Source of the DNA: a virus
Reading direction: 5' to 3' (one strand)
Length of the DNA: 64,000 nucleotides
Virus record (IMG/VR): IMGVR_UViG_3300036770_001423
Location: 1-64,000 of that record
Made by a program: the position numbers and the translations under genes
The notes under the pieces: model-generated
What the model was told of the DNA's origin: nothing
Databases searched by the model: none
The model's input: the letters and a program-made list of their open reading frames with translations, nothing else
Shown here: positions 1 through 64,000 of the stretch, piece by piece
How the letters are laid out: the number at the start of each line of letters is the position of its first letter
Numbering within the stretch: position 1 is the stretch's first letter

Positions 1-1140
1 TTTGAAACTTATAAGAAACTGACAGATAAAATCTCTACGATTGACATTCACCAAACGATGATTGATGTTTGTATTGACAAAGAGACTCTTGAGTATAGTC
101 GTGTAGCAAGTCGTTTAGAGTTTGCTACCATTCGTAAGAACATGAAATATGTCTTTGGTGTCGATGATCGAGATAGCTTGAAAGATATTCTGCAAGCGTA
201 TGAAGATTTCGGTGTATGGGACAGTGATTACATTCCCCCGTATAATCCAGTCTGGGAAGATTGGTATAACGAGATTAAACAAACACGTTTAGAATACTGG
301 CAGGTAAAGCAGTTCACAGATAAGTATGCTTGTAAGATTAACGATGTAGTGATTGAAACACCTCACTTAGCATACTTCGGCATCTCTGTTGCTTTGTTTG
401 GTGATACACAAAAAGCTTTTGATTTCATGAAAGCTTTAGTGAAAGGTAAGATTAATCTGCCAACACCAGCACTTAACGGTTTACGTAATGGTGATTGGGA
501 CACGATTAGTTGCTGTGTAATTAGTGCTGGGGACTCTACTGAGTCTATTGGTGTAGCTAATCACATCGCTTATCGGATGACAGCGAAGAAAGCAGGTATC
601 GGCATTGAGTACACATTACGCACTAAACACTCTCCAGTGAAAGGTGGTCGTGTAGCCCACTTAGGATTGAGTCCTATTTACAAAGCATTAAATGGTGAAG
701 TGAAGGCGTTGACACAAATCACTCGCGGTGGTAACGCTACAGTGACAGTGCAATGTATCAATCCAGAAGTGATGGATGTGTTCAACTGGAAATCTCAGTT
801 GACTGACTTCGAAACACGTATTGACAAGCTGGATTATTCGTTCGCTTTCAATGACGCATTCTTCAATGCTGTAGTGACTGATACAGATTGGTATATGTTT
901 AGTCTGTCTGATGCGCCAAAACTGTATGATTTGTTCTATACGGCAGATGCGGATACCTACAACAAAGCTGTAGAGAAGTTGCTGAAGGTTGATACGAAGC
1001 ACAAGAAAGTTAAAGCTCGTGAGATGTTAAAAGCTTTCCTTACAATCAGACAAGAGACAGGGCGTTTCTATGCAATCAATGTGAGCAGAGCAAATAAACA
1101 TACTCCGTTCTTAGACACAATTAGACAAAGTAATCTGTGT
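1..1140 (+). CDS. nrdA: Ribonucleotide reductase large subunit, exon 1 (5' end cut by window)
   Basis: This is the upstream exon of the class Ia ribonucleoside-diphosphate reductase alpha chain, which reduces NDPs to dNDPs with NrdB. The frame is open from base 1, so the true start lies left of the window. Visible family features are the ISCCVIS segment with the redox cysteine, the AGIGIEY stretch, and the terminal RQSNLC, which ends on the radical-bearing cysteine (E. coli C439). After that codon the reading meets a stop in a group I intron. The exon ends with T at 1140 and the protein resumes at 1439 in phase 0. A tool that ignores introns would call this a gene ending at 1143. Confidence 0.95.
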
Positions 1141-1438
1141 TAATCTTGGCACAGAGTAAACCCTTTGAAAACGGTGAACATCTCTTTGAGACAATACCGT
1201 GGGAAGATTGGTTGAATGTTCCCTCCGCTTGACGGAGTTCTACTGGATACCAATAACCTGTAACGACTATCGAAACACTGTGAACGTGACAGAATGGAGT
1301 AGAGTAGCTACAAGCGTAGCGAAGCGGAGGGGTAGGTTACGTGAAAGAACCTACATGATATAGTCTGAGCTATATGGCAACATATAGATGCGGGTAAAGC
1401 CGCTGGCAGAGATTAGCGAACTCTGCTGAACACAACTG
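1141..1438 (+). ncRNA. Group I intron in nrdA, without ORF
   Basis: This 298-nt self-splicing intron separates two parts of nrdA that together match the continuous QSNLC-(M/L)EI-LPTK region of NrdA. The 5' exon ends in T and the intron ends in G (1438), as required by the U.G pair and omega-G of group I introns. Internal landmarks are a P3/P4-like stretch near 1168-1200 and a P7-like GATATAGTCTGAG near 1357, followed by a P8-like stem. There is no internal ORF, so mobility would need an endonuclease in trans. Confidence 0.88.
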
Positions 1439-2356
1439 ATGGAAATACAATTACCAACAAAAGGTTACAAAGGGATGAAAGAGCTTTATTCGTCCAAAGC
1501 TACAGGTGAAACAGCTTTCTGTTCTTTATCTGGAATCAACGTAGCTGCTGTGACGGATGATGAATACGAGCACATAGCCGATTTGACATTGGAAGCTATC
1601 GACATTATGATTGAGAACGCACCAATGATGACAGATTCAATGAAAGCTGATATTATGTCTCGCCGTTCTGTTGGTGTAGGCATGTTGGGATTAGCTGTTG
1701 ACTTATACAACAATAAACTTGACTATGATGGGTCTGTAGAGTCTTTAGAGCGTGTTAGATATTTAGCTGAGCGTCACTACTACTATTTACTGAAAGCCTC
1801 TCAAAAGCTCTCTGAGGCTTCAGGATTCGCTGTGGAAGGTATTGATGTGAACTGGCTACCTATTGACACAGCAATGAAGAAAGACTGTAAGTTCGATTGG
1901 GAAGCATTGCGAGGTAAACCACGGAAACATTCGGTACTTGTGGCTCACATGCCTACCGAGAGCAGCAGTCTTTTAAGTGGTGTACCTAACTCCGTGTACA
2001 GTCCTAGAGAGAAGATTGTGTATAAGAAGTGTCGTAAAGGTGTGGTTCAGTTTATCTGCAAAGAGTTTGTTGAAGGTAAACATTTAACTGCGTGGGATAT
2101 TGACAATAATGTGATGTCGAAGTATTATTCTGAAATACAAGATTTCACTGACCAAGCCACAAGCTGTGATGTGTTCCGCGCCCCTGAGAACTATCCTGAT
2201 GGTAAGGTGCCTATGTCTGTTCTGATGAAGGAGTTTGTTACTCACTTCAAGTTAGGTAACAAGACTTGGTATTACGTCAACACTAAACCTAAACGAGCTA
2301 CTACGTTACACAACACGGTAGAAGCTGAAGATGGTTGCGAATCTTGTAAGTTGTAA
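1439..2356 (+). CDS. nrdA: Ribonucleotide reductase large subunit, exon 2
   Basis: This C-terminal exon of NrdA begins MEIQLPTK, directly continuing RQSNLC of exon 1. The ETAFCSLSGIN segment holds the second redox cysteine (E. coli C462), and PTESSSLLSGVPNSVYSPRE is the nucleotide-binding loop region. The chain ends CESCKL, the flexible cysteine pair that is re-reduced by a thioredoxin or glutaredoxin. The ATG at 1439 is an internal codon: no ribosome-binding site precedes it, only intron sequence. A terminator follows, then nrdB. Confidence 0.95.
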   Translation: MEIQLPTKGYKGMKELYSSKATGETAFCSLSGINVAAVTDDEYEHIADLTLEAIDIMIENAPMMTDSMKADIMSRRSVGVGMLGLAVDLYNNKLDYDGSVESLERVRYLAERHYYYLLKASQKLSEASGFAVEGIDVNWLPIDTAMKKDCKFDWEALRGKPRKHSVLVAHMPTESSSLLSGVPNSVYSPREKIVYKKCRKGVVQFICKEFVEGKHLTAWDIDNNVMSKYYSEIQDFTDQATSCDVFRAPENYPDGKVPMSVLMKEFVTHFKLGNKTWYYVNTKPKRATTLHNTVEAEDGCESCKL

Positions 2357-2362
2357 TTTTAA

Positions 2363-2384
2363 GGGAGCATTATGCTCCCTTTTT
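2363..2384 (+). terminator. Rho-independent terminator after nrdA
   Basis: A 7-bp stem (GGGAGCA / TGCTCCC) with a TTA loop is followed by five T residues, seven bases after the nrdA stop. Part of the transcription presumably reads through to nrdB, because no clear promoter lies in the 16 bases that follow. Confidence 0.75.
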
Positions 2385-2400
2385 CATTTCTGGAGGAAAT

Positions 2401-3477
2401 ATGTTAGAAGTATTCAACGTAAATAATAAAGGTTATGTCACAGGTAAATACCCGTTGTTCTTAGGCGAGAAGTTAGGCTTGTATGATTCAGTGAACGTAG
2501 CTTATCCCGACATCGAAGAACTATATCAGCAGCAGTTTGGTCAGCGCTGGAGTGAGTTTGAATACGATCTCACTCAAGATAAAATGGATATGCTCACTCT
2601 ACCTAAAGAAACCACTGACTTAATGGTTGAGACAATCATGTGGCAATATACGGCAGATAGTATTGCAGCTAAGTCTTTGGCTGAATTGCTGTTACCTTAT
2701 GTCACAAATAGTGAGCTTGAAGCTATGGTGACTATCCAAAGTTTCTTTGAGATTATTCACAGTAGAACATACGCTCACATCGTTAAGCAGACAATCCCTA
2801 ACGCTAAGGATTTGTTGGAGAAGACCTACAGCAATGTAGAAGTGATTAAGCGCTCTAAAGTGATTGGAGAAGCTTTTGGTGCCTTGTATCGCTTAAAAGA
2901 GGACAGTCCGCGTAAAGAGAAGATTCGTGCATTGCTTAGAGTGATGTTTGCTTTGATGGCTTTTGAGGGTGTAAGCTTCATGTCATCGTTTGCTGTGACA
3001 TTCGCTATTGCGGAGACAGGGGTGTTTCAGGGTATTGCTGGTTTGGTTGGATTGATATGTTTTGACGAACTACTCCATGCTAAGATGGATTATACTGTGC
3101 TGAAGAATTTGTTGAAAGACCCTGAATGGTATGCAGAGTTCTTAGCTATTAAACCTGAGATTAGCGCAATCATCAACGCTGTAGTTGAGCAGGAACATAA
3201 ATGGACAGAACACCTATTCAACGAAGGTCGTAGAGTGGTTGGTTTAAGTCCTGTATTACTTCGTGAGTTTGTAATGTATATGGCAACTCCGTTGTATAAG
3301 AGCTTTGATCTCGTAGCGGAACATCCGTTTATTGAGAAGAACCCATTACCATACATGAACAAGTATTTAAAGTCTGGTGTGATTCAAGTGGCTGCTCAAG
3401 AAGTACAGTTAAGTGATTACAATGTGGGTAACATTGTTGACGATACAGATAACCTAGATTTGAGTTTTGATGTCTGA
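2401..3477 (+). CDS. nrdB: Ribonucleotide reductase small subunit (class Ia beta)
   Basis: This 358-aa protein houses the di-iron tyrosyl radical used by NrdA. Metal and radical residues are visible: FEIIHSRTY supplies E117, H120 and Y124, matching E115, H118 and Y122 of E. coli NrdB, and a second cluster FDELLH lies near residue 222. The length is normal for the family. The ATG is preceded by GGAGG at 2392. It follows nrdA after a terminator and ends before another strong terminator, so nrdAB forms its own module. Confidence 0.96.
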   Translation: MLEVFNVNNKGYVTGKYPLFLGEKLGLYDSVNVAYPDIEELYQQQFGQRWSEFEYDLTQDKMDMLTLPKETTDLMVETIMWQYTADSIAAKSLAELLLPYVTNSELEAMVTIQSFFEIIHSRTYAHIVKQTIPNAKDLLEKTYSNVEVIKRSKVIGEAFGALYRLKEDSPRKEKIRALLRVMFALMAFEGVSFMSSFAVTFAIAETGVFQGIAGLVGLICFDELLHAKMDYTVLKNLLKDPEWYAEFLAIKPEISAIINAVVEQEHKWTEHLFNEGRRVVGLSPVLLREFVMYMATPLYKSFDLVAEHPFIEKNPLPYMNKYLKSGVIQVAAQEVQLSDYNVGNIVDDTDNLDLSFDV

Positions 3478-3494
3478 TAGAATTATCAGAACCT

Positions 3495-3518
3495 AGCCCC
3501 GCTCATGCGGGGCTTTTT
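3495..3518 (+). terminator. Rho-independent terminator after nrdB
   Basis: An 8-bp GC-rich stem (AGCCCCGC / GCGGGGCT) with a TCAT loop runs into a T tract. Confidence 0.85.
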
Positions 3519-3535
3519 ATTGCCTAAAATAAATG

Positions 3536-3566
3536 TTGACATTAGATGCGCTTGTGTGTGTATTCT
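3536..3566 (+). promoter_or_regulatory. Sigma-70-type promoter for the 3.6-4.8 kb gene group
   Basis: TTGACA at 3536-3541 and TATTCT at 3561-3566, with a 19-bp spacer that is slightly long. It lies between the nrdB terminator and the ribosome-binding site of the next gene. Confidence 0.5.
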
Positions 3567-3596
3567 TATCTCAACAAACAAATGAAGGAGAAAATT

Positions 3597-3947
3597 ATGA
3601 CTGATTTTACCATGTTAGATGTTATTAAACAGATTTTAGTTGAAGGTGGTGATGTATCTGTAGTTTTAGTGGAAGACGAATTATATTTTAATATGAATTC
3701 TGGAACTAAAGCTCATTTATACGTGTCCATTAATATTGTTGACAATACGATAAGATATACCACACGATACGATAATGGACACATGTACAACATACACTCG
3801 ATTGCTGACGCAATCGAAGAAATAACTTATGTGATTCGTTTCGAGTGTATGTGCGGTAGAGATTTTGTGAGTGATTACTGGATAAAGAAATTTATTGAAT
3901 ACGGTTATGCTGAAGAAGTCAAACGTACAGAGATTGTTTTCAAATAG
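3597..3947 (+). CDS. Hypothetical protein, 116 aa
   Basis: Not recognised. The start chosen is the ATG at 3597, with AGGAG six bases upstream (3586-3590). A longer frame from 3546 would begin inside the promoter region and is rejected. The protein is acidic and soluble with no clear motif. It is the first gene of a four-gene group running to the terminator at 4842. Confidence 0.7.
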   Translation: MTDFTMLDVIKQILVEGGDVSVVLVEDELYFNMNSGTKAHLYVSINIVDNTIRYTTRYDNGHMYNIHSIADAIEEITYVIRFECMCGRDFVSDYWIKKFIEYGYAEEVKRTEIVFK

Positions 3948-3956
3948 GAGAATACC

Positions 3957-4172
3957 ATGACTAAACAACAAATCTTAGCACAAGCTTGGGACTTATACCA
4001 CGAACATAGCCAGCTTATTACATTAGGTGCTTGTATTCGCACTGTATGCAGTCAGATGGCTACAAAAGAACATAAATGTTTAAGCACTCTTGACGGTAAT
4101 CCAGCTTTGTGTTATTTTAATGAACATTACGACGATAAGTTTGAGCAGCAATATTTATTGGAGGGAATTTAA
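3957..4172 (+). CDS. Hypothetical protein, 71 aa
   Basis: Not recognised. It has an AGGAG site ten bases upstream and starts MTKQQILAQAWDLYHEH. It has three cysteines and a helical N-terminus. The spacing to its neighbours is only a few bases, so it is probably co-transcribed with them. Confidence 0.65.
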   Translation: MTKQQILAQAWDLYHEHSQLITLGACIRTVCSQMATKEHKCLSTLDGNPALCYFNEHYDDKFEQQYLLEGI

Positions 4173-4173
4173 T

Positions 4174-4362
4174 ATGTTCATCCCTATTGTAATCTTGGCT
4201 CTAATGCTATACACTGTTCCATCTGAAGCAGCACAGAAAGATGTTACTGTGAAAGGTAAACCAGTTAAGACAGTTGTGATGAAGGATAGAGCTGGAAGGA
4301 AGAAAGTATGTCAGATTGTTATTGACAAGAAGACTAAACAGAAAGTGACGGTTTGTAAATAA
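4174..4362 (+). CDS. Small basic exported protein, 62 aa
   Basis: The N-terminus MFIPIVILALMLYTVPSEAA looks like a signal peptide with a cleavable SEAA site, leaving a ~42-residue lysine-rich peptide with two cysteines. The start at ATG 4174 follows GGAGGG at 4160. A longer upstream frame overlaps the previous gene and lacks a site. The product is probably periplasmic. Function unknown. Confidence 0.65.
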   Translation: MFIPIVILALMLYTVPSEAAQKDVTVKGKPVKTVVMKDRAGRKKVCQIVIDKKTKQKVTVCK

Positions 4363-4379
4363 ATTAGAGGAGAGAATAA

Positions 4380-4829
4380 ATGAGAAAAGAGACATTATTT
4401 GAAACAAAGTTCTTTACTGAAAATACTGACCCAAGTGTTATTGGTTTCATTCGGAGTAAAGGCTGGAAAATTACTTCTGAGTATAATGACCAACCAGAGT
4501 ACAGTGACCCTTATATTGTTTATACTCCGAGCATGGATCATTTTTGGACATCCGATTACCCTAAAACAGAAATTGTTGATTGTTTAGGTATTGCTGATGA
4601 ACTAACCATTACTGAGTTTAAACAACGTATTGGTTTTGTTCCTAAAAAGGAAGTTTCTGTACGTAATAAGCTTGATGAACTAATCAAAACTGATGGTAAA
4701 GCAGTGATTGATTATTTAAAAGAGCTTCTTGTACGAGAAGACAATATTCTTAAAGAATTAAGATTTGCTGAAGCCAAGAAAGAACGTCTTGAGAAACATA
4801 TTGAAGTTCTGAAATCTAAGTTACAATAA
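4380..4829 (+). CDS. Hypothetical protein with C-terminal coiled coil, 149 aa
   Basis: Not recognised. GAGGAG precedes the ATG at 4380. The first ~85 residues are mixed alpha/beta (FIRSKGWKIT, YTPSMDHFW). Residues ~95-149 are highly charged and helical (LKELLVREDN, KKERLEKHIEVLKSKLQ), a probable coiled coil. It is the last gene before a bidirectional terminator facing the late block. Confidence 0.7.
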   Translation: MRKETLFETKFFTENTDPSVIGFIRSKGWKITSEYNDQPEYSDPYIVYTPSMDHFWTSDYPKTEIVDCLGIADELTITEFKQRIGFVPKKEVSVRNKLDELIKTDGKAVIDYLKELLVREDNILKELRFAEAKKERLEKHIEVLKSKLQ

Positions 4830-4841
4830 CACAAATGAAAA

Positions 4842-4866
4842 AGCCCGCTTATAGCGGGCTTTGTTT
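4842..4866. terminator. Bidirectional terminator between convergent blocks
   Basis: AGCCCGCT / AGCGGGCT stem (4842-4849, 4853-4860) with a three-base loop, A-rich on the left and T-rich on the right. It serves the plus genes ending at 4829 and the minus genes ending at 4866. Confidence 0.85.
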
Positions 4867-5096
4867 TAACGATAAATTGTGCGTAAGAACCCATGTCTGT
4901 AATACTGAACTTGGTCAATGTCTTTCGACATCAAGTATTCAGTAAGTTCTCTCCAGCACTTAATTGTGAATGTACCAGAGAGACCTTGAATGAATGCTGT
5001 TCTTCCGAAATATGAGATTGTTACTGCTGAGACAAAGAAATGCTCGTCACGGCGTTCCTGTGTTCTATAAATCTCTACGATAGATTCTGCTGACAT
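4866..5096 (-). CDS. Hypothetical protein, 76 aa
   Basis: Not recognised. The start is the ATG of MSAESIVEIYR at 5096, which has AGGAG six bases upstream. An earlier in-frame ATG at 5120 lies in the preceding gene and has no such site. It is the last gene of the large leftward virion block, next to tail genes, so a virion or adsorption-related role is possible but unproven. Confidence 0.6.
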   Translation of the reverse strand: MSAESIVEIYRTQERRDEHFFVSAVTISYFGRTAFIQGLSGTFTIKCWRELTEYLMSKDIDQVQYYRHGFLRTIYR

Positions 5097-5113
5097 AACA
5101 ATCTCCTGTTGGG

Positions 5114-5425
5114 TTAGCAACCGTCTTCAGATAGTCTGAAAGCTATTTCTTCATCCAGAGTTCTACCACCTTCGGTGGTGTATTGAATCCTTAGCTTACT
5201 AACATTGCCAGAAATACCACCACTTACCCACAACACAATAGTACGTTTAGCAGGGTACTCATTACCTTGTGTATCTGTTGTGGGTTGGTCTGGAACAATA
5301 CAACTGTCCACTATGATACTGGCGGAAGGGTCGAGGAAATACTGTACACTCGTGATGTCTTCTTCAACATCACGAACAAACAGATAGTCCAATCTTTCGT
5401 GAATATCCTTGTTGATGTACAGCAT
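5114..5425 (-). CDS. Putative structural protein, 103 aa
   Basis: Beta-rich protein (VLWVSGGISGNVSKLRIQYT, GGRTLDEEIAFRL) in the leftward virion block. It resembles small phage proteins that carry a single Ig-like or fibre-associated sandwich. A GGTGG site precedes the ATG. No specific family is recognised. Confidence 0.55.
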   Translation of the reverse strand: MLYINKDIHERLDYLFVRDVEEDITSVQYFLDPSASIIVDSCIVPDQPTTDTQGNEYPAKRTIVLWVSGGISGNVSKLRIQYTTEGGRTLDEEIAFRLSEDGC

Positions 5426-5436
5426 GACACCACCTA

Positions 5437-5880
5437 TTATAGATCAAACAAACCGTCTGGAGTATTAACACGAAATACCGAGTTAGTAGAACTAGCTGAT
5501 AAGCCAGCACCTACGTTAAGGTCAACATAACCGATTAGTTGATCTGTTCCAGTCAATGAACCGCCTGCACGTTTAACTAAATACATATATTTAGCAGTAA
5601 GTGTTACCGGGTCACCGAAGCTGATATTATCGCAATCCCATAAGATTTTGTCAGCAGTACGAACAGAAGTTTTATTGGTCACAACAGCCGGAGCGTAGTC
5701 AGCATCAGCAATTACGTTAGCAGAAATATCAGCATAGGTTGAATGCGTCAGGGCGGGTGTGTGAGCTGCCGCTACCAATACACCAACAATTGTATCAGAA
5801 GCCCAGTTGATTTGGTTAGCATTATCAGTCGTTAATGCTTCTTTGCCTGTGTTTAAAAGAGTAAATGCGCCTACAGCCAT
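5437..5880 (-). CDS. Putative virion protein, 147 aa
   Basis: It starts MAVGAFTLLNTGKEALTT and has an all-beta, alanine- and threonine-rich composition typical of phage fibre-network or decoration proteins. AGGAAACAAGAA precedes the ATG. Its location immediately downstream of a tailspike suggests a tail-tip or spike-associated role. This is an inference from context. Confidence 0.55.
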   Translation of the reverse strand: MAVGAFTLLNTGKEALTTDNANQINWASDTIVGVLVAAAHTPALTHSTYADISANVIADADYAPAVVTNKTSVRTADKILWDCDNISFGDPVTLTAKYMYLVKRAGGSLTGTDQLIGYVDLNVGAGLSASSTNSVFRVNTPDGLFDL

Positions 5881-5892
5881 TTCTTGTTTCCT

Positions 5893-8232
5893 TTATTTAA
5901 TGAAAAATGTTTTAACTTTATTACCGTCTATGAAGTAGACGCGAGATATATCGACAGGGTAAAACACGGATTGTGCCATGCCCAACGTTTTATAACCAAA
6001 CGTATAAGTGGTCAAACCCATATTTAATGAGCTACCTGTGCTTATAGATAAGGTTTTACCGGAAGTGATAATATTTCGTTTTATTAATGTACCATCAAAC
6101 GGTGTTGCTGTCCCAGAGTCTAAAGTCAACAACTTACTTACCACATTGACAGAGTATTTGATTACGTCAGCGTCAAAACCTACTGCCGTACCAGTAGATA
6201 AGGTTAACTGTTTACCAGATAAATTGACAGATAGTTTTGAAGCACCAATATCAAACCCTCCAGAGAAACTAGAAGATTTACCTGCAACAGAAATTGATCC
6301 TCTGTTTAAACCAGAATCAAAAGATACTGAAGTTCCTGAGTCAAGTGTCAGCGTCTTACCTGATGACATTACGCCAGTTTTAACTATCGGACTATCCCAA
6401 CCAACACTAAGGTTTAAAGTTTTCTGAGACACACTTAGGTTTGATTTAGTCAGTGGACTGTCAAATGGAGAGCTGTAGAAGCTCGACACCATGCCGTTGT
6501 AAACAGCTGTCGCAGCCAATTGAGCTTCTGTGTCAGTTTCATAGTGTATCTTCTGATACAGTGGCCAAATCTGTGGAACTACATCAGACGCATTTGCATT
6601 AGATGCCGCTATATCATTAATCCACTGACGCACGTTTGCGTAATCTGTCAGGTTTAATCCCGATATAGCCACCAACATGCTATTCTTGCCGGTTAGCGTT
6701 TTTAGCTGGTCAATAACGGCGTTATAGCGTGTTTTAAAATCTGTTTCGCTTGTCGCTGCACCAGCGTCGCTTTCACCAATCCAGCTACAAACACCTTCCA
6801 GTCCGTCAGATGCTGCCGCAGTGATGTAGTTCAGCATTCGAGTATTAAGTGTTTGCCCGCTTTGCCACTGTGAAAGCGTGGTGCTACCTGCCGCAACACC
6901 GATAAACGCCACAGGGCATCCCAGATACGCTGTAAGGCTGTTTGCCAGCAGCGGGAATAAAGAGCCGCTTGCGGTGTCTGTATCGAATGGATCTGCGCCC
7001 TGCTGCCACAGGTTGTTTGTCACTGTGTATTTGTGGAAAAATCCAGCAGTGCCGGTGTACGCCTGCGGATTATTGGCGCGGCCCGAAAAGTTGGATTGCC
7101 CCCAAAATAAGAATTTAGCACCGATAGCGATATTGTCCGCGCTGTCTGTCACTGATGTAGCGTTGGAATAACGCACTTCTAGGGTGCCGTTACCAGATGG
7201 CAGCCCGGTTAGTGTGCCGCTAAATGTTCCGCCAGAGGGAGATGCGGTTATCGTGGTCCACGCGCCGCCGTTCCATCTTGCTTCGATGCCAGTCGGGACT
7301 GTGCCACCTGAGTACGTGCCGGTAATTGCAATGCTGCCGGTGTTAGTACCTGCGTTACGCTGGAACATCTGCCAGTCGTAGGGCGATGTAATAGCAATAA
7401 TGTCAGCAACAGAAAGATTTAAACCACGATCAGCGCCGCCAGCTGCGGAGTTATCCAGCACACCCCCAGCGGCTGCCGTGTAGACTTGGCCGGCGTAGTT
7501 GGTAAACGCTGCTGTCGTTACACCAGTTAAAGCATTTGCACCTGTGGCGGATGTATCACCAGACGATAAGTAACTAACCGTCGAAGTGGTTGAAGCACCA
7601 AAGAAGTTTATTAAACCATTACCATAACAGACCACGTTATCAATAACCGCGCCGGAGATGTCTTTGCGCATGCCGCCACGGCTGGCCGTGTTTGTGGTGT
7701 TGTTTCCGACTACAACGCACTTGCGAACAGTGATACCAGCAAAGCCGTTGTTAATGCCCCATGTTGTTGCGCCTGTTACCACACAGTTTTCGACTAAAGT
7801 AGTTGCCGTGGCTCTGCCGTGGCTAATACCTGTCGTGCCACCACGGACCAAGCAGCGCATTACTGTGGTGTTTGTGTCCTCGAATGCACCTACCCTTAAA
7901 CAGACGCTGGCAGCGGTTGTGACTAACTCCAAATCTTCAAGCGTCATAGGCGCAACAGGACGCCAATACAGTGCGCTTGTGGTTGTGCTGGCTATTTTGG
8001 CGTGTGGCGCTGTCGGGTTGGTTAAATCAAGTTTAACAGCTGTTGCGGCTCGAACCTTTACAGAGCCATCAAAGGTTCCGGTCACTTCGCCCCAAGCGTA
8101 ATCTGCTGCATCTATAAGCTCAGCAATATACACATCACCAGCACCGGCAAAGGTATTACGAGCAGACCACCAAGCGGCAAGCGTTGTAAAATCCGCACCG
8201 GATGCGCCTATCGTCTTGACTACATCAGCCAT
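5893..8232 (-). CDS. Tailspike with beta-helix and SGNH/sialate O-acetylesterase-like domain, 779 aa
   Basis: Probable receptor-modifying tail protein. Residues ~50-280 form a right-handed parallel beta-helix-like region. Residues ~370-585 form a carbohydrate-esterase domain of the SASA/SGNH type, with GQSN (378-381, nucleophile S380), WIGESD (484-489) and a late KIHYETD holding H563. Residues ~595-740 contain four or five tandem copies of a ~35-residue unit with the motif LTLDSGT..FD. Such esterases usually deacetylate O-antigen or capsule. Its start overlaps the next gene's stop (TAATG). The 6.7-8.1 kb part looks richer in GC than its surroundings, consistent with domain acquisition. Confidence 0.8.
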   Translation of the reverse strand: MADVVKTIGASGADFTTLAAWWSARNTFAGAGDVYIAELIDAADYAWGEVTGTFDGSVKVRAATAVKLDLTNPTAPHAKIASTTTSALYWRPVAPMTLEDLELVTTAASVCLRVGAFEDTNTTVMRCLVRGGTTGISHGRATATTLVENCVVTGATTWGINNGFAGITVRKCVVVGNNTTNTASRGGMRKDISGAVIDNVVCYGNGLINFFGASTTSTVSYLSSGDTSATGANALTGVTTAAFTNYAGQVYTAAAGGVLDNSAAGGADRGLNLSVADIIAITSPYDWQMFQRNAGTNTGSIAITGTYSGGTVPTGIEARWNGGAWTTITASPSGGTFSGTLTGLPSGNGTLEVRYSNATSVTDSADNIAIGAKFLFWGQSNFSGRANNPQAYTGTAGFFHKYTVTNNLWQQGADPFDTDTASGSLFPLLANSLTAYLGCPVAFIGVAAGSTTLSQWQSGQTLNTRMLNYITAAASDGLEGVCSWIGESDAGAATSETDFKTRYNAVIDQLKTLTGKNSMLVAISGLNLTDYANVRQWINDIAASNANASDVVPQIWPLYQKIHYETDTEAQLAATAVYNGMVSSFYSSPFDSPLTKSNLSVSQKTLNLSVGWDSPIVKTGVMSSGKTLTLDSGTSVSFDSGLNRGSISVAGKSSSFSGGFDIGASKLSVNLSGKQLTLSTGTAVGFDADVIKYSVNVVSKLLTLDSGTATPFDGTLIKRNIITSGKTLSISTGSSLNMGLTTYTFGYKTLGMAQSVFYPVDISRVYFIDGNKVKTFFIK

Positions 8233-8447
8233 TATTTATCCTCAATAGAATCTGTTGTTATCATCCTTAACCAAGCTCCAATCGTAGCAATAACAACAAA
8301 TACAATTCCATAATGCTCTCCAAGAACATCATAAAATAAATGTAAGTTGTATTCCAAGATACCAATGAACGCCAAGAGCATGTTGAATAAAATCGTCTTA
8401 CTCTTTTTAAGCTTAGTAAGGAAGCTTTTAGTAAATATTTTTCCCAT
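8232..8447 (-). CDS. Small membrane protein, holin candidate, 71 aa
   Basis: Two hydrophobic segments (TILFNMLLAFIGILEYNL and YGIVFVVIATIGAWL) flank a short loop, with a basic N-terminus and charged C-terminus. This resembles the small phage membrane proteins of the DUF7940 type that often sit beside endolysins. AGGAAC precedes the ATG. A holin role fits the endolysin next door, but 9019-9411 is a competing candidate. Confidence 0.6.
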   Translation of the reverse strand: MGKIFTKSFLTKLKKSKTILFNMLLAFIGILEYNLHLFYDVLGEHYGIVFVVIATIGAWLRMITTDSIEDK

Positions 8448-8477
8448 AGGAAGGTTCCTATTTCAAATAGCGAGTAT

Positions 8478-8574
8478 AACGCTCTAGGAAGCGCTACAAT
8501 GAATTATCTTGTAGAGGGAATATGAATGTATAGGTAGGTTATTAATATGACTTAGAATGCGTTATAGAGCGTTT
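8478..8574. repeat. ~95-bp element with inverted AACGCTCTA ends, copy 1
   Basis: AACGCTCTAGGAA at 8478-8490 reads on the plus strand, and its partner AAACGCTCTA reads on the minus strand at 8574-8565. It lies between the endolysin and the holin-like gene, and its right end reaches into the endolysin stop codon. A second element with the same spacing and orientation lies at 45851-45944. Function unknown. Confidence 0.55.
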
Positions 8575-9043
8575 ACGGAATCTCTCCGTTAGTGAGATAA
8601 TAGCGAATCACATCACCGCGTTCCATTTGTTCAGCATGACGCTTAGCACGATTAGGAGTTTGCTTAGCCCATTTACTATTGAGCATTTCTTTAGCCGCCA
8701 AGCTAAAGTCACCATTGCTTAGAGCCATCCACATCTTTTGAAATTGAGATACACCGGTAAGGCCAAGTTGATATGCTAATGATACAAGGATTGCTTGTCT
8801 AGCCTGATTGCATTTGTTCCATGCTTGAGGGAATCTGCTCATTAGAGCGTATGATAATTCTCGTACTTTTTCTCTAACAAATACAATCTCTTTTTCTTTT
8901 GTAGTAATTTCGTTTGTTAAAGGATCACCTTTCCTACCAACTGTTCTACCGTAACCGATGGTAGGAACACCTTCAGTACACATATAAACACGTTGACGAA
9001 AACCTTCTTCTATAGTGATTACGTTCTCTGCTGTCTTCGACAT
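8573..9043 (-). CDS. Endolysin, T4-type lysozyme (GH24), 156 aa
   Basis: Peptidoglycan muramidase. The N-terminal ITIEEGFRQRVYMCTEGVPT followed by IGYGRT fits the GH24 catalytic region, with the first E of EEGF as the acid, and residues RYYLTNGE close the C-terminus. Length is typical. The start chosen is the ATG of MSKTAEN at 9043. A GTG four codons upstream is possible. There is no signal peptide or anchor, so release should depend on a holin. It overlaps the membrane protein upstream. Confidence 0.88.
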   Translation of the reverse strand: MSKTAENVITIEEGFRQRVYMCTEGVPTIGYGRTVGRKGDPLTNEITTKEKEIVFVREKVRELSYALMSRFPQAWNKCNQARQAILVSLAYQLGLTGVSQFQKMWMALSNGDFSLAAKEMLNSKWAKQTPNRAKRHAEQMERGDVIRYYLTNGEIP

Positions 9044-9411
9044 GGTAATTTCCACTCACTCTTATATGTGAGAGCAAGCAGGTATAGCTGCATCATCACG
9101 ATTTGTATTGTATAAACATAAGGCGTAAGGACCGTTTGGTATGGAGAGGAAGCTTCAAAAGCCACCATACAAACATATAACAAGCAAATAATTGCGGCCC
9201 AGTTGAAATCTTTACGCTTGAAAGTAAGACACACCAGAGCAAGAATTAAATCCCTGATGATATGTCTTACATACACGTAGTCACTACCTGCTAACCAGAA
9301 CAAGTAATCGGAGAAAAACGCACATGCTGACACGAATATAACAATTTTAACCTCATCATCTTTAGTGAGTAAGATTATCAGTATCATCATAATTAGTGTC
9401 AGCAATGTCAT
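9019..9411 (-). CDS. Polytopic membrane protein of the lysis cluster, 130 aa
   Basis: Three to four membrane segments (LLTLIMMILIILLT, VIFVSACAFFSDYLFWLAG, AAIICLLYVCMVAF, VYTIQIVMMQLYLLALTY) and a basic C-terminus KLPCRRQQRT. It overlaps the endolysin start, so the two are translationally linked. This makes it a holin or antiholin candidate, together with 8232-8447. Confidence 0.65.
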   Translation of the reverse strand: MTLLTLIMMILIILLTKDDEVKIVIFVSACAFFSDYLFWLAGSDYVYVRHIIRDLILALVCLTFKRKDFNWAAIICLLYVCMVAFEASSPYQTVLTPYVYTIQIVMMQLYLLALTYKSEWKLPCRRQQRT

Positions 9412-9498
9412 TTAGTTCTCCTGATCTTCTGGTGGCGGAGGCGGCTTCTTAGGAAGTTCTTCTTCACTTGGCATAAAACAATATTTATCTTTAAGCAT
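9412..9498 (-). CDS. Proline-rich 28-aa peptide
   Basis: A short ORF starting MLKDKYCFMPSEEEL and containing a run of five prolines. AAGGAAG precedes the ATG, and it sits tightly between two lysis-cluster genes. The stop is two bases before the next ATG. It lacks a lipobox, so it is not an Rz1-type spanin. Function unknown. Confidence 0.45.
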   Translation of the reverse strand: MLKDKYCFMPSEEELPKKPPPPPEDQEN

Positions 9499-9527
9499 AC
9501 ACACTTCCTTTTTCGTTGTCAATAGAA

Positions 9528-9827
9528 TTATTTAGATTGAGTTCTTTCTTTCTGTAGAGCTGTCTGTACCGCCATCTCTTTTTGAATCTCTAAGACGGCG
9601 GCGAGAACGTGTTTTAAGTCTACTTTCAACTCCTTCTGTTCAGCTCTAATTGGTTCAATAATTTCTTGTACCATTTTCTTAGCTTCCTCAGAAGTGATAA
9701 ACTCTTTGTGGGCTGTCTCTAAATCTTTAATCTTACTATCTTGTTTGTTCCAAATATAGCCGACTAAAGCAACAGCTCCAGCCCACCCCCACTGTCCAAA
9801 CTTCACCATAAATACTTCAAAACTCAC
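9528..9827 (-). CDS. Membrane-anchored coiled-coil protein, 99 aa
   Basis: One N-terminal membrane segment (GWAGAVALVGYIW) is followed by a long charged helix (residues ~28-95). The topology resembles an inner-membrane spanin or tail-tube-like accessory. However, true Rz/Rz1 genes exist at 55.4-55.9 kb, so its role is open. The start is GTG at 9827, overlapping the previous gene by 11 bases, with GGAG upstream. Confidence 0.55.
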   Translation of the reverse strand: MSFEVFMVKFGQWGWAGAVALVGYIWNKQDSKIKDLETAHKEFITSEEAKKMVQEIIEPIRAEQKELKVDLKHVLAAVLEIQKEMAVQTALQKERTQSK

Positions 9828-10266
9828 CCTTAGCTCCTTTAATTACTGTTTTACCGAGATATAACCAAATCCCTTCAGGGGTGGCCTTGTAACATTTATC
9901 TAATCTGATACCCAAACATTCGGCAATGTATTCAGCACATTGATAACGCTTATCAACTGAGAGATTGAGTCGGAAAGCTAAGCCGAATACCCCGAAGTAG
10001 TCGTAACCACAACCAAGTAATGATTTAGCTGTTGTGTATACTCTGTCAGCATCAACAACAGTTACTTCGATAATTTCCCAATCACCTCTGTAACGTTTCT
10101 TGAATTCAGCAATAGGAGTTTTTACAACCCCTTTAAATGCTGCTGATTCATACACATAATCGCCAGCAACTAATCCAATGTGACTCCAGCGGCTATCAGT
10201 AACTGCTTTGATTGCGTAACTAAACGGGTTTTTTCCTTTACCGACAATCAATCTAACAGTTTGCAT
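9817..10266 (-). CDS. Permuted papain-like (YiiX/NlpC-P60 type) hydrolase, 149 aa
   Basis: The order histidine first (SRWSHIGLV, H29) and cysteine later (YQCAEYIAECLG, C110) is that of permuted NlpC/P60 enzymes such as the YaeF/YiiX group. These hydrolyse amide bonds in peptides or lipids. It may act on peptidoglycan or in DNA entry. It sits between virion genes and the lysis genes. Substrate is unknown. Confidence 0.65.
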   Translation of the reverse strand: MQTVRLIVGKGKNPFSYAIKAVTDSRWSHIGLVAGDYVYESAAFKGVVKTPIAEFKKRYRGDWEIIEVTVVDADRVYTTAKSLLGCGYDYFGVFGLAFRLNLSVDKRYQCAEYIAECLGIRLDKCYKATPEGIWLYLGKTVIKGAKGEF

Positions 10267-10270
10267 ATTA

Positions 10271-10666
10271 TTAACTCACTGTGAACGTACAAGTTGTTGG
10301 ATTGAACGTAATACCATATTTAACAATCCAAGAAAGCTGAGCCACAATTTCTTCGGGAAATACGGGGATAGTATTGCCTCCAAAACCTGTGTGAGCTTTT
10401 AACGCAGGAGTGGCATCCGTTAAGAATTTACGTACAAAAGCTTTAGAGTCTGCTTTCGCTACAATATCAGCGTCCATTACAGAATGAATCGTTTTCCATT
10501 TAGATGATTCGCCAGTATTGAATGACCCAGCGCCTTTGGCGTTTTCTGAAACCATAACAAATCTAACATACCCGTCCGCGACGTTGTTGTCTACACCAAC
10601 AGCACATTTAAAACCATTACAGTCAAAGATGTGGTCAATACCTTGTTGTGGGAGATTACCGATCAT
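10271..10666 (-). CDS. Hypothetical virion-block protein, 131 aa
   Basis: Not recognised. The N-terminus is IGNLPQQGIDHIFDCNGF. The first half looks beta-rich and the second half has a helical segment (FPEEIVAQLSWIV). AGAGGATAAATT precedes the ATG. It lies in the fibre/baseplate-to-lysis interval, so a tail-related role is possible. Confidence 0.55.
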   Translation of the reverse strand: MIGNLPQQGIDHIFDCNGFKCAVGVDNNVADGYVRFVMVSENAKGAGSFNTGESSKWKTIHSVMDADIVAKADSKAFVRKFLTDATPALKAHTGFGGNTIPVFPEEIVAQLSWIVKYGITFNPTTCTFTVS

Positions 10667-10669
10667 AAT

Positions 10670-10990
10670 TTATCCTCTGAATACTTCGTGTTCTTGAATT
10701 GGTGCTGTTAATATTTGATTCTTACGTTCATCAGTGAGTAGGTTGAATACTACCAATTTCTGTAAATCTTCCGCTAAGTCTGGACGAGACAGGTCAATAT
10801 ATGTTGCAGCACTCACTTTTTGTAAGTATCTGCGTAATAGAGCTGCTTCACGAGTGTTCCCTGTAGAAGCTAAGTCAATATCAACAGCTTCATCGTCAGT
10901 AAAGCGATTGAGAAAAGCTAATTGGGTGATTTTGGTATATTGTTGTAGGCTAACTAAAGTAGCCCCTTCCGGTATTTTAAATGAGTGCAT
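10670..10990 (-). CDS. Hypothetical virion-block protein, 106 aa
   Basis: Not recognised. A mostly helical, acidic protein (LQQYTKITQLAFLNRFT, DLAEDLQKLVVFNLLTDE). Two bases separate it from the preceding gene, so it is in the same operon. It could be a chaperone or fibre-linked protein; nothing in the sequence decides this. Confidence 0.55.
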   Translation of the reverse strand: MHSFKIPEGATLVSLQQYTKITQLAFLNRFTDDEAVDIDLASTGNTREAALLRRYLQKVSAATYIDLSRPDLAEDLQKLVVFNLLTDERKNQILTAPIQEHEVFRG

Positions 10991-10992
10991 GT

Positions 10993-11418
10993 TTAGTTAT
11001 CCAATGCTACGGCATTCATTATTAAAGTCCCTGTCCCGCCCGCCAAAGCTTTTCTCACATACAGAGTCATGCTTTGGTTACAAACCACAGGTGAACCGAT
11101 AGTAGTGAGACCGGCAGTACCAGCACAGGATATTACGGTAAAACTTTGAGGATTAAAAGCAGTGTATGTCCTGTTGATCACACTCTTACCGTCAATTGTA
11201 AGTTGTACAATTAAATCCCCCGGCGTAGTACCTAGTCCAGACAAGTTGATATAGGATATTGCGTATTTACCTGAAAGAGATATTACATTTACTCCAGTGA
11301 CTATATCCAATCCAGTAACTGTTACGCCACCTAACGAGCCGCTGTCATTAAACGGCTGCGCGGCGGCGGGAGAAATCAATCCACCATTACCGGAAGCTTT
11401 CTTTAAACTAATAGGCAT
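10993..11418 (-). CDS. Putative tail-tip/fibre-associated protein, 141 aa
   Basis: Small, glycine- and serine-rich all-beta protein (GGVTVTGLDIVTGVNVISLS, LYVRKALAGGTGTLI), as in phage fibre accessory or decoration proteins. GGGAGGT precedes the ATG. It is the third of a row of short genes behind the tail fibre. Function is inferred from context. Confidence 0.5.
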   Translation of the reverse strand: MPISLKKASGNGGLISPAAAQPFNDSGSLGGVTVTGLDIVTGVNVISLSGKYAISYINLSGLGTTPGDLIVQLTIDGKSVINRTYTAFNPQSFTVISCAGTAGLTTIGSPVVCNQSMTLYVRKALAGGTGTLIMNAVALDN

Positions 11419-11724
11419 TTATACCTCCCATTCTACCCCATTAAATACAAAAATAATTTCAGCTTCAATATCAAAGAAAACACTAGAGTCCGTCCCCAGA
11501 CTTGTTTTAATTGACACAGTACTGCCAAAACGTTGAACTGTAGGAACAACACCTAATTTCTTTGTGAATGTTACCTTATCACCAACAGACAATGTTGCTG
11601 TGTCTGGTAACGTAATTGTTGAAGCTGTTGTGATATGATATGTCCAACCAGCAACAGTATTTGAGTTAGCGGATAATACTTTATATTTATCTCTAACTAA
11701 TGAAGCCTTACCTTGACCAGCCAT
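11419..11724 (-). CDS. Single-domain fibre-like protein, 101 aa
   Basis: A stand-alone version of the C-terminal domain of the neighbouring fibre (11724-12536). Both share the pattern TLP....L..G.KV......V.TVQ, and end in FVF.G..WE (FVFNGVEWEV here, FTWTGAVWECNF there). Its start overlaps the fibre's stop (TAATG). This looks like a domain duplication that left a free copy, possibly for the fibre tip or trimerisation. Confidence 0.55.
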   Translation of the reverse strand: MAGQGKASLVRDKYKVLSANSNTVAGWTYHITTASTITLPDTATLSVGDKVTFTKKLGVVPTVQRFGSTVSIKTSLGTDSSVFFDIEAEIIFVFNGVEWEV

Positions 11725-12536
11725 TAGAAATTACACTCCCATACAGCCCCTGTCCATGTAAATACAAAACGGGAATTTGTGTCTAATACAAAAGAATCAT
11801 AATCCGCCACATCAACGGCATTATTACCCACTCTAATTTGTTCCGTAGAAATGTTATTACACTGAACTGTTACTACATTACCGGATGCTTTGTATACTTC
11901 TACTTTACTACCGGCAGCTAAGCCAGAAGTGGAAGGTAATGTCTGAGTAGTGTTACTGGTAACAATATTATTCTCACCAACAATCAATGCGCCAGAAGTA
12001 GATAATACTTTAGCAAGACTAAACATCTGCTGAACAGTTCTGCCACCAGTTGTATCAATAGATGACGCTGGGTGAGCGTTAGGCTCAGTACGGAAGGTTA
12101 ACCCTCTGTGGTCAAATGCAGGAGCATCAGAATTGATTACAGTTGTCATTGTAGTGTTATCAAGTTTCACCCTGATAGTACCTACATATGTAAAACCATA
12201 TTCTGTTGTTGGTGTTTGAATTACTTGGTTATTGATTGTACCATAAGCAATCAAAGCACCAGTATTATCATAGATACCCACTTCACGTAATGTTACACCA
12301 CCAAACGTTCTTGGGATATATCCACTTACTGCAATCACTGTGGGGTCTGCGGTATCTTTAATTGGATTAGAGCAATTAACTCTAATCACTTCATTCACCA
12401 GAGATGTTCTGGTAGGGTCAACGGTAGGTAGAGAACCACTACCGTCACCAAATGCCATACTTAAAAGAGTAACAGGTGCCATCGGAGTGGCTACTAATAG
12501 TTTACTTCTTCCAGTATTTGTTAAAATTGTAGCCAT
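11724..12536 (-). CDS. Tail fibre (tail-collar fibre N-terminus), 270 aa
   Basis: Residues 1-150 match the P2 gpH-type/DUF3751 tail-collar fibre N-terminus: MATILTNTGR, FGDGSG, and RTFGGVTLREVGIYD.TGALIA. This part attaches to the baseplate. The C-terminal ~90 residues form a small beta domain duplicated in the next gene. It is short for a fibre, so it may be an adapter rather than the full receptor-binding protein. Confidence 0.75.
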   Translation of the reverse strand: MATILTNTGRSKLLVATPMAPVTLLSMAFGDGSGSLPTVDPTRTSLVNEVIRVNCSNPIKDTADPTVIAVSGYIPRTFGGVTLREVGIYDNTGALIAYGTINNQVIQTPTTEYGFTYVGTIRVKLDNTTMTTVINSDAPAFDHRGLTFRTEPNAHPASSIDTTGGRTVQQMFSLAKVLSTSGALIVGENNIVTSNTTQTLPSTSGLAAGSKVEVYKASGNVVTVQCNNISTEQIRVGNNAVDVADYDSFVLDTNSRFVFTWTGAVWECNF

Positions 12537-12557
12537 ATACCTATTCCAGTGATAATC

Positions 12558-14426
12558 TTATGTACCTGTTAATGTTCGCTGCTCTGCCCAGTCAGTACTT
12601 GCAACGTGATTTACGCCGTCTGTCAGTCTTACCCAACCAGTTACCACATACTGACTACCCGAAGTACCCGCAATGGCTGGCGTTGAATTGTTTACTCTGT
12701 CGCCTGCATGATAACGACCAGTAGATGGCTTGGCCGTTCCCATCTCATTCCGCCAAAAAGATGACGTTGCATTTCCTTTAAAATACGGCGTGGTGATATT
12801 GCTGAATGTGTTGTCGCGTCCGATATTGTTTCCGCCACCTGAAGCAGTGTATTCGTATATGCCGTTTTGCGCGTAACTAGACGACGACTGTTTGAACTTA
12901 TTGTTCTTAAACTCATTACCTGATGACGCACCACTTATACCAACAACTAAATATGACGCACCTAACTTACCACAATCGATAAACTCGTTTTGTTCAACCT
13001 TACAATCTATACAATCAATTAGTCGTATTGCCTGCTGCTCTAAAGATTGAAATTTATTATCTGTAACCGACATACCTATACAATTGTTCAAGCGCAAAGC
13101 AATCGTACCTGTCGCATCGCCAAAACCAACTTTATTTATCCAGTTACCAGAAATAATAAACCCTTCTGAACTATTCAGATCAGCTAGTACCCCCGTGTTG
13201 TACAGCGGCCAAGGTGTCACATGATTGGCTCTGATTGAACATTGATAAACGTTTCGCGATCCTGTACTAAACGATTGTGAAAATACTCCCGCTGTCATTC
13301 CGCAAAACTCATTACCTACAATTTCTACGTGGCGAACCTCCTGAGAACCAGATGAAGCATAATCCCCTGAGAGTCTTATTGCGTAAATAAGTCCAGTAGC
13401 TTCTTCTCTGGTGAATACGTTGTTCAATATTGCTGTGTTCCCAGAAAAATACCCGCAATCAACAGCAGCTACCCCTCCGTCTGTGGGGAAAAAATCATTG
13501 TGTTGAATAAGACTGTCCCCGCCGCGCTCAATAAAAATTCCACACGGGCCTTTAAAAACATTGTATAGATATTGAGCTACGCCATAGCCAAAATTATGTA
13601 TCCCCACACCGGTGTACCGCCAGAACCTACAACGTTCGACGTGCATGTGCATTGAGTAATTCAGATAAAGACAATCCTGTGCGAAACCTCCGCCATCAAA
13701 TGAAACACCTTCCACTTTTGAATAGAATGGTGCTATATCACTGTCTGAGCTATCGAAAACGTATGTGACCATTGCCGCCATTGCCGCACCAGCTTTTATA
13801 GTCGCCATCCCATTTGAAACGATGCTAACAGGGTTCGATTTTGCGAAATGTATATCGCTACCAGTCAGTGTGGTAGGTAAATCTGATGCACACTTAACAG
13901 TAACAGGGGTATTGATCAGATAAGTTGCACCGTCGGATAACAGCAGGTTACCACCAGTCAGTGATACCGCGTTCGCTGATGCCTGCACCGCTGGCTGGTC
14001 ATTTGCGATCCCGTCGCCAATCGCCCCCGCCATCTCCGGTGTTATGATCGTACCATCAAGCAGAACGAAAACGCCGGAGCCGGTTCCTGTCCAACCAAGC
14101 AACGCGGACAAGCCAGCTTGCGAGCCGCTCCACGCCACAATAGATTCAGGCGAGATGTGTGTAACGCCATTGTGCAACGCTTTAGACAAGTCGGTTCGGT
14201 AAATTAGTTGCCTGCCGCCTTTAGGCCGTGATGCCAGCGCGGCCCATCCGTCATAGTGAGAGGTCACATTATAAACAGTATCCGTTTGAGCATTTGCTGC
14301 CGTAGGCAGTGCTTTCAAATGCGATACGTGTGTATCAATTAAATTGTTAACTGAGGCCGCTAATTGCGGCCCAGAAGTATTTAATGGATCACCCACCACA
14401 CCAGCGTATAATTTTGTAATACTCAT
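12558..14426 (-). CDS. Tailspike, beta-helix, with shared N-terminal adapter, 622 aa
   Basis: Residues ~1-145 (SITKLYAGVVGDP, THVSHLKALP, ALHNGV) are an attachment domain clearly related to that of the plus-strand tailspike at 42174-44225. From GAIGDGIANDQPAVQ onwards it becomes a pectate-lyase-3-type right-handed beta-helix, with many short turn-strand repeats (GNEFCGMTAG, DNKFQSLEQQAIRL, QNEFIDCG). Such spikes bind and often cleave surface polysaccharide. AGAGGAAAGAA precedes the ATG. Confidence 0.82.
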   Translation of the reverse strand: MSITKLYAGVVGDPLNTSGPQLAASVNNLIDTHVSHLKALPTAANAQTDTVYNVTSHYDGWAALASRPKGGRQLIYRTDLSKALHNGVTHISPESIVAWSGSQAGLSALLGWTGTGSGVFVLLDGTIITPEMAGAIGDGIANDQPAVQASANAVSLTGGNLLLSDGATYLINTPVTVKCASDLPTTLTGSDIHFAKSNPVSIVSNGMATIKAGAAMAAMVTYVFDSSDSDIAPFYSKVEGVSFDGGGFAQDCLYLNYSMHMHVERCRFWRYTGVGIHNFGYGVAQYLYNVFKGPCGIFIERGGDSLIQHNDFFPTDGGVAAVDCGYFSGNTAILNNVFTREEATGLIYAIRLSGDYASSGSQEVRHVEIVGNEFCGMTAGVFSQSFSTGSRNVYQCSIRANHVTPWPLYNTGVLADLNSSEGFIISGNWINKVGFGDATGTIALRLNNCIGMSVTDNKFQSLEQQAIRLIDCIDCKVEQNEFIDCGKLGASYLVVGISGASSGNEFKNNKFKQSSSSYAQNGIYEYTASGGGNNIGRDNTFSNITTPYFKGNATSSFWRNEMGTAKPSTGRYHAGDRVNNSTPAIAGTSGSQYVVTGWVRLTDGVNHVASTDWAEQRTLTGT

Positions 14427-14438
14427 TTCTTTCCTCTG

Positions 14439-15056
14439 TTATGGTTGGTACAATACTGTTTCTTCTGACAACTGCCCTGTCGAAACTAAATACCCACCAA
14501 CTATTAAATCTGTATAAACAGGGTTGCTCTCAAACATCACTTGCTGTGTGTATGCTGCACCTGTGTAAGATTGTGCGGTATCAATTTCCATTGTATTACC
14601 AAACACTAAATCTACAGCAGCAGGTACTGTTTTACGGATAGTTGTTGCCTTGGAAACATACTCTGCCCCAAGAATCTCTAACACAACAGCAGCAGGGTAT
14701 TGCTCAGAGTATTTAATTGTTGTTGCACCAGTGATTTGTTTAGCAGCAGCAATAACTTCTTCTGGTGTACCCGATGAATTGTTTATAAATACTTTAGTAA
14801 GAATAGCACTTCTATATTCTTCATCAGTTCTACTTTGACGAGCTTCCTGAACTTCCTTCCCAATAATATCTAAAGCGTAGCCATACGCTGTATCAATACC
14901 GAGAGATTCAAGCAGAGTGAAGTATTCATTCTCCACTTCCTGAATCTGTGTGTGGAATATCTCAACTACTTTCTGAATGTTAGGGCTATTTCTAAATTGA
15001 TAGAGGAGCAAAGCTTTCGCTTGCTCCACATGATTTGTTATCTTAACTGGGTACAC
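14439..15056 (-). CDS. Baseplate protein, DUF2612-like (P2 gpI role), 205 aa
   Basis: The pattern LLYQFRNSPN, EVENEYFTLLES, and LDIIGKEVQEARQSRTDEEY is that of DUF2612 proteins, found just after baseplate J in contractile phages. They link the baseplate wedge to fibres. The start is GTG at 15056 (no ATG fits), with GGGGTAAG upstream. It is directly behind the baseplate J gene. Confidence 0.8.
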   Translation of the reverse strand: MYPVKITNHVEQAKALLLYQFRNSPNIQKVVEIFHTQIQEVENEYFTLLESLGIDTAYGYALDIIGKEVQEARQSRTDEEYRSAILTKVFINNSSGTPEEVIAAAKQITGATTIKYSEQYPAAVVLEILGAEYVSKATTIRKTVPAAVDLVFGNTMEIDTAQSYTGAAYTQQVMFESNPVYTDLIVGGYLVSTGQLSEETVLYQP

Positions 15057-15061
15057 AGTGC

Positions 15062-16477
15062 TTACCCCGCAACAACAGTGATTCTACTAATGTCAAATAC
15101 GGCCTCATCCTTTCTACCAATAGTGGTAATTCCGCTAGACAATACAGGGGTATCGGTAGGGGCTAATGTCTTGCCAGCAGTGACAGCGAGATTGCTGATA
15201 CCACTCACTTTAGAGTAGATGGCACCCATGATACGCTGAGGAATTACATCTTCATTCAAACCTAATGAATCACCGTAAGCTTTCACAGCGTTAGCAATTT
15301 GTACAGCGCCATCTGACGGGAATAATTCTTCGCTGTATAATTGATATTCCACACGAACATGAATATACTGATCAACAGGGCGAGAATAGAAGATTGTTTG
15401 TGTTTGGTTCTGCGAGTCAACAATGTTTGTGGAGGTATTACCAAAAGGTTCGATACCCGCAGGTTTGGTATTCCACACTGTAGTAGCTACCGCTAAATCA
15501 CTACCACCTTTAACAGTACATTCAATACTCTTAGCTGGTAAGCCATTTGAGTTTGTTGTGTTCGTCCAGTTTTCTTCTACTACTGCACTGACTACACCTT
15601 CAGTAGAGGACAGTGCTGCAAAGATAGCATTTACTGTAGCCTTACCTTGACCACCAACAGAGCCGTAGAAACGACTACGAAGTTCAGCATCGGTTTCTTC
15701 GGCCCTACCTGTAACCCACTTCTGGCTATTTGTCACGGTGATAGAAGGTGCTGTGTTGACCAGATAATTCAGAGTGTTGGCTTCATAATCTTCGGTATTA
15801 GCAATTAACGCTTCAGAAGCAACAGAGTTTGTTACATTGAAGATAGCCAAGTTCGTTGACACTGACACAGAAAAATCTGATTGACTTGTTAATTGTAGTC
15901 GGTTAGAATTATTACTAACGACAATGTTGGTCAGTGAAGATAATGCTGTTTGGAACAAAGAAATGATTTCAGCTGCTGTTGCTGTAGCGTCGGAGATGAC
16001 AGAGTAAACTACGCCATTGACGGATAAAGAATATGTGAAGTTATTAGCCACTGTGATGTTGATGTTCACAGCTTTAAGTGCAGCACTGTTCAATGTCAGT
16101 TGAGTTAATGTCTGAACAACATTACCGGCTAAATCTTTTACTTGTGTACCTGAGTTAATGTTAGCACCTAACGTGCCAGTGAACTCTAATGTACCATAAG
16201 CTTTCACAGCTTGTAAGCGAGTCATTCTTGCTCTGCGAACAATACGCTCTAATGCAACACCTGTAGCTGTATCAGGATCACCAGCACTCCATTGTGCTGC
16301 GGCTAACTCATAAAGCTCTGATACTTTCAAGCACCAGATTCTATTTAAAATACCAATGAGTGAGTCATCACTCATGTCAAAATTAGGATTACCTGTTGCT
16401 GTAATGAAATCACTTTGCACTTCTGCTATGATGTCTTGATAACGCTTCAGGTCATACCCAGTTGTTGTAATTGACAA
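15062..16477 (-). CDS. Baseplate J-like wedge protein, 471 aa
   Basis: Matches the gpJ/gp47 baseplate wedge family: DLKRYQDIIAEVQSDF near the start, GVALERIVRRARMTRL, and the WVTGRAEETDAELRSRF segment typical of Baseplate_J. It forms the wedge ring that triggers sheath contraction. The start is TTG at 16477 preceded by GAGGATAAG. The length is normal. Confidence 0.88.
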   Translation of the reverse strand: MSITTTGYDLKRYQDIIAEVQSDFITATGNPNFDMSDDSLIGILNRIWCLKVSELYELAAAQWSAGDPDTATGVALERIVRRARMTRLQAVKAYGTLEFTGTLGANINSGTQVKDLAGNVVQTLTQLTLNSAALKAVNINITVANNFTYSLSVNGVVYSVISDATATAAEIISLFQTALSSLTNIVVSNNSNRLQLTSQSDFSVSVSTNLAIFNVTNSVASEALIANTEDYEANTLNYLVNTAPSITVTNSQKWVTGRAEETDAELRSRFYGSVGGQGKATVNAIFAALSSTEGVVSAVVEENWTNTTNSNGLPAKSIECTVKGGSDLAVATTVWNTKPAGIEPFGNTSTNIVDSQNQTQTIFYSRPVDQYIHVRVEYQLYSEELFPSDGAVQIANAVKAYGDSLGLNEDVIPQRIMGAIYSKVSGISNLAVTAGKTLAPTDTPVLSSGITTIGRKDEAVFDISRITVVAG

Positions 16478-16487
16478 TTTCTTATCC

Positions 16488-16847
16488 TCACAGTAATTCT
16501 ATTGGCTGGATATTGAATTGGAATGTAACACCCTCGTCTGTGGTTGCTACAAAAGAAGCTGTATATACACCAGTGCTATCCAGAATAGATTCATAAGCAT
16601 CAAGTGTCAGGACACCAACAGTGTCTGTGATTTCATCAATGAATATTGTATCAACTACTTCTTTCTGTGTCTTACCCAGAACAGTTCCGAAGTAATCAAT
16701 ACCAAGTGTTGTATCTTTGAAGTATTCACCACGATAACGCAATAGACGGATCTTAATCTTCTGAGCAATGCTTTGTGCATTATCAGTTGTTAATACAAAG
16801 TCATTCCAGTCTATATCGTGTGCTGATGTTAATTTAATGTCTGCCAT
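16488..16847 (-). CDS. Baseplate wedge protein, gp25/W-like, 119 aa
   Basis: The size, position before baseplate J, and the motif QKIKIRLLRYRGEYFKDTTLG are those of gp25/gpW-type or DUF2634 wedge proteins. These connect sheath and wedge. AAGGG precedes the ATG. Good confidence on role, less on the exact subfamily. Confidence 0.78.
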   Translation of the reverse strand: MADIKLTSAHDIDWNDFVLTTDNAQSIAQKIKIRLLRYRGEYFKDTTLGIDYFGTVLGKTQKEVVDTIFIDEITDTVGVLTLDAYESILDSTGVYTASFVATTDEGVTFQFNIQPIELL

Positions 16848-16856
16848 TATAGACCC

Positions 16857-17048
16857 TTAGATGATGGGCCATTGCCCTGCTGAGCTACCAGAACCTACTA
16901 CAGTCTTGGCATTATCTTTGATGTGATTAACAATAGCTGCGGCTAAAGCGTCAATGACGGAATCATTTGTGATTTCCCCATTATCAATATCAATAGCATT
17001 TACCGCGGATTTGATTGCAGCAGCAAGAGATGAAGCACTCATTGCCAT
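16857..17048 (-). CDS. Small baseplate-cluster protein, 63 aa
   Basis: Alanine-rich helix (SSLAAAIKSAVNAI) followed by a second helix (SVIDALAAAIVNHIKDN) and a glycine-serine tail. It lies between the spike and the wedge genes, with a GGAG site and its own sigma-70-type promoter at 17064-17092. Not assigned to a family; probably a structural accessory. Confidence 0.6.
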   Translation of the reverse strand: MAMSASSLAAAIKSAVNAIDIDNGEITNDSVIDALAAAIVNHIKDNAKTVVGSGSSAGQWPII

Positions 17049-17063
17049 TCTAATTCTCCTAAT

Positions 17064-17092
17064 ATATTAAAGCCATTGGCTTATTTTGTCAA
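17064..17092 (-). promoter_or_regulatory. Sigma-70-type promoter inside the baseplate operon
   Basis: On the minus strand TTGACA (17092-17087), a 17-bp spacer and TAATAT (17069-17064) form a near-consensus promoter, 15 bases upstream of the 63-aa gene. A strong internal promoter in a late operon is unexpected. Confidence 0.65.
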
Positions 17093-17095
17093 CAG

Positions 17096-17740
17096 CTATT
17101 TTTTAAATGTGTCAAGCTTGGCTTTGAGTTGCATTATCTGCGCCTTACTATTCAGCGGCGTAGGGCCGTATATTGTTGATACAGTCGTATTTGCTATCGT
17201 ATTAACAATATCACTCAACAAAGCAATCAGTTCTTCTTGGTCATTATACACTGAATATTTGGACTTCGTATGTATCTCTACATTACCGTCTTCTTTAAGG
17301 ACTAATTTATTATCCTTGAATTTCAGAACAACATCTTTCGGGTCTGGCTGTAAATGACTATTCTTTGTATACAATCCGACAATAGCAACAGCGTCACTCA
17401 TATCGTGCATACGTTGGGTTGGTTCTGTAACAGAGCTACCACCACCCTCCAACCATTCTTCAATGTTACGCATTGAGAATTCAAGCCAAACTGTATCACC
17501 AACTTGAATTGGAAATGATAACAACCCTCCTCCAGCAGAAGGGTTAATCACAGGAACATTGAATATCTCAGGACACTCACTCACTTGTCCATCAGAATGC
17601 TGCATATCAATTGTAGGACGAACAGAAATAATATTCTTACTTTCGTATTCAGAATTATCAGTTACAATAGCTGGAAGTCCAGTGAAGATTTGTGACTGCA
17701 ATGATTCCAAATGACTTTTCATAAAAGCTTTTAAGCTCAT
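17096..17740 (-). CDS. Baseplate central spike, gp138/gpV-like, 214 aa
   Basis: The N-terminus matches the phage gp138 N-terminal OB-type domain: ICVRP-like start region (IISVRPTIDMQHSDGQV), FPIQVGDTVWLEFSMRNIEEWL, and HDMSDAVAIVGLYT. The C-terminal part (DNKLVLKEDGNVEIHTKSKY) is a short beta-spike. It forms the membrane-piercing tip. GGAGATAGC precedes the ATG, which overlaps the preceding stop. Confidence 0.83.
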   Translation of the reverse strand: MSLKAFMKSHLESLQSQIFTGLPAIVTDNSEYESKNIISVRPTIDMQHSDGQVSECPEIFNVPVINPSAGGGLLSFPIQVGDTVWLEFSMRNIEEWLEGGGSSVTEPTQRMHDMSDAVAIVGLYTKNSHLQPDPKDVVLKFKDNKLVLKEDGNVEIHTKSKYSVYNDQEELIALLSDIVNTIANTTVSTIYGPTPLNSKAQIMQLKAKLDTFKK

Positions 17741-18798
17741 GCTATCTCCAACACTATTTCACTATCCCAACCACCGCCATCTAAATAAGACAATCGTGTA
17801 TCAACTGAAATTACTTTATACAAACCTTTGTATTGACCTTGAGTGATTCTGATAAGTTGACCTATCTTAATACGATGGTCTAAGAATGTCACCAACTTGA
17901 ATCGTGCAGGCGTTTCAACTGAAGGAACCTCTTGCTTTGATTCTTGTTCTGGTTCCATTGACTTCATCAGGTCAGCATTAATGTCATACTGCACAGTGAA
18001 TTTATTGAATGTACGAGGATGAATGTACAACTCGTTTAATGTGATGTACCAAGAATAATTAAATTGCTCACATACTTTATCTAACAACTGAGAAGACAAT
18101 CCTTGGAAACTATAACCACCCTTAGCCACAGTTTCTGCTGGAGATGGTAACGAATCTAAGTTCTTAGCTTTTGTTTCCAGAAAGCCAGTGGCAATCCCTT
18201 GCTCTTTCATTGCGCCAGCAATATCCGTAAGGATTTGAGAATACTTTGTATTTGGAGGCCAAGCAAAAGATACTCTCGAAGTCTTTAATTGAACGTTACT
18301 ATCTACACACTGTATCTCAGTGACAATATCCGTACCTTGCTTTCTACTGAAAGCTCTTTGAGATGTTCCAGTGAACACGATACCAACATCATCACCATAC
18401 CCAGCTTCAAGGATTACGTAAGCATTCTTTCTTTCAAGTTTAGCTCTTGTTTCTTTTGAAGCGTTAAACACTCTGATAACTGATGTAGCTACATCACCTT
18501 CTTTAGCTGCGCTGTTAATCTCAGCAGTCATGTGTAAGTTGGTGATCATTACGCTATCACCACCGGAGGTGGTTTTGGTCTGATTGGTAGTACCTGCTAA
18601 AACGCTCTCAGATTGATTTTGAGAGGTTTTAACTGATGGGATAGATGTTTGTATACCCTGCAAGGAAGAATCGACTGGAGGAACGCTCCAAGCGCTATAA
18701 TAGCCTTGTTTAATATTCGCTGGTGCAGACCCACCCGTATACGTAACTTTCTGTTCAATTACACTTAATCGGTAACTGCGGTCAAACACCAGTGACAT
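17737..18798 (-). CDS. Baseplate hub protein (gpD/gp27-like), 353 aa
   Basis: Its place between the Dit/plug proteins and the spike, and motifs such as TSVIRVFNASKETRAKL, VFTGTSQRAF and the KIGQLIRITQGQYKGLYKV barrel, fit the hub family (late-control gpD or XkdQ analogues). It would join the tail tube to the spike. TAATG coupling with the preceding gene. Confidence 0.75.
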   Translation of the reverse strand: MSLVFDRSYRLSVIEQKVTYTGGSAPANIKQGYYSAWSVPPVDSSLQGIQTSIPSVKTSQNQSESVLAGTTNQTKTTSGGDSVMITNLHMTAEINSAAKEGDVATSVIRVFNASKETRAKLERKNAYVILEAGYGDDVGIVFTGTSQRAFSRKQGTDIVTEIQCVDSNVQLKTSRVSFAWPPNTKYSQILTDIAGAMKEQGIATGFLETKAKNLDSLPSPAETVAKGGYSFQGLSSQLLDKVCEQFNYSWYITLNELYIHPRTFNKFTVQYDINADLMKSMEPEQESKQEVPSVETPARFKLVTFLDHRIKIGQLIRITQGQYKGLYKVISVDTRLSYLDGGGWDSEIVLEIA

Positions 18799-19133
18799 TA
18801 GAACACTCCTGCTTCTTCTGCGTTAGTGAGATAAACAAACTCATACTTCAAACCCTGTCCAAAGTTATTACGTCCAAGGTCTTCAACACTGTCTGTGTTA
18901 TTCACAATATAGATATTACCACCCAAAGGGTTGTTAGGTAATTGTTTTGTAGCACATACACCGAAACAAAGCTTCACTCCATCCATTAACACATTCTTAT
19001 TAACATCCAGTAAACTGAAATACCAAGAAGCTTCTCTTGTATTCCACTTCATTACGGAATAGAATATCTGATTGTTTAAGCTGATACGAGTTTCCGAATA
19101 AGCATCTGTTGGAACAAATATAGATAAAGCCAT
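18798..19133 (-). CDS. Baseplate plug-like protein (Pam3 gp18 type), 111 aa
   Basis: Short beta protein with the pattern LNNQIFYSVMKWNTREASWY followed by DGVKLCFGVCATKQLP. This corresponds to small baseplate plug proteins placed between Dit-like and hub genes in Pam3-like phages (DUF6983 type). TAATG coupling with 19133-19750. Confidence 0.7.
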   Translation of the reverse strand: MALSIFVPTDAYSETRISLNNQIFYSVMKWNTREASWYFSLLDVNKNVLMDGVKLCFGVCATKQLPNNPLGGNIYIVNNTDSVEDLGRNNFGQGLKYEFVYLTNAEEAGVF

Positions 19134-19750
19134 TATTTCGCCCCCGTGATAGCATCGAAGTCAGGTTCTTCGATGGCGTTACCTGTCAGATAATTATACC
19201 CTGCCCTTCCCGCTGTATATTCAATGCCGGATTTACTACCGTTATCTTTCTTGCCCGATAAACCATCTTTTGTTGAAGCTGATGCGTTATCTGTACTGTC
19301 AGTTGTCTCTCCAGCTACTTGAACTAAAGAAGCTTTAGCTTTATCAACAATCTTGATTTGTTCAATTGACATACTAATACGCCAACTACCAAGACCTTCA
19401 ACAACACCTTTCTGTCCACTGAAGTCTGTGAACAAACAATTCTTATATGGAGACAAACGGTTGTCTAAGAACACAGTAAATAGTTCACGAGATTTACGTA
19501 GTGTATCCAATCCTTGGATATAATCCTTGATACCTTTCTGTGGAGAGTTCTTAGTAAGATTGACGACTTCAGTTATTACGCCAGATAATGTAAACGTAGA
19601 ATTTTCAACAACAGAGTGGTCTGTAACAGAAGCCCCCGACTCAACGGGGAACTTCGTATTAGTGTTTCTGTGTTGAAACCCTACATCAGTAGTGGCGGTT
19701 AGTTCAAAGACATCGCCAGCTTTTGTCTTGATGTAGAATACAGCCATCAT
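19133..19750 (-). CDS. Dit-like tail protein, 205 aa
   Basis: The segment TKFPVESGASVTDHSV is the signature of the Dit-like N-terminal domain that forms the ring at the tube-baseplate junction. Residues ~150-205 are a serine- and glycine-rich tail. It starts with ATGATG overlapping the tape-measure stop, preceded by AGGAG. Confidence 0.78.
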   Translation of the reverse strand: MMAVFYIKTKAGDVFELTATTDVGFQHRNTNTKFPVESGASVTDHSVVENSTFTLSGVITEVVNLTKNSPQKGIKDYIQGLDTLRKSRELFTVFLDNRLSPYKNCLFTDFSGQKGVVEGLGSWRISMSIEQIKIVDKAKASLVQVAGETTDSTDNASASTKDGLSGKKDNGSKSGIEYTAGRAGYNYLTGNAIEEPDFDAITGAK

Positions 19751-20793
19751 CTAACTCCTACTGATTGTAAAGCGCCGTAGTTGTCCATAACTTTCTTGCT
19801 TTCCTCACCAATGCGACGAATCTGTTCATCATTGACATCACCTTGAATGATGATTGTTTGATTAAACATCATATCGTATGCAGACTTAGCTAGGTTGACA
19901 GGGGCTTGTAGCATCTTCTGGTAACTATCTAAAAAGTTAGCCGTTGCTGGCATAGCTTTCTTAGCAGCAGCAACACGTTCTTCCCCACTCATGGCGGCAC
20001 CAAATAAGTAAGAACCAATACCACCTGACTCCCTCTGCGCTGCCATTATCTGCTCACTGCTGAACTTAGACAAGAACTTCTTATCCGCTTCATTTCCGAA
20101 GCCAGCTCGAACACGAGCCTGTGCTGCTGCAATATCTCTACTTTGTTGTGAAGCTTTATCACTTTCCCCTACGCCAATTAAATTGGAATCAAAGATTGCT
20201 CTAACTTCATCAATAGCTGCCAACATACCTGTAATCATGGCAAACGGTGTTTTAAGCGCCATCATCAAAGCTCTACCGAAACCAGCAGCCAACGGTATCA
20301 GTGTCCTAAAGCTTGCAGCGATACCAACAGCAGCAATTGACATCGCTGCCATAGGGTTATCAGCACCCCATTTCATTACTTTCCACAGCGTTTCTAAAGA
20401 ACGAATAAAGAAAGTAATTGCAGGCGTCACTATGTTACTAATAACGTAACCTATTGCTCGGAAAACTTTATCATAAATACGACCAATGCGTTCTAAAGCT
20501 ATCCCATTATTACCTAAAGTGTCTGTCAAGTTTTTGAATAACTGTGCAAGACCTTTATTGTACCCACTGTTGAATACTTTGTCCTGAGCAAGCTGTAACT
20601 CGTTAGTGAATTGACCTTGCGCTACACGAACACTGTTTAATTTTGCCTCTAACGCACCACCGGCACTAGACATTAACTTCATTTGCTTAGCAACTTTAGG
20701 TAACGTGTCTACCGCCATTAAGTTACCAGCTTCCATTAACTTGAACATTTCAAGTTCTGTCATACCTAAAGCTTTAGCAAATATTTGTACACC
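19747..20793 (-). CDS. Tape measure protein, exon 2
   Basis: This C-terminal 348 residues of the tape measure begin GVQIFAKALGMTELEMFK, which continues SMPG of exon 1 in the conserved tape-measure motif. There are hydrophobic central segments (FRAIGYVISNIVTPAITFFI, AAMSIAAVGIAASFR). Joined to exon 1 it gives ~803 aa, setting a moderate tail length. The ATG at 20763 is an internal codon, not a start. Confidence 0.88.
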   Translation of the reverse strand, partial: GVQIFAKALGMTELEMFKLMEAGNLMAVDTLPKVAKQMKLMSSAGGALEAKLNSVRVAQGQFTNELQLAQDKVFNSGYNKGLAQLFKNLTDTLGNNGIALERIGRIYDKVFRAIGYVISNIVTPAITFFIRSLETLWKVMKWGADNPMAAMSIAAVGIAASFRTLIPLAAGFGRALMMALKTPFAMITGMLAAIDEVRAIFDSNLIGVGESDKASQQSRDIAAAQARVRAGFGNEADKKFLSKFSSEQIMAAQRESGGIGSYLFGAAMSGEERVAAAKKAMPATANFLDSYQKMLQAPVNLAKSAYDMMFNQTIIIQGDVNDEQIRRIGEESKKVMDNYGALQSVGVR

Positions 20794-21823
20794 CGTTTTG
20801 TTCAGGAGCGGTCGTTACTCACTCCCCGCTTTATTCAAGCTGCTGCATGTTTCCATGCAGACCAGACTATATCATCATCTCTATAAGATGCTTATCATTT
20901 CGAGTTCACTTGAACCCTACTCCCTTATGGGATAGTCGTTGAGCACAATACCAATTCGTTATATAATTCTTTATGTGTTTTACCTGAGGTGATATTTGCT
21001 ACATGGTGCCTGTTTATCTTACCACCAAATTCAGCAATTATTTCCTTAGTTGTTTTTCCAGAGATAAACATTAAAAGTACTTTTCTGACATCATCTTCAG
21101 TCAAATATTTTCTTGGTAAGTTAAACTCATAATCATTAGATATGTGAGACCAAGACTGTTTACTCTTAATTGAATATACTGTTGATTTATTTAAACCGGT
21201 AATTTTGCAAATTTCCATAATCTTCTTACCTTCACACAGAAGACTACATACTTGCCTTACCGTCTCATCACTAATGGTTGCCCTATATCCCAACCTACCA
21301 ATCAACATATTACCAAACTCAATACCGTGTTGGTAATTCCCTTTAGGGGATACCCACTCAAGATTCTCAATAGAATTGTTACGTCTATTTGAATCTTTAT
21401 GGTTAACTTGAGTAAGTGTTGTTGGATCTGTATTTTGGATAAACACAATAGCTAACGCTCTGTGTACATAACAACCTTTAGTTTTCTTTTCAACAGGGCA
21501 CCATACCTTGATTCTCAAATACCCGTCTCTGTCTGTGTATGGTGTTAATTTATTCAATGTGTAGCTGGAATAACAATTCCCGTCAACGTCTATAGACAAG
21601 AATTCATAATCTTTTACTTTATATAACATGTTGCCTCCATTTAGGAGGATTGGCATCTTCGCTGCGGATTGTCCAATCCTGACAAATTTTTACTATACTT
21701 GCAATAGTTAATTGCAACCCCACACTATATTACTATGTATGGTTAGTATTGTCAAGCTCTAAGGAGTTTCCCGCATTAGATAAGTTTTCTGTATACATTG
21801 CTGTATACAGGGGCTTTCTATAA
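20794..21823 (-). ncRNA. Group I intron in the tape measure gene
   Basis: This 1030-nt intron encodes an HNH endonuclease. The 5' exon ends in T (21824) and the intron ends in G (20794); removal restores PGGVQIFAK in phase. Core signatures on the minus strand are AATGCGGGAAACTCC (P4/P5-like, near 21770) and GATATAGTCTGG near 20865, followed by a P8-type TCTGCATGGAAACATGCAG hairpin. The latter is almost identical to the one in terminase intron 2, so the two are related. Confidence 0.88.
20925..21629 (-). CDS. Intron-encoded HNH homing endonuclease, 234 aa
   Basis: Contains VNHKDSNRRNNSIENLEWVS, the HNH core of NUMOD4/HNH-type homing enzymes, then two helix-turn-helix-like DNA-binding segments (KIMEICKITGLNKSTVYSIK and TKEIIAEFGGKINRHHVANI) of the NUMOD type. 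It would cut intronless tape-measure alleles. The start is the ATG of MLYKVKDYEF at 21629, with GGAGG seven bases upstream. Wholly inside the intron. Confidence 0.88.
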   Translation of the reverse strand: MLYKVKDYEFLSIDVDGNCYSSYTLNKLTPYTDRDGYLRIKVWCPVEKKTKGCYVHRALAIVFIQNTDPTTLTQVNHKDSNRRNNSIENLEWVSPKGNYQHGIEFGNMLIGRLGYRATISDETVRQVCSLLCEGKKIMEICKITGLNKSTVYSIKSKQSWSHISNDYEFNLPRKYLTEDDVRKVLLMFISGKTTKEIIAEFGGKINRHHVANITSGKTHKELYNELVLCSTTIP

Positions 21824-23188
21824 ACCCGGCATTGATTCTGCGAATTGCAAACGCAACTCCTCACTGGAGATGCGGGTTTTACTCATCATCTGCTGAATAG
21901 CATTGAATGCTAACTTCATTTTCTCTTGTGATAAGCCTAACACTGTACCAAGCTCAGACATATTAGTGAATAGTTCTTCAATCTGAGTATTGGTTAATTT
22001 ATCTTTAGCGGCAAATTTAAACTTGATGTATTGATCCGCAATATCTTTTACACTCAAACCTAAACGTCTTGACAAATCAATCAAGAACTGCATTTGCTGC
22101 TTAGCGTCTGACGTATTACCTGTTGCGGCAAGCATAGCAGAGTTTAAAGCTTCAAATGATTGACCTGTTTGGTTGATGGCACTTGTACCAGCAAACAAAG
22201 CATACAGACTCGCGTACTCTCGTACCATGTTGCGTGTAGAGTCCTGTAAACTGCTCATTGCAGCAGCAGCACCCATACTATGTCTACGCTGTTTCTCAAG
22301 CTCATGGTTCATCCTAGACAGTTCTTTTGTCACTGTTCTAAGCTGATCTATGTTACCTGAAGCAATAGCTGCATCAATCTTAGCACCGCCAAGGGGACGA
22401 TAACGTTCTACATCTCTTGCTGCACGAACAAACGCATCAGCACCTTTCTGTGTAGTTTGTTTCTGAGCGCCTTGAAGTAATGAAGCTTGTTGCTGAGATG
22501 TGTAGTTCTGAAAACCACCACCCTTCTTAATGGCATTGAATGTATTGTTTGTAGCAGTACCTGTTGGACCAGTCATCAGTGTGGCTACACGAACATTAGA
22601 TTCTTTCAAATCTCTGTTCAGTTTAATTACACTAGCACGAATCGCTTTAATCTTTTCTAATGAACCCCCACGAGCCGCTTGTCTTGCTGACAATAAAGCC
22701 TGCAATGCTTGTTGTCTTCCTTCAGGACCACTAGACTTTAAATCACGGAAAGCTTGTAAATTAGTAAGAGTACCCAACGACCTACGTTTACGTAAGCGCT
22801 CATTGGCAATGCCGAGAGCAGACTGGTCGGACTGCATCTTACGATAGTAATTACCCATAGCTTTGAGCTGAGGGTTTACTTCAGGATTGATTAATGCACG
22901 AACAGCTTGTTGACGTTTAGCGGATTCAATAAAACTTTTATCAGCAATCTTTTTACTTTCTTTAGCTGACTTTCTTTCAATATCTTCTTTCTTCTTAGCT
23001 GTTGTTTCAGCAACCTTCACAGCGTTATCGGATATTTGCTTCTCAGCTTTTAATCCATTCTTAACACGTTTAGCGTCTACTCCAACAGCTAACTTTTCTA
23101 ACGATTTGTGTAAATCTTGAATTTGAGATTTAATCTTTGATGTATCAAACCCCAAGCTGACAAGAAAATCTTCAATTGGGCTGGACAT
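21824..23188 (-). CDS. Tape measure protein, exon 1
   Basis: The N-terminal 455 residues of the tail tape measure. A charged coiled-coil start (TTAKKKEDIERKSAKESKK) leads into the conserved domain with TGNTSDAKQQMQFLIDLSRR, QMMSKTRISSEELRLQFAE and SMPG at the splice junction. The frame continues three codons into the intron and stops at 21818. It overlaps the tail chaperone frame by one base. Confidence 0.88.
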
Positions 23189-23451
23189 TATTTCTCCCGC
23201 AGTTTAGCATCCTTTCGATATGCTTCTTCTTTTGTATATTTGATTGTCAGATATTCTCGTAGTTTCAAGCATTCAATATAAGTGTATGTGTGCATTAAAT
23301 CCCATGCACTCACTTTGAATTCAGTCATTTCAGATATTTGATAAAAGAACCAATCTTCATCATCAAGAAGGGTTCCTTTCTTTATCGCAGCCAATACTTG
23401 ATTTAAGTAGGGCTGGTCATGCTCTGAAACTTCTCTTGAAAACGAGAAATT
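23188..23451 (-). CDS. Tail assembly chaperone, -1 frame extension
   Basis: Downstream half of the tail chaperone pair, the equivalent of lambda T in GT. The frame is open from the slippery site at 23457-23451 to the stop at 23188. A -1 shift would add 87 residues and give a 219-aa fusion. As a separate gene it would have to start at a TTG (23394) without a Shine-Dalgarno site, which favours the frameshift model. Contains DDEDWFFYQISEMTEFKVS and YIECLKLREYL. Confidence 0.75.
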   Translation of the reverse strand, partial: NFSFSREVSEHDQPYLNQVLAAIKKGTLLDDEDWFFYQISEMTEFKVSAWDLMHTYTYIECLKLREYLTIKYTKEEAYRKDAKLREK

Positions 23452-23846
23452 AAACCCTTTCCCTTGAAAAGACTCCCGAAGTTCTGTTCAATAGCAAAGG
23501 CTACTAATTCAATCAAGATTTCATATTGACCAACAATGATGTCAGCCAACTTAACTTGTACACCATCTTTTAACAAATGAGCCAATAGACGATTGAAGAT
23601 CATATCTTCTAAATTAATCTGGTCAATTTGTTGTAACAACAACAACGCCATTTCACGGAACGTTTTAGGGGCACCATGAAATACGTCATCGTGTCGTGAA
23701 GCATCGAATGATTCACCTACTAACGGTAACAAAACTTTAGACAATTCTACTGAGGTTCTAAAACCACTTAAACCATCTAACACTTTAATATGATAAGTGC
23801 TTCCGTCAATCTCAATACTACGTAAATTACTTGCTGGCATTTGCAT
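23403..23846 (-). CDS. Tail assembly chaperone, 147 aa
   Basis: Lies between the tube and tape-measure genes, where the tail assembly chaperone (lambda G role) belongs. Typical content: RSIEIDGSTYHIKVLDGLSG at the start, then helical regions (FREMALLLLQQIDQINLEDM). It keeps the tape measure soluble during tube assembly. AGGAG lies nine bases before the first ATG. A -1 frameshift site lies 15 codons before its stop. Confidence 0.82.
   Translation of the reverse strand: MQMPASNLRSIEIDGSTYHIKVLDGLSGFRTSVELSKVLLPLVGESFDASRHDDVFHGAPKTFREMALLLLQQIDQINLEDMIFNRLLAHLLKDGVQVKLADIIVGQYEILIELVAFAIEQNFGSLFKGKGLISRFQEKFQSMTSPT
23451..23457 (-). promoter_or_regulatory. Slippery heptamer GGGTTTA for -1 programmed frameshift
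   Basis: On the minus strand the chaperone reads AAG GGT TTA, which is the canonical X XXY YYZ layout (G GGT TTA). The -1 frame is open from here to 23188. Confidence 0.75.
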
Positions 23847-23867
23847 TTGAAAGTTCTCCTTTGTTCA

Positions 23868-24434
23868 TTACGAGAATATTGATGTAATCTGTTTTCCAAC
23901 AGACTTCACAGCTTCACCTACTTTACGGAATAGGATTTGCTCATTCGTTAATAATGAATCATCTAGTTTAATATTCTGGTTAGGTTGCATATCTATACAA
24001 TAGATAGACCATGTTGTAGCACCAGCCATGTTCGTATAGGATTGGTCTGGGTGCTTTTGAATAAATGATGAGGTTGATTTCCAACTCACCATTAAGTTAT
24101 AATCTGTAAACACTAATTGAGGAAGTTCAATAGGTTTTGTAGGGTCTTGCATATTACGCTGAATGTCTAACAACCATTTGTTGTTCTGACTCATTTGAAG
24201 CAGAGTGAATGTCACAACAGCATCTTTGTTTGTTTGTCTCTGTAACGCGGTGTTACCATCAATACCTTTAACCACACCAATGTTATCAGCAGAGTAAGAG
24301 ATGTTCACCATTTGGTCTGGAGCAAATTCAGTTATCGGCTGATTACCTAAAACTAAAGAAACTAATTGAGGGTTGTAGGTAGTTACAGATCTGTCTTTGA
24401 ATAGTGACCATCCACTACCGCCAAAATTAAACAT
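23868..24434 (-). CDS. Second tail-tube-like protein (DUF3277-like), 188 aa
   Basis: Shares with the adjacent tube protein the pattern NISYSADNIGVVKGIDGNTA followed by AVVTFTLLQMSQNNKWLLDI, that is, a tube-fold core with TLLQ. It has an extra C-terminal helix. It may be a tube-terminal or baseplate-proximal variant. AGAGGTAAACG precedes the ATG. A terminator separates it from the tube gene, so its dose may be lower. Confidence 0.62.
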   Translation of the reverse strand: MFNFGGSGWSLFKDRSVTTYNPQLVSLVLGNQPITEFAPDQMVNISYSADNIGVVKGIDGNTALQRQTNKDAVVTFTLLQMSQNNKWLLDIQRNMQDPTKPIELPQLVFTDYNLMVSWKSTSSFIQKHPDQSYTNMAGATTWSIYCIDMQPNQNIKLDDSLLTNEQILFRKVGEAVKSVGKQITSIFS

Positions 24435-24450
24435 CGTTTACCTCTTAAAC

Positions 24451-24474
24451 AAGAAAGCCCCGACAAGCGGGGCT
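24451..24474 (-). terminator. Terminator after the tail tube gene
   Basis: AGCCCCG / CGGGGCT stem with a five-base loop, followed on the minus strand by TTTCTT. It probably reduces expression of downstream tail genes relative to sheath and tube. Confidence 0.65.
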
Positions 24475-24482
24475 AATTACTG

Positions 24483-24977
24483 TTAGCCTACACCGAGTAA
24501 ATCAGCAGCGGCAGCTACTTGTGAAGCAATGCCCAAGGCTTGAGTGATTTCACTGTTAGAAGATACAGGAATCATGTTAGACACGAAGAATGTCCATGTT
24601 TTAGCGTTCTGACCATCTGACAAAGTTACAGGCGCGGCGGTTTTTAAATGTGCATCGCGACATTCATATAACGCAGAACCTGAAGGATCAACAATTGTCA
24701 TATTCTCACGAACGATGTCATCGTCGCGCTGCTGTGCAGCGTAAATGTTTGATAAGTACAGATTAGTTTCTGCATTCTGCAACAAAGTGATCGTGACCAT
24801 TGCGGTATAGTTAGCAATCTTGGTCAGAGCGACATCGCCTTGCGCACCTACAACTTCATCAGTTAAATCAGAATTAGGTGTGATTGTTACAAACTCACCA
24901 TCTGCAAAACCGTAGAAAGGTACGCCACCCCAAGCAATACGTACAGCCTGCGGGCTGTAAGTTTTAATATAAGCCAT
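24483..24977 (-). CDS. Tail tube protein, DUF3277-type, 164 aa
   Basis: The gene immediately after the sheath, with the DUF3277 pattern: TYSPQAVRIAWGGVPFYGFA near the start, GAQGDVALTKIANYTAMVTI and TLLQNAETN. It would stack in hexameric rings inside the sheath. The length fits the family. Confidence 0.82.
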   Translation of the reverse strand: MAYIKTYSPQAVRIAWGGVPFYGFADGEFVTITPNSDLTDEVVGAQGDVALTKIANYTAMVTITLLQNAETNLYLSNIYAAQQRDDDIVRENMTIVDPSGSALYECRDAHLKTAAPVTLSDGQNAKTWTFFVSNMIPVSSNSEITQALGIASQVAAAADLLGVG

Positions 24978-24990
24978 TATTTACTCCAAA

Positions 24991-26337
24991 TTAAGCGTTA
25001 AAAGAAATTGCCAGTGTACCGGTGATGTCAATCAATTCGATTGAACCAGACAACTCAGCTTTGAAGTAACCTTCATCCAACAGACCTAGGCCTTTCTTAG
25101 CAGCGGATACGTCACGCTCATCTGGTAAAGTGATTAAGTAGTTGTCATTGATGAAGCTACGGCGAACAAACAGGTCCAGAGTTTTAGCAATGGTAGAACG
25201 AACGGCGTTGATACCGTTGTTGTTGTATGGCAGCTTGCCGCCTTTCTGAGACAGCAACAGAGCAGTCAGGTTAGCTTTCATTTCATTCTCTAAAGCATCA
25301 CGACCACGGATGTTGTCAATGCGCTCACCACCAGCAACCAGACCACCACGAGTAGCATTCTGACCACCTTCTAAACGAATGAATGTAGCATTACGTGCAG
25401 ACAGGTTATTCTGTTGTGTTTGTGTCAGGACATTACCATCTACGTTTTGTGATGGAGACAAAGCTACTACGTTGTTAGTCCAAATTACTGAACCAGCATC
25501 GAATGGAGCGTTGTGACCCACGTAGTTTAATTCCACGAAGTCTTCATCAGCTTTCTGATGGTACAGGCCGAATGTACGGAAGTAACCAGCATCTGACAGC
25601 TTACCTAAGATGTCACCTGATACAGCAGCACCTTTAACGTAAGTACCGTAGTTAGCAGCACCTTCTACTGCAACAGCATATAACTTAGCACGGGCTTCTA
25701 CATCAGCAGCCATAGCCAATACCCAAGCTTCCGAATGGTCTTCTGAAGTAATGAAATAGCAATCTGAGTCTGCGTCCAGAACACGCTGTAACGCAGCAGA
25801 AGCTGTTGCTGTAGATGTGTAAGAGTCAGTCAGATTTAACAGCGCTGTTACGGCAAATTTGTTAGTGCCAGTAGGGGCGATTGTCACAACACTTGTTGCT
25901 GAAGTAGCAGCAACTAATGCGCCTACAGCAGATGCTTCAACGGCAGCAGCGATAGCAGTAGCAATTGTAGTTGTTGTATCTGAACCAGTAGCAGTAACAG
26001 AAATATTAGCTGATACCGCACCTGATGCGATTGTGAAACTAAATACTTTGCCGTTTGCTACAGAATCAACTGTAAGTTTTAAATCAGCTTCAATCTGACC
26101 AACTTTGAATGACTTACCAACTGGAGTGTTAGCGAAGAACTGTGTTGCTGCTTTGTATACACTGTGAGTGGTAGGGAATACTTGACCAACAGATAAAAGA
26201 TTAGAATAAGCGGTAACTACTTCTTGTGTGAAGCGGTGTTTCGCTAAGAATACCGGAGTACCATAACCCTGACGGCTAACAGTAACACCTTGTAAAGAGA
26301 TGGTGACATTTGCAATGTCGGTAATAGCACCAGCCAT
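24991..26337 (-). CDS. Tail sheath protein, DUF3383-type, 448 aa
   Basis: Contractile sheath subunit. It has the DUF3383 layout: a short N-terminal ITDIANVTISLQGVTVSRQG, an inserted alanine/threonine-rich beta domain (residues ~95-175), LQRVLDADSDCYFITSEDHS, RTFGLYHQ, and a C-terminal INAVRSTIAKTLDLFVRRSF followed by SGSIELIDITGTLAISF. It proves a myovirus-type tail. GAGGTTTAATA precedes the ATG. Confidence 0.9.
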   Translation of the reverse strand: MAGAITDIANVTISLQGVTVSRQGYGTPVFLAKHRFTQEVVTAYSNLLSVGQVFPTTHSVYKAATQFFANTPVGKSFKVGQIEADLKLTVDSVANGKVFSFTIASGAVSANISVTATGSDTTTTIATAIAAAVEASAVGALVAATSATSVVTIAPTGTNKFAVTALLNLTDSYTSTATASAALQRVLDADSDCYFITSEDHSEAWVLAMAADVEARAKLYAVAVEGAANYGTYVKGAAVSGDILGKLSDAGYFRTFGLYHQKADEDFVELNYVGHNAPFDAGSVIWTNNVVALSPSQNVDGNVLTQTQQNNLSARNATFIRLEGGQNATRGGLVAGGERIDNIRGRDALENEMKANLTALLLSQKGGKLPYNNNGINAVRSTIAKTLDLFVRRSFINDNYLITLPDERDVSAAKKGLGLLDEGYFKAELSGSIELIDITGTLAISFNA

Positions 26338-26339
26338 TA

Positions 26340-26981
26340 TTAAACCTCGTTAGTGTTTATGTTTATTAAAATAGGATCAGGGTCAATGAAGTGATCATGT
26401 AGTTCCCCGTTGAGAATGATTTGTACGATATTACCTTCAGAATCAATTTCAAGAACATCTCTGAATGTAATGTCAATAACTATTGTGGATAAATCAACCC
26501 ACTCTGTTTGACGCTGTATCATCCCTCGTTTTACTTCATTAGAAATCTTGAACAATCTACCTCCTGTGAGGTCAGATACTTTATTTCTGAAGTAAGATGT
26601 TGTGAGGGCTTTATGAAGACTTAACGCTATACTATGAACATCGTCTGTCTGTCTTCCGACAAAATCTATTACGAACTTGACAATGTAATCAGTCTCGTAT
26701 AATCTGTTACCATTATCTGCGTACTTTTCATTGACTAGCTCAGCACCACCCCAGAACGAAGCGTTAAGGAAATCAACCAGGCAGTAAGGGTAAGGTAAAT
26801 CAACGGCTGGTTGATTTGTAGATGCTCTATCTGTAGAACGTTTCTTTATTACGGCTGGAACTAATTGTCCAACATTAGAAGATGATTTGATTTGAGCTAA
26901 TCGTGGACCAACAACTTGTTTTACTAAGTTGATAATACCGTTTTGTTGTGTGTTGATATTAAGACTGTTGGTATAACTCAT
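26340..26981 (-). CDS. Tail terminator/neck protein, 213 aa
   Basis: Placed just before the sheath, with content resembling the phage neck terminator (gp12-like) family: IINLVKQVVGPRLAQIKSSS, PYPYCLVDFLNASFWG, and a beta core ending in VDLSTIVIDITFRDVLEIDS. It would cap the tail tube and join it to the head. Its ATG overlaps the previous stop (ATGA). Confidence 0.72.
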   Translation of the reverse strand: MSYTNSLNINTQQNGIINLVKQVVGPRLAQIKSSSNVGQLVPAVIKKRSTDRASTNQPAVDLPYPYCLVDFLNASFWGGAELVNEKYADNGNRLYETDYIVKFVIDFVGRQTDDVHSIALSLHKALTTSYFRNKVSDLTGGRLFKISNEVKRGMIQRQTEWVDLSTIVIDITFRDVLEIDSEGNIVQIILNGELHDHFIDPDPILININTNEV

Positions 26982-27343
26982 AACTTAGTCTTCCTTACCA
27001 ACAAGAATTCTCTGTGGCGAATACGTGGAAGTTGCACTGACCAATTACGCTCTTGAATTACTTTGTATCGCCAACCATCTAACTCCACTTCATCACCGGT
27101 AAAGCCAGTCTTTTCGTTATCTGGCTTTAGTTCTGACTTAGTGAAGAATACTAAGACATCTTCAATCTTAACACCTTCTGGTAATACTTTAGCTACTTCA
27201 CCTTTTTGTACGTTAGGTATTGGTTGCCAGTTACCTGCGACAGTAAATACTTGTTTCTGTGTCACTACAACGTTTCCGTTGTCATCAAGAGCTTGTTCAC
27301 CATAACGTGTAACTTTAACAGAGCTTGTATTAAGTAGTCTCAT
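26978..27343 (-). CDS. Head-tail joining protein, 121 aa
   Basis: Small beta-barrel-like protein with LVFFTKSELKP and a terminal RIRHREFLLVRKTKL. Position and size fit a head completion or stopper protein. The start is ATG 27343, which overlaps the previous stop as ATGA. A TTG eight codons upstream is less likely. Confidence 0.6.
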   Translation of the reverse strand: MRLLNTSSVKVTRYGEQALDDNGNVVVTQKQVFTVAGNWQPIPNVQKGEVAKVLPEGVKIEDVLVFFTKSELKPDNEKTGFTGDEVELDGWRYKVIQERNWSVQLPRIRHREFLLVRKTKL

Positions 27344-27828
27344 AGTGTATGCACCGTTCCTCTCCAACTAACTTTCCAAGCGAAGTTATCAGCTAACTCA
27401 GATGTATCAATCAATGGTGTTTCATTAGTAGTTACCCAGAGGATATCTGGATTACCGAAGATTTCATTAGCGGAATGAACAGCCCACATACCGAACTTGT
27501 CAGCTAAATGGTCATTAGTGAAATTAGGATTATTCACATAATCACACAACCAGCTATTTAATAATTTCTTGAAGCTTCCTGCTTCCATTTGACCTACGAT
27601 TGTGTCTGAGTAGTTATATGATTTCTCAGCACCAAGCACAGGTCGAACATACACACCGACACCATGTTCATGTATACGAATTAATTCAGTGTAATGTAAT
27701 TTGGATGAAGTGTGTATTCCTTGCGACTGGAAATAACCTACTTCAATCTTCTGCCTGTTCAGTTTCTGGAGTTTTGCTACCAGCTTTGCGAGGTTTCCGT
27801 TTCTCTTGAACGTTACTTTGCTCGTCAT
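27340..27828 (-). CDS. Neck/tail completion protein, 162 aa
   Basis: KLQKLNRQKIEVGYFQSQGI followed by LIRIHEHGVGVYVRP resembles minor tail or virion-morphogenesis proteins of the HK97 gp10 type. GGAG lies five bases before the ATG. Its first 86 bases overlap another short ORF in a different frame (27743-27886). Confidence 0.62.
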   Translation of the reverse strand: MTSKVTFKRNGNLAKLVAKLQKLNRQKIEVGYFQSQGIHTSSKLHYTELIRIHEHGVGVYVRPVLGAEKSYNYSDTIVGQMEAGSFKKLLNSWLCDYVNNPNFTNDHLADKFGMWAVHSANEIFGNPDILWVTTNETPLIDTSELADNFAWKVSWRGTVHTL

Positions 27829-27886
27829 CGGTACTCCATTCTTTCACTTCACCAGTAGTGTTATCCACCACTTTAATAATAGCCAT
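27743..27886 (-). CDS. Small charged protein overlapping its neighbour, 47 aa
   Basis: This ORF begins MAIIKVVDNTTGEVKEW and ends in a lysine- and arginine-rich, then acidic tail. GGAG lies eight bases before the ATG, which overlaps the upstream stop (TAATG). Its 3' 86 bases overlap the start of the 162-aa neck gene in another frame. The good initiation signals and coupling favour a real gene. Unknown function. Confidence 0.5.
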   Translation of the reverse strand: MAIIKVVDNTTGEVKEWSTDDEQSNVQEKRKPRKAGSKTPETEQAED

Positions 27887-28311
27887 TACTTAATCTCCAC
27901 CAGACCTCTGCGGGATTGCATAATGTCTGTCCAATCTTGTTGGTCATATCCTGTGAATACATCTTCATCTTCAATAACACGATTACGCTCACTGAGAGAC
28001 ACGCCACCGATATAAATACCAGCACTGTATCGTGAGGTATTAGCTTTAACGAAATCGTCTAGTAATTGCTTGTAGCGCTCATACAGACGTTTGTATTCGA
28101 TTTCAACTTCACCAACTTTCTCTCTATCGGCTCGTGTACTGAATTCTGATTTAAGTGCTTCCATACAAAGAATAGATGCTTTAACAACATCATTATTGTA
28201 TTTAACCAAAGCTGAAGAAATTGCATTGTCGGTGATATACTCACCGGAAGGGTCGCCTATGTTAACCCTCACTTGAGCTAACTCACAGTTAAAGTCTAAA
28301 TCAATTGCCAT
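27886..28311 (-). CDS. Head completion/adaptor protein, 141 aa
   Basis: Helical protein with AQVRVNIGDPSGEYITDNAI and EIEYKRLYERYKQLLDDFVK. It has the size and place of the gp6/DUF-type head-tail adaptor that docks on the portal. It is the first gene after the major capsid gene and its terminator. Confidence 0.68.
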   Translation of the reverse strand: MAIDLDFNCELAQVRVNIGDPSGEYITDNAISSALVKYNNDVVKASILCMEALKSEFSTRADREKVGEVEIEYKRLYERYKQLLDDFVKANTSRYSAGIYIGGVSLSERNRVIEDEDVFTGYDQQDWTDIMQSRRGLVEIK

Positions 28312-28330
28312 CTAATATTGTTCCTGTGAG

Positions 28331-28355
28331 AAAGAAGGGAGGGACAAGCCCTCCC
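28331..28355 (-). terminator. Terminator after the major capsid gene
   Basis: GGGAGGG / CCCTCCC stem with a five-base loop. On the minus strand it is followed by TTCTTT. Confidence 0.7.
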
Positions 28356-28362
28356 GCCCAAA

Positions 28363-29439
28363 TTAAGACTTGGTAGCCTTGATGATTGTCAATGGAGACA
28401 ACAGGTAATCACCAAAGTTACTTTCGTACATGATGTGAGTACCGTTGAATTCATTGTCTGAACGCCATGCGTATTCTGGCAGAGCTACTGTATTTACATA
28501 CTGCATAGTTTCTGCTGGAGCGTAACGACGAGCGAACATACCATCAACGTTAGCTGGCATGATGTATGCTACATCTGGATCGATCAGAGAAGTACCACCA
28601 ATCTTAGCATCGTATTGGATATAAACGATGTCATCAGCACCAACGTACATGCGGTACTGTTGTTGGAAGTTAGCCAGACGTTTCAGCAGAGGGTCTTGAC
28701 CCCACATATCTGTACGGTCTACACGAGCTTGTTCTTCTTTAGGGTGATGCACACGGTCTTTGAAGAAGTTACGACCACACAGAGCAACATAACCAGAAAC
28801 GGTTTGACCATCTAACAGGTTTTCGTTGATTAATGCACGAGCATCTTCACCAACTTCTGCTGGGTACTTAGTAGCATCTGACAGAACGAAGTTAACTGTT
28901 GGACGAGAAGCAGCAGAAGTACCTGCGTATTCAGTATAGAAGTCATACACAGGAGCTGAACCGTTAGGAACGTATGAAGTACCGGTGGTGATCAGGTGGG
29001 CTAAAGCCTTCTCTTGTAACAGAGCGAATGAGCGGCGAATGTCACGAATGTCATTAGCTACCAGACGGTCCATTGAGTCCAGAGTGTCTTTGGTGCCCGG
29101 CACACGGCTACGCAGAGCGTCTTGTGGACGAATGTGCGTTTGAATACCGAATGAAGGGATTTTGAACAGGTGAGTTTTGGAGGTCTCACGAGCGTCATAG
29201 TTGTCACCACGTTCTGAGTATGATTTGTCAGAAGGCAGAGTGACACGCATGATCTTAGAGTCATGTTCCCAAGTATGGGTATTCATGTACTCAACATCTA
29301 AGTTAATCAGCTGAGTCAGCAGGTTAGGGATGTTAGGGCTGTTCTCTAACAGAGTGCTTGAGAAGTCGTGCAGACTGTTCAAGTTACCCAGATCACGAGT
29401 TACAGATTTTTGAATTTGAAAACGACCGAATTGAGCCAT
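28363..29439 (-). CDS. Major capsid protein (family E type), 358 aa
   Basis: HK97-fold coat protein of the phage capsid E type. It has NLLTQLINLDVEYMNTHTWE near the start, RPQDALRSRVPGTKD with helices, GRNFFKDRVHHPKEEQ in the A domain, and IMPANVDGMFARRYAPAETM before the C-terminus. It lies after the scaffold and decoration genes, as usual. AAGGATTCC precedes the ATG. Confidence 0.88.
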   Translation of the reverse strand: MAQFGRFQIQKSVTRDLGNLNSLHDFSSTLLENSPNIPNLLTQLINLDVEYMNTHTWEHDSKIMRVTLPSDKSYSERGDNYDARETSKTHLFKIPSFGIQTHIRPQDALRSRVPGTKDTLDSMDRLVANDIRDIRRSFALLQEKALAHLITTGTSYVPNGSAPVYDFYTEYAGTSAASRPTVNFVLSDATKYPAEVGEDARALINENLLDGQTVSGYVALCGRNFFKDRVHHPKEEQARVDRTDMWGQDPLLKRLANFQQQYRMYVGADDIVYIQYDAKIGGTSLIDPDVAYIMPANVDGMFARRYAPAETMQYVNTVALPEYAWRSDNEFNGTHIMYESNFGDYLLSPLTIIKATKS

Positions 29440-29467
29440 TATTTGGAATCCTTATTGAGAAATAATA

Positions 29468-29485
29468 ACGGCTATTAAACGCCGT
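29468..29485 (-). terminator. Weak terminator-like hairpin before the capsid gene
   Basis: ACGGC / GCCGT stem overlapping the stop of the decoration gene, followed on the minus strand by TTATTATT. Low stability; it may only stabilise the 3' end. Confidence 0.35.
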
Positions 29486-29969
29486 AGTAAGCAGAGGTAA
29501 CAGCGCCAGCAACGTTCTTAACGGCAACGCCTTGTTTTTCTAATTGTGCAGACACTGAAGCGATTTTAGCTGCGTTTAAACCAGCATCCCAACGCAGACC
29601 AGATTTCTTAACAGAAGCAGGGCCACGGAATAACAGAACTACTTTGTCACCAGCAGTAGTAACAGATACGTCACCACGAACATCACCCAGAGCATCAAAG
29701 CCAACTACAACACCAAATTTAGCGCCGTTAGCTACTGAGCCATCTTGTGCTGGAACGTTGATTGCGTCACCAGTGAAGTCACCAGCAACGATTTGGCGGT
29801 AGGCTGACAGTGAGTTATCCCACATAACCACTTGACCAACACGGTAAGTTTTAGTAGAAGCTTCATCAACAGAAACGTTGTGCTGATAGTTAAAGTTTTC
29901 TACAACAGGGAAGTTGTCCTGCATCAGAACATCTGACAGAACTGGACTAGAAGTTGCAATAACAGTCAT
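29475..29969 (-). CDS. Head decoration/capsid-stabilising protein, 164 aa
   Basis: Beta-rich protein (KTYRVGQVVMWDNSLSAYR, AKFGVVVGFDALGDV, DKVVLLFRGPASVKKSGLRW) between scaffold and capsid. This is the place and look of the lambda D-like decoration family. AAGGATAAAC precedes the ATG. Confidence 0.72.
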   Translation of the reverse strand: MTVIATSSPVLSDVLMQDNFPVVENFNYQHNVSVDEASTKTYRVGQVVMWDNSLSAYRQIVAGDFTGDAINVPAQDGSVANGAKFGVVVGFDALGDVRGDVSVTTAGDKVVLLFRGPASVKKSGLRWDAGLNAAKIASVSAQLEKQGVAVKNVAGAVTSAYYGV

Positions 29970-29988
29970 TATTGTTTATCCTTTATAA

Positions 29989-30927
29989 TTAGTAAGGTTT
30001 GTTTAATTCTGCTGCGAATGCAGCTTTCTTGATTTGTTCTGGAGACACTTCATCACCAGTGGTGGTTTCTTGGAACAGGTCAGATTTTTCTACCAGTTCT
30101 TTTTTAGCTTGCAGAGATTTAATCACTACTTCAGCAGCTTCTGGGCTAGTGGCTTTCATTACAAATAATGATTTAGCAACAGCGGGCAGTTCTTCAGCAG
30201 ATACTAAGTCTTTCAGAGTTTCTTGGAATGCTTCAAATTCAGCAGCTTCTTTTTCTTCTTTAGCTTTCTGTACTTGAGTACGCAGTTCGGCAACTTCCAC
30301 TTCCAGAGCAGATTTCTCAACTTTGAGTTGAGTAGCTTCTGCTACGGCAGCTTCGTGAGCTTGCTCGACTTGTTCTAATTGCTCGTAGCGAGCTTTTTCT
30401 ACTTGGATTTTCAAGGGGTCTTCCTCGTTTTGTTGTTGTAAAGATTTCTCGATTTGAGACTGGATAGTAGTGATAGCAATAAAATCTTCATCACTAATTG
30501 TTTGGTTCGGGTTCTCGCTAAGAGACTTCATAATGGTGAATTGAGCTACACGCTCTGTGATCCACTTCTCATGTTCTTTCTCCCAATCGTATTCACCATC
30601 AGAAGATTCACGTTCAGCTTTAGCTGCTTCAAACTCTGTTTCAAAACCTAACAGCTTTGTAAGGGTTTCTGCATCAGAACTCCACATATCAAAGAACTTA
30701 CGTAAGAATTCTTCCATTGACATTGTTACAGTAATCTGTTCTAATGCTTTCTGTACTTTCACTACGTCAGTTGGTTGGATACCGGAGTTAGTAGATTTTG
30801 TTACTAATACAGAATATCCGCAGGCACTTCCGCCTTGGTCTTTTGATACCAGAGCTACATGAGCACCATTAGTATCAAAGTCGAAATTGAAAAGCTTACG
30901 CTTTGCTTTTTGTTTGCTAATTGTCAT
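29989..30927 (-). CDS. Scaffolding protein, coiled coil, 312 aa
   Basis: The central ~120 residues (from QVEKARYEQLEQVEQAHEAA) are a long charged coiled coil, flanked by globular ends, directly before decoration and capsid genes. That fits a capsid scaffold that is digested by the upstream protease. Its ATG overlaps the protease stop (ATGA). Confidence 0.78.
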   Translation of the reverse strand: MTISKQKAKRKLFNFDFDTNGAHVALVSKDQGGSACGYSVLVTKSTNSGIQPTDVVKVQKALEQITVTMSMEEFLRKFFDMWSSDAETLTKLLGFETEFEAAKAERESSDGEYDWEKEHEKWITERVAQFTIMKSLSENPNQTISDEDFIAITTIQSQIEKSLQQQNEEDPLKIQVEKARYEQLEQVEQAHEAAVAEATQLKVEKSALEVEVAELRTQVQKAKEEKEAAEFEAFQETLKDLVSAEELPAVAKSLFVMKATSPEAAEVVIKSLQAKKELVEKSDLFQETTTGDEVSPEQIKKAAFAAELNKPY

Positions 30928-31448
30928 TTAATATCCTGCCCGTAAGCTTCACAATAAACGCTCAAGCCTGTGAACGTACCATCCTTCACTTTAGGCCAAA
31001 TTACATCTTCAGATAATTCATCTGGCTCAGGGAAGTACCACTCTTGTAGCCAAGTGTTCTTGCGAATAGTCACTTGTTCACCTTCTGGATTCTCGATAAC
31101 AAATTCAACAGGAGAAGTGTAAGATTGCTCAATCACAGCTAAGTCAGAATCAAGCATTACACTGTGCATCAGATTAGCTTTCATGCAGTGAACGTTAAAT
31201 GAGCGACAAGCTTCGATAACGTCTTGGTCTGAGTAAGTATCACCGTGTAGGTCTTCAGTCTCTGTAGCGTCTTGTGGGGCCAATACAACCATCAACGCTC
31301 GACGTTCTTCTACATCTACAGACTTACGTACTTGAACACCCTCTGGTGTGGTGACATCACTCTCAATAACTTGCTTATGGTTTTCACTATCACCGATAGC
31401 CATGTCCAACAAGTCAAGGAACATCTTCTTTAATTTTTCTTTGTTCAT
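30924..31448 (-). CDS. Prohead protease, XkdF-like, 174 aa
   Basis: Resembles the XkdF serine protease domain: VVLAPQDATETEDLHGDTYS, then DVIEACRSFNVHCMKANLMH containing the likely catalytic His, then AVIEQSYTSPVEFVIENPEG and TFTGLSVYCEA. It would mature the prohead. It sits between the portal and scaffold, as in Mu/SPP1-like orders, but is separated from the portal by a homing endonuclease gene. Confidence 0.78.
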   Translation of the reverse strand: MNKEKLKKMFLDLLDMAIGDSENHKQVIESDVTTPEGVQVRKSVDVEERRALMVVLAPQDATETEDLHGDTYSDQDVIEACRSFNVHCMKANLMHSVMLDSDLAVIEQSYTSPVEFVIENPEGEQVTIRKNTWLQEWYFPEPDELSEDVIWPKVKDGTFTGLSVYCEAYGQDIK

Positions 31449-32354
31449 CTATGTGCTGTTCTCATTTTGCTGGGACTTGACCCACTCAGTGGCTTGCCTA
31501 AAAGCTTCTTCTTCACCAAGCCTATACACATTGAATGTTTTGCGTTTTTTATTTCCGCACATCATTTTGTACGCAACGTAGTGACCTTTTTTATTTAAAT
31601 GGACATTCATTGCCTCTGTTTTTGTGTACCTTGCTGGTTTTGTTTTATCATACTTCCCAAATCGTACAAGGTAATGGTATATAAAATCTTGAAGTTCGGA
31701 GTCTTGTGTTGGGTCATACCCTTCAGAAAAGCGTCTGAATAGTGCCTTATAATTAGTTGACCTGTTCAAATTCAGTGCATTACTTATACGATAATGTTTA
31801 TACCCTTTCTTATAAAGATGGTATATATCGTTGGCGAGGGACAACACATCCTTATTAGAGTAGGGAGAGTTGATTAGGCTGAAAGATTTCATCACCTCCG
31901 ACCTAGCAACCCTCTCTGTTTCTGGAACATCCCTATTCTTCAGCTTTTCAACCATATGTGATGTGTCTACAGGTATTCCTCTTCTCATTGCAGATACTAC
32001 TGATTTTTGCTTGTCGGTTTGTGGCCTACCTAGCCTACCATTCAGTCCACCACCGACACAAATATTCCATCCAATTAGAGGAGCTGGTCTTAGTTTATTC
32101 TCTAACCATCTGGCGTAATCAAGATCACATTCACACAGGACAACTAACTCAATGTCGTCCCCATATTTAACCATTGCTCTATGAACTATGCCAATAGAAC
32201 TGGCTTTTTGCTTTTCGCCATTTTTCAGTTTCTTAGCAACTCGAAGATGCGTTGAGTACCTTCGCTTTACACTACCAGATGTTATACCAACATAACCTTC
32301 TGTATTTATATCAGTATGGTCTTTGTGTTTTATCCAGTATACAAAAGAACTCAT
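31449..32354 (-). CDS. Free-standing GIY-YIG homing endonuclease, 301 aa
   Basis: The N-terminus has the GIY-YIG core (VYWIKH then GYVGITSGSVKRRYSTH, with E at LENKLRP), a linker with helix-turn-helix-like segments, and a C-terminal AP2-type DNA-binding segment (GHYVAYKMMCGNKKRKTF). It sits between portal and protease, its ATG overlapping the portal stop and its stop touching the protease ATG. So it entered without breaking either gene. Confidence 0.82.
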   Translation of the reverse strand: MSSFVYWIKHKDHTDINTEGYVGITSGSVKRRYSTHLRVAKKLKNGEKQKASSIGIVHRAMVKYGDDIELVVLCECDLDYARWLENKLRPAPLIGWNICVGGGLNGRLGRPQTDKQKSVVSAMRRGIPVDTSHMVEKLKNRDVPETERVARSEVMKSFSLINSPYSNKDVLSLANDIYHLYKKGYKHYRISNALNLNRSTNYKALFRRFSEGYDPTQDSELQDFIYHYLVRFGKYDKTKPARYTKTEAMNVHLNKKGHYVAYKMMCGNKKRKTFNVYRLGEEEAFRQATEWVKSQQNENST

Positions 32355-33871
32355 CCTTTGTTTTCCATATTCAAACTGCTGTTATTCTTACCAGCAGCAC
32401 CAGTGCCGTTACCCATACCTTCGACCATGCCGTCACCACTGCGAGTAGTCATGTCACTAAGCTTCTCAATGATTTCATCTTCATCAAGCTTCTCAATCTC
32501 TGTAGTGTCATAACCACACTTACGCCACAGTTGAACAAGCATTGCTTTGTCTCGTGGGAATAAGCCTGTAGCGCCTAAGCGTTGACCAGCTTTAGAAGCT
32601 TCTTCAGCATCAGCTTCATCCAGCTCACCAAACGTCATCACTGGCATATCATCTTCTTCAAGCTTAAGCTCATTAATGTCTGCAAGAGACTTAACAAACT
32701 CACGCTCAAATACTGTTTTGATATACATCAGCATACGTTCCATGTAGAAAGCATGGACACTGCGACTACTATCTGATAGACTATGTGAACCTGTATCGCC
32801 TTGACCAACCAGAAGGAAGGAAGCGCCTAATACGTTAAGAATGTCTTTCTTACGAGCTTCAATTAGTTCAGAGGTTTTATAGGCTTTACTACCACCGTCA
32901 ACACCTTTCAGTTCAACATCATAAACGTATTTACCGTTACCTGTTTCACCGTGTGTATCAGAGCCTAAGAGGATATATGTTTGATCGCCAGCATGAATAG
33001 CAGCAGCATTCTTTTGTAATGCTTTTAATGTGGCAGCTTCAAGACTATTTTCATCTTCAGCAGCTTTATTGATATGATCATTCGGAACACGTAATACAAG
33101 GACACCACCCAAGTCCTTGCTCACCCCAACAACCTCATAGCTTGTAATCATTTCAAGCTCTTTCCAAGATTTGAAGCAGTCGTATAGATCTGATTTACCT
33201 TGGGGGTTGTTGCCTGTACTATTCCAACTGAACAACATAAACTTTTCTCTACGAACAAATTTATCTGTTAAGTTTTGTACAGTGAAAGGGTTAATATTGC
33301 TTTGTCCAATGACTGTAGCTGGCATCCATTGATATAAACCAACTAAGTCTCGCTTCAATACAGCATCATCAAACACCCACTCACGAACACTCTTTTGAGC
33401 GCGAGGAGCAAGCTTTGCATATTTGTATTTATATTTACCAGACCATTTAATACTATCATTCTTTGCGAAGACTTTCTCAAGCCAAGCAAATCCGTATTTA
33501 CGGAATGTGATAATATTTGTGATGGCATCATACCAACTGTTACCGACAAAGTTCTTAATGTTCCAGTTTAAGAAGGCAGCAAAGTCTTTTGACTCTTGAC
33601 TTCCCGATACACCTGCGATAAACTTTGTAGCAAGTAGGGACTTGGTGAGGAATACTTCTCCAGCAGTTAATCCTTGACTAACAGCAGAAGTAGAAGCCAT
33701 CTTATCATATGTGGTGAGGCTATGAGGAAACTGCAATTCTTTCTTAGCAGATTCTTCGATGTAGCCACCGATGGCTTTTAGATATGGATTGCCGATCTCT
33801 CCTAAGCGAAGACGACTGTCTGAGCTAGAGGGATTAGATTCAGCTTTCTCAATTTGAATTGTTTCTGACAT
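32351..33871 (-). CDS. Portal protein (DUF935/Mu gp29-like), 506 aa
   Basis: Forms the dodecameric DNA gate. Features: KMASTSAVSQGLTAGEVFLT, NIKNFVGNSWYDAITNIITF and RKYGFAWLEKVF, a segment typical of DUF935 portals, then RREKFMLFSWNSTGNNPQGK and SDLYDCFKSWKELEM. The acidic C-terminus ends in a glycine/asparagine tail. It is directly downstream of the large terminase. Confidence 0.85.
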   Translation of the reverse strand: MSETIQIEKAESNPSSSDSRLRLGEIGNPYLKAIGGYIEESAKKELQFPHSLTTYDKMASTSAVSQGLTAGEVFLTKSLLATKFIAGVSGSQESKDFAAFLNWNIKNFVGNSWYDAITNIITFRKYGFAWLEKVFAKNDSIKWSGKYKYKYAKLAPRAQKSVREWVFDDAVLKRDLVGLYQWMPATVIGQSNINPFTVQNLTDKFVRREKFMLFSWNSTGNNPQGKSDLYDCFKSWKELEMITSYEVVGVSKDLGGVLVLRVPNDHINKAAEDENSLEAATLKALQKNAAAIHAGDQTYILLGSDTHGETGNGKYVYDVELKGVDGGSKAYKTSELIEARKKDILNVLGASFLLVGQGDTGSHSLSDSSRSVHAFYMERMLMYIKTVFEREFVKSLADINELKLEEDDMPVMTFGELDEADAEEASKAGQRLGATGLFPRDKAMLVQLWRKCGYDTTEIEKLDEDEIIEKLSDMTTRSGDGMVEGMGNGTGAAGKNNSSLNMENKG

Positions 33872-33883
33872 TATCCCCTCAGA

Positions 33884-34987
33884 TTATGAATTAAGGTCAT
33901 ATTGCGCTTTGATTGTGGGATCGTTGAGAGCGGTTAGTTTTGGGACTGTGTAGGTTTTGATTGTATTCAATGCGTTTAGGGCTGAGGCTGCGCAGTCGGC
34001 TACGTCATCCTTGTACCGCTTTGTGCTACGCTCCCCTGAAAACTGTTCTAGACTTTGTAGATAAAATTCCAGTGTCGCAGCATCAAATGTGCTTGCTACA
34101 ATCTTGACTAGACCATTCTCACAAGCAGAAGCAAAAGGAGCAAACTTTGTCATCTTAGATTTGTTACTCGGCATAGGATCTGCTTTAACAACATAACCTT
34201 TACCTATTAATTTCTTAGAAGACTCAATGAACTCATACTTACCTGCCGCAGAAGGATCTTTTGGAAAGATTATTGTAACATCAGTGCCGTCATGTGCTGC
34301 TTGTAGCTCTATGAGGTTATCTCGCTCACCTACAGTCTTTCTAACTACTCCGAGAACTTTACTGTCTGGATCTTTAAAACTTGGGTGAAAGTCGCCAAAG
34401 ATATAGTAATAACCCTCTTTATCTTTAGCCATACCTATCTGTGCTGTGTAGTCTGGACTTGGTTCTTTGTCTGAAGGCGCAGTTCCTGCTTTATCATAAG
34501 CCCTAACGCATTTTGCACCAAGAGGAATCTTGTCAGCAATAGCACACCACTTTCTATCGAAGTACAAGCTATTAGAAGGGCGTACTTTCCAGTTACCATC
34601 CAACAATCTCGCTCTGTCGATAGGGTTCAAACCTTCCAACCATGCTAAATAATCAGGGTTCTGTTCTAGCATCTTAGGGTTGTCCCTAATTGTGCTACCG
34701 ATAAAACTGAAACTGATTGGTTTTACGTTATCACCATATGTAGCTTTTAATTCTTCTGGCGTATCTGCCCAGAAGTATTGACCGCCTTGTAAAATGAACC
34801 AGCGTATTACACCAGCCCTTTCTTCGATAGGGAAACCTTCGTCATCTAACCACCAAGAAATCATCTCTGCTATCTTGTGGTCGGGATCAGGGTTGCAACT
34901 GATCACCATTCGTGAAGGGTATTTGGACTCGGAACGCATCCGAGACATCAGATATTCTATTTGTGACCAATCGAATTGCGTACCTTC
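33884..34987 (-). CDS. terL: Terminase large subunit, exon 3
   Basis: C-terminal 367 residues. It begins EGTQFDWSQIEYLMSRMRSE, so the Walker B glutamate (FIAFD-E) is the first codon. VISCNPDP is the coupling motif III region. The nuclease domain carries VRAYDKAGTAP (first acidic residue), DGTDVTIIFPKD and KYKDDVADCAA (RYKDDVADC). The TTG at 34999 used by an intron-blind call lies within the intron. Confidence 0.92.
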   Translation of the reverse strand, partial: EGTQFDWSQIEYLMSRMRSESKYPSRMVISCNPDPDHKIAEMISWWLDDEGFPIEERAGVIRWFILQGGQYFWADTPEELKATYGDNVKPISFSFIGSTIRDNPKMLEQNPDYLAWLEGLNPIDRARLLDGNWKVRPSNSLYFDRKWCAIADKIPLGAKCVRAYDKAGTAPSDKEPSPDYTAQIGMAKDKEGYYYIFGDFHPSFKDPDSKVLGVVRKTVGERDNLIELQAAHDGTDVTIIFPKDPSAAGKYEFIESSKKLIGKGYVVKADPMPSNKSKMTKFAPFASACENGLVKIVASTFDAATLEFYLQSLEQFSGERSTKRYKDDVADCAASALNALNTIKTYTVPKLTALNDPTIKAQYDLNS

Positions 34988-35237
34988 CGAAGTGTTCAAT
35001 AAGGTTCGTTAATCCTTACCAGCAGCACTACCTGCTTCTGCATGTCGCCATGCAGACCTGACTATATCATCACCCCATTAGGGTGTCTCCCGTTTCCACT
35101 CACTTGAGTGTACGCCTTTCGGCTAGTCGATGAACGTTCTCCGTTAGGAGCTTCGCTGCTGATTGTCTCTGTGAGAGTTCCCAGCAATTAGAGAGATTAT
35201 TCGACACATATTACTACGTGAAGCGACTATTTTACAA
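34988..35237 (-). ncRNA. Group I intron 2 of terL (at Walker B)
   Basis: 250-nt intron without ORF. The 5' exon ends GCGTTCGAT and the intron ends in G (34988). Joining gives FIAFDEGTQF. The core is visible on the minus strand: AATTGCTGGGAACTCTC (P4-P6) and GATATAGTCAGG (P7) followed by TCTGCATGGCGACATGCAG (P8), almost the same as in the tape-measure intron. Confidence 0.88.
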
Positions 35238-35537
35238 ATCGAACGCAATGAATGTATACTGTAAGCCTTGGTGATTGTACTTGTCTTTTTCTGTCTCCAT
35301 GTGAGACCATTTCATTTTAAAACCAGTAGGAAACTTAGCTTCTAATGAATGCTCTGACATACGAGGACGGAGTTCTGTGGGTAGCTGCATATACATATTA
35401 CGTGCAGTATCAAATACGCCACCAAGACCTTTGATTTGAACTGTTGTTCTGCGGAATACAATTGCGTTTGCTTTTGGGTCATCTACATAAAGCAAAGGGA
35501 GCATTTGTAATAGGAAACTTTTGCCGGAACCGGCTGC
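35238..35537 (-). CDS. terL: Terminase large subunit, exon 2
   Basis: This 100-codon middle exon runs from AAGSGKSFLLQMLPLLYVDD (rest of Walker A) through VFRRTTVQIKGLGGVFDTAR to QYTFIAFD, the Walker B strand lacking only its glutamate. Group I introns border both sides. Confidence 0.92.
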
Positions 35538-35779
35538 CAAATATTATGTAGTCGCTACACTACTCTGCCTTTTCAAGCAGGATCGGGTCATATCTTCATC
35601 CCAGAGGGAGTCTACCGTTTCGGATAATCAATCGCTTATTACCCTACGCCCTGACAAGGGCTGACCTCCACACACGCCATTACGCTTGGCTCGGTATTAG
35701 CATAGAGCGTAGCCCCTTAGCTTTCACCGAATTAGATAGATTCTTAGATACACATTACTGTGTTCTGTGGCGCAAGTTC
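35538..35779 (-). ncRNA. Group I intron 1 of terL (at Walker A)
   Basis: 242-nt intron without ORF. The 5' exon ends ATGGGTGGT and the intron ends in G (35538). Joining gives LIMGG-AAGSGKS. P3/P4-like CTAATTCGGTGAAAGC pairs with AATACCGAG, and a P7-like GAAGATATGACCC is visible on the minus strand. The core differs from the other three introns. Confidence 0.85.
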
Positions 35780-35890
35780 ACCACCCATGATTAAAATTTG
35801 AGCCTTACAATCAACAATCATTTGTTGTTTTTTAGATGTAGGCCCAAAAGGTAATCTTATCTCGCGGGGTTGTTTTTGTTTAGTTGTCAT
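35780..35890 (-). CDS. terL: Terminase large subunit, exon 1
   Basis: 37 codons from the ATG (GAGGAG four bases upstream) to LIMGG, the start of Walker A. It contains the adenine-binding-type lead-in EIRLPFGPTSKKQQ. It is too short for ORF scans. With exons 2 and 3 it gives a 504-aa terminase, the normal size. The motor packages DNA into the prohead. Confidence 0.9.
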
Positions 35891-35945
35891 AAAACTCCTC
35901 TTAGTTATAAATACTCAGGGGAATACTTATAAATAAGAGCCAGAC

Positions 35946-37097
35946 CTAATCTGGCGTAATATACTTTAACAATATGTCTAATACAAGACTGAAGTCTTTA
36001 CGGTGGAATGTCTCTGTATAACCAGAACCCATTTCTTGTTTTGTAATTATACCTCTTTCGATACCAGAAGATATAATCTCACTCTCAAGTTTGCGTATAA
36101 CGTACCCATCAGGGTTCTCAAGATAGTATATTACAGATAAGGGGTATTTACATTTCTGTTGTATCTGCTTTAATCTTTTATCTAAATTATTCGTTATACC
36201 AAATTTCAGCACATCGTCAGTAACTTTCAATAAATAAAAAGTACCTCCCATAGTGCTTCTATAACCAACCCTTTGATTCGAGCATCTAGGGCAACCAGCG
36301 GCATAAAGATGACTGTTAGGTGCTTGAGAAAACACACCGTGATCTCTGCATATGATGTCTATCTTAGTATGTTGATTTTTGTAATCAACTAATGAATAGT
36401 CATATTTATCACCATGCACTTTCTTAGCTAATGATATGTATTCTTCTGTTGTGAACTTAAACATCTCTGCTTTAGCTAGTGAAGCACACTTAGTACAACC
36501 AATTGTAGTTAAATGGTGATCAGCCCTTTGAGTGACTACGCCGTGTAACTTACATTCGTATGTAATATACTTACTCTTACCAACATACTCAGTAATAGAG
36601 TAGTCATATTTATCCCCATGAACTTGTTTTGCTTTTTCTACATATTGTTCTTTACTAAATACTCTACTTTTAGAGTTATTGACAGTAGCACAAGATTTGC
36701 AACCAACTTTGCCTGCTGTATGTCCTGACAGTTCTTGTCTAAATACTCCGTGGTCAGGGCAAATAATATCTACAATATCTTTAACTTTGACATTATCGGG
36801 TATAAGACTATAATCATATTTACCGTTATGGGCGCATGTTGCTTTATCAATAAAGTACTGCCTAGGTTTTCTGGTAGCTTCTGCGATCCTTTCTTTGGCG
36901 CAGAGCTTACACCCATGTCTAGCGGATGTGTGACTGTTTGGGGTCACTTCAAATACAAAGTCGTGCTTAATACAACGAACTTTAACTTTATTACAGGCTT
37001 TAGTGTAAACAGACAAAGAATAATCATACTTATCTCCGTGAACACTTCTAGCTTTAATGATAAACGTTTCTAAATCTTCTATTTCGTGCTTTGCCAA
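35946..37097 (-). CDS. Homing endonuclease: four zinc-binding repeats plus GIY-YIG-like domain, 383 aa
   Basis: Four ~60-residue repeats each carry HGDKYDYS (or a variant), a C..HG or C..H motif and a closing GC..C pair. This is the DUF723-type DNA-binding repeat. Residues ~290-383 form a compact GIY-YIG-type nuclease (GGTFYLLKVTDDVLKFGITN, then RLKQIQQKCKYP and the catalytic E in ESEII). The start is a TTG at 37097, preceded by AAGG. Free-standing just upstream of terL, it may mobilise a terL intron in trans. Confidence 0.78.
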   Translation of the reverse strand: MAKHEIEDLETFIIKARSVHGDKYDYSLSVYTKACNKVKVRCIKHDFVFEVTPNSHTSARHGCKLCAKERIAEATRKPRQYFIDKATCAHNGKYDYSLIPDNVKVKDIVDIICPDHGVFRQELSGHTAGKVGCKSCATVNNSKSRVFSKEQYVEKAKQVHGDKYDYSITEYVGKSKYITYECKLHGVVTQRADHHLTTIGCTKCASLAKAEMFKFTTEEYISLAKKVHGDKYDYSLVDYKNQHTKIDIICRDHGVFSQAPNSHLYAAGCPRCSNQRVGYRSTMGGTFYLLKVTDDVLKFGITNNLDKRLKQIQQKCKYPLSVIYYLENPDGYVIRKLESEIISSGIERGIITKQEMGSGYTETFHRKDFSLVLDILLKYITPD

Positions 37098-37108
37098 TTC
37101 ATTAAACC

Positions 37109-37209
37109 TTAATAATTATCACCCTACTCTTAGCCGTTGGCGTAAGAAAGAGGTGTGTTTCTTAGACTAATGTAAGATGATAATTATTAAAATCTTACAC
37201 CTCATACGC
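37109..37209 (-). promoter_or_regulatory. Structured leader upstream of the homing endonuclease
   Basis: A perfect 13-bp inverted repeat (TTAATAATTATCA at 37109-37121, TGATAATTATTAA at 37178-37190) ends next to the endonuclease ribosome-binding site. A competing hairpin (GTAAGAT / ATCTTAC, 37172-37198) and an outer GCGTA...AGGTGT / ACACCT..TACGC pairing surround it. The whole 37098-37402 gap has no ORF. Confidence 0.5.
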
Positions 37210-37402
37210 AATTATTTTTCACTATTTCTAGTCAGACCACGCCAATGACCTGTATAAAATAAATGTGTCATCACTGCTACATACGTTCAGGAGAGGACAC
37301 ATTCTTACTTTCGCTAACGGGGTTAATATCCAACCAGCTTCACGCTGTTCCGCGCTCTCTAACATCAGCAAACCACATCCCATGTGAGGATGCTGAATTC
37401 TT

Positions 37403-37510
37403 TTAATCTAACCAACCTTCGTCAGCAGAGATGTAATAAATACCTTCATCAACTGAAGGGTCTAACCCCCAGTCCTGCTCGACATTCAATCCCCAATCTT
37501 GTTCTTTCAT
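37403..37510 (-). CDS. Acidic small protein, 35 aa
   Basis: Very strong site (AGGAGGGG) before the ATG. The start MKEQDWGLNVEQDWGLD shows an internal repeat QDWGL(N/D), and the rest is acidic. It lies directly after the 147-aa gene. Function unknown. Confidence 0.5.
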   Translation of the reverse strand: MKEQDWGLNVEQDWGLDPSVDEGIYYISADEGWLD

Positions 37511-37522
37511 AACCCCTCCTTA

Positions 37523-37966
37523 CTATTTCTTAGCTTTAGCCGCAGCCTTCTTCACAGCAGGAGCTGTTTTAACAGCAGCTTCTTGAACAGGAGCTTCTAC
37601 AACAACTTCCGTATCCTGTTCTGCTTCAATTGTAGCTGCTTCTGCTGCGTCTGTCAACTGCTTTTCTACAACAGACATCATAAATACATACTTTCTATCG
37701 AAGATAAATGTTACACGAAGCAATGTGCTAACAATACTACGAATATCATCTTCTGTCAAATCTTTAGCATTGGCTACAACGTAGTCAATCACCTCATGTA
37801 ACTGAGCAAATCGAATAGTATTACCACCAACACTATAATCGGTGCTAACATTGGTAAACATTTTTCCATTAATTTCTTTCCAGAAATCAGCATATGTTCC
37901 ATTCTTTACTGCTTCATAAATTGCTGGCAAGAAGCTACTCACGCCATGATAAGTTAAATTCTTCAT
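37523..37966 (-). CDS. Hypothetical protein near terminase, 147 aa
   Basis: The start is the ATG of MKNLTYHGVSSF at 37966, with AGGAAACACA upstream. A longer frame reading through the upstream terminator is rejected. The N-terminal ~100 residues are helical (EVIDYVVANAKDLTEDDIRS). The C-terminus is acidic, then a basic alanine/lysine tail (KTAPAVKKAAAKAKK) that could bind DNA. It lies between the small and large terminase candidates. Confidence 0.65.
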   Translation of the reverse strand: MKNLTYHGVSSFLPAIYEAVKNGTYADFWKEINGKMFTNVSTDYSVGGNTIRFAQLHEVIDYVVANAKDLTEDDIRSIVSTLLRVTFIFDRKYVFMMSVVEKQLTDAAEAATIEAEQDTEVVVEAPVQEAAVKTAPAVKKAAAKAKK

Positions 37967-37996
37967 TGTGTTTCCTGTGTAAATTACATTCTCTTT

Positions 37997-38067
37997 AAAA
38001 AAAAAAAATAAAAGCCCCGTTACGACGAGGAGAGGTGTGCAGAGGAGGATGCACCATCGTAGCGGGG
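37997..38067 (-). terminator. Strong branched terminator
   Basis: On the minus strand CCCCGCTACGA pairs with TCGTAACGGGG around an inner GGTGCA hairpin, followed by TTTTA and 12 T residues. It closes the small-terminase transcript. Confidence 0.8.
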
Positions 38068-38172
38068 ACAGGAGGGAACACATCACTGTGTTTTATTTTA
38101 ATCGCTACCTTATGGTGATAGCTGGAGGAGAGAACGTAATAAAAATTGATTACTTATTGGAATGTAATTGAA

Positions 38173-38535
38173 TTAGCCAACAGAGCCAAATTTAACAACT
38201 ACACCTTCGTATGTTTCTTCTTGTGTGTCAGCCATGTCTTCGACATCTGACTGTTTAGCTCGTTGAAGCTCCACTTTCTCATTGTGGATAAGAAGCTCAA
38301 ACCATTTACCGCTGAGGTAAACGTGAATCTTAATAGCTGCTCCAACATCACCACGTTCTTCTAACGTAGCTGCAAGCTCTTGTAATTTCTTTAGAGAGGC
38401 AGGACCAGCTAATGACAGCATAGACTCTAACTTTGCTTTAGAGTGTTTACCTTTAGCCCCCGGCCTGCGTCCTGATGGGTTCCCAGACTTGCCCTTGGAA
38501 AAGCGGCCTTTGTCGTCACGAATTTCGTCTGTCAT
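38173..38535 (-). CDS. Putative terminase small subunit (DUF5681-like), 120 aa
   Basis: The N-terminus RDDKGRFSKGKSGNPSGRRP is the DUF5681 signature often found beside large terminases. The rest is helical (LESMLSLAGPASLKKLQELA), ending acidic. A small-terminase role fits position and type but is unproven. It has its own promoter (38559-38587). Confidence 0.62.
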   Translation of the reverse strand: MTDEIRDDKGRFSKGKSGNPSGRRPGAKGKHSKAKLESMLSLAGPASLKKLQELAATLEERGDVGAAIKIHVYLSGKWFELLIHNEKVELQRAKQSDVEDMADTQEETYEGVVVKFGSVG

Positions 38536-38558
38536 ATTATATTCCTCTTACATCCACT

Positions 38559-38587
38559 AATGTATCATTGACTTCTTGATTTGTCAA
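38559..38587 (-). promoter_or_regulatory. Sigma-70-type promoter for the terminase region
   Basis: Minus strand TTGACA (38587-38582), 17-bp spacer, TACATT (38564-38559), 24 bases before the ATG of the DUF5681-like gene. Confidence 0.6.
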
Positions 38588-38599
38588 GAGATATTTAAT

Positions 38600-38851
38600 T
38601 TAATTATCAAAATATGAATAATAGAAGTCAGAATGACTCTCGGAATGTAATGATGGACTTGCTCCTTCAGAGCAATTTTCTAATGTAAACGTAGGAGAGT
38701 ATTGCTTTTCTTTTGATGCGTTGATACAGCTATTACAAAGCCCTACAAGCTCATCTGAATTAGGGTATGTACGTTTCTGTTCGCCTGTATCTAATAAACG
38801 ATTACAAGCCATACAGCGGCTTATAAAGCCTGTGATTGATCTGTTTGTCAT
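38600..38851 (-). CDS. Small zinc-ribbon protein, 83 aa
   Basis: Two CxxC pairs (CMAC at residues ~13-16, CNSC at ~39-42) suggest a zinc ribbon. The C-terminal half is serine-rich with an aromatic end (YYSYFDN). Function unknown. Confidence 0.6.
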   Translation of the reverse strand: MTNRSITGFISRCMACNRLLDTGEQKRTYPNSDELVGLCNSCINASKEKQYSPTFTLENCSEGASPSLHSESHSDFYYSYFDN

Positions 38852-38863
38852 ATTGTTATTCTT

Positions 38864-39073
38864 CTAGCATGTGATTGTTGGAGGTAGTTTTTGCAAATCT
38901 GTTTTAAGGCTATCTCTGATTTGAATATATAGGTCTTGTTTTGGTGTAGTTTCTTTCTTAAACACTAAATTCAAATGGTCTTTAATGATTTCTACTTGTG
39001 TCATATTCAGCTCAGACGGATCACCAATTTCTAATAACCCTTGTAACCAATAACAGAAATTCTCTGGAGTCAT
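38864..39073 (-). CDS. Conserved phage protein, 69 aa
   Basis: MTPENFCYWLQGLLEI, then MTQVEIIKDHLNLVFKK: a small helical protein type seen in many phages of Gram-negative bacteria. No function is known. Third gene of a short early-type operon. Confidence 0.62.
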   Translation of the reverse strand: MTPENFCYWLQGLLEIGDPSELNMTQVEIIKDHLNLVFKKETTPKQDLYIQIRDSLKTDLQKLPPTITC

Positions 39074-39082
39074 AATGTTTCC

Positions 39083-39310
39083 CTAATCGAATTTAACATT
39101 CCAATAACTACCACACTGATTACGATAATGTAAATTAAGCACTTCTCGTAATTGTTCATAATTAAGAGAACAAACACGAGCAATCATTTCGTTATGTTCA
39201 ATTCCCCAATTATGCTCATTGTAGCGTTGATAACTGGGATGCGTCAACAACATTCTAATCTTATTTGCAAGCTTACGAATCTGTGTCTTGCTTAACTTTT
39301 TCAAATTCAT
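39083..39310 (-). CDS. Hypothetical protein, 75 aa
   Basis: Not recognised. Basic helical N-terminus (KKLSKTQIRKLANKIRML), rich in N and Y in the middle. It has its own promoter at 39339-39366. Confidence 0.6.
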   Translation of the reverse strand: MNLKKLSKTQIRKLANKIRMLLTHPSYQRYNEHNWGIEHNEMIARVCSLNYEQLREVLNLHYRNQCGSYWNVKFD

Positions 39311-39338
39311 GTGTATTCCTTATTTGCTATATGAAACT

Positions 39339-39366
39339 AATATAACATGAATACTCTAGTTGTCAA
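39339..39366 (-). promoter_or_regulatory. Sigma-70-type promoter
   Basis: Minus strand TTGACA (39366-39361), 16-bp spacer, TATATT (39344-39339), just before the 75-aa gene. Confidence 0.6.
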
Positions 39367-39389
39367 TAGGTAATTTGAAATTATTTTAA

Positions 39390-39662
39390 TTATTCTACAA
39401 ACACTCGCCAATTACCACCAATATCACGAAGCTCGTAAGAATACCGGTAGTTGTTACACACAATAGCAAACCCATCTTCTGACCTCAGAGGTCTTGCTGA
39501 GCTAACACTATCACAACGATAACCAAATGCTTTCACTACATCAGCTACTGCGCTGATTAATTCTGAATTCATCTGTTCACTAATGATTGCATCACTCTCA
39601 ATTGGTGTTCCTGCATAAGCCAGTGATGATGCGAATAATGTTGCTAATACTAATTTCTTCAT
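39390..39662 (-). CDS. Exported small protein, 90 aa
   Basis: MKKLVLATLFASSLAYA is a clear signal peptide with an AYA cleavage site. The mature ~73 residues hold two cysteines (CDS, VCNN) that may form a disulfide. A periplasmic protein, perhaps acting on the host envelope or exclusion. Function unknown. Confidence 0.65.
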   Translation of the reverse strand: MKKLVLATLFASSLAYAGTPIESDAIISEQMNSELISAVADVVKAFGYRCDSVSSARPLRSEDGFAIVCNNYRYSYELRDIGGNWRVFVE

Positions 39663-39673
39663 GTTTATATCTC

Positions 39674-39964
39674 CTATAACTTCAAGTACTTTTTCATTAA
39701 AAGTTTTAATTTACCTAAGTCATCCGATACTAGATCGGACTCAGTGATGCAGTCAAAGTAATCATCTATGTGTGTTTCTACCATAACCAAGAAAGCTCTG
39801 GTGTTGTTTCTATGAATTATTTCAGTAACAGGAATGACCTGATATGGGCCAACATAACGTCCAGAAATTAGTTTACATACATTGATTGGGATATTAACTT
39901 CAAAAGAGGTAATATCCCAATTGTCAGGGCCAAACGGCATAGCTAACGTCTTACTCTTATACAT
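39674..39964 (-). CDS. Hypothetical protein, 96 aa
   Basis: Not recognised. Beta-rich N-terminal half (SFEVNIPINVCKLISGRYVG) and an acidic helical end. It is first in its transcript, behind a structured leader and a strong promoter. AGGAGG precedes the ATG. Confidence 0.6.
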   Translation of the reverse strand: MYKSKTLAMPFGPDNWDITSFEVNIPINVCKLISGRYVGPYQVIPVTEIIHRNNTRAFLVMVETHIDDYFDCITESDLVSDDLGKLKLLMKKYLKL

Positions 39965-39989
39965 TTAAACCTCCTACAAGCAATTCTAA

Positions 39990-40041
39990 GCCACTTTAGA
40001 CATCATTGTGTCTCAATGTATTCCCTAACATCTAAAATGGC
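39990..40041 (-). promoter_or_regulatory. Hairpin in the 5' leader of the 39.7-kb gene
   Basis: An 11-bp stem with one G.U pair (39990-40000 with 40031-40041) encloses an inner CATTG / CAATG hairpin (40004-40018). It lies in the ~90-nt leader between promoter and ATG. It could be a regulatory or stabilising RNA element. Confidence 0.45.
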
Positions 40042-40063
40042 TCTCCGTGTGTCCTATGAGCTA

Positions 40064-40092
40064 ATACTAAGCTATGTTTGTGTTGTTGTCAA
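40064..40092 (-). promoter_or_regulatory. Sigma-70-type promoter
   Basis: Minus strand TTGACA (40092-40087), 17-bp spacer, TAGTAT (40069-40064). Confidence 0.65.
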
Positions 40093-40109
40093 GAATTATT
40101 TTTAAATAA

Positions 40110-41429
40110 TTATCCTTTAGCAACTTTGCTAGACACTTTACAATTGTTTCCACCAATAACAGAGTCATAAGCGTAGAACATAATTTTACGTAGCATGTCC
40201 TCGTTCTTACGCTGAACAATGAAACCGTCATGTAGAGGAATCAGTATTTCATCTTCCAATAAAACTCGCTCTATCACAATATCACACATCTGGGATTCGA
40301 TGTTCATTAACTCTAATCCTGTGTTTGGTCCTGTGGTATTCATCAAATAACCGTTGTGTTCAATTAATTTATCAATAATTGTATGCACAACTCTACCTTC
40401 TGGCCACTTACCTTCAGCCTTAGCTTTCTTGACTTCTGACTTCAGAGGTTCTTCAGTTAACGCACTGCTTAGAGCTGCCATAGCAGATGTAGGATTGTCT
40501 GTGTTAATTATCATCAATAACCCTTTCTTACTAATTGCCCTGAGTAATGATTTGTCCATACCTTCAAACTCAATACCATAAGGGTCATAGTTGTCTGGGA
40601 ATGTTACACCAGCTAAATCTGCCAAGATAGATGGATGCAAATGTTTATAATCAAGTTCAACACAAGGTTCTTTGTTTATGGTTATCTCTAAACGTGTAGC
40701 AGCGCTCTGAGCTTGCTGTGAATTAGTACCCACCAAATAGTTCCTCCCGCCATACTGGTAACTTGAGTTATTATAGATCTTCTTAACACTGAAATCAAGC
40801 TTATTGTCATGCAAACAGATCTCATTTTCTATCATAGATAGATTTAGTTTAGTAAGAATCCTAATAATGTCTTTTTGCTTTTCTGTAAGCTTCTTAGAAA
40901 TAAGATTGCCATCCTCGTCTCTAATATCCATAACACTCAGTGGTAGAGTGTCAGATTTCTCAGCTAAAGGCGTAAACAGGTCTATAAGAGCAGGGGACAA
41001 CTTCACTGCTGATGTAAATTTGTTACCAACCTTTACCTGCCTAATCTTACCTTTAGACTTTTTAAAAGATTCTAGGTCAAACTCCCAAAACACTCCGCCA
41101 TAAGACATAAAGCAATCTTTCTTAAAGACTAAGAAATCGCATAACAACATAGTGTATTTGTGACTTACCTTTCTGTTTACCTTAGTGCCGTTGTAGATCA
41201 GCGGTAAACTATATACCACCTTCTTTCTTGGGATATAAACCATATCCTTTCCTTTAGATACAACGAACACTGTGTTCTTAACGAAACAACATACTGCCTT
41301 GTAGCTTAGGTCTTTAGTCTGGTTTGTTATTACTACTTCTTTACTCTCTAGCCACTCTATGAATTCTTCATGCAATGAGTTACTAATACTATTTAAATAT
41401 TTAGGTATAACATAGTCCAATAGATACAA
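40110..41429 (-). CDS. Family-A-polymerase-like palm protein, 439 aa
   Basis: Motifs in the order of family A polymerases: ELDYKHLHPSI (motif A-like, D260 and H265), RAISKKGLLMIIN (R297 to K302, O-helix-like), NIESQMCDIV (Q380, D383) and LIPLHDGFIV (motif C-like H400-D401). The first ~220 residues are unlike the known 3'-5' exonuclease. The O-helix tyrosine is absent or displaced. It may be a specialised polymerase or an inactive relative. GGAGG precedes the ATG. It lies directly downstream of the XRE regulator on the same strand. Function is inferred from motifs alone. Confidence 0.55.
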   Translation of the reverse strand: MYLLDYVIPKYLNSISNSLHEEFIEWLESKEVVITNQTKDLSYKAVCCFVKNTVFVVSKGKDMVYIPRKKVVYSLPLIYNGTKVNRKVSHKYTMLLCDFLVFKKDCFMSYGGVFWEFDLESFKKSKGKIRQVKVGNKFTSAVKLSPALIDLFTPLAEKSDTLPLSVMDIRDEDGNLISKKLTEKQKDIIRILTKLNLSMIENEICLHDNKLDFSVKKIYNNSSYQYGGRNYLVGTNSQQAQSAATRLEITINKEPCVELDYKHLHPSILADLAGVTFPDNYDPYGIEFEGMDKSLLRAISKKGLLMIINTDNPTSAMAALSSALTEEPLKSEVKKAKAEGKWPEGRVVHTIIDKLIEHNGYLMNTTGPNTGLELMNIESQMCDIVIERVLLEDEILIPLHDGFIVQRKNEDMLRKIMFYAYDSVIGGNNCKVSSKVAKG

Positions 41430-41490
41430 TTAAAGCCTCCTAAAGTTTACCTAGGACGGTAAGGGAACCAAGTTGCTAGTAAAATAACAA

Positions 41491-41512
41491 AGAAACCCTT
41501 ATGTACCAAGGG
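41491..41512 (-). terminator. Terminator-like hairpin after the XRE gene
   Basis: CCCTT / AAGGG stem with a seven-base loop, followed on the minus strand by TTTCTTTGTT. Weak; some reading through into the polymerase-like gene is likely. Confidence 0.45.
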
Positions 41513-41544
41513 CTACAGCCTAGTTTTATAGATAGTTTTCTACA

Positions 41545-41763
41545 TCAGACCTTGTGTAAAAACATCTCATATTCTAAGTCAAATACAGCAGCAATCTCAA
41601 GTAATTTATCGAGAGATACGTTCTCACCTTTAAGCCAGAAACTAACCATCTGCCTTGATACCCCGAGTTTCTTAGCCAGATCGGATTGTGATGTTCCAGA
41701 GAATTTTAATTCATCGTTAATATCATCAATCAATTTTAATTTAAGTTCTTGTAAATTCTTCAT
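41545..41763 (-). CDS. XRE/Cro-type transcriptional regulator, 72 aa
   Basis: A single helix-turn-helix domain: TSQSDLAKKLGVSRQMVSFW followed by LDKLLEIAAVFDLE. Cro-sized, so probably a dimeric repressor. The start is the ATG of MKNLQEL at 41763, with AGGAG six bases upstream. It is transcribed divergently from the tailspike cassette; two palindromes lie between them. It could control the cassette, itself, or both. Confidence 0.82.
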   Translation of the reverse strand: MKNLQELKLKLIDDINDELKFSGTSQSDLAKKLGVSRQMVSFWLKGENVSLDKLLEIAAVFDLEYEMFLHKV

Positions 41764-41783
41764 ACTAACTCCTTTACTCCTAT

Positions 41784-41811
41784 AGTATAACACGTATTAG
41801 AATATTGTCAA
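41784..41811 (-). promoter_or_regulatory. Sigma-70-type promoter for the XRE gene
   Basis: Minus strand TTGACA (41811-41806), 16-bp spacer, TATACT (41789-41784). Confidence 0.65.
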
Positions 41812-41846
41812 TAAATATTATTGTCAACTAATTACTTGACAAGACC

Positions 41847-41872
41847 AAACGCAAATATTTAAAATTGCGTTT
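41847..41872. promoter_or_regulatory. Palindrome, possible operator
   Basis: AAACGCAA (41847-41854) and TTGCGTTT (41865-41872), perfect 8-bp arms with a ten-base AT-only spacer, between the two divergent promoters. Confidence 0.45.
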
Positions 41873-41927
41873 ACCTCAACAGCTACCCACATTACCACAC
41901 CAAATATCCAATGTCAACTTATTTCGA

Positions 41928-41956
41928 TTGACAAAACACACTTATTGTGTTACTCT
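41928..41956 (+). promoter_or_regulatory. Promoter of the tailspike cassette with embedded palindrome
   Basis: TTGACA (41928-41933), 17-bp spacer, TACTCT (41951-41956). The spacer holds the palindrome AACACA-CTTAT-TGTGTT (41935-41951), which is ideally placed for repressor binding. Confidence 0.6.
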
Positions 41957-41996
41957 TTTGGATGTTAAATGTCTTAACAATTAAGAGAATATCACA

Positions 41997-42170
41997 ATGA
42001 GAGATATTGTGCAAGTAAATGCGACAATTTACAGCCCGTCTGCTGGGATAATTAGTGTTGGAAGTAAGATAGAGCCAATAAACCCTGTAGAAACAGACGG
42101 GTTTTTAGATGAATATAGCTATATGTTTGATGAAAGTATTTTATCAGACGATGTTGAATTATGGAGTTAA
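41997..42170 (+). CDS. Small protein preceding the second tailspike, 57 aa
   Basis: MRDIVQVNATIYSPSAGIIS at the start; acidic C-terminus ending DDVELWS. It has an AAGAGAAT site, and three bases separate its stop from the tailspike ATG, whose own GGAG lies in its last codons. The two are therefore coupled. It is not similar to anything recognised; it may be a chaperone, adapter or leader. Confidence 0.6.
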   Translation: MRDIVQVNATIYSPSAGIISVGSKIEPINPVETDGFLDEYSYMFDESILSDDVELWS

Positions 42171-42173
42171 TGG

Positions 42174-44225
42174 ATGTCAATTAATAAATTAGTTGCTGAT
42201 TACAAAGGTAGTCCTAGTAACAGTAAAGGTAGTAATATCAGGGATGCTGTGAACCAGCTGATTGACGCGCATGTATCGCACCTGAAGTCGCTTCCTGTCG
42301 CTGCTAAGGCGCAGACGGATACGGTTTATAACGTGATTGGGTTCTATGCTGGCAGCACCAAAGGTGGTAGCCGGTTTATTTACGACCAAAACATGTCAAA
42401 AGCCATGCACAATGGCGGCACTGTAATAGCGCCTGAAGCACTGGCAGCGTGGAGTGGAACACATGCTGACTTGACCACGCTTCTGGTGTGGTATGGTACA
42501 GGTTCTGGCTGTTATGTCTCAATAGAACAAAATATAAATGCCGCCATGTTTGGTGCGGTCTGTGACGGGACGTTAGACGATGTGCAATCAATTGAAGCTG
42601 CCTTTAACTTTGCTAACACACTTATAAATGGAAGTGTGACACTTGGTGCATATCACAGAATAAGCCGTTCTATTAAATTCAGAAAGTATGTAACTGTAAT
42701 CGGAAATGGCAGCTGGATTCTGAATTACGGGACAGAAGATGCTTGTATTCCGCATCCTGACGACGGAATAGTTCTGGCAAGAGTAAGCGGATTCAATATC
42801 ACTTATCAGAACTACGGATCTCCTTTGAACCCAAATAGCCCACCATACACAGTTGATAAAACAAAAAAGCTGGGTAATCAAATAGTATGGTCTCATATGT
42901 CAACTTTCATAGCTGACGGTCTAAAACATTCATCGTCAGGAAGGTACTTCCAAGACTTCGAGCGGATCAATGTTTACTGGCATCGATACGGATTTCATAT
43001 GCTTGGCTGGACAATTCAAGGCAGAAACTGCCGTGCTCTATACAACGCGAGAGGTTTCTTTGGGTCTAACGCTGCCATTAATTCCGTCAGATACCCTGTT
43101 CACGCACTACAGCTTAATGATTGTCACGCGATAGCGAACACCGAAAACGGGGTAGATATTCGGTTCGCCGACGGCGTCAATCTGAAGGGCTGTCACAGCG
43201 AAAAAAACTATTCCCGCAATATCAGAGCTGAAGGTGTCCGTGGGTTAACACTAGATCAGTTTTATCAAGAGTATTCGGACGGCAGTATCTTACTGTTTAA
43301 CAGTCAGGGTGTTGATATTAATGGATACAGCTCTGGGAACAGACAAGTTTACAAAGGTTATGCTAAATCAGCTCAGGCATACTACGAAGAAACGATTGTT
43401 AGCGGCACCTCGGTAAATGTAACGGCATATAACTCCAGTACCAAAATCGGTATTGATAACTTCGACAGTGTACCCACAGCTGAAATTGCTGTAATCAGAA
43501 ATGATGGATATTTACCACCAGCTAACTGGTCAAGGTCAAGCTCAACTATCACGGTACCGTCTGCGGTCGCCGGTGATGTTATATCGGTTATTGCATATGC
43601 CTACAGAAACCCTGCGGTTGACCTTGCTGCGATCCAAGACAAATACGAGCTTGGTGCGAACTATCCGCTTGAGGTTCAGCACGCCCAAAACGTCCAGTTT
43701 GGCGGCTTTGTCACCAGCTATCGCACAGGTCCTGCGCTGACCAACGATTTTGATTTAGCGAACCTCGCCGCCAGTAAAGATATCTATTACAACGCATTTC
43801 TGAAAGACACTACAGTATATAATGTCCCAAGCATGTATTTTCCGTGGGGTACAGGTTTTGCTCTAAAGCAGAATTTCAACAGAGGCTTGGTGATAAAGAA
43901 CGATACAGACCCAAATGTTGAAGTCAGCTTTACAGGAACGCAGCACTATCCACAAAGTGGTCAAGTAGGTACGATATCTCTGCCCAACGCAAATGCTACA
44001 CTTTTCATGGTGATTTCTGCAAATGGCTGTGCAATGTTCACATTTGACGGTAACGGGTCAATTTATCCTGCCGCTGTTTCAGGACAAAACTACACAATAC
44101 AGCAAACGAATGCGGCTACAGCTAACAAGTTAAACTTGTATAGTGCCGGGGCCAACCTGTTAGGATTTGATAACAGGCTCGGGTATGCTACTCAGTTCAC
44201 ACTTTTACGACTATCTGATAATTAA
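42174..44225 (+). CDS. Second tailspike with shared N-terminal adapter, 683 aa
   Basis: Residues ~1-140 (INKLVADYKGSPS, DAHVSHLKSLP, AKAQTDTVYNV, MSKAMHNGG) closely match the attachment domain of the minus-strand tailspike 12558-14426. From NAAMFGAVCDGTLDDVQSIE on it is a right-handed beta-helix (SLRDCHAIANTENGVDIRFA-like turns), with a C-terminal beta region (residues ~400-683) that differs completely. It lies outside the virion block, on the opposite strand, with its own promoter and terminator. Confidence 0.85.
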   Translation: MSINKLVADYKGSPSNSKGSNIRDAVNQLIDAHVSHLKSLPVAAKAQTDTVYNVIGFYAGSTKGGSRFIYDQNMSKAMHNGGTVIAPEALAAWSGTHADLTTLLVWYGTGSGCYVSIEQNINAAMFGAVCDGTLDDVQSIEAAFNFANTLINGSVTLGAYHRISRSIKFRKYVTVIGNGSWILNYGTEDACIPHPDDGIVLARVSGFNITYQNYGSPLNPNSPPYTVDKTKKLGNQIVWSHMSTFIADGLKHSSSGRYFQDFERINVYWHRYGFHMLGWTIQGRNCRALYNARGFFGSNAAINSVRYPVHALQLNDCHAIANTENGVDIRFADGVNLKGCHSEKNYSRNIRAEGVRGLTLDQFYQEYSDGSILLFNSQGVDINGYSSGNRQVYKGYAKSAQAYYEETIVSGTSVNVTAYNSSTKIGIDNFDSVPTAEIAVIRNDGYLPPANWSRSSSTITVPSAVAGDVISVIAYAYRNPAVDLAAIQDKYELGANYPLEVQHAQNVQFGGFVTSYRTGPALTNDFDLANLAASKDIYYNAFLKDTTVYNVPSMYFPWGTGFALKQNFNRGLVIKNDTDPNVEVSFTGTQHYPQSGQVGTISLPNANATLFMVISANGCAMFTFDGNGSIYPAAVSGQNYTIQQTNAATANKLNLYSAGANLLGFDNRLGYATQFTLLRLSDN

Positions 44226-44287
44226 AAGTGTTAAGAATATAAGTTAAGCATAAAATTATTAACTTAGATATCAGTTTTCTAAACCAA

Positions 44288-44312
44288 AGCCCGCCTCCGT
44301 GCGGGCTTTTTC
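44288..44312 (+). terminator. Terminator of the tailspike cassette
   Basis: AGCCCGC / GCGGGCT stem with a six-base loop, followed by TTTTTC. It closes the 41.9-44.3 kb unit. Confidence 0.82.
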
Positions 44313-44366
44313 ATTTCTAAGATTCCTTAATCAGTAACCCCTCTTTCTAAATTCCACAAATACCTA

Positions 44367-44395
44367 TTGACAACCAATCAACAACACTGTAGTCT
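44367..44395 (+). promoter_or_regulatory. Sigma-70-type promoter
   Basis: TTGACA (44367-44372), 17-bp spacer, TAGTCT (44390-44395), driving the group that starts at 44429. Confidence 0.65.
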
Positions 44396-44428
44396 GTGCA
44401 GACATTAACACATGTGAGGAGAAAATTA

Positions 44429-44974
44429 ATGCTTGAAACAATAAAAAAGGTTTGGAGGGATCAATTCTTAGCTGAAGGTGAAAGTCAAATCAAGTATCAG
44501 ACAGATGCAGAGCTTACTAAACCAGAGCTTACTGAGAAGGTTATTGGTGAAATGGGTATTAAGCTAGGTCTTGATACATTCACACTCTACACAAGCCACG
44601 ATAACGAAGTTCACCAGAAACAACTAGCTTCTCCTGTAGTGACGTTCTTGAAAGTGATTAAGAAAGGGTTTGATGAAGGTAAGATTAACTTCCCATCAAG
44701 AGACATGGACGATTGTACTGTTCGTGTAAACTTTACCGATAAACTTCTGTTTTGGTTAAAGTTTAGCAACCAAGAGAATGTGCTATCCTTCTTTGAAGGG
44801 TTTAAATTGTCAGGTATTCGTCTTGAATTTCCTTCGAGTATGAATTATCTTACAGACAGTGAACGTTACTGGATCAGTCGTTATGTCGGTTATCGTTTAC
44901 AGCTTGTATCTCAAGCAGAGGAAGAAAAACGTCGAGCAGCGACAGAGTTAGAGCTACAGGAGTTATTGAAATGA
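44429..44974 (+). CDS. Hypothetical protein, 181 aa
   Basis: Not recognised. The start is the ATG of MLETIKKVW at 44429 with GAGGAG upstream. A 33-base longer frame overlaps the promoter. Mixed alpha/beta, ending in a charged helix (AEEEKRRAATELELQELL). Coupled to the next gene by ATGA. Confidence 0.65.
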   Translation: MLETIKKVWRDQFLAEGESQIKYQTDAELTKPELTEKVIGEMGIKLGLDTFTLYTSHDNEVHQKQLASPVVTFLKVIKKGFDEGKINFPSRDMDDCTVRVNFTDKLLFWLKFSNQENVLSFFEGFKLSGIRLEFPSSMNYLTDSERYWISRYVGYRLQLVSQAEEEKRRAATELELQELLK

Positions 44975-45201
44975 AAATCTCAGAACCACTAATCCATGAG
45001 CTTTTAGAATTAACAAGACTGTTCGCACATCTTCCATATAACGCAATCTTTATGTTTGTGGCTTATGAGGATAAAAGAACGCTTGACTTCTTCTATGAGA
45101 ACATTTATATTCCTATGACTGAAGGTAATCGGGACTACGGAAGTAACGTAGTTGCGTTGTTGAATGAAATAAAAAGTGAATTGGAGGTGACAATTGGTTA
45201 A
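44971..45201 (+). CDS. Hypothetical protein, 76 aa
   Basis: Not recognised. Helical and acidic (IHELLELTRLFAHLP, VVALLNEIKSELEV). It is coupled to both neighbours by overlapping ends, so the three genes 44429-45835 act as one translational unit. Confidence 0.6.
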   Translation: MKISEPLIHELLELTRLFAHLPYNAIFMFVAYEDKRTLDFFYENIYIPMTEGNRDYGSNVVALLNEIKSELEVTIG

Positions 45202-45835
45202 AATTGATGAAGACATCTTAGCGACAATTGAGAGTATTGCTGAGAATACTATTGGTTATGAAGTGTATTTGGGTGGTGGTGCCCTACGTGACTGGTACAT
45301 GGGTAAATCTGCTAAAGACTTAGACCTGTTCTTTGTTCCAGTGGAGAATGCACCACAGTATTTGTTACACGACACACACCGTAACTTACAGTATAGTTAT
45401 CGAATGGAAACAAATGAGACACAATCCCTGTATCAACGAGGTGTTGAACAACTGATTGGTTTTAAAACTCCGTCTTTAGTGGTTCCTGAGCTTCAGTTTA
45501 TCGTGTATGGTACAACGTTGACAGCAGAAGAACTCACGGAAGACATGGATATTGGTATTTGTCAGATTATGTATCACATTCTGTCTGGTAAATTCTATGT
45601 ATCTGAGAATTTCAAGAAGGATGTTGCGGCTAAAGAGATCCGCTGTTATCATAAATACGACAAATATCGCATGATTGAGCGATTTGATAGGATGCAACGT
45701 AAGTTTAGCGACTTTAAGTGTGTTGGTAAACCTACGGTCGGGTTTAATGACTTCATTGACTCACCAATCGAAGCTATCAGCAGTGTTTATCGTAAGATTA
45801 AACCACGTAAAGTTAGTTGTAGCAGTGGCTACTAA
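45194..45835 (+). CDS. Nucleotidyltransferase-like protein, 213 aa
   Basis: YLGGGALRDWYMGKSAKDLD (residues ~23-42) is the GG...RD...D.D signature of the Pol-beta superfamily, closest to the head domain of poly(A) polymerase/CCA-adding enzymes. The expected third acidic strand may be in PELQFIVYG. The start is a TTG with GGAGG seven bases upstream; no ATG fits. It might modify RNA, nucleotides or proteins. Substrate unknown. Confidence 0.65.
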   Translation: MVKIDEDILATIESIAENTIGYEVYLGGGALRDWYMGKSAKDLDLFFVPVENAPQYLLHDTHRNLQYSYRMETNETQSLYQRGVEQLIGFKTPSLVVPELQFIVYGTTLTAEELTEDMDIGICQIMYHILSGKFYVSENFKKDVAAKEIRCYHKYDKYRMIERFDRMQRKFSDFKCVGKPTVGFNDFIDSPIEAISSVYRKIKPRKVSCSSGY

Positions 45836-45850
45836 CCAAGGTTAGCTCTA

Positions 45851-45944
45851 AAACGCTCTAGGAACGATTATAAGCGATTATTTTATTTATGGCTACGTAT
45901 GTATCACTTTACAAAGATAATTGATTATAGGCGATTATAGAGCT
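45851..45944. repeat. ~95-bp element with inverted AACGCTCTA ends, copy 2
   Basis: AAACGCTCTAGGAACGATTA starts at 45851 on plus. The partner GCTCTATAATCGC reads on minus at 45943-45931. Several CGATTATA repeats lie inside. Same spacing and polarity as 8478-8574. It fills the gap between two plus-strand genes. Confidence 0.55.
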
Positions 45945-45974
45945 ATTATAATTGATTTTAACAGGAGGATTGGA

Positions 45975-46214
45975 ATGAAATACAGAGTGGTAAAAGTTGA
46001 CGATAACAACTTTATCCCCCAATACAAGAGTTGGTGGTCATTCGGTTGGAGAAACTTCTATGTAGATTATGGTTTTGGTAACAGAAACGCTATTTCGTTC
46101 TTTACAGAAGCATATGCAATCGAATATTGCCAGAAGAAAATCAAAATTAAAGAACCTGAGAAAGTTGTATGGGAATCAAGTACATATTATTCTAACGGTT
46201 TTGGGCCAGAATAA
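45975..46214 (+). CDS. Hypothetical protein, 79 aa
   Basis: Not recognised. The start is ATG 45975 with AGGAGG upstream; the longer frame reads through the repeat element. Aromatic-rich (YKSWWSFGWRNFYVDYGFG). Followed closely by the Dam gene. Confidence 0.62.
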   Translation: MKYRVVKVDDNNFIPQYKSWWSFGWRNFYVDYGFGNRNAISFFTEAYAIEYCQKKIKIKEPEKVVWESSTYYSNGFGPE

Positions 46215-46226
46215 GGAGAACGAATA

Positions 46227-47039
46227 ATGAGTAAATTCGCAAACAGCCCATTTCAATGGGCTGGTAGTAAGAACAAAGTGCTACCAATTTTACTGCCAGT
46301 GTTAGAAAAGTACAGGAAGAAAGTTTTCTGTGAACCATTCGTAGGAGCGGCCAACGTTGCTTTAAATTTCGATGCTGAGAGATATATCCTAAGTGATGCT
46401 AATTTAGACCTTATTTATTCTTTTAGGGAAATAAAGGAAGATTGTTTTAAATATATTCGAGATTGTAATTGGTTATTCTCTGGCGGTTTTGAAGATTACT
46501 ACAAGAACAGGGATTTGTTTAATCAACTTCATCCACGACATCGTAGTGCTTTGTTTCAATATTTAAACAAGCATGGGTTCAACGGTCTGTGCAGATACAA
46601 CAGTAAAGGACAGTTTAATGTACCAATCGGAACAATAGGTAAACCTAAACAAGTCCCCGAAGAACAGATTAAATATTTTAGTGCAAGGTTTACTGGGACA
46701 CCTACATATTTTCAGTTCGGCAGTTATGAACAAGTGTTTGAACAAATGGAGAACGTAGAGGAAGCTCTAATTTACTGCGATCCTCCTTATGTACCATTAA
46801 CAAGTAATTTCAAATATACTGCGGATTCGTTTGATTTTGAACATCAGGTGAGGCTGAAAGAATTAGCTAAAGAGAGTAAACATACTACAATTATCAGTAA
46901 CCACTTTACTGAGTTCACTGAATCTCTATACAAGGACGCTGACGAGACTATCGTGTTCGATGTGCAGAGAACCATTAGTTGTAAAGGAAGTGACCGTAAG
47001 AAAGTTCAGGAAGTGATTGCTGTGTACAAAGGAGAATAA
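46227..47039 (+). CDS. dam: DNA adenine methyltransferase, Dam-type (D12 class), 270 aa
   Basis: N6-adenine methylase of the T4 Dam/DpnIIA class. It has FQWAGSKNKVLP (SAM site start), FCEPFVGAANV (motif I, residues 34-44), HGFNGLCRYNSKGQFNVPIG, and DPPY (185-188, motif IV). It probably methylates GATC-like sites to evade host restriction. AAGGAG precedes the ATG. Full length. Confidence 0.9.
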   Translation: MSKFANSPFQWAGSKNKVLPILLPVLEKYRKKVFCEPFVGAANVALNFDAERYILSDANLDLIYSFREIKEDCFKYIRDCNWLFSGGFEDYYKNRDLFNQLHPRHRSALFQYLNKHGFNGLCRYNSKGQFNVPIGTIGKPKQVPEEQIKYFSARFTGTPTYFQFGSYEQVFEQMENVEEALIYCDPPYVPLTSNFKYTADSFDFEHQVRLKELAKESKHTTIISNHFTEFTESLYKDADETIVFDVQRTISCKGSDRKKVQEVIAVYKGE

Positions 47040-47040
47040 C

Positions 47041-47253
47041 ATGCACGACAACCTTTATTCCTACGATAGACGTAATGGGTTTGAACTTGTAGTAGAGCCT
47101 ATGCCTTGCGAAGACAAAGCTTACGTGGGTATGGTGTACTATCAAGGAAAACTGAAATACAAAACACCATTACGTTTCAATCCAGATGATTGTCGAGAGG
47201 AAATCTTGAAGGATTTAGAAGCATATCTGGATAATTTCGGCGCAGTCTATTGA
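47041..47253 (+). CDS. Hypothetical protein, 70 aa
   Basis: Not recognised. The start is ATG 47041 with GGAG upstream. Pattern MVYYQGKLKYKTPLRFNPDD with an acidic helical end. Last gene before a new promoter. Confidence 0.6.
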   Translation: MHDNLYSYDRRNGFELVVEPMPCEDKAYVGMVYYQGKLKYKTPLRFNPDDCREEILKDLEAYLDNFGAVY

Positions 47254-47277
47254 CAAATAAGAAATTAGTGATAATAT
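47250..47277 (+). promoter_or_regulatory. Sigma-70-type promoter
   Basis: TTGACA (47250-47255), 16-bp spacer, TAATAT (47272-47277). The -35 overlaps the stop of the preceding gene. Confidence 0.68.
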
Positions 47278-47309
47278 TGAATTATCATTAATTATTGAGG
47301 AGAGAAATT

Positions 47310-47444
47310 ATGAAAGATTTGCTTATTATCGTTACACTGGCTATTATACAAGGGATGGCAATAAAACTGGGTTGGTATTTTGTTGCTGGAATGGTAGTCG
47401 GTGCTTCTTATTTTCTTGGCGCTGAATTCGGGGAGAAGAAATGA
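47310..47444 (+). CDS. Small membrane protein, 44 aa
   Basis: Two hydrophobic helices (LLIIVTLAIIQGMAI and WYFVAGMVVGASYFLG) with a charged end EFGEKK. GAGGAG precedes the ATG and its stop overlaps the next ATG. First gene after the promoter at 47250. Unknown role at the host membrane. Confidence 0.58.
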   Translation: MKDLLIIVTLAIIQGMAIKLGWYFVAGMVVGASYFLGAEFGEKK

Positions 47445-47785
47445 TGACAACAAACAATTATGAATTATTGGCGGATACGTCACTTGGTATCTTATTACCG
47501 AAGATGGTGCAGCAGATTATGGGTGAAGGTATCCCTGAAGAAATGGCTGTTGAGTTTATGAACTGGTCTATTGCTACTTGTGGTATCCGAGATGCTTACG
47601 TTGCAGGATTTACTAAAGAGTTCAACGAAGAAGAAATTCAAGAGATTGTAAACTACCAGCAGAAGTATTTACAACGTATCCTGTCATTAGATGGTGTCTT
47701 GACTGAGAACTTACTGTCACAAATTGATCCTAAGCAACTGGAAGCCAAATTAACAGAATTATGGGAGAAATACAATGCAATTTAA
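47441..47785 (+). CDS. Hypothetical protein, 114 aa
   Basis: Not recognised. All-helical and acidic (EEMAVEFMNWSIATCGIRDA, EIQEIVNYQQKYLQRILSLD). It starts with ATGATG overlapping the previous stop, and its end overlaps the next start. Confidence 0.62.
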   Translation: MMTTNNYELLADTSLGILLPKMVQQIMGEGIPEEMAVEFMNWSIATCGIRDAYVAGFTKEFNEEEIQEIVNYQQKYLQRILSLDGVLTENLLSQIDPKQLEAKLTELWEKYNAI

Positions 47786-47975
47786 ATTCAGCGTAGATAT
47801 AGTAATCACAGCTATGGAACGTTATCTTGATGATAACCAAGTGAAGCCTAACAGCTTTGATATTGAGCGTGAAGAATTGTTTCGCTCTTATGAAACCTTA
47901 GTGCGATTAGCTAATAAGCCAGAAGCTGTTATTCTGGATGATTATGAAGTGGATTTATTGTATAAGTATTTGTGA
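47775..47975 (+). CDS. Hypothetical protein, 66 aa
   Basis: Not recognised. Helical, acidic (IVITAMERYLDD, LFRSYETLVRLANKPE). It overlaps the previous gene by 11 bases with GGAG inside it. Confidence 0.6.
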   Translation: MQFKFSVDIVITAMERYLDDNQVKPNSFDIEREELFRSYETLVRLANKPEAVILDDYEVDLLYKYL

Positions 47976-47981
47976 GGCAGT

Positions 47982-48176
47982 ATGTCAGAATTAGAGCTTT
48001 GTTGTGAAAAGGAATATGATGACATACTTCGCATAAGTTCGGAAGGTAGTGATGAAGTATGTTTTCATATTGATTCCATTTACGCAAACTGTGACTGTGT
48101 ATTTCTCAGTAAAGAGAAATTAATGTTGTTACATAAATGGATTAACGAATATTTAGGAGAAAATCATGTGGCTTAA
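47982..48176 (+). CDS. Hypothetical protein, 64 aa
   Basis: Not recognised. Has five cysteines (CC near residue 7, then C, C.C). Overlaps the next gene by 11 bases. Confidence 0.58.
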   Translation: MSELELCCEKEYDDILRISSEGSDEVCFHIDSIYANCDCVFLSKEKLMLLHKWINEYLGENHVA

Positions 48177-48336
48177 TCATCTACGTTTTACTGTTGGTGT
48201 GTTTGTTTTAGTGTGCTTATTGACACCTACTGTTGCTATATTTAAGGTTATACTCCAAAATAGGGAACCAGAGAGTCTTTGGGATGCTCTTGTTGGCAGT
48301 GTAAAAGATTTACGAGATGAGATTTATTTCAAATAA
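48166..48336 (+). CDS. Small single-span membrane protein, 56 aa
   Basis: MWLNHLRFTVGVFVLVCLLT begins a membrane span of ~25 residues, followed by an acidic soluble tail. GGAG precedes the ATG, which overlaps the previous gene. Precedes phoH. Confidence 0.55.
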   Translation: MWLNHLRFTVGVFVLVCLLTPTVAIFKVILQNREPESLWDALVGSVKDLRDEIYFK

Positions 48337-48347
48337 GGAGTAGTTGA

Positions 48348-49112
48348 ATGACTTTAGAGCATGGTGGTGGTCGTAAAGTGCGTGAACGTAAAGTTACACG
48401 AGCTAAGAAAGTGGCTGAAGGGGGTCAACGAGCTATTGACCCAAAACACTTAGAAGAACGCAAAGAGAAGTTTCAATCTGTTAAACCTATGAATGACTTG
48501 CAAGCAGAATATATCAGGTTCTGCTGGGAATCTCCTGTTGTGATAGCTACTGGCTTCGCAGGATCATCGAAAAGTTACATTCCAACTTGTGTAGCTGCTG
48601 AGAAGTGGTATTTGGGTGAAATTGATAAGATTTATTTGATCCGCCCTGCGACATCAAGTTCCAAGTCTCTTGGTTATTTCAGTGGTTCGTTGGTTGAAAA
48701 AGCTAAACACTGGCTTGCACCTATTCTTGATACGCTGTATGAGAAGCTTGGTCGTAATGTAACTGAGTTAGCAATTGAATCGGGGGCTATTGAATTTATT
48801 CCACTTGAAGTTGTGAAAGGGCGTAGCTTAAAGAACTGCTACATCATTTGCGACGAAGCGGAAGACCTTACAGTGAAAGAATTTGTTAAAGTAGTAACCC
48901 GTTTAGGCGAAAATGCGACAATGGTATTCGCTGGTGATATTCTCCAGACAGACTTGAAGGAAGAAAATGGATTGTCTTTAGCCTTGAAGATGAAGGAAGA
49001 AGATGTGAACTTACCTTGGTCATTTGTGGACTTCAATAGACCAAGTGACATTGTTCGTTCTAAAGCAACACGAGAAGCTATTCTTGCTTTCCGGCGTAGA
49101 GGTTTGATGTAA
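48348..49112 (+). CDS. phoH: PhoH-like P-loop ATPase, 254 aa
   Basis: The PhoH family core is present: VIATGFAGSSKSYIPTCVAA (Walker A, residues ~66-85), YLIRPATSSSKSLGYF, FIPLEVVKGRSLKNCYIICD (Walker B with DEAE following), and the sensor region VTRLGENATMVFAGDI. Walker A reads GFAGSSKS rather than the usual G.AGTGKT; lysine is kept. Predicted RNA-linked ATPase. AAGGAG precedes the ATG. Next gene is ClpP-like. Confidence 0.85.
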   Translation: MTLEHGGGRKVRERKVTRAKKVAEGGQRAIDPKHLEERKEKFQSVKPMNDLQAEYIRFCWESPVVIATGFAGSSKSYIPTCVAAEKWYLGEIDKIYLIRPATSSSKSLGYFSGSLVEKAKHWLAPILDTLYEKLGRNVTELAIESGAIEFIPLEVVKGRSLKNCYIICDEAEDLTVKEFVKVVTRLGENATMVFAGDILQTDLKEENGLSLALKMKEEDVNLPWSFVDFNRPSDIVRSKATREAILAFRRRGLM

Positions 49113-49134
49113 TATGACAATTAAAGGAGAATAA

Positions 49135-49878
49135 ATGAAAGATTCATTAGACACAATTTATGTAAAACCAACCCCTTCGGAGTATGTTTACCATATTGAT
49201 TCAGAAGTAGGTGAACCACATGAATACCGTGAGTTAATCCAATGTTTAGAGTCGATGCAGGAAGGAGACCACCTTAGTCTATATTTAAACACTTTTGGTG
49301 GCTATCTCCACACCACTGTTGCCTTGTTAGGACATATCCGTTCTACTAAAGGTCATGTTCATACTGTACTTAATGGAGTAGCTTGCAGCGCTGGTAGTAT
49401 TCTATTCTTGTCTGGACATAGTTGTGAAGTGCTACCACATTCAACACTGATGGCACATACAAGTTCTGGTGGTTCAGGTTATGAGAAGTTATCTGATTCG
49501 GCTAAGCGATTAGCACACGATACGAAACATCTGAGTAAGCTATACCATGAAGTATATGAACACTTCATGTCTAAAGAAGAAATTGAACAGATGCTTTCTG
49601 GTGTAGATTTCTGGTTCGATGATGAAGACTTAGATAAACGGCTGACATATCGTGCAGAGAAGATCCAAGCTAAACAACAAGAAATGATGAAGCAGGTAGA
49701 ACAAGACTTCCTAGCCTCAATGGAAGCTGATGAACTGCCAGAAGCAATTCTGAAGAAGCTCACTAAGGGTCAGCTCATTGATTACATCCAAGGGAACATT
49801 ATTATTGATGTGAAAGAAGATGGCGAGACATTTGAGATTATTGAAATTGAAGATGAAGAACCTCCAAAATTACATTGA
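49135..49878 (+). CDS. ClpP-like serine protease (S14 family), 247 aa
   Basis: Residues ~45-60 SLYLNTFGGYLHT correspond to the ClpP N.pGG strand. GVACSAGSILFLSG gives nucleophile S85, LMAHTSSGGSGY gives H108, and an aspartate of the triad is likely in GVDFWFDDED. The C-terminal ~60 residues are a charged extension unlike bacterial ClpP. A phage protease of unknown substrate, adjacent to phoH. Confidence 0.82.
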   Translation: MKDSLDTIYVKPTPSEYVYHIDSEVGEPHEYRELIQCLESMQEGDHLSLYLNTFGGYLHTTVALLGHIRSTKGHVHTVLNGVACSAGSILFLSGHSCEVLPHSTLMAHTSSGGSGYEKLSDSAKRLAHDTKHLSKLYHEVYEHFMSKEEIEQMLSGVDFWFDDEDLDKRLTYRAEKIQAKQQEMMKQVEQDFLASMEADELPEAILKKLTKGQLIDYIQGNIIIDVKEDGETFEIIEIEDEEPPKLH

Positions 49879-49903
49879 CAATGAACAATTAGTGTAATAA
49901 TAT
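49875..49903 (+). promoter_or_regulatory. Sigma-70-type promoter
   Basis: TTGACA (49875-49880), 17-bp spacer, TAATAT (49898-49903): close to consensus. Confidence 0.72.
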
Positions 49904-49934
49904 AGCCACCTAGTAATCCTAGAGTGGCTTTTAT
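49904..49934 (+). terminator. Hairpin just after the promoter, attenuator candidate
   Basis: AGCCAC (49904-49909) pairs with GTGGCT (49924-49929), with CTAG..CTAG inside, followed by TTTTATTTT. It starts one base after the -10 box, so it would form at the very 5' end of the transcript or act as an operator. Confidence 0.5.
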
Positions 49935-49951
49935 TTTATGTGGAGGAATGT

Positions 49952-50227
49952 ATGAAAAATATTGCTGTAATTGTAAACAATAAAAGGGAGTGGGAGTTTT
50001 TCGTTGAAGCATTACAATTTGCTTTATCGAAAGAGGATACACCATACAAAGCTACAGCTAATGACATTGTAGACAAACAGAAAGATGTACGATACTTTAT
50101 GGTGCCTAATCATTTTAGTGGTATTGAACGTATGCGAGGTGTCATTGTGAATGACTACATGACTATGGCTAATTTTGTGGATAATGATATTCACGAGTAT
50201 TTGATGAACTATATGAGAGGAGAATAA
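49952..50227 (+). CDS. Hypothetical protein, 91 aa
   Basis: Not recognised. The start is the ATG of MKNIAVIVNNKREW with GGAGG upstream. N-terminal beta strand (NIAVIVNN), then helices and DYMTMANFVDNDIHEYL. Immediately upstream of the dNMP kinase gene. Confidence 0.62.
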   Translation: MKNIAVIVNNKREWEFFVEALQFALSKEDTPYKATANDIVDKQKDVRYFMVPNHFSGIERMRGVIVNDYMTMANFVDNDIHEYLMNYMRGE

Positions 50228-50228
50228 T

Positions 50229-50816
50229 ATGGCTAAAATTATTGTAATGAATTCCTGCCCGAACACAGGGAAGGACACAGCAGCAGACTATATTGCTGAG
50301 AAGTACAATGCTCAACACTTACGATTCAAAGATGGATTATACAAGGTGGCTGCTATGGTGGCGGGGATTACTGAGTTTCAAATGAAGCAATTGGCTACAT
50401 TCCGACCAACTAAAGAAACACCTTCTCATTATTTCTCGGTAGGTGGTGAGCAAGTAAGCCCCCGACAATGGTTAATCCACTGCTCTGAGAATATTGTAAA
50501 ACCATTATTAGGTAAAGACTTCTTCGGTAAGCAATTAGCTCAGTCAATTACATCTGATTTAGTGGTGATCTCAGACAGTGGTTTTGAATCAGAGATTGTT
50601 CCATTACTCCAAGCGGGTCATTATATTTGTGTAATTCGGATTGAGCGAGATGGATATACGTTTGAAGGTGACAGTCGAAACTATTTACCAACATCACCGT
50701 TATATCACACATTCTTGGTGAATAACAACGGAACATTGGACCAGTTCTTGAATAAAGTGGGAAGTATTGTGGATGATATTGTTGGGATTAGTGGAACTTC
50801 AGGGGCTTCAAAATGA
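50229..50816 (+). CDS. Deoxynucleoside monophosphate kinase, 195 aa
   Basis: The P-loop VMNSCPNTGKDTAADYIAEK at residues ~6-25, LRFKDGLYKVAAM, SPRQWLIHCSENIVKPLLGK and VVISDSGFESEI fit the phage dNMP kinase (T4 gp1-type) fold. It feeds dNTP synthesis with NrdAB. GAGGAG precedes the ATG. Normal size. Confidence 0.83.
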   Translation: MAKIIVMNSCPNTGKDTAADYIAEKYNAQHLRFKDGLYKVAAMVAGITEFQMKQLATFRPTKETPSHYFSVGGEQVSPRQWLIHCSENIVKPLLGKDFFGKQLAQSITSDLVVISDSGFESEIVPLLQAGHYICVIRIERDGYTFEGDSRNYLPTSPLYHTFLVNNNGTLDQFLNKVGSIVDDIVGISGTSGASK

Positions 50817-51088
50817 CATTACCTTTATTCATAGCAATCTTTGCAGTTAACTTTGTATATATCATGCTAAAAGCTATGCAGCAAAAGAGTGTGGTAGCTG
50901 ATAAAAAGATGTTCATCGTTCCTACGTCTATGGCGATGAGCGCTTGCGAAACGTTCATGGTGGCAACAATAGCGACTATGGTTATTGCTACACAATCATA
51001 CTGGGCTTTTGTTCCTGCTGGTCTGGGCGGAGGTACAGGGTGCTTACTAGGAATGTCTCTGTTTAATAAACTAAACAAGGAATCATAA
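50813..51088 (+). CDS. Conserved phage membrane protein, 91 aa
   Basis: Three hydrophobic segments (LPLFIAIFAVNFVYIML, ETFMVATIATMVIA, WAFVPAGLGGGTGCLLGMSL). The order resembles a family of small membrane proteins found in many enterobacterial phages. Coupled to the kinase by ATGA. Function unknown. Confidence 0.65.
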   Translation: MTLPLFIAIFAVNFVYIMLKAMQQKSVVADKKMFIVPTSMAMSACETFMVATIATMVIATQSYWAFVPAGLGGGTGCLLGMSLFNKLNKES

Positions 51089-51276
51089 TGAGCTACCATT
51101 ATTCAGACATGGACGACTTACCTCCTATGAGAGTTCCTGATGCTACAGCAGAACGTAATGCACTATATGTCATCCTCTGCGACTTCTTATCTCCTGATGA
51201 AATACAGAAGCGTATAAAAGATGTTTATGCTGGAAAATATAATCAGCGTAATACAAACGAAAAAGCCCGCATTTAG
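51088..51276 (+). CDS. Hypothetical protein, 62 aa
   Basis: Not recognised. Short, with HYSDMDDLPPMRVPDA and a helical C-terminus. Its last codons lie inside the terminator stem at 51263. Confidence 0.55.
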   Translation: MSYHYSDMDDLPPMRVPDATAERNALYVILCDFLSPDEIQKRIKDVYAGKYNQRNTNEKARI

Positions 51277-51290
51277 CGGGCTTTGTTTTA
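51263..51290. terminator. Bidirectional terminator
   Basis: AAGCCCGC / GCGGGCTT stem with a five-base loop, A-rich on the left, T-rich on the right. It serves the plus genes ending at 51276 and the minus gene ending at 51305. Confidence 0.85.
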
Positions 51291-51304
51291 TGTGCAATTT
51301 GTAG

Positions 51305-51853
51305 CTACATCCCAGATGTTAATCTCACCACCATATAACTCATATCATACACTTGGAAGTTACCTGAATCCGCTTTAAAATATACTTCCAATCCATTAGC
51401 AAATATTTCTGGGCCAATAAATACTGGAACAGCAAGAGATATAAACTGTTCCACTCCGGCAGACTTACTAACACTACCAGATTGTGCCTGCACAGGGTTA
51501 TACGGAAACGTAGGAGATTCTAACCGTATCTCATAAGCAGCATTCTGAGCAGAAGCTTTAGCTTTAAATCTGATCTCCACTAAAAATACGTCATTTAGTG
51601 TTTGTGGTTGAAACTTCTGAGAAGTAAAGTTATAATTGAGAGATAAACTTCTTCCTGCCTGAAAGAATATGTCAGCAGGTTGAAATTGTAATTTGGTTGT
51701 GCTACCCTGATTCACCACTAATGGGGAAACGGATGTGTAGTTATTGAGTTGAAGAAATTGCCAATCTCCTTGAGCGAACAGGTTGTCTAGGCTACGCTTT
51801 ATTTTATTTTTTCCAAGAGAGACAAGCTCATGGAAGTATTCTATCACCCGCAT
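51305..51853 (-). CDS. Beta-rich structural-like protein, isolated on the minus strand, 182 aa
   Basis: Probably an all-beta jelly-roll or TNF-like fold: WQFLQLNNYTSVSPLVVNQG, FLVEIRFKAKASAQNAAYEI and LEVYFKADSGNFQVYDMSYM. The start is ATG 51853 with AGGAAACC upstream. It has its own promoter and shares a terminator, so it forms a one-gene unit inverted in the early region. A virion accessory is likely but unproven. Confidence 0.6.
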   Translation of the reverse strand: MRVIEYFHELVSLGKNKIKRSLDNLFAQGDWQFLQLNNYTSVSPLVVNQGSTTKLQFQPADIFFQAGRSLSLNYNFTSQKFQPQTLNDVFLVEIRFKAKASAQNAAYEIRLESPTFPYNPVQAQSGSVSKSAGVEQFISLAVPVFIGPEIFANGLEVYFKADSGNFQVYDMSYMVVRLTSGM

Positions 51854-51892
51854 CGTGGTTTCCTGTGTTGTTGTGAGAATGCTCCTTCCTAA

Positions 51893-51921
51893 AGTATACA
51901 GGAAGATTAATATTTTGTAAA
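51893..51921 (-). promoter_or_regulatory. Sigma-70-type promoter, minus strand
   Basis: Minus strand TTTACA (51921-51916), 17-bp spacer, TATACT (51898-51893), driving the 182-aa gene. Confidence 0.62.
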
Positions 51922-51935
51922 TAGATAAATTTATG

Positions 51936-51964
51936 TTGACAGCAAATAAATGCTCTAGTAGAAT
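51936..51964 (+). promoter_or_regulatory. Sigma-70-type promoter, plus strand
   Basis: TTGACA (51936-51941), 17-bp spacer, TAGAAT (51959-51964). Divergent from the previous promoter. Confidence 0.68.
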
Positions 51965-51993
51965 TACATCATCCAATCAGATAGGAGATAAGA

Positions 51994-52200
51994 ATGACAA
52001 AAGCAAAGAAAGAGAAAGTGATTGAGACTGTTGTGTTAACATATCAGGAATACACATTCCCTGAAGTATCTTTCCCTAGTAAATTCTGTTTCAGGGATGC
52101 TAATGGAGACTTTATCTTCATCAAGACATCGAAACGAAGTATTGCTGAGCAGTATATTAAAGATAATTATGATGGGCGTTATTCGCTGCGTGAAGTATGA
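51994..52200 (+). CDS. Hypothetical protein, 68 aa
   Basis: Not recognised. Basic start (MTKAKKEKVIE), beta centre (SKFCFRDANGDFIFIKTS), helical end. AGGAG precedes the ATG; coupled to the next gene by ATGA. Confidence 0.6.
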   Translation: MTKAKKEKVIETVVLTYQEYTFPEVSFPSKFCFRDANGDFIFIKTSKRSIAEQYIKDNYDGRYSLREV

Positions 52201-52298
52201 ATAAGAAATCTGACACACCTTTAGTATTGACATTAGTATTTATGTTTGTTATATTGCCTTGGATTTTAGGATATTTAGCTATGGGAGGTACAAGATGA
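52197..52298 (+). CDS. Tiny membrane protein, 33 aa
   Basis: A single membrane span (LVLTLVFMFVILPWILGYLA) with a short hydrophilic start MNKKSDT. Overlaps both neighbours by ATGA, which supports translation. It also holds TTGACA-17-TATATT inside, so a promoter could be hidden here. Confidence 0.5.
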   Translation: MNKKSDTPLVLTLVFMFVILPWILGYLAMGGTR

Positions 52299-52513
52299 GT
52301 GGAATTATTTGCAGTCCAGCAGTTTATGAATATAAAGGGATACTATTTGAGTTTCATAGTTACTGCGGCCCTTGGCCTTTAAAAAAGTCTAACCATGACC
52401 CTAAGAAATATGCTGGGCCTAAATTCTGGGATATGTGGGATGAATTTTCAAAGCTATCGAAAGAAGAACAAATGACATACAACATTCACCGAGGAGGGTG
52501 TCAGAGAATATGA
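52295..52513 (+). CDS. Hypothetical protein, 72 aa
   Basis: Not recognised. The start is the ATG of MSGIICSPAVYEYKG at 52295, coupled to the previous gene. Aromatic-rich centre (FEFHSYCGPWPLKK, FWDMWDEFSKL). Confidence 0.6.
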   Translation: MSGIICSPAVYEYKGILFEFHSYCGPWPLKKSNHDPKKYAGPKFWDMWDEFSKLSKEEQMTYNIHRGGCQRI

Positions 52514-53043
52514 GTAAACTGCTGATTAGTTCCGATCACCACCTCGGGCACAAGAATATCACCAAATACCGAACTGATTTTACTTCTGCGGAAGAACATC
52601 ATAATTTTGTATTTGAAAATTTAGCAACAAATGTCGGTAAACGGGACACTCTATACCTGTTAGGTGATGTAGCTTTTGACAAGTATTGGCTTGAGAAAGT
52701 AAAGAGTATTAAGTGTCAGCACAAGAAGTTAATTCTTGGTAATCACGATTCTGAACATCATTCAATTAAAGAATTAGCTGATGCGTTTGATAGTATAGAA
52801 AGCTTACTGAGTAAACGTAATGTGTGGTTTAGTCATTGTCCAATTCACCCCCAAGAAATGCGTGGTAGGTTATTCAATGTGCATGGACACCTTCACGGTA
52901 AGGTTGTAGAGAAAACAGTGTTCGAGTATGGCAATGCCGCAGGAATGATACAAGACGAAAGATATGTAAACGTTTGCGTGGAACATACAAATTATAAACC
53001 AATCAGTTTTGCAGAAATTATGGAGAGAATAAATGAGACTTAA
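52510..53043 (+). CDS. Calcineurin-like metallophosphoesterase, 177 aa
   Basis: Classic metal-binding blocks in order: SSDHHLGH (D9, H11), LGDVAFD, LGNHDSEHH, WFSHCPIHP and VHGHLHG. It would hydrolyse phosphodiesters or phosphomonoesters; the substrate is not evident. ATG 52510 is chosen over a GTG at 52498. The end overlaps the next gene by 11 bases. Confidence 0.85.
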   Translation: MSKLLISSDHHLGHKNITKYRTDFTSAEEHHNFVFENLATNVGKRDTLYLLGDVAFDKYWLEKVKSIKCQHKKLILGNHDSEHHSIKELADAFDSIESLLSKRNVWFSHCPIHPQEMRGRLFNVHGHLHGKVVEKTVFEYGNAAGMIQDERYVNVCVEHTNYKPISFAEIMERINET

Positions 53044-53647
53044 GAGAAGATTGGTTTGGGGTGTTGGAATAAATGACGTTGACTACGCAGTGAACCAGCT
53101 TAAAACGACAGGTTTCGTATGTCCGTATTATCTTGTTTGGCAAAAGATGTTGGAAAGATGTTACAGTGAGAAGTATCTTAAAGTGAAACCGACCTATGTT
53201 GGTTGTAGTATCCATCCAGAATGGCAAAGATTTTCAAATTTTATCAAGTGGGTTGATTCTCAGCCGAATAGAGATTGGCAGAATTGTCAACCAGACAAGG
53301 ATCTTCTTGTAAGAGATAATAAGTTGTATGGACCTGACACTGTGGTATTTGTTTCTAGGCAACTTAACGGTTTCTTAAATACAAACAAAGGACAAAGAGG
53401 CACCTTACTGATAGGAGTATCATATTATCCAAACACTACTTTAAAATTTAGAGCAGCTTGTAACGACCCTTTTCTTAAGAAACAGATTAAGCTTGGTTTT
53501 TACAAAACAGAGTTAGATGCCCATAAAGCTTGGCAAGCCAAGAAACACGAGTATGCTTGTCAGCTTGCAGAGCTACAAGATGACCCTCGCGTAGCAGACG
53601 CTTTGCGTCAACGTTACGCCCCTGATAAAGATTGGACAAAGGAGTAA
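53033..53647 (+). CDS. HNH-like/AP2-domain DNA-binding protein, 204 aa
   Basis: The arrangement YLVWQKMLERCYSEKY, then PTYVGCSIHPEWQRFSNFIK, then DKDLLVRDNKLYGPDTVVFV is that of degenerate HNH-type homing endonucleases common in phages. GVSYYPNTTLKFRAAC plus LGFYKTELDAHKAWQAKKHE is the AP2-like DNA-binding part. It may be a free-standing homing enzyme or a relic. Embedded between phosphoesterase and ligase. Confidence 0.68.
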   Translation: MRLKRRLVWGVGINDVDYAVNQLKTTGFVCPYYLVWQKMLERCYSEKYLKVKPTYVGCSIHPEWQRFSNFIKWVDSQPNRDWQNCQPDKDLLVRDNKLYGPDTVVFVSRQLNGFLNTNKGQRGTLLIGVSYYPNTTLKFRAACNDPFLKKQIKLGFYKTELDAHKAWQAKKHEYACQLAELQDDPRVADALRQRYAPDKDWTKE

Positions 53648-53659
53648 AGGAGAAAATTT

Positions 53660-54538
53660 ATGATTAAACAACCGATGTTGGCGAACAGCGAAATTCCGAA
53701 CTTATACGAAGATGTAAAATACCCTTGCTACATTCAACCAAAATTGGATGGAATCCGTTGTCTTGCTATTAATGGTGTAGCTTATAGTCGTAAGATGAAA
53801 CCAATCCCAAATCAATACGTGCAGAAAGTGTTTAAGGAACTAAACCTACACGGATTAGACGGTGAGTTGATGGTTTATGGAGATTTTAATTCTGTGCAAT
53901 CTGCAATCATGTCAGAAGATGGTGAACCTGAGTTCTACCTAGCAGTGTATGATTACTGGGACAGCGATCTTTCATGTAAAGACAGAATGAATATTTATAT
54001 AACTAAAGTGCTTGAGATTAATAGACCATTGTTTGTGAAACGTGTTATTACTGACGTCGCACATACACCAGAGGAAGCGGAACGTGCTGTAGCTAAATAT
54101 GTGTCGCAAGGTTACGAAGGTGGTATCTTACGTTCACTGAGTGGTCGATATAAACAAGGACGATCTACGTTCAAGGAAGGCTTCTTGTTAAAGCTGAAAA
54201 GCTTTCACGATTCCGAAGCTGTAGTAATTGGTTTTGAAGAAAAGATGTCCAATGAAAATGCTCTTGAAACAGATGAACGAGGCTACGCCAAACGTTCAAG
54301 TAAGAAAGAAGGTATGGTTCCAGCAAACACACTAGGTTCTTTACAAGTAGATTGGAACGGTGTAGTATTCAACATCGGTAGCGGATTCACTGATATTCAA
54401 CGTAAAGAGATTTGGGACAACAAAGAAAGTTATCTTGGTAAGTTGGCTAACTTCAGTTATCAAGAGCTTACTAAATATGGTGTTCCCCGTTTCCCTGTAT
54501 GGCGCGGATTTCGCAGTGAATTAGATATGAGCAATTAA
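53660..54538 (+). CDS. ATP-dependent DNA ligase, 292 aa
   Basis: Nucleotidyltransferase motif I is YIQPKLDGIRC with adenylated lysine K28. Then YSRKMKPIPNQYV, LDGELMVYG (motif III), YEGGILRSLSGRYKQG (motif IV) and FLLKLKSFHDSEAVV (motif V). An OB domain follows. Short, like T7-type ligases. It seals nicks in replication. AAAGGAG precedes the ATG. Confidence 0.9.
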   Translation: MIKQPMLANSEIPNLYEDVKYPCYIQPKLDGIRCLAINGVAYSRKMKPIPNQYVQKVFKELNLHGLDGELMVYGDFNSVQSAIMSEDGEPEFYLAVYDYWDSDLSCKDRMNIYITKVLEINRPLFVKRVITDVAHTPEEAERAVAKYVSQGYEGGILRSLSGRYKQGRSTFKEGFLLKLKSFHDSEAVVIGFEEKMSNENALETDERGYAKRSSKKEGMVPANTLGSLQVDWNGVVFNIGSGFTDIQRKEIWDNKESYLGKLANFSYQELTKYGVPRFPVWRGFRSELDMSN

Positions 54539-54559
54539 TAAATTATTGAGGAGTAGTAG

Positions 54560-54760
54560 ATGGGTTATTATGATATTGCAGGGTATGACAATTGGAAGTG
54601 TGACGATGTAGTTGGGCAATTAGCTTGGGATGAAATCTATTTGCAAGAATGGGCTGAGAGTTTAATTCGACAGGATAACCCTTGGATGGATGAAGAATCT
54701 ATCACAGCGTTGGCTCAACACAGGTTAGAAACAGGTTACTATGATGACATTGATTTCTAA
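54560..54760 (+). CDS. Hypothetical protein, 66 aa
   Basis: Not recognised. Acidic, tyrosine- and tryptophan-rich (DIAGYDNWKCDD, IYLQEWAESLIRQ). GAGGAG precedes the ATG. Overlaps the next gene by 20 bases. Confidence 0.58.
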   Translation: MGYYDIAGYDNWKCDDVVGQLAWDEIYLQEWAESLIRQDNPWMDEESITALAQHRLETGYYDDIDF

Positions 54761-54959
54761 TATTACAATCATCGTATTTTATTTCAGTTGCGCTGTATTT
54801 GTCAGCGTACTAGACTTTGAATGGAGTGAAGACGCTGATAACCCAAAAGCATACTGGAAGTATTTGTTAGTTAATTTAGTGACATGGTGGATTACTATCT
54901 TGATATTGACAGGAAGATTTGTAAGATTTATTAAACGACAACATAGGAGAAAGAAATGA
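54741..54959 (+). CDS. Two-span membrane protein, 72 aa
   Basis: Spans ITIIVFYFSCAVFVSVL and YLLVNLVTWWITILILTG with an acidic loop and a very basic end FIKRQHRRKK. It starts ATGATG. Unknown inner-membrane role. Confidence 0.58.
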   Translation: MMTLISNITIIVFYFSCAVFVSVLDFEWSEDADNPKAYWKYLLVNLVTWWITILILTGRFVRFIKRQHRRKK

Positions 54960-55156
54960 GTGAAGAATTAAAAATGCCAGTCAATACTCCTGAGTTTACG
55001 GTAGGTATAATTGGTAATTGCTACGGCGATCTTAGAGTGAAAGTTGTTGATGGACAAGCTTACTGGGATATTGACGGTTTTGGTAGTATTAACTGGGAGA
55101 AAATCCCTGACTATTTATACTTCGCATTAGTTAAATTTGAAGGAGAGAACAAATGA
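54956..55156 (+). CDS. Hypothetical protein, 66 aa
   Basis: Not recognised. Small beta protein (GIIGNCYGDLRVKVVDGQAY). Coupled at both ends by ATGA overlaps. Confidence 0.58.
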   Translation: MSEELKMPVNTPEFTVGIIGNCYGDLRVKVVDGQAYWDIDGFGSINWEKIPDYLYFALVKFEGENK

Positions 55157-55299
55157 ACGTATTTTTAAAGTTAGACCCAGACCAAGTGGAATCAATTGTC
55201 CGTAATGATTTGATTGAGATGTACAAACTGACTGACGACCTTGAAGTGAAGCAAGCTTTATACAAAGTGATTGATTACTACAGTACTCGTGATCAATAG
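55153..55299 (+). CDS. Small helical protein, 48 aa
   Basis: MNVFLKLDPDQVESIVRNDL followed by a second helix. This kind of protein is common in tailed phages as a conserved hypothetical. AGGAGAG precedes the ATG; overlaps the previous stop. Confidence 0.58.
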   Translation: MNVFLKLDPDQVESIVRNDLIEMYKLTDDLEVKQALYKVIDYYSTRDQ

Positions 55300-55313
55300 G
55301 ACGAATTTAACGC

Positions 55314-55355
55314 TTGACAACAATAGCCACGAGGATTAGAATATCTCTCGTGGCT
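55314..55355 (+). promoter_or_regulatory. Promoter with overlapping 9-bp inverted repeat, upstream of spanins
   Basis: TTGACA (55314-55319), 17-bp spacer, TAGAAT (55337-55342). AGCCACGAG (55325-55333) and CTCGTGGCT (55347-55355) flank the -10 box. This is the same AGCCAC/GTGGCT core seen at 49904-49929. It may be an operator. Confidence 0.6.
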
Positions 55356-55375
55356 TAATTATTTGGGAGAAACTA

Positions 55376-55900
55376 ATGTTATTATTTTTGAAAACTTACT
55401 GGAAGACTATCGCTATTGTGCTATTACTCGTTCTAACGAACGTAGCGACATATCAGCGAACATCCTTGCATGTGAATACACAATGGGAATTGAAGTGGAG
55501 TGAGGCGAATACTGAGGCTTTACATGCTACAATTGACCAGCAGAAGTCGGAATTACTTAAACAACAACAACTGATTAAGGAGAAAACAAAGAATGAACAA
55601 TATTACAAACAAGAGCAAGCTAAGCTTGACATTGCTTTTACTGAGCTGTCTACTGAACATGAGTTGCTCCTCAAAACCCTTGATTCAATGTCCGAAGGTG
55701 GAGAAGATGCTAGTGCCGGAGTTAACCGTGAACGGGCATCCGAAGCTACCACATCCATTGTGCGAGCCGAGTTGCTCCGATGGAGTGTCCAAGCAAATGA
55801 AATTCTATCGAAAGAAGCTGACTCACTCAGATTGAGCAATACAACTTGTGTTAATGAGTATAATTCAGTAAAGAGTGTAATTAATGGAGAGAAACAATGA
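55376..55900 (+). CDS. Rz: Inner-membrane spanin (Rz-like), 174 aa
   Basis: N-terminal anchor TIAIVLLLVLTNVATYQ followed by a long periplasmic coiled coil (HATIDQQKSELLKQQQLIKE, and more). It would fuse inner and outer membranes with the o-spanin coded inside it. GGGAG precedes the ATG. It sits ~46 kb from the lysozyme on the opposite strand. Confidence 0.82.
   Translation: MLLFLKTYWKTIAIVLLLVLTNVATYQRTSLHVNTQWELKWSEANTEALHATIDQQKSELLKQQQLIKEKTKNEQYYKQEQAKLDIAFTELSTEHELLLKTLDSMSEGGEDASAGVNRERASEATTSIVRAELLRWSVQANEILSKEADSLRLSNTTCVNEYNSVKSVINGEKQ
55593..55835 (+). CDS. Rz1: Outer-membrane spanin lipoprotein (Rz1-like), embedded in Rz, 80 aa
   Basis: Lies fully inside the Rz gene in another frame. 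N-terminal signal LSLTLLLLSC contains lipobox LLSC (C19), with a further NMSC. The mature part is proline- and lysine-containing (PKLPHPLCEPS), as in o-spanins. AAGGAG lies nearby upstream (~55578). The nested layout is the classic lambda-type Rz/Rz1. Confidence 0.8.
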   Translation: MNNITNKSKLSLTLLLLSCLLNMSCSSKPLIQCPKVEKMLVPELTVNGHPKLPHPLCEPSCSDGVSKQMKFYRKKLTHSD

Positions 55901-56448
55901 AGATTTACACAGGGATTGGTAGTAGGGAAGTTCCTGAAAATGTACAGAACGCAATGTCGCAGGAAGCTTATTTCTTAGCTAGTCAAGGCTATACGCTGCG
56001 CTCTGGTGGTGCTAAAGGTAGCGATGCAATGTTTCAATGGGGACATGAATCTTATTATCGAGATGAAGATTTATCTATTACTAACGAGGAAATCTATATT
56101 CCTTGGGTGAATTTCAAGATGGATCATTTTCTGGATACACACAATAATATTATCCCTAAGCATCTACTTGGTAAGTGTATGGAGATTGCTTCAGAAGTAC
56201 ATCCTTACTGGGAGCGCTGCTCTGTTGGAGCTAAGAAACTACATGCCCGTAATGTCTGTCAGGTGTTGGGGAATAATCTTGACACTCCTTCGGATTTTGT
56301 GTTATTTTATGCTAAAGAATTGAATGGTGTTGTGCAAGGAGGGACGGCTACTGCTGTGCATTTAGCAAGGTTACACGGTATCCCAACAATCAATATGTTC
56401 TTCGATGATTGGGAAGATAAATTAGAATTTGAAGTGAGGAGAAAATAA
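55897..56448 (+). CDS. SLOG-family (DprA/LOG-like) protein, 183 aa
   Basis: YTGIGSREVP at the start and LRSGGAKGSDAMFQWG (residues ~34-49) form the SLOG nucleotide- or ligand-binding fold. The end VVQGGTATAVHLARLHGIPT is the second phosphate-binding loop. It may sense nucleotides or bind DNA ends. The ATG overlaps the Rz stop (ATGA). Confidence 0.75.
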   Translation: MKIYTGIGSREVPENVQNAMSQEAYFLASQGYTLRSGGAKGSDAMFQWGHESYYRDEDLSITNEEIYIPWVNFKMDHFLDTHNNIIPKHLLGKCMEIASEVHPYWERCSVGAKKLHARNVCQVLGNNLDTPSDFVLFYAKELNGVVQGGTATAVHLARLHGIPTINMFFDDWEDKLEFEVRRK

Positions 56449-57351
56449 ATGACATTTAAAATTGAAAACTTAAAAGATTTTGAAGCTGTACAAGCGGGTG
56501 ATACACTGATTATTCAAGTACCTCATCGCTGGGGTGGTTACATGGTGGGTAATCGTCAATTGAATGGTACACAAATCACAATCAATAAAGATGAAACCTT
56601 GTACACATACACAGCACCACAACGCACATGGGTTAAAACAATCCTGAAAGATGGTACTGAGCTTTCTGCACAAGAAGTGAATAAGATCCACAATCAGTAT
56701 TACGATGACGATGAAGAAAAGATGGTGTATCCTTCTTTGAAAGAAGAATTCGCACATCGGGAACGTCTGCTAGAGATTAGCGAAGGCGAGAAAGTATATC
56801 TGGAAGAAGAAGCCATTCTCACTCCAGTAGAATACACAATTGTCGGTGAACTGAAAGACACAGGTAATCCTTTTGTAGAAACTGCTGTGTCATACGGCAA
56901 AGGTCGTTTCTCTACAAGTGACAACAGCTTCTTTAAGCTAAATGTATCGAAAGTGATTGGTGATACACTGAAGAAATTTGCCGCTGAAGCTGACTTACCG
57001 TTTACAGCCAGCTCTCACAGCGGTTATAAGTATGCTAAAATTAAAGGTGATTACGTAATCACAAGTGGTAAATGGTACCACATGGCAGAGAAGTGCTTTA
57101 AGTATTTCCCATCATTGCAAGATGCACAGAAATATGAGAATGATATTCGTAGTGAGCTGCATAGTTACCTTGCCGCTAAGTTTAATATGACAGTTATTGG
57201 TAAGTTTGTTGCTGCTGAAATCTTTGCTGATTTACAAGCTATCCTGAAGAAAGTGGAAGGGTTGGATGTTATGCGTAAAGCACAAGACAATAAGCAATAC
57301 ACGAAGAATGCTATTAATGCTTTGATGAAGAAACTAGGAGAAGTGAAATGA
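56449..57351 (+). CDS. Hypothetical protein, 300 aa
   Basis: Not recognised. The N-terminal ~70 residues look beta-rich (AGDTLIIQVPHRWGGYMVG), the middle is acidic (DDDEEKMVYPSLKEEF), and the C-terminus has paired helices (AEIFADLQAILKKVEGLDVM). GGAG precedes the ATG. The largest unassigned gene of the early region. Confidence 0.68.
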   Translation: MTFKIENLKDFEAVQAGDTLIIQVPHRWGGYMVGNRQLNGTQITINKDETLYTYTAPQRTWVKTILKDGTELSAQEVNKIHNQYYDDDEEKMVYPSLKEEFAHRERLLEISEGEKVYLEEEAILTPVEYTIVGELKDTGNPFVETAVSYGKGRFSTSDNSFFKLNVSKVIGDTLKKFAAEADLPFTASSHSGYKYAKIKGDYVITSGKWYHMAEKCFKYFPSLQDAQKYENDIRSELHSYLAAKFNMTVIGKFVAAEIFADLQAILKKVEGLDVMRKAQDNKQYTKNAINALMKKLGEVK

Positions 57352-57575
57352 CCAAGAAAATAGTTATCAAATATACAACAGCCGAACATGACTGTGAAAC
57401 TTGTGGTGGCACTTGGGAAGAATCTTATCAGTTATTATGCAAGGACGTTGTGATTGGTAATGAAGCACATGCTTACTGTTTTGGTTGCGAAAATACATCA
57501 CTAAAAGATGCGTTAATGCAATTCCTTGAGCATGAAGGTTATAAGATAGAATTCGACGGAGACTACTATGACTAA
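57348..57575 (+). CDS. Small zinc-binding protein, 75 aa
   Basis: CETCGGTWEESYQLLC with CFGC behind makes a CxxC...CxxC zinc ribbon. Coupled to the previous gene by ATGA. Unknown function. Confidence 0.62.
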   Translation: MTKKIVIKYTTAEHDCETCGGTWEESYQLLCKDVVIGNEAHAYCFGCENTSLKDALMQFLEHEGYKIEFDGDYYD

Positions 57576-57765
57576 ATTCAAAGTAGGTGATAGAGTGAAA
57601 TGGAAAGATAAGCCTTTCCTTTCTAATGGGTGTGTTCTGAAAGTGGTGACATCACCTTTCGGTGGTCACTATTACATCATCAGAACAGATGAATATGCGC
57701 CAAACGAATATGCCTATAACACAGATGAATTATTGGCTTGGTCTAATGATATTGAGAAGGAGTAG
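57568..57765 (+). CDS. SH3-like/KOW-type small protein, 65 aa
   Basis: Starts FKVGDRVKWKDKPF with GCVLKVVTSPFGGHYYII: a small SH3-like barrel pattern. GGAG precedes the ATG; overlaps the previous gene. Function unknown. Confidence 0.58.
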   Translation: MTKFKVGDRVKWKDKPFLSNGCVLKVVTSPFGGHYYIIRTDEYAPNEYAYNTDELLAWSNDIEKE

Positions 57766-57767
57766 AT

Positions 57768-57974
57768 ATGTGGTACGTAAAACATAAACATAGTCCAGAT
57801 GACTATTACGACATCTTTCTTGATGAGGAAGCTGATGAATGGGTGTGCTATGCTTCTCCTGACAAGTATTATGCACCCTACTACGAAACACAAGAAGCTG
57901 CACAGAAAGACATTGACAGATTATGCGAAGTTGGTGTATTCTTAGTGCCAGTATTTGAACAAGAGGGGAATTGA
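57768..57974 (+). CDS. Hypothetical protein, 68 aa
   Basis: Not recognised. Tyrosine- and aspartate-rich (DDYYDIFLDEEADEW) with a helical end. AAGGAG precedes the ATG. Confidence 0.58.
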   Translation: MWYVKHKHSPDDYYDIFLDEEADEWVCYASPDKYYAPYYETQEAAQKDIDRLCEVGVFLVPVFEQEGN

Positions 57975-57976
57975 TT

Positions 57977-58177
57977 ATGTTTGTAAAAGTTAAAAATATG
58001 GAACACATGAATGATATAGACGCACCTTATGGTTTAGTTCAAGTTAAGAATATTTGCTACATTGGTCAACATTTATCAGATAACACTTATGCTTTATCAT
58101 TAGTCAATGGACGCACATTCTTAACTGACCAAGAAGGTTATGATAAAATCTTAAAGATTATTGATGTGGAGGAATAA
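57977..58177 (+). CDS. Hypothetical protein, 66 aa
   Basis: Not recognised. The start is the ATG of MFVKVKNMEH at 57977 with GAGGGG upstream; a TTG two codons earlier is weaker. Beta-rich small protein (GLVQVKNICYIGQ). Confidence 0.58.
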   Translation: MFVKVKNMEHMNDIDAPYGLVQVKNICYIGQHLSDNTYALSLVNGRTFLTDQEGYDKILKIIDVEE

Positions 58178-58179
58178 TT

Positions 58180-58398
58180 ATGGATTTATTTATTTTATAT
58201 GTTCTACCTGCTTTACTTACAATCGTGATATGTGGTATTGATTCCTACCGGAGAGGTGCCGTTACGGTCGGTGAGGTGGTAGGTACTGTAATACTTGCTG
58301 TAATACCGATATTTAATATTCTTTTCGTAATATGGGCTGTTTTGGATGAACTCAGTATGAGGGGATTATTATCTAAAACACTTTGGAAAAAGAAATAG
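58180..58398 (+). CDS. Two-span membrane protein, 72 aa
   Basis: Spans LFILYVLPALLTIVICG and VVGTVILAVIPIFNILFVIW with a basic end SKTLWKKK. GGAGG precedes the ATG. Unknown membrane role. Confidence 0.6.
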   Translation: MDLFILYVLPALLTIVICGIDSYRRGAVTVGEVVGTVILAVIPIFNILFVIWAVLDELSMRGLLSKTLWKKK

Positions 58399-58419
58399 TA
58401 ATAATTTGAGGAGAGAAGT

Positions 58420-58617
58420 GTGAGTGATCTATCTGAAATACATACTGAAAGTATTAGCTTGCATTCAGCACAGCAACATTTTGAGAGCAATAAACAATTT
58501 GAAGAATTTGCTAAGAAGTGGAATTATGATTTATCCACAGATGAAGAAGGGTTCTACACGAATAGCCTTACACAAAGATTGTGGGATTGTTGGGAAGAAA
58601 GTCGGAGGGCGAGATAA
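58420..58617 (+). CDS. Hypothetical protein, 65 aa
   Basis: Not recognised. GTG start at 58420 preceded by GAGGAGAG. Helical, with WDCWEESRRAR at the end, a pattern common in small phage proteins that vary in number. Confidence 0.55.
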   Translation: MSDLSEIHTESISLHSAQQHFESNKQFEEFAKKWNYDLSTDEEGFYTNSLTQRLWDCWEESRRAR

Positions 58618-58821
58618 GTGAATCACATTACAGATCACGACATGAAGAATAAACTTATGCAAGACTTAGAGTTACACATCACCGCATGGAGGGAAGCTTC
58701 AGATAAATCTGAAATTAAATCTCTGCGTGGAGCAATTAGCTATTATTCCACTCCAAACGAAGACGATGAGTATGAGAATAAGTTCCAAACAATGTTAGCT
58801 ATTCATGGGATTGTATTATGA
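58618..58821 (+). CDS. Hypothetical protein, 67 aa
   Basis: Not recognised. GTG start with GGAGG upstream. Helical, acidic C-terminal region (PNEDDEYENKFQ). Coupled to the next gene by ATGA. Confidence 0.55.
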   Translation: MNHITDHDMKNKLMQDLELHITAWREASDKSEIKSLRGAISYYSTPNEDDEYENKFQTMLAIHGIVL

Positions 58822-59054
58822 ACAGAAAACAATTCCAGTTATGGTTGGATCAATGGCCTGAAGACACAGAGATTCATGTAGGTATTCAACAATCAGCACC
58901 ACCGTATTGTCCTTATGGTGAAGTAGTATATGAGAAGTTCAAAGGAGAACGTTGTGATGATTATGATTATACAGATTTTAATGGGAATACGTGGTTAAGG
59001 GAAGATAGTCCTTATTACAATAAACGAATACTAGAACTTGGAGGGAAAGATTAG
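58818..59054 (+). CDS. Hypothetical protein, 78 aa
   Basis: Not recognised. FQLWLDQWPEDTEIHVGIQQ at the start resembles a family of small phage proteins with an initial LLQ.P.D..V pattern (compare 59513-59716). Acidic. Confidence 0.55.
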   Translation: MNRKQFQLWLDQWPEDTEIHVGIQQSAPPYCPYGEVVYEKFKGERCDDYDYTDFNGNTWLREDSPYYNKRILELGGKD

Positions 59055-59339
59055 ATGTTATTAGACACATTATTTAAAGAAGTAGAACAGCTACAGAAGA
59101 TTATCACAATGAATATCGTAGTGTATAGTGATGTTGTGTGGTGCTACACAGACAATGAATTATCCGTCAACACAGACGGTGATGAAGAAGCGTTGTTTCA
59201 GGGTGAAGGTAGTACATACTCTTATGATGTAAGATGTGTTGATGCGTCGGATGACGGCTATGTAATCTTCTATGACGCTAACAATAATTGTGGTACGAGA
59301 GATACAATTATTGTTAAAGCTAGTGAGCGGAGAGATTAG
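59055..59339 (+). CDS. Hypothetical protein, 94 aa
   Basis: Not recognised. Beta-rich, acidic (NIVVYSDVVWCYTDNELSVN, DGYVIFYDANNNCGTRDTII). GGAGGG precedes the ATG. Confidence 0.55.
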   Translation: MLLDTLFKEVEQLQKIITMNIVVYSDVVWCYTDNELSVNTDGDEEALFQGEGSTYSYDVRCVDASDDGYVIFYDANNNCGTRDTIIVKASERRD

Positions 59340-59340
59340 A

Positions 59341-59526
59341 GTGAAAGATATTATAACCAACATCTTGTCATTTGTATATGGAGTGATAGTAACGCTTGTA
59401 CTGGTTATTTGGCCAGTGGATATCAGACACGCAGCGATTATTAAGATGTACAACGAAGGAAAGATTGTCTGCACAACATTAGCTGATGAGTTTATTTGTA
59501 GGGAGGTGGAGAATGACAGTAAGTGA
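59341..59526 (+). CDS. Single-span membrane protein, 61 aa
   Basis: GTG start at 59341 gives VKDIITNILSFVYGVIVTLV, continuing as a membrane span, then a soluble tail with two cysteines. A longer frame inside the previous gene has no initiation site. Overlaps the next gene. Confidence 0.5.
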   Translation: MKDIITNILSFVYGVIVTLVLVIWPVDIRHAAIIKMYNEGKIVCTTLADEFICREVENDSK

Positions 59527-59716
59527 ATTGATTGAATTATTAAAAACATATCCACCACATATGTTAGTGGCTGCTGAGATGTACAGTGAACAATATCTTG
59601 TTACACCTGAAGATATTAGTCTAAAGAGGTTATGTCTCCCTAGACCAGATGGTTGGGTACAGAACTATCGACAAGATAAAGAATCAACAGAGTATGTTTT
59701 GTTCAGGGGAAATTAA
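59513..59716 (+). CDS. Hypothetical protein, 67 aa
   Basis: The start is the ATG of MTVSELIELLKTYPPH with GGAGG upstream. The pattern SELIELLKTYPPHMLV resembles small phage proteins that begin with an LLQ.P.D..V motif. Function unknown. Last confident gene of the rightward early block. Confidence 0.58.
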   Translation: MTVSELIELLKTYPPHMLVAAEMYSEQYLVTPEDISLKRLCLPRPDGWVQNYRQDKESTEYVLFRGN

Positions 59717-59763
59717 TGAAACCAACACAAGAACAAACAGGCACATTTGAAGCAGCTATGAAG

Positions 59764-59787
59764 AAGCCCCGTTAAGTGGCTTTGTTG
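59764..59787. terminator. Weak hairpin between convergent genes
   Basis: AAGCC / GGCTT stem followed by TGTTGT on plus, at the junction of the plus genes and the minus T5orf172 gene. Short stem, low confidence. Confidence 0.35.
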
Positions 59788-59790
59788 TAA

Positions 59791-60390
59791 TCACGTAAGG
59801 TCTTTACATGCTTGTAAGAAATCTTCCACAGTAAAATCTTTATTAAACCACTCTAGCTTATATTTACTGTCTTTGAATTTTTCATGTAGAAGCTTTTCTA
59901 AATCTAAGTATCTACCATCCGTACATTCGAAAGTAGCTAACAATTCCACCTCAAAAGGATTACTGGTTCTTATGCTGGATAATCTGCTTTGTATGTTCTT
60001 AGAGTAACCTATCTTATAATAATCCCCGCAACCCAATAAATACACAACCCCGTTTCCTTTCCCAGAATATTTATCGTTAAAGAAATCAGACCCTCTTTGA
60101 TTAGGTTTTCTAGTTTTTCTAAAAGCTCCAATGAAAGTAAACCAGACAAACGGCCATTTCAGTTCATATGAACAAGATTGTTCTTTCACATAAGAAACGT
60201 CATCACACAGTTTAGAGACTAACTTTCTGTCTTTATTGTTCCACGAATCCTTCGGTATTTCGAGAATTTCTTTTAATTTGTCAATATGAATTGCTTTGGT
60301 GCGTTCTCTACCCCAACCAACACGGTACTTTTCTGGGATTTCTCTCAACTCACTTAGGAACCACTGTATTGTTTCATCATCAAAATTCAC
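59791..60390 (-). CDS. T5orf172-type GIY-YIG nuclease domain protein, 199 aa
   Basis: Residues ~114-175 (GVVYLLGCGDYYKIGYSKNI, then RLSSIRTSNPFEVELLATFE, LEKLLHEKF and LEWF) form the T5orf172/MUG113 variant of the GIY-YIG fold. The N-terminal ~110 residues are basic and may bind DNA. The stop is adjacent to the helicase in the same operon. Could be a homing or replication-linked nuclease. Confidence 0.76.
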   Translation of the reverse strand: MNFDDETIQWFLSELREIPEKYRVGWGRERTKAIHIDKLKEILEIPKDSWNNKDRKLVSKLCDDVSYVKEQSCSYELKWPFVWFTFIGAFRKTRKPNQRGSDFFNDKYSGKGNGVVYLLGCGDYYKIGYSKNIQSRLSSIRTSNPFEVELLATFECTDGRYLDLEKLLHEKFKDSKYKLEWFNKDFTVEDFLQACKDLT

Positions 60391-61608
60391 TTAAACCTCC
60401 AACCACTTAATTAATAGATTTCTCATTCGCTCAGACAGAATCAACACCTTCATAGGTTTACCTTGTCTGATTGCACCACGCCAAATAAACTGAATCATCT
60501 CAGACAGAGCAAACATATCTTCATCTGGTTCAATATTATTAGCTCTTAGGTAATTCACTTCGATAGGGTTCTTAAAAATATTCACAGCATACATACACAA
60601 AGAATAATTACGGTAGTTGTTTGTTGCACGAATATTCATAGGAAGGAAAGCGGGCATGTCATCACTAACACCCTTCGTATATCCAGCCCCCTGCATACGC
60701 TTCTGGTGGTCTTTGTATGTAGTCCAGAATACCTCGCCAGCCTTAGCCTTATTGGACACAACACAAGAGCGTAGCATAGCTTTATATTTATCTATTTCTT
60801 CTTTCTTAGCTTTCTCAAACCAGCCTTTACTGAGAGTAGTATCTCTTTGCTTCTTAGCATTAGTTGCTCTGTTCTCAATGATGGTTAGATTAGCTCTAAT
60901 AGACTTCTTCAGTTCTCCCTCAGACAACAAACCAAGGTTGTTGTTATCTACAACAGTGTATGGTATGTTATTCAGCTCTAACCAACATCTCATATCACTA
61001 CCATGAAACAAGTAAGTGAGAATCCACACTTCCTTTAATTCAGACAACAGGCGAGGAGGATACTCAAACATAAGGAATGTATCAGCATAGCAGTAAACAA
61101 CACCAAGACTGCACAAACTGCGAACAAAAGAATATCTACCATCGTGCTCTGGATATTCAGCTTCATTCCAACTAAGCTGATTACGTTTATCTGGATTAAT
61201 CAAAACCATACCAGATTTAAGCAAATCTCTTGTATCAGAAGGAACCAAACTTCTATCTAATAAACCAACACAACTAAGAGCTTCATCAATCACCAGTGTA
61301 TATTGTTTATCTACCAACATATCAACTATCTGCACAGTAAGGTTTTGGAATAGTGCATGAGTAGAAGCAATATTCTTACCCTCGAATATCAACATCTTTA
61401 AATCACCTATCTTACCTCTACCTTTGTTCTCTGGTGTATAGAAATCTAATTCTGGTAATTCCTTTGGTACACGTTCATCAATCTCAGAGAGGAACGGAGT
61501 GATGTATAAGAACCTAGCTTCTGGGTTCTCTTTAGCTTTCTGTCTAATCAACTCAAACATCTTAGTGGACTTACCTGTACCACACATACTATCAATAACA
61601 TTAATCAA
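60391..61608 (-). CDS. DEAD-like P-loop helicase, origin-binding candidate, 405 aa
   Basis: Starts INVIDSMCGTGKST with Walker A MCGTGKST at residues ~7-14. Walker B is LVIDEA, and LYITPFLSEIDERV with ASTHALF are helicase Ia/Ib-like. C-terminal EMIQFIWRGAIRQGKPMKVL resembles motif VI (Q..GR.R-like). Chosen start: TTG at 61608 with AAGGAG six bases upstream; an ATG at 61638 lies before that site. It faces the repeat-rich non-coding region, so an origin-binding role is inferred. Confidence 0.7.
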   Translation of the reverse strand: MINVIDSMCGTGKSTKMFELIRQKAKENPEARFLYITPFLSEIDERVPKELPELDFYTPENKGRGKIGDLKMLIFEGKNIASTHALFQNLTVQIVDMLVDKQYTLVIDEALSCVGLLDRSLVPSDTRDLLKSGMVLINPDKRNQLSWNEAEYPEHDGRYSFVRSLCSLGVVYCYADTFLMFEYPPRLLSELKEVWILTYLFHGSDMRCWLELNNIPYTVVDNNNLGLLSEGELKKSIRANLTIIENRATNAKKQRDTTLSKGWFEKAKKEEIDKYKAMLRSCVVSNKAKAGEVFWTTYKDHQKRMQGAGYTKGVSDDMPAFLPMNIRATNNYRNYSLCMYAVNIFKNPIEVNYLRANNIEPDEDMFALSEMIQFIWRGAIRQGKPMKVLILSERMRNLLIKWLEV

Positions 61609-61676
61609 AATATACTCCTTAAGGGGACAAAATACCATAGGGAAATCTAATGAATTTAATCACCCTATACCCTAAT

Positions 61677-61704
61677 AGTATACCATGTTTCTTATTAATT
61701 GCAA
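61677..61704 (-). promoter_or_regulatory. Promoter for helicase-nuclease operon
   Basis: Minus strand TTGCAA (61704-61699), 16-bp spacer, TATACT (61682-61677). Two more TTGCAA hexamers lie at 61721 and 61753. Confidence 0.55.
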
Positions 61705-61707
61705 GTG

Positions 61708-62149
61708 AAATATCATTTATTTGCAATAGAAATAGAATTATTTGAAGTGAGCTTGCAATAAGGTTTTTGAAACCCTTGTGTGGTAAGGCTTAGAGGGGTA
61801 TAGGTCTTAGAATATAAAAAGGTACTATCATACTGCCGATTGCCAAACTATAGTTTATACCAAATATCAGTGTTTGCTGTAGAAGTGTAACATCTTCCTG
61901 TATCCTTCCTGTTTCTACCTTGTGTATGAAATATCCTTGTAAAAATATCCTAATTACTTCATTTAATTAGAATTTATTTGTAAAAATATCTATACAAAAT
62001 ATCACTACCTCTCCTGTTAATTTTAGATTGAAAATATCATATCCAAAATATACATCCTATAAGGGTATTTCAGAATTAGAAATTATGTATTTGGTTGTTT
62101 AACACGACCACTACTCCCTCCATCATTCTTTCCAATATTCTGAAATATC
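61708..62149. repeat. AAATATC iteron-like repeats (8 copies)
   Basis: AAATATC on plus at 61708, 61862, 61929, 61943, 61984, 61997, 62032 and 62143, all in the same orientation, in an AT-rich gene-free stretch, plus a variant at 62046. The 12-bp palindrome AAACTATAGTTT lies at 61845. With the neighbouring helicase this suggests an origin of replication. No ORF found on either strand. Confidence 0.5.
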
Positions 62150-62393
62150 AAAGCATTATCAATAAATAACCCATAGCATAGATTATGTAAAATTGACTGT
62201 AATACGAATAATTATCATTTAGATTATTATTATTCATTGTGTTCTATTGATTAGTATACTTAATTGACTAATAGATAGTAATTGGTAAGACCAATTGAGA
62301 TAATACTTAGTGTAATAAGCTTTGCTTCGTGTTAGACAAAACATTCGTTTGTCAACACTCCGCGCCAATAATTACAGTAGTAATAATTCAGGT

Positions 62394-62489
62394 GATAACA
62401 CTTAGTGTAATAACATTTATTGTAATAACATTTATTGTAATAACATTTATTGTTATCACTATTAGTGTACTAATACTTGTTACACTAAG
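62394..62489. repeat. Tandem 15-bp repeats flanked by inverted CTTAGTGTAA arms
   Basis: Three perfect tandem copies of TAATAACATTTATTG (62408-62422, 62423-62437, 62438-62452), with degenerate units on both sides. CTTAGTGTAA at 62401 pairs with TTACACTAAG at 62480. An extra CTTAGTGTAA lies at 62306, and AATTGGT-AAG-ACCAATT at 62280-62296. Typical of an iteron origin or a regulator site. Confidence 0.6.
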
Positions 62490-62592
62490 CCTCATGACAG
62501 CATAGCTGTCATTCATCTAATACGAATAACTCTTATTTGTATTTATACGCTCATAAGCCTAGCTTATTCGCTTTGCATATTGGCCTATATAT

Positions 62593-62650
62593 TGCATAAA
62601 ATAGAGTGAATACATATGCAGTTATGCACTATTTATTCTGCATAAAATAG
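62593..62650. repeat. Direct repeat TGCATAAAATAG (two copies)
   Basis: Copies at 62593-62604 and 62639-62650, each followed within a few bases by AGTGAATAC. Part of the same gene-free region. Confidence 0.45.
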
Positions 62651-62708
62651 CTAAAAGTGAATACTCTGCTGAGGCATATCAAGGTAGCACTACAACACAA
62701 AGCCCCGT

Positions 62709-62729
62709 ATAATCGATTCTAGAGCGTTT
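62709..62729 (-). repeat. Lone copy of the AAACGCTCTAG motif
   Basis: Read on minus, it is identical at 19 of 21 positions to the left end of the element at 45851. No inverted partner was found nearby. Confidence 0.5.
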
Positions 62730-62794
62730 AAATGCTATAAAGATTATTGACATTAGAATGTAAAGAAAGTTGACAGGATAAAGAGAAGGTAAAT

Positions 62795-62825
62795 AAAAAG
62801 CCCCTTGTCGGGGCTTCTCTTTTAG
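62795..62825. terminator. Bidirectional terminator-like hairpin
   Basis: AAGCCCC / GGGGCTT stem with a TTGTC loop. T-rich after it on both strands, best on minus (TTTTTATTT). Confidence 0.7.
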
Positions 62826-62888
62826 CTGGTTAGCTTATGCCGTTGATCTCGTTTAACTCCGCTTGCCATCTGGCTAAATCTTCAAAAT

Positions 62889-62917
62889 AAAGCCAAGCTT
62901 TTTTTTGGCTTGGCTTT
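62889..62917. terminator. 10-bp perfect inverted repeat with T8 loop
   Basis: AAAGCCAAGC (62889-62898) and GCTTGGCTTT (62908-62917). The loop is T8G. On plus it is followed by few T residues, so it may be a structural element rather than a terminator. Confidence 0.4.
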
Positions 62918-63000
62918 GATAATTATTTTCTATGCTGTAAAACAGCCTGCAAAGCTCTGTATTACGTTTTATTAATTCTGGTTGTCTGTATAGCCTAGAA

Positions 63001-63026
63001 ACAACAAAAGCCCGTATAGGGCTTTT
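63001..63026 (-). terminator. Terminator after the 218-aa gene
   Basis: AAAAGCCC / GGGCTTTT stem with a five-base loop, followed on minus by GTTGTTTC. It ends the transcript of 63047-63703. Confidence 0.72.
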
Positions 63027-63046
63027 AATCTTGTTATATTTGATGT

Positions 63047-63703
63047 TTATGCTGTAAAGTAGTCTTTGTTACTTGGATATACAAAACATACTTCTTTACC
63101 TTTGAAAATGCATTCAAATTTATAAGTTTTTTCATTTAAAGACCATTCATCCGACGCAATACCATCTTTTTGACACTCATACTCACATGCGTGTAAGTCA
63201 TAAGCTAAGGCTCTTGCATACTTGCTTGCGCTAAATTTCCAGCTTGTGCCGTGTTTTAACCCTAAACTTTCAGCTTGTTCTAGTGCCATCATTTTACGGG
63301 TATTTGACGTACCAGATAAAACGCTAGTCAGTTGGTCCCTCTGTGCTGATGTCAGGCATTCAAAATAAGCATAACAAACGGTAATACCGTCGTTACCTTG
63401 CCAAGATTTACCAAAGGATACAGCAGACCAGACAGCTTTGATTGCTTCGATTAATTCAACACTGATTTTAACTTTAGCTGTTGCCATCTGACCAGCTTTG
63501 TTGAATTCGTCGCTCATATACTCACCAGCTGCGTATACAGAATCATTGTATACATAGCCATTACAAGGTGCGTGTAACCGGCCCTGAGTATCAATTGTAG
63601 GCTGCTTACCTTGGTTTGCTGATGCTATAGCAATGATTAATTTCTCATTGCGTTTTACATTGTCAGAATTAAAACCAGATAACAGAGAAACTAAGCTAGC
63701 CAT
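63047..63703 (-). CDS. Hypothetical protein, 218 aa
   Basis: Not recognised. The start is the ATG of MASLVSLLSGFNSDN at 63703 with AGGTAGGTG upstream; a nine-codon longer frame has no site. Alpha/beta protein (KVKISVELIEAIKAVWSAVS, GITVCYAYFECL). It has its own promoter and terminator. Flanks the putative origin. Confidence 0.65.
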   Translation of the reverse strand: MASLVSLLSGFNSDNVKRNEKLIIAIASANQGKQPTIDTQGRLHAPCNGYVYNDSVYAAGEYMSDEFNKAGQMATAKVKISVELIEAIKAVWSAVSFGKSWQGNDGITVCYAYFECLTSAQRDQLTSVLSGTSNTRKMMALEQAESLGLKHGTSWKFSASKYARALAYDLHACEYECQKDGIASDEWSLNEKTYKFECIFKGKEVCFVYPSNKDYFTA

Positions 63704-63725
63704 AACACACCTACCTATCAGACTA

Positions 63726-63745
63726 GGCAAGCACCATTGCTTGCC
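63726..63745 (-). promoter_or_regulatory. Inverted repeat in the leader of the 218-aa gene
   Basis: GGCAAGCA / TGCTTGCC, perfect 8-bp arms with a four-base loop, between promoter and ATG. Could be an operator or leader hairpin. Confidence 0.45.
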
Positions 63746-63756
63746 CTACCCCTTGT

Positions 63757-63784
63757 ATTCTAGTTCATTGGTTCAGCTTGTCAA
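63757..63784 (-). promoter_or_regulatory. Sigma-70-type promoter for the 218-aa gene
   Basis: Minus strand TTGACA (63784-63779), 16-bp spacer, TAGAAT (63762-63757). Confidence 0.65.
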
Positions 63785-63803
63785 CAAAATAAATTAATTA
63801 TTT

Positions 63804-64000
63804 CTATGTTACCGTCATAACTTTTCTGGCTTCTTTTAAGCTTGCCAGGATGCCTTCTGCTTCGCTATCTCTGCAATAGCTCACCATATACCCCATATTG
63901 ACATAGTAGTCTGTAATCAATTCTGAAAGGCTTTCATACACATAATACTGATTAGCAAATTCACCGTCTACACAATTGATCGCTGTATACCCTTGATCTG
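63804..64000 (-). CDS. Hypothetical protein, C-terminal 65 residues (cut by window)
   Basis: The frame is open from the right edge to a TAG at 63804. It includes YTAINCVDGEFANQYYVYES and ends AEGILASLKEARKVMTVT. Composition is protein-like and the frame is unbroken, so this is the 3' end of a gene that starts outside the window. Not recognised. Confidence 0.55.
   Translation of the reverse strand, partial: DQGYTAINCVDGEFANQYYVYESLSELITDYYVNMGYMVSYCRDSEAEGILASLKEARKVMTVT

Follow-up and report, generated by a model that had tools for sequence, protein, structure and literature searches.

In the phage considered here the large terminase gene, terL, is interrupted within both of its ATPase motifs, and the questions are whether one functional TerL may nonetheless be expected from it, what the interruptions are, and how they came to lie there. 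The source is a linear IMG/VR virus record of 94,296 bp from an aquatic phage, and the window, i.e. the whole stretch of DNA that was analysed, comprises its bases 1-64000. We consider it very likely that the locus holds a single functional terL with two spliced, ORF-less group I introns, whose removal would rejoin the Walker A and Walker B codons.

The joined TerL and its junctions

Joining the three terL exons (Table 1) gives 504 residues without an internal stop, containing LIMGGAAGSGKS and FIAFDEGTQF, and both Walker motifs are whole in the product (LIMGG^AAGSGKS and FIAFD^EGTQF, ^ marking the junctions). Pfam finds Terminase_6N and Terminase_6C in it (PF03237, E 3.6e-24; PF17289, E 3.4e-7), and the ATPase and RNaseH-like nuclease domains are thereby both present in the one joined protein, as they should be in a large terminase; a sequence match to a solved structure was not found. 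The restored reading frame and 504-residue length given in a preliminary description of this DNA are thus borne out, as is its statement that T is the last base of each 5' exon and G that of each intron. The junctions proposed there, 35780/35537 and 35238/34987, are also the top-scoring ones among 79 (intron 1) and 53 (intron 2) frame-restoring T^..G^ choices within 45 nt, when scored against an intronless homologue. An intact terL elsewhere, which would have spoken against the description, was not found in the record, though this may be incomplete.

Table 1. Features of the terL locus, in window coordinates
Feature	Position	Strand	Description
Endonuclease ORF	35946..37097	-	free-standing, GIY-YIG-type homing endonuclease, 383 aa, Pfam MUG113 E 7.7e-6
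terL exon 1	35780..35890	-	37 codons, last residues LIMGG
Intron 1	35538..35779	-	242 nt, ORF-less, Walker A, GG^AAGSGKS
Intron 1, proposed guide	35767..35775	-	GCCAC with exon GUGGU (P1), UUGC with 3' exon GCAG (P10)
Intron 1, P3	35735..35740	-	5' strand UCUAUC, partner GGUAGA at 35616-35611; paired in 8 homologues
Intron 1, P7	35662..35666	-	5' strand GGUCA, partner UGACC at 35590-35586; paired in 8/8, compensatory changes
terL exon 2	35238..35537	-	AAGSGKS ... FIAFD
Intron 2	34988..35237	-	250 nt, ORF-less, Walker B, FD^EGTQF
terL exon 3	33884..34987	-	EGTQF ... stop

The exon and intron layout, the group I core of both introns and the homologous introns of relatives are read from the sequence, and by analogy we strongly infer that the introns are removed from the mRNA by self-splicing during infection, since terL introns that are homologous or lie at the same site undergo splicing in ICP1, as demonstrated by RNA-seq, RT-PCR and Sanger sequencing (PMC10448857), and in CB7, where RT-PCR found the intron spliced and where it is listed as common to phiTE (PMC7344957). 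The gene could instead be broken, with the insertions unspliced, the fragments serving as separate proteins, or the contig defective or misassembled. Such a reading may draw on the fact that splicing is here predicted from the sequence, that some phage introns fail to self-splice in vitro (PMC11878797) and that NrdA of phage Aeh1 functions as separate peptides (described in PMC7344957), but in-frame stops come after both 5' exons, and the unspliced gene would have both Walker motifs severed. Furthermore, compensatory base pairs are kept in the intron cores, and the protein encoded by exons 1 and 2 is identical in the window and in L006-L008, three contigs from other metagenomes, which makes a broken gene highly improbable.

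Group I character of the two introns

The covariance-model check that had been proposed for the introns is clearly positive for intron 2, which scores 83.1 bits against Rfam Intron_gpI (RF00028; curated cut-off 50), whereas intron 1 stays below the cut-off at 38.5 bits, with an E-value of 1.5e-7 when 3.4 kb were searched and of 2.8e-6 for the window as a whole. The low score is however no argument against intron 1, since that search, at E 0.01, fails to detect even the spliced terL intron of ICP1. Judging from the sequences, intron 1 is not a chance match, as it is found again at this junction in L006-L008 and the Barba phages of Rheinheimera, and as its core covaries. In a set of eight Walker A introns (window, L008, Barba, ICP1, L053, L068, L092 and L095) P3 and P7 are paired throughout and P4 nearly so, covariation is strong in P3, P4, P7 and P9, two-sided changes are found in 15 of the 21 core pairs, and 95.8% of the cells in the core helices are paired, against at most 38.7% with slid partners. 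By its pairing and compensatory changes in P3 and P7, intron 1 accordingly qualifies as a group I intron, and its longest open frame is 27 codons. The proposed P1 has a U.G splice pair with P10 directly adjoining, although P1 and P10 by themselves are weak, with a coincidence rate of about 3% by shuffling; for intron 2 the assignment of P1 is ambiguous between two rival candidates. Folding energy was dropped as support for intron 1, the minimum free energy having a z of -0.91. Taken together, the Rfam matches, the covariation and the homologous introns uphold the original proposal that a group I intron lies at Walker A and another at Walker B.

The TerL segments of L006-L008 are 92-94% identical to that of the window and intron 1 is present in all three at the same junction, but only L008 has both window introns at the same sites; in L006 and L007 intron 2 is replaced by a different, 290-nt intron 20 nt upstream, at LQ^YTFIAFDE, the joined sequence there reading YTFIAFDE. 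Intron 2 lies on another intron branch than intron 1, nearest to the B1 intron of L006 and the introns of L079 (with weak support), and probably represents a separate arrival at the site occupied in phiTE (Certrevirus) by an HNH intron. The phiTE intron is found at the same FD^EGTQF junction, but is 969 nt long and carries an HNH endonuclease, whereas intron 2 has no ORF. Intron 1 is matched in 112 Rheinheimera Barba phage (Barbavirus) records at the same GG^AAG junction; in Barba21A the counterpart is 74% identical and the Walker B site is empty. In L006 an additional group I intron (6811-7031) cuts the portal gene, which is whole in the window (32351-33871).

Insertion sites across the TerL family

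Group I introns in terL are already known from LL-H, rV5, Moonbeam, SIOphi, Bastillevirinae, CB7 and ICP1, and the present phage adds another case. Its terL resembles those of LL-H, rV5, Moonbeam and SIOphi (PMC3606486, PMC4299906, PMC11878797) in being cut by at least one such intron, and differs from rV5 and Moonbeam in that the latter bear endonucleases inside their terL introns. That two introns in one terL are uncommon, as first supposed, does not hold: terL of rV5 is in three segments (PMC3606486), two introns interrupt that of Moonbeam (PMC4299906), the number is two or three in some Bastillevirinae (PMC11878797), SIOphi likewise falls in the range of two to four, and we find three in Vibrio phage VnaP and four in Vibrio phage R16F. 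Nor is the combination of one intron per ATPase motif as unusual as suggested, since L137 (GGA^AG and D^E), L092 (GGA^AG and DEG^T) and L079 (GGAAG^S and SQ^LEY) each pair a Walker A intron with a second one that lies in or just beyond Walker B. In literature outside subscription papers, available in part, we found no placement of terL introns on Walker motifs; the motifs are not mentioned in the accessible portions of the rV5, Moonbeam and Bastillevirinae accounts (PMC3606486, PMC4299906, PMC11878797), nor did a text search retrieve them from the ICP1 paper (PMC10448857).

When TerL relatives among IMG/VR and GenBank phages were mapped for splits, most inserts being checked with Rfam, at least 16 insertion positions emerged. 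In Walker A these are after GG, GGA, GGAA and GGAAG; elsewhere they are KWxH^ME, HQG^LQY, LQ^Y, FD^E, DEG^T, SQ^LEY, SCNPD^P, AT^I.DNP, YD^NP, LHG^NW, DPG^AAGK and KDD^V. Walker A, Walker B and the SCNPD motif are among the stretches concerned, as are motifs of the nuclease domain, and the number of positions shows the extent to which selfish introns use this universal phage gene. The 16 positions fall in conserved stretches, with a mean divergence score of 0.634 as compared with 0.494 for all boundaries; none of 100,000 random draws reached 0.634, and treatment as eight site clusters gives p <=0.0003. This pattern repeats the preference for conserved host sites described for group I introns in general by Swithers et al. 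(PMC2814812). The earlier emphasis on insertion into the most conserved codons of the packaging motor is better understood as this known preference.

Splicing at both ATPase motifs might alternatively serve regulation, as a switch by which packaging is delayed or tuned, since both catalytic motifs need splicing and active TerL would hence be limited. We find this very unlikely, however, because, as expected of selfish elements, intron position differs among near-identical phages (window and L008 as opposed to L006 and L007) and intronless relatives are common, and because the conserved-site preference needs no regulation (PMC2814812); nothing in the present sequence shows a regulatory role. 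The ORF-less terL introns are best regarded as selfish elements, the Walker A one probably being mobilised in trans.

Introns also account for the annotation of many terL genes as truncated or without Walker A. In Barba phages terL (L005 2938-4707) is annotated as short hypothetical ORFs and a terminase without this motif, the intron having escaped recognition, and a text search of the two Barba phage papers found no mention of an intron; marker-gene surveys are therefore biased. Likewise, terL of R16F (L038 2658-5148) and VnaP (L033 1458-3713) is annotated as five and four 'terminase' CDSs, respectively, because of their four and three introns. Other kinds of insertion occur in Walker A as well: VEcB appears to have an intein there, as read from the translation, Justusliebigvirus terL (L037 350-2434, and L029) has an apparent intein at GGAAG^SGKS, the place of the L079 intron, and in L010 (about 2500-3998) the motif is cut at GGAAGS^GKT by about 1.5 kb containing a LAGLIDADG-like ORF, recognised by eye, and a Pfam-supported GIY-YIG endonuclease.

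Proposed mobility of the Walker A intron

The endonuclease ORF upstream of terL, which the preliminary description passes over, ends 55 nt before the terL ATG and about 165 nt before the Walker A intron site, and an equivalent or related ORF adjoins terL in L006-L008, VnaP, R16F and ICP1. A free-standing endonuclease gene beside an ORF-less intron is the layout of a collaborative-homing locus, as in T3/T7-like phages and cyanophage S-PM2 (PMC3984707), although other host genes are involved there and the endonuclease target has been shown to be the intron site, whereas here it is predicted. Vibrio phage ICP1 offers a close parallel, with an ORF-less terL intron and a free-standing GIY-YIG-type gene, the T5orf172 endonuclease TcgB (PMC10448857), abutting the N-terminal exon. 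We map the ICP1 intron to Walker A, at GGA^AGGGKS, and assign it to the same lineage as intron 1. In ICP1 terL has a single intron, placed one codon downstream of the site used here and proven to be spliced (PMC10448857), while in the present phage Walker B holds a second intron and splicing is predicted from the sequence. For the ICP1 layout Barth et al. invoked collaborative homing, with endonuclease turnover as an alternative (PMC10448857).

An endonuclease ORF abuts terL in 7 of the 9 groups with an ORF-less Walker A intron and in 5 of the 39 without (Fisher p 0.0003, and 0.002 to 0.02 when nearer relatives are compared), but the counts are over dereplicated terL groups that are phylogenetically related, and the p values are indicative only for that reason. 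The upstream endonucleases of the associated groups comprise several GIY-YIG types and NUMOD4-HNH. A Walker A intron occurs without an adjacent endonuclease in Barba and L079, the upstream gene of Barba lying outside the Pfam scan, and L039, L070, L054, L066 and L009 have the endonuclease without the intron, the ORFs of L039 and L070 having been called by our own HMM and not by Pfam. With such exceptions on either side, any collaboration is less than strict. On this comparison of loci we lean slightly towards spread of the Walker A intron by collaborative homing: the GIY-YIG endonuclease encoded just upstream would cut terL copies that lack the intron close to the codons of the P-loop, after which repair would copy the intron and the adjoining endonuclease gene together.

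The introns may however splice while the endonuclease is unrelated to their mobility, being a later, independent arrival beside vertically inherited introns that lost their own endonucleases; this corresponds to the turnover alternative of Barth et al. (PMC10448857). It agrees with the lack of an adjacent endonuclease in Barba, with the existence of Walker A insertions having internal endonucleases (L010) and with the HNH inside the phiTE D^E intron, but the association of Walker A introns with abutting ORFs from several nuclease families speaks against it, and we regard it as a serious possibility that falls somewhat short of probable. The window and the ICP1-like loci constitute a natural series for testing how ORF-less introns and free-standing endonucleases cooperate.

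The Walker A introns furthermore occupy neighbouring codons in different phages. The site is GG^AAG in this phage and Barba, GGA^AG in ICP1, L053, L068, L092, L134 and L137, and GGAA^G in VnaP and R16F, with L095 at a different P-loop codon. Intron 1 and those of Barba, ICP1, L053, L068, L092 and L095 form one clade (support 81/93, with an open fork), which the VnaP and R16F introns join weakly. Apart from a few cases, a guide pairs best with its own exon at the junction called for it, L008 having a second pairing that ties, and the guide is GCCAC in the GG^AAG type and mostly GGU(N)CCAC in the GGA^AG type. We tentatively suggest that a single lineage changed its position within GG-A-A-G of the P-loop by steps of whole codons, and a shift by guide retuning is the simplest reading of the guides. 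In such sliding the guide would be retuned to its own exon and the U.G splice pair would move by one codon, leaving the protein unchanged since the codons passed encode repeated alanines, and neighbouring endonucleases of several families would keep re-targeting the P-loop spot. Repeated independent insertion of related introns is a possible alternative, and a literature search found no group I intron sliding of this kind. The window and the ICP1-like loci likewise form a natural series for asking whether group I introns can move by codon steps.

Other probable introns in the window

A group I match (1131-1387, plus strand) lies between two ORFs for the large subunit of ribonucleotide reductase (58-1143 and 1439-2356), which probably means that nrdA, too, is split by an intron. 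On the minus strand, group I matches at 21565-21833 and 20843-21088, flanking an HNH endonuclease ORF (20925-21656), come after a tape-measure ORF (21818-23188), and the tape measure gene (20843-23188) looks to be intron-split, as in ICP1.

What the first reader, a model, noticed from the sequence alone, without database searches (positions are those of the whole stretch)
40110..41429. Unassigned family-A-polymerase-like protein
ELDYKHLHPSI, RAISKKGLLMIIN, NIESQMCDIV and LIPLHDGFIV occur in the order and spacing of family A motifs A, O-helix and C. The N-terminus does not look like a 3'-5' exonuclease and the usual O-helix tyrosine is not in place. It sits with an XRE regulator, not with replication genes. 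It could be a specialised replicase, translesion enzyme, terminal transferase or a defence factor.
Basis: inference. Interest (0 to 1): 0.7.

Follow-up and report, generated by a model that had tools for sequence, protein, structure and literature searches.

The report
Phage accessory family-A polymerase (divPolA2)
This phage carries, besides its ordinary replication polymerase, a small second polymerase of a family described in 2024 whose job is unknown; its relatives also sit in bacterial genomes, often beside DNA-integrating enzymes, and it probably helps to start or patch DNA copying.

Summary
The ORF (40110-41429) is on the minus strand: 439 aa, TTG start behind AGGAGG. It hits phrog_4756 ("unknown function", E 2.8e-75) and is a new, about 30%-identical member of divPolA2, a divergent phage family-A polymerase already in print (Yutin et al. 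2024, PMC11348598). AlphaFold2 (pLDDT 92.9) gives a family-A palm/fingers core, about residues 163-439, alike to DNA and RNA polymerases (Z 15.7 and 15.0). Both catalytic Asp (D260, D401) and the R297xxxK301 helix never vary in 56 relatives. The phage has a regular DNA polymerase and primase-helicase elsewhere.

Added here: (1) firm homology to a polymerase family in proteobacterial genomes whose context fits the TV-Pol group (Iyer 2008), though membership stays open; (2) an N-terminal domain that looks winged-helix-like, without statistical support; (3) a small HTH gene just upstream in 10 of 27 phage loci; (4) in 82 ICP1-lineage records one locus holds either of two 28%-identical versions, 39 and 43 records, none with both.

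Best reading: an exonuclease-less accessory DNA polymerase, perhaps DNA-tethered and self-priming. RNA polymerase is less likely but not excluded.

The parts
40110..41429 (-). divPolA2 gene, 439 aa, TTG start
   Evidence: phrog_4756 E 2.8e-75; tblastn to barbavirus protein E 3e-56
40914..41429 (-). codons 1-172: N-terminal domain, winged-helix-like (weak), shared with bacterial relatives
   Evidence: model pLDDT 86.1; best Foldseek E 0.55, best VIA Z 5.7; alignment
40626..40658 (-). motif A, residues 258-268, with catalytic D260 (40650-40652)
   Evidence: D260 in 56 of 56; sequence
40503..40541 (-). O-helix, residues 297-309: R297xxxK301, N309 where classical enzymes have Tyr
   Evidence: R and K in 56 of 56, N in 53 of 56
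40215..40244 (-). motif C, residues 396-405, with catalytic D401 (40227-40229)
   Evidence: D401 in 56 of 56; sequence
41436..41441 (-). AGGAGG ribosome-binding site
   Evidence: read by eye
41494..41514 (-). terminator-like hairpin between the HTH gene and the polymerase gene
   Evidence: one of 3 terminator-like sites in 39600-42250 (shuffles: mean 1.0, sd 1.0); single copy in the window at up to 3 mismatches
41545..41763 (-). XRE/Cro-type HTH gene, 72 aa from the ATG (ORF open from GTG 41793)
   Evidence: HTH_3 E 4.7e-11
41784..41811 (-). sigma-70-like promoter of the HTH gene, 11 of 12 with TG
   Evidence: the region holds 16 such sites against 11.9 (sd 2.9) in shuffles, so only suggestive
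41821..41842 (.). inverted repeat TTGTCAA-N8-TTGACAA, possible operator

Best explanation
The gene encodes a divPolA2-type polymerase: a family-A palm-fingers core with both metal-binding Asp, no proofreading domain, and an N-terminal, probably winged-helix, domain where a classical enzyme has its exonuclease. It most likely copies DNA with dNTPs as an accessory enzyme beside the phage's regular replicase, brought to certain sites or structures by its N-terminal domain; it may begin strands itself, as predicted for TV-Pols and shown for CcPol-MP. A small XRE repressor and a terminator-like hairpin would hold it off until needed. Shown here: family, predicted fold, intact active site, a separate regular polymerase, the HTH neighbour. 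Inferred: DNA rather than RNA product, DNA binding by the N-terminus, priming, the switch, the biological role.
For: Homology to divPolA2. Family-A fold. Invariant catalytic residues in 56 of 56. At the fifth residue after the motif-A Asp all 56 have a side chain (H 43, E 5, N 4, W 3, Q 1) where T7 DNA polymerase has Glu and T7 RNA polymerase Gly, which favours dNTP use. Regular polymerase, primase-helicase and exonuclease subunit elsewhere. Homology to bacterial relatives (E 1.1e-31) with recombinase-like neighbours in 45 of 80 loci, the context from which priming was predicted for TV-Pols; CcPol-MP primes with dNTPs (passages). HTH gene upstream.
Against: The fold alone does not tell DNA from RNA polymerases: Z 15.7, 15.0 and 14.4 are tied or nearly so. 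The winged-helix likeness is below significance. No SSB-like partner or helicase next door, which CcPol-MP has. Weak link to the one TV-Pol of a phage that I could compare (no match; E 0.0022 at probability 13). 17 of 27 loci show no HTH gene that I recognised. The Asn in place of the O-helix Tyr has no tested meaning.
Confidence: 0.55

Rival explanations
1. It is a small single-subunit RNA polymerase that transcribes some phage genes.
For: Fold match to mitochondrial and T7 RNA polymerases (Z 15.0 and 14.4). Motif C reads HDS, as in T7 RNA polymerase, in many relatives (Ser after the Asp in 48 of 56; the window protein itself has Gly). Yutin et al. name this option.
Against: No Gly at the fifth position after the motif-A Asp in 56 of 56, and no Tyr at K+8 in 56 of 56 (3 of 15 in the other set have Tyr). 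No repeated promoter-like motif of 20 nt or more in the window; the recurring intergenic k-mers look sigma-70-like. A dispersed palindrome is not explained. A review says ICP1, which has the family, is not predicted to encode an RNA polymerase (passage), but it may not have considered this gene.
Confidence: 0.15
2. It is a repair or translesion DNA polymerase that only extends primers.
For: No exonuclease domain; regular replicase elsewhere; Yutin et al. name repair as an option.
Against: Nothing here singles out repair; no repair gene is a constant neighbour in the loci tabulated.
Confidence: 0.2
3. It serves conflict with hosts, satellites or rival phages: a defence or counter-defence factor made from a polymerase.
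For: Two exchangeable versions in ICP1-lineage phages; XRE-type neighbour in 10 of 27 loci; a methylase gene in 12 of 80 bacterial loci.
Against: No PADLOC match for the window protein or for four of five relatives; the fifth has one weak partial match to JetD, E 0.00075. Exchange of ORFs is common in ICP1 (passages).
Confidence: 0.1

Closest known systems
divPolA2 (Yutin et al. 2024, PMC11348598; sections 12, 13, 14 read)
   Same: Homologous over nearly the whole length; active-looking palm, no exonuclease; present beside a regular polymerase; variable neighbourhood
   Different: About 30% identity to the barbavirus protein; here a link to bacterial relatives, HTH neighbours and the ICP1 alternation are added, which I did not see in the sections read
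TV-Pol (Iyer et al. 2008, PMC2579912; parts 1 and 2 of 3 read)
   Same: Two catalytic Asp, hairpin Arg, fingers Asp and RxxxK; N-terminal extra domain in a subset; bacterial relatives stand near recombinases
   Different: No helicase or recombinase beside the window gene; thumb not established; comparison with a named member weak
PolA-SSB primase CcPol-MP (PMC10061031 parts 1-2 of 5 read; PMC7581432 abstract and passages)
   Same: Exonuclease-poor A-family polymerase on mobile DNA; possible priming
   Different: No helicase neighbour and no SSB-like partner identified
T7-like single-subunit RNA polymerase
   Same: Palm-fingers fold and RxxxK helix
   Different: No Gly at D+5, Asn instead of Tyr at K+8, half the length

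Membership tests
divPolA2 | homology to the barbavirus protein | tested here: met
   tblastn E 3e-56, 30.3% identity, 95% of the query; BFVD first hit E 1.2e-36
divPolA2 | palm with motifs A, B, C | tested here: met
divPolA2 | no 3'-5' exonuclease; N-terminal domain of its own | tested here: met
   no Pfam match above cut-off, no significant PDB fold match to residues 1-172; absence judged by these tools only
divPolA2 | present in addition to a regular polymerase, away from it | tested here: met
   phrog_1252 DNA polymerase E 1.1e-144 at record 81264-82892
TV-Pol | two Asp, hairpin Arg, conserved fingers Asp and RxxxK | tested here: met
   D260, D401, R246, R297, K301 in 56 of 56; R229 in 55; D282 in 54
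TV-Pol | thumb of two antiparallel helices | tested here: inconclusive
   one long helix 183-201 before the palm; not compared by coordinates
TV-Pol | D5-like helicase, recombinase or transposase nearby (contextual) | tested here: not met
   none among the neighbours scanned at 32-45 kb; in bacterial relatives a recombinase-like gene in 45 of 80
TV-Pol | homology to a named TV-Pol | tested here: inconclusive
   Ma-LMM01: HMM search of the record found nothing; MAP_030, which I take to be its TV-Pol, E 0.0022 at probability 13, control 0.81
PolA-SSB primase (CcPol-MP) | OB-fold partner encoded next to it | not tested
   no neighbour was folded; the paper says sequence searches miss such partners
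PolA-SSB primase (CcPol-MP) | helicase gene beside it | tested here: not met
   the ORFs between 38.1 and 41.8 kb are 69-120 aa, too short for a helicase
classical DNA polymerase I | O-helix Tyr and exonuclease domain | tested here: not met
   N309; no exonuclease match
T7-like RNA polymerase | Gly at D+5 of motif A and Tyr at K+8 of the O-helix | tested here: not met
   H265 and N309
known or candidate defence protein (PADLOC 2023) | profile match | tested here: not met
   0 families for the window protein
any of these | polymerase or primase activity | not testable with these tools
   needs purified protein

The most novel reading that the evidence does not exclude
divPolA2 and its bacterial relatives are one family of self-contained starters of DNA synthesis: a winged-helix domain fused to an A-family primase-polymerase, needing no separate primase, held under an XRE switch in many phages, and exchanged whole between phages as a replaceable replication start that hosts or satellites cannot easily follow.
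Probability: 0.22. Interest if true: 0.72.

Novelty: new member of a known kind. Interest (0 to 1): 0.45.

Why it matters
Nearly all known primases belong to two families, and A-family enzymes that can prime are known from CcPol-MP. If divPolA2 primes or binds origins, a group of mostly aquatic phages has a second, portable way to start DNA synthesis, and the alternation in ICP1-lineage phages would suggest selection for change. The bacterial relatives tie an unnamed phage family to a large set of bacterial loci that carry recombinases.

Tried and rejected
Scanning IMG/VR with the window protein alone found no relative. The 15-row alignment was too divergent to scan with, so closer sets were used. 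PDB sequence searches gave nothing significant: window protein best E 0.32; profiles best E 0.19 and 0.071, both to a predicted transcriptional regulator, at the N-terminal domain. Single-sequence hhalign to T7 RNA and DNA polymerase was not significant and did not align the motifs, so the family-A claim rests on the fold and on motif spacing.

The HTH protein does not lead to the other divPolA2 phages: its 15 tblastn records are Lactobacillus, Pseudomonas, Streptococcus, enterobacterial and unnamed phages, so the HTH genes beside divPolA2 are not one close family.

The hairpin upstream looked like a gene-specific RNA: nearly the same 20-mer stands in the leader of Aeromonas phage vB_AdhM_DL (L009), with variants in L013 and L025. 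But the pattern also occurs in five IMG/VR stretches in which a profile search found no divPolA2, and Rfam has no match. I keep it as terminator-like only. Leaders of 23 loci were folded without statistics and show no obvious common structure.

RNA polymerase idea: no repeat of 20 nt or more that looks like a promoter; intergenic k-mers are AT-rich or sigma-70-like, apart from a dispersed palindrome. Papers: searches for ICP1 gene names found no account of this gene (listing; passages or no hit). Folds missing from the VIA lists are not counted as absent.

Full report
What is there. The window is the first 64,000 bases of a 94,296-bp virus record. The reported ORF runs from 41429 down to 40110 on the minus strand: 439 aa, TTG start, AGGAGG six bases ahead. 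The quoted motifs are at the stated spacing. Pfam has one match far below its cut-off (Rep_4, E 0.13), NCBIfam none; PHROGs has phrog_4756, unknown function, E 2.8e-75 over residues 1-432. tblastn finds relatives in 264 of 50,697 phage records at E 1e-5, all under 60% identity: 128 Vibrio, 115 Rheinheimera, 14 Aeromonas, 4 Pseudoalteromonas and one each of three other genera.

It is a known family. Yutin et al. 2024 (PMC11348598; sections 12, 13 and 14 read) describe divPolA2: first seen in 110 barbavirus genomes that also encode a regular PolB, sometimes two or three paralogs per genome, an active-looking palm, no thumb like that of other polymerases, no exonuclease, an N-terminal domain of unknown kind; they suggest repair or RNA synthesis. 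The window protein matches the barbavirus protein over 95% of its length (30.3% identity, E 3e-56). In the fold search of viral models eleven entries, led by a barbavirus protein, have E below 1e-17, then E rises to 1.8e-7. In the library of papers, divPolA2 occurs in 2 of the 20 papers listed (of 110 that hold any of three terms), that paper and its preprint; phrog_4756 occurs in none.

Fold. With an alignment of the window protein, 14 phage and 41 bacterial sequences, AlphaFold2 gave pLDDT 92.9, pTM 0.86. Foldseek against PDB: 135 matches at E 0.001 or less; the 50 listed are family-A DNA polymerases. VIA-align: Z 15.7 to apicoplast DNA polymerase (242 residues, 3.8 A), 15.0 to yeast mitochondrial RNA polymerase (246, 3.3 A), 14.4 to T7 RNA polymerase (252, 3.4 A). 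Structure alone does not choose between DNA and RNA.

Active site. In the 56 sequences G228, R246, D260, Y284, R297, K301 and D401 never vary; R229 is R in 55, D282 is D in 54, N309 is N in 53. The fifth residue after the motif-A Asp is H in 43, E in 5, N in 4, W in 3, Q in 1; in the partly overlapping set of 15 it is H 9, E 5, W 1. T7 DNA polymerase has Glu and T7 RNA polymerase Gly at that spacing. That Glu is the sugar-selecting residue is recalled knowledge. This favours dNTP use; the equivalence rests on motif spacing, not on superposed coordinates. In the set of 15, three have Tyr at the N309 position.

N-terminal domain. Residues 1-172 folded alone gave pLDDT 86.1. Foldseek found nothing below E 0.55. 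The best VIA Z is 5.7, below the level that means anything by itself; the rows are largely ribosomal small-subunit chains (which I take from chain names to be eS10 and eS19, winged-helix proteins by recall), with LmrR, MarR-type regulators, SarA and RepA of pPS10, and also Hsp70 rows and one T7 RNA polymerase row. Profile searches point, without significance, to a predicted transcriptional regulator and to AdcR at the same residues. I read it as winged-helix-like, unproven.

Bacterial relatives. Two of 72,556 plasmid records have relatives at E 0.01. A scan of genome contigs with these two gave 180 relatives, of which the best 80 were kept, by title mostly Alphaproteobacteria. Phage and plasmid profiles match at probability 99.9, E 1.1e-31, over 302 columns from residue 96 on. 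In a tree of 24 phage and 20 chosen bacterial rows the two groups are parted by one branch (100/99). Clustering of neighbours (single linkage, E 1e-5) puts a protein of one tyrosine-recombinase-like cluster in 41 of 80 loci and of a serine-recombinase cluster in 19; 45 have either; many loci are cut by contig ends. Pfam on members: PF00589 above its cut-off in L098 and L090, below it in L073 and L048, absent in L070, which like L073 and L048 has DUF6538; PF00239 in L045; the other members were not scanned. A DNA-methylase cluster is in 12 of 80, 8 of them without a recombinase (Pfam on one member). This resembles the context that Iyer et al. 2008 give for TV-Pols with an N-terminal domain (parts 1-2 of 3 read). 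The only named phage member I could reach is in Ma-LMM01: a profile search of that record found nothing, and MAP_030, which I take to be the TV-Pol from its size and transposase neighbours, gave E 0.0022 at probability 13 with the motifs aligned, a control protein 0.81. So: related to TV-Pols in context and motifs, membership open.

Place in the phage. The record has a primase-helicase (phrog_239, E 1e-139), a DNA polymerase (phrog_1252, E 1.1e-144) and an exonuclease subunit (phrog_403) at 79-91 kb, and a DNA ligase at 53.7 kb. divPolA2 is about 38 kb from the primase-helicase, among small ORFs between terminase and portal genes and a tail-fibre-like gene. It is unlikely to be the replicase.

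HTH neighbour. In the window an XRE-type gene ends 115 bp upstream, with a sigma-70-like promoter, an inverted repeat and a terminator-like hairpin before the polymerase gene; promoter-like sites in this stretch are not clearly above chance (16 against 11.9, sd 2.9). Of 27 phage loci (at least three, L021, L029 and L037, are near-copies of others), I picked by eye 10 with a small HTH-like gene next upstream or one small ORF away. Pfam gives HTH matches at E 0.01 or less in all ten, five above the curated cut-off (window; nine); an eleventh, L011, gave none. The upstream ORFs of the other 16 were not scanned. Six downstream proteins gave no HTH. The HTH families differ, and this control is small.

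ICP1 alternation. The stretch gp95 to gp103 was compared by megablast with all 50,697 phage records. The version with a HigA-like gene and divPolA2 (from L002) covers at least 80% in 39 records; the version with another HTH gene and divPolA2 (from L003; gp100 in NC_015157) in 43. Each search matched 82 records, both lists of full matches are shown whole, and by my reading they share no accession (NC_015157 duplicates HQ641347). The shared 736-base flank is 99.7-100% identical in the partial rows shown; some records lack part of it. The two proteins are 28% identical over 240 residues and fall on separate branches. So each of these records keeps one of two very different versions at one locus. 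Exchange of ORFs is common in ICP1 (passages of PMC9040626), so this shows exchange, not function.

Mechanism. Most likely an accessory DNA polymerase without proofreading, placed on DNA by its N-terminal domain, perhaps self-priming, and held down by the XRE protein. Priming is borrowed from CcPol-MP, which needs an SSB-like partner (abstract and passages of PMC7581432; PMC10061031 parts 1-2 of 5) that was not looked for by folding here. My odds: family and fold 0.95; DNA rather than RNA 0.75; N-terminal DNA binding 0.65; priming 0.4.

Noticed in passing
8478, 45852, 62728 (minus) in the window; L018:6577 (minus): Four exact copies of AACGCTCTAG, three of them in intergenic stretches of the window, each at the start of an imperfect palindrome; further near copies, e.g. 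L018:6134. Use unknown.
   Followed up: partly
L018:17264-19407 (record 81264-83407): The regular DNA polymerase ORF matches its PHROG family only to position 509 of 663 and is followed, with overlap, by an HNH endonuclease ORF: the polymerase gene may be split by it.
   Followed up: no
35946-37097 (minus): Protein with repeated treble-clef-like stretches and a MUG113/T5orf172 end, matching phage endonuclease families (phrog_681 E 3.2e-72); likely a mobile endonuclease near the terminase gene.
   Followed up: no
L010:5292-6407: A GIY-YIG nuclease gene stands directly after divPolA2 in Vibrio phage 1.187.O, 14 bases downstream; it may help the gene to spread.
   Followed up: no
41836-41865 (plus): A second sigma-70-like site (11 of 12) faces the tail-fibre-like gene at 42174 and overlaps the inverted repeat at 41821-41842; the HTH protein might control both directions.
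   Followed up: no

Follow-up and report, generated by a model that had tools for sequence, protein, structure and literature searches.

A probable moron-type accessory tailspike unit with a putative translational timer in a Myoalterovirus-like phage

The phage genome analysed here probably harbours a moron-type accessory tailspike unit, i.e., a second spike (spike2) that would dock on the same baseplate as the resident spike (spike1) and would be timed by an RNA hairpin, in an apparently lytic phage; taken as a whole, we consider this reading moderately probable. A local promoter, a hairpin, a 57-aa ORF, spike2 and a terminator would have been inserted together into a divergent early-promoter junction. 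Spike2, being anchored like spike1, would most likely occupy the same baseplate site, and its different receptor part would give some virions another surface specificity. The 57-aa protein would be translated first, coupled to spike2, and is likely to be an accessory or adaptor for such spikes. RNA from the upstream early promoters would fold and hide the start site of the 57-aa ORF, and RNA from the local promoter, which lacks the left arm of the hairpin, would be translated.

Changes of host range in phages are usually thought of as swaps of receptor domains inside the block of tail genes. The phage described here carries a complete additional spike, compatible in its anchor, as an independent unit away from the tail genes, and in another genus near-identical phages differ in having or lacking a like unit. 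An accessory spike of this kind opens a way to a second host specificity with the resident spike retained. Should the hairpin act as predicted, it also shows how a module of this kind can cope with the wrong temporal region. The presence of a complete unit at a spot that is empty in close relatives suggests that marine phages pass tailspikes among one another as plug-in modules.

The window, i.e., the whole stretch of 64,000 bases that was analysed, is the first part (bases 1-64000) of a metagenomic virus record 94,296 bases long. Its portal, capsid, baseplate and terminase genes lie on the minus strand at about 5-35 kb (the virion block) and have relatives in Alteromonas phage PT11-V22 (51% for the portal, 55% for the capsid). 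This closest named relative was judged strictly lytic by its authors, who found no lysogeny genes (PMC7289586). No integrase was found among the window-phage genes scanned, and the phage is apparently lytic and Myoalterovirus-like. The early-type genes run apart from about 41.8 kb, one set leftward and the other rightward, and several TTGACA promoter-like sites there point outwards. No late promoter motif was found for this phage, in which introns obscure the stretch upstream of terminase.

A Group I intron lies within the terminase gene (35038-35257, minus strand; Rfam RF00028, 83 bits), and from the positions of an N-terminal terminase fragment (35232-35540) and a homing-type endonuclease (35946-37097) the gene seems to be split more than once. 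The large subunit of ribonucleotide reductase is encoded by two plus-strand ORFs (58-1143 and 1439-2356) which match one family consecutively, at positions 120-488 and then 489-795, across a 0.3 kb gap with no Rfam intron match. An HNH endonuclease gene (20925-21656, minus strand), with its own TTGACA promoter and flanks that look like intron, sits among the genes of the tape-measure region. Further along the record (70577-71017, minus strand), a protein akin to the ‘anti-sigma factor’ of PT11-V22 matches HNH endonucleases and Srd/sigma70-decoy families.

An insert at a divergent early-gene junction

The layout of the unit and its surroundings is given in Table 1. As an earlier note on this DNA had described, a tailspike gene lies outside the virion block and on the opposite strand, with a small coupled ORF before it, a terminator of its own behind it, and a divergent, Cro-sized XRE gene beside it. 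The same note described a promoter with a palindrome in its spacer. The promoter-like site has a perfect -35 and a weak -10 (3/6). The palindrome AACACACTTATTGTGTT (41935-41951, arms AACACA/TGTGTT) is exact, but a perfect arm of at least 6 appears in 59% of dinucleotide shuffles of the 41764-41996 region, so that this palindrome means little alone. Promoters of this sigma70-like type serve many genes of the phage.

Table 1. Positions of the accessory insert, the junction elements and the two tailspike genes in the window
Feature	Coordinates	Strand	Description
Spike1, virion-block tailspike	12558..14426	-	622 aa, beta-helix
XRE (Cro/CI-type HTH) gene	41545..41763	-	72 aa; Pfam HTH_3 E=4e-11
XRE promoter-like site	41784..41811	-	TTGACA, 16 nt, TATACT, extended -10; 11/12 consensus
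Upstream rightward promoter-like site	41836	+	consensus match only
Junction palindrome AAACGCAA-N10-TTGCGTTT	41847..41872		8 bp; junction element, conserved
Leftward conserved promoter-like site	41917-41889	leftward	TTGACA-17-TAATGT
Spike promoter-like site	41928..41956	+	TTGACA (41928-41933), 17 nt, TACTCT (41951-41956), TG-extended -10; consensus match
Accessory insert	41936..44348	+	all sequence between flanks that adjoin in related contigs
61-nt hairpin	41941..42001	+	spans local -10, expected RNA start and SD/ATG of 57-aa ORF
57-aa ORF	41997..42170	+	stop 3 nt before spike2 ATG; coupled to spike2
Spike2	42174..44225	+	683 aa; aa 1-157 are the anchor common with spike1
Intrinsic terminator, GC-rich	44286..44309	+	9-bp stem, 6 G-C pairs, then T run

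In three related contigs, G001 (93 kb), G003 and G012, the last of which was located by its junction patterns, the divergent junction is uninterrupted and the base equivalent to 41935 runs directly into the equivalent of 44349. Both edges of the insert have AAA, hence its exact ends are uncertain by 3 nt. The junctions of G001 and G003 are identical to each other and were counted as one haplotype. Spike2 was not found in any of these contigs, of which G003 and G012 are partial. Because the junctions are uninterrupted and G012 has an orthologue of the XRE gene without spike2, the sequences indicate that the unit, of about 2.41 kb, came or went as one piece with the XRE gene outside it. With two haplotypes lacking the unit, parsimony, and parsimony only, favours a gain on the branch of the window phage over a loss in the related contigs.

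The unit thus lies between genes that adjoin in relatives, as morons do, and its base composition is unlike that of its neighbours: spike2 has a G+C of 44.5% against 37-38% in the flanking early regions, though spike1 is similar at 45.6%. As to signals of its own, the terminator is strong, and the promoter is a consensus match that straddles the edge of the insert, its -35 lying in the flank common to the relatives and its weak -10 in the insert. The case for an accessory unit is strong.

Anchor and receptor part of the second spike

The anchors of spike2 and spike1 are 50% identical over 157 aa, and the receptor parts beyond are unrelated. Both spikes group in a single supported clade together with the spikes that related phages encode in their virion blocks, and the anchor of spike2 has its full length and retains the positions that are conserved among virion spikes. 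The genes neighbouring spike1 are ~95% identical in the relatives, and the spikes differ past the anchor. The label of tailspike was given to spike2 for its anchor, common with the beta-helix spike1, and for weak PHROG tail matches. No full-length relatives of spike2 were found in IMG/VR (by peptide patterns) or in PDB, and its receptor part, examined for a beta-helical, trimeric fold, gave no Pfam, NCBIfam or PDB match and no detectable homologue, including on plasmids; an AlphaFold2 model of spike2 from a 10-row alignment was too poor to use (pLDDT 29.3).

The common anchor points to common descent of the spikes, from which docking is predicted. Spike2 is therefore likely, by its anchor, to be a second receptor-binding protein, and we infer that it is probably a virion component. 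The last codons of the 57-aa ORF (ELWS) contain the Shine-Dalgarno sequence of spike2. The 57-aa protein may have originated as a detached tail copy of the baseplate protein at 14439-15056; in this comparison the 70-aa form in phage HM1 scored above nearly all shuffles, but the 57-aa protein was only borderline. A supposed relative, L061, was a false match.

The XRE gene and the hairpin

The XRE gene probably starts at the ATG at 41763; the GTG at 41793 lies across the -10 of the gene's own promoter-like site. In G012 its orthologue (42% over 50 aa) lies at the same place with no spike, and a promoter-like site similar to that of the XRE gene can be aligned. A 440-aa protein of unknown function (phrog_4756; 40110-41429, minus strand) is encoded beside the XRE gene in the window, and its orthologue is found beside the XRE orthologue at the same place in G012. 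The 440-aa gene also moves, lying elsewhere in G001 and occurring in two copies in an HM1-like phage; a pattern search of IMG/VR gave no match to it, though relatives exist.

The palindrome AAACGCAA/TTGCGTTT, with a chance probability of about 0.05, is found in G001, G003 and G012, although the first two lack the XRE gene there. In RNA transcribed leftward from the conserved site at 41917-41889, this palindrome would fold as a 5' leader hairpin. The region 41764-41996 as a whole contains 10 perfect inverted-repeat arms of at least 6, a number which none of 500 shuffles reached (average 1.07). These repeats include TTGTCAA-N8-TTGACAA, and some pair outward-facing -35 elements. Clusters of TTGTCAA were tried as XRE half-sites and rejected, being mostly -35 elements of outward promoters, and were therefore left out as operators.

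The earlier note had further proposed that the spike is controlled by its own XRE switch, and this was not borne out. The XRE gene and the spike do not travel together across the genomes compared, and no XRE relative was found in the spike units of Pseudoalteromonas phage HM1 and Shewanella phages 1/4 and 1/40. As the XRE gene occurs without the spike in G012 and the palindrome without the XRE gene in G001 and G003, the gene does not appear to be a dedicated spike switch, and by its position in these contigs it goes with the junction and lies outside the insert. An effect of the XRE protein on the spike promoter is still conceivable.

The 61-nt hairpin (-21.6 kcal/mol, z -3.96) was absent from the earlier note, and its left part is overlapped by the AACACA/TGTGTT palindrome. 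The inverted repeat at 41944-41998 was matched in 9 of 1000 shuffles. By predicted folding, opening the start region of the 57-aa ORF would cost 8-14 kcal/mol in RNA begun upstream and about 2.3 kcal/mol if the RNA begins near 41962, where the RNA of the local promoter is expected to start. This opening cost is the highest of 140 gene starts, the 139 others, all with a plausible ribosome site, having a mean of 4.9 (sd 2.4). In folding predictions only, the Shine-Dalgarno sequence and AUG are closed in the long RNA and open in the local-promoter RNA, as in a T4-type timer; the hairpin is present in one copy and so offers no covariation. A T4-like translational timer is therefore plausible and, from the folding costs by RNA 5' end together with the T4 arrangement, we think that the hairpin would stop expression of the cassette from early transcripts that read into it. 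In HM1 the hairpin is not conserved (opening cost 4-7 kcal/mol), and its lack in a unit that lies near terminase would fit, as one case, a need for it only in the early region.

Alternatives and comparison with known systems

The plainest alternative is that the hairpin is functionless and that spike2, made from its sigma70-like promoter, simply joins the virions. The perfect -35, the use of the same promoter type at many genes of the phage and the lack of such a hairpin in HM1 are all in keeping with this, but the hairpin is more stable than shuffled sequence, spans precisely the local -10, the RNA start and the start codon, and closes the costliest start of those examined, and we consider a functionless hairpin rather unlikely. 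A dedicated switch, in which the XRE protein binds the palindromes, sets the timing of spike2 and lets the phage alternate its receptor-binding proteins, would account for the divergent XRE gene, the palindrome-rich intergenic region and the palindrome within the spike promoter spacer. It is improbable in view of the XRE gene at the same place in G012 with no spike, the 8-bp palindrome in G001 and G003 with no XRE gene, the spike units of HM1, 1/4 and 1/40 without an XRE relative, and a spacer palindrome that alone is expected by chance.

A role mainly outside the virion, as a free depolymerase or an anti-superinfection factor with the anchor as a relic, would suit the location among early-type genes and the sigma70-like promoter, but a relic should decay and this anchor is full-length with the conserved positions of virion spikes, which makes such a role very improbable. 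We give hardly any credence to an assembly artefact, in which a spike segment was wrongly joined into the contig; the record is of metagenome origin, but collinear phage sequence resumes on both sides, the anchor belongs to this genus and a parallel insert is found in the cultured phage HM1.

In HM1, a 70-aa ORF homologous to the 57-aa ORF overlaps the start of a gene for a 466-aa spike, which shares 46% identity with spike2 over its first 39 aa. Over the junction of small ORF and spike, the DNA of HM1 and the window is 64% identical over 166 nt, and twelve bases, GAATTATGGAGT, which encode ELWS and contain the spike Shine-Dalgarno sequence, are identical in both. The two-gene stretch is missing from phage J2-1 and its flanks are 98% identical, i.e., it is a clean insert in HM1, and these two described phages form a natural with/without pair. 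The HM1 pair is therefore like the window unit in its small ORF, the first 39 aa of its spike, its coupling motif and its absence from a near-identical phage, and unlike it in lying near terminase, in having another receptor part and in lacking a hairpin that closes the start; the short stretch inspected after the spike yielded no recognisable terminator. Together with the uninterrupted site in G001, G003 and G012, this insert upholds the description of a moron-like, self-contained tailspike unit.

Gene S14_109 of Shewanella phage 1/4 also resembles spike2: it stands alone on the opposite strand, has a terminator and belongs to the same anchor family, and it is not at the corresponding place in Shewanella phage 1/40. 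It differs in having no homologue of the 57-aa protein, and the place in 1/40 is filled by other genes, which makes this a replacement rather than a clean insertion. A further spike is encoded elsewhere in each of the two Shewanella phages, and in 1/40 this second spike operon lies between two genes annotated as anti-repressor Ant (L020 4147-11224). S140_132 of 1/40 (59 aa) was considered as a third member of the small-ORF family and was not supported. A wider reading, which we offer tentatively, is of a mobile receptor-binding module, i.e., an anchor-compatible tailspike with a small coupled partner, that moves between unrelated lytic marine myoviruses and in the window phage has its own T4-style RNA timer; such a module could sit in the early region yet be made in time for assembly.

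In phage T4, an RNA helix closes the ribosome site of genes e, soc, 49, I-TevI and segB in long early transcripts, and a local promoter inside the left arm gives RNA without the helix, an arrangement by which lysozyme and homing endonucleases are delayed (PMC3014915, PMC2988022). The window unit shares with these genes a predicted helix over the ribosome site and a putative local promoter whose RNA would lack the left arm. It differs in its sigma70-like promoter, which is not known to be late, in that the gene unit is a spike, and in that its mechanism is predicted only.

Morons are autonomous accessory units of phages (PMC6316719). The window unit is like them in its promoter-like site and terminator, its insertion between genes adjoining in relatives and its G+C above that of its early-region neighbours (44% vs 37-38%), and unlike them in that its product is a tailspike of virion type and that the nearest named relative of its phage was judged lytic. 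The moron is the closest known kind, and a lytic phage with a moron that encodes a tailspike under a translational timer would be a new form of it.
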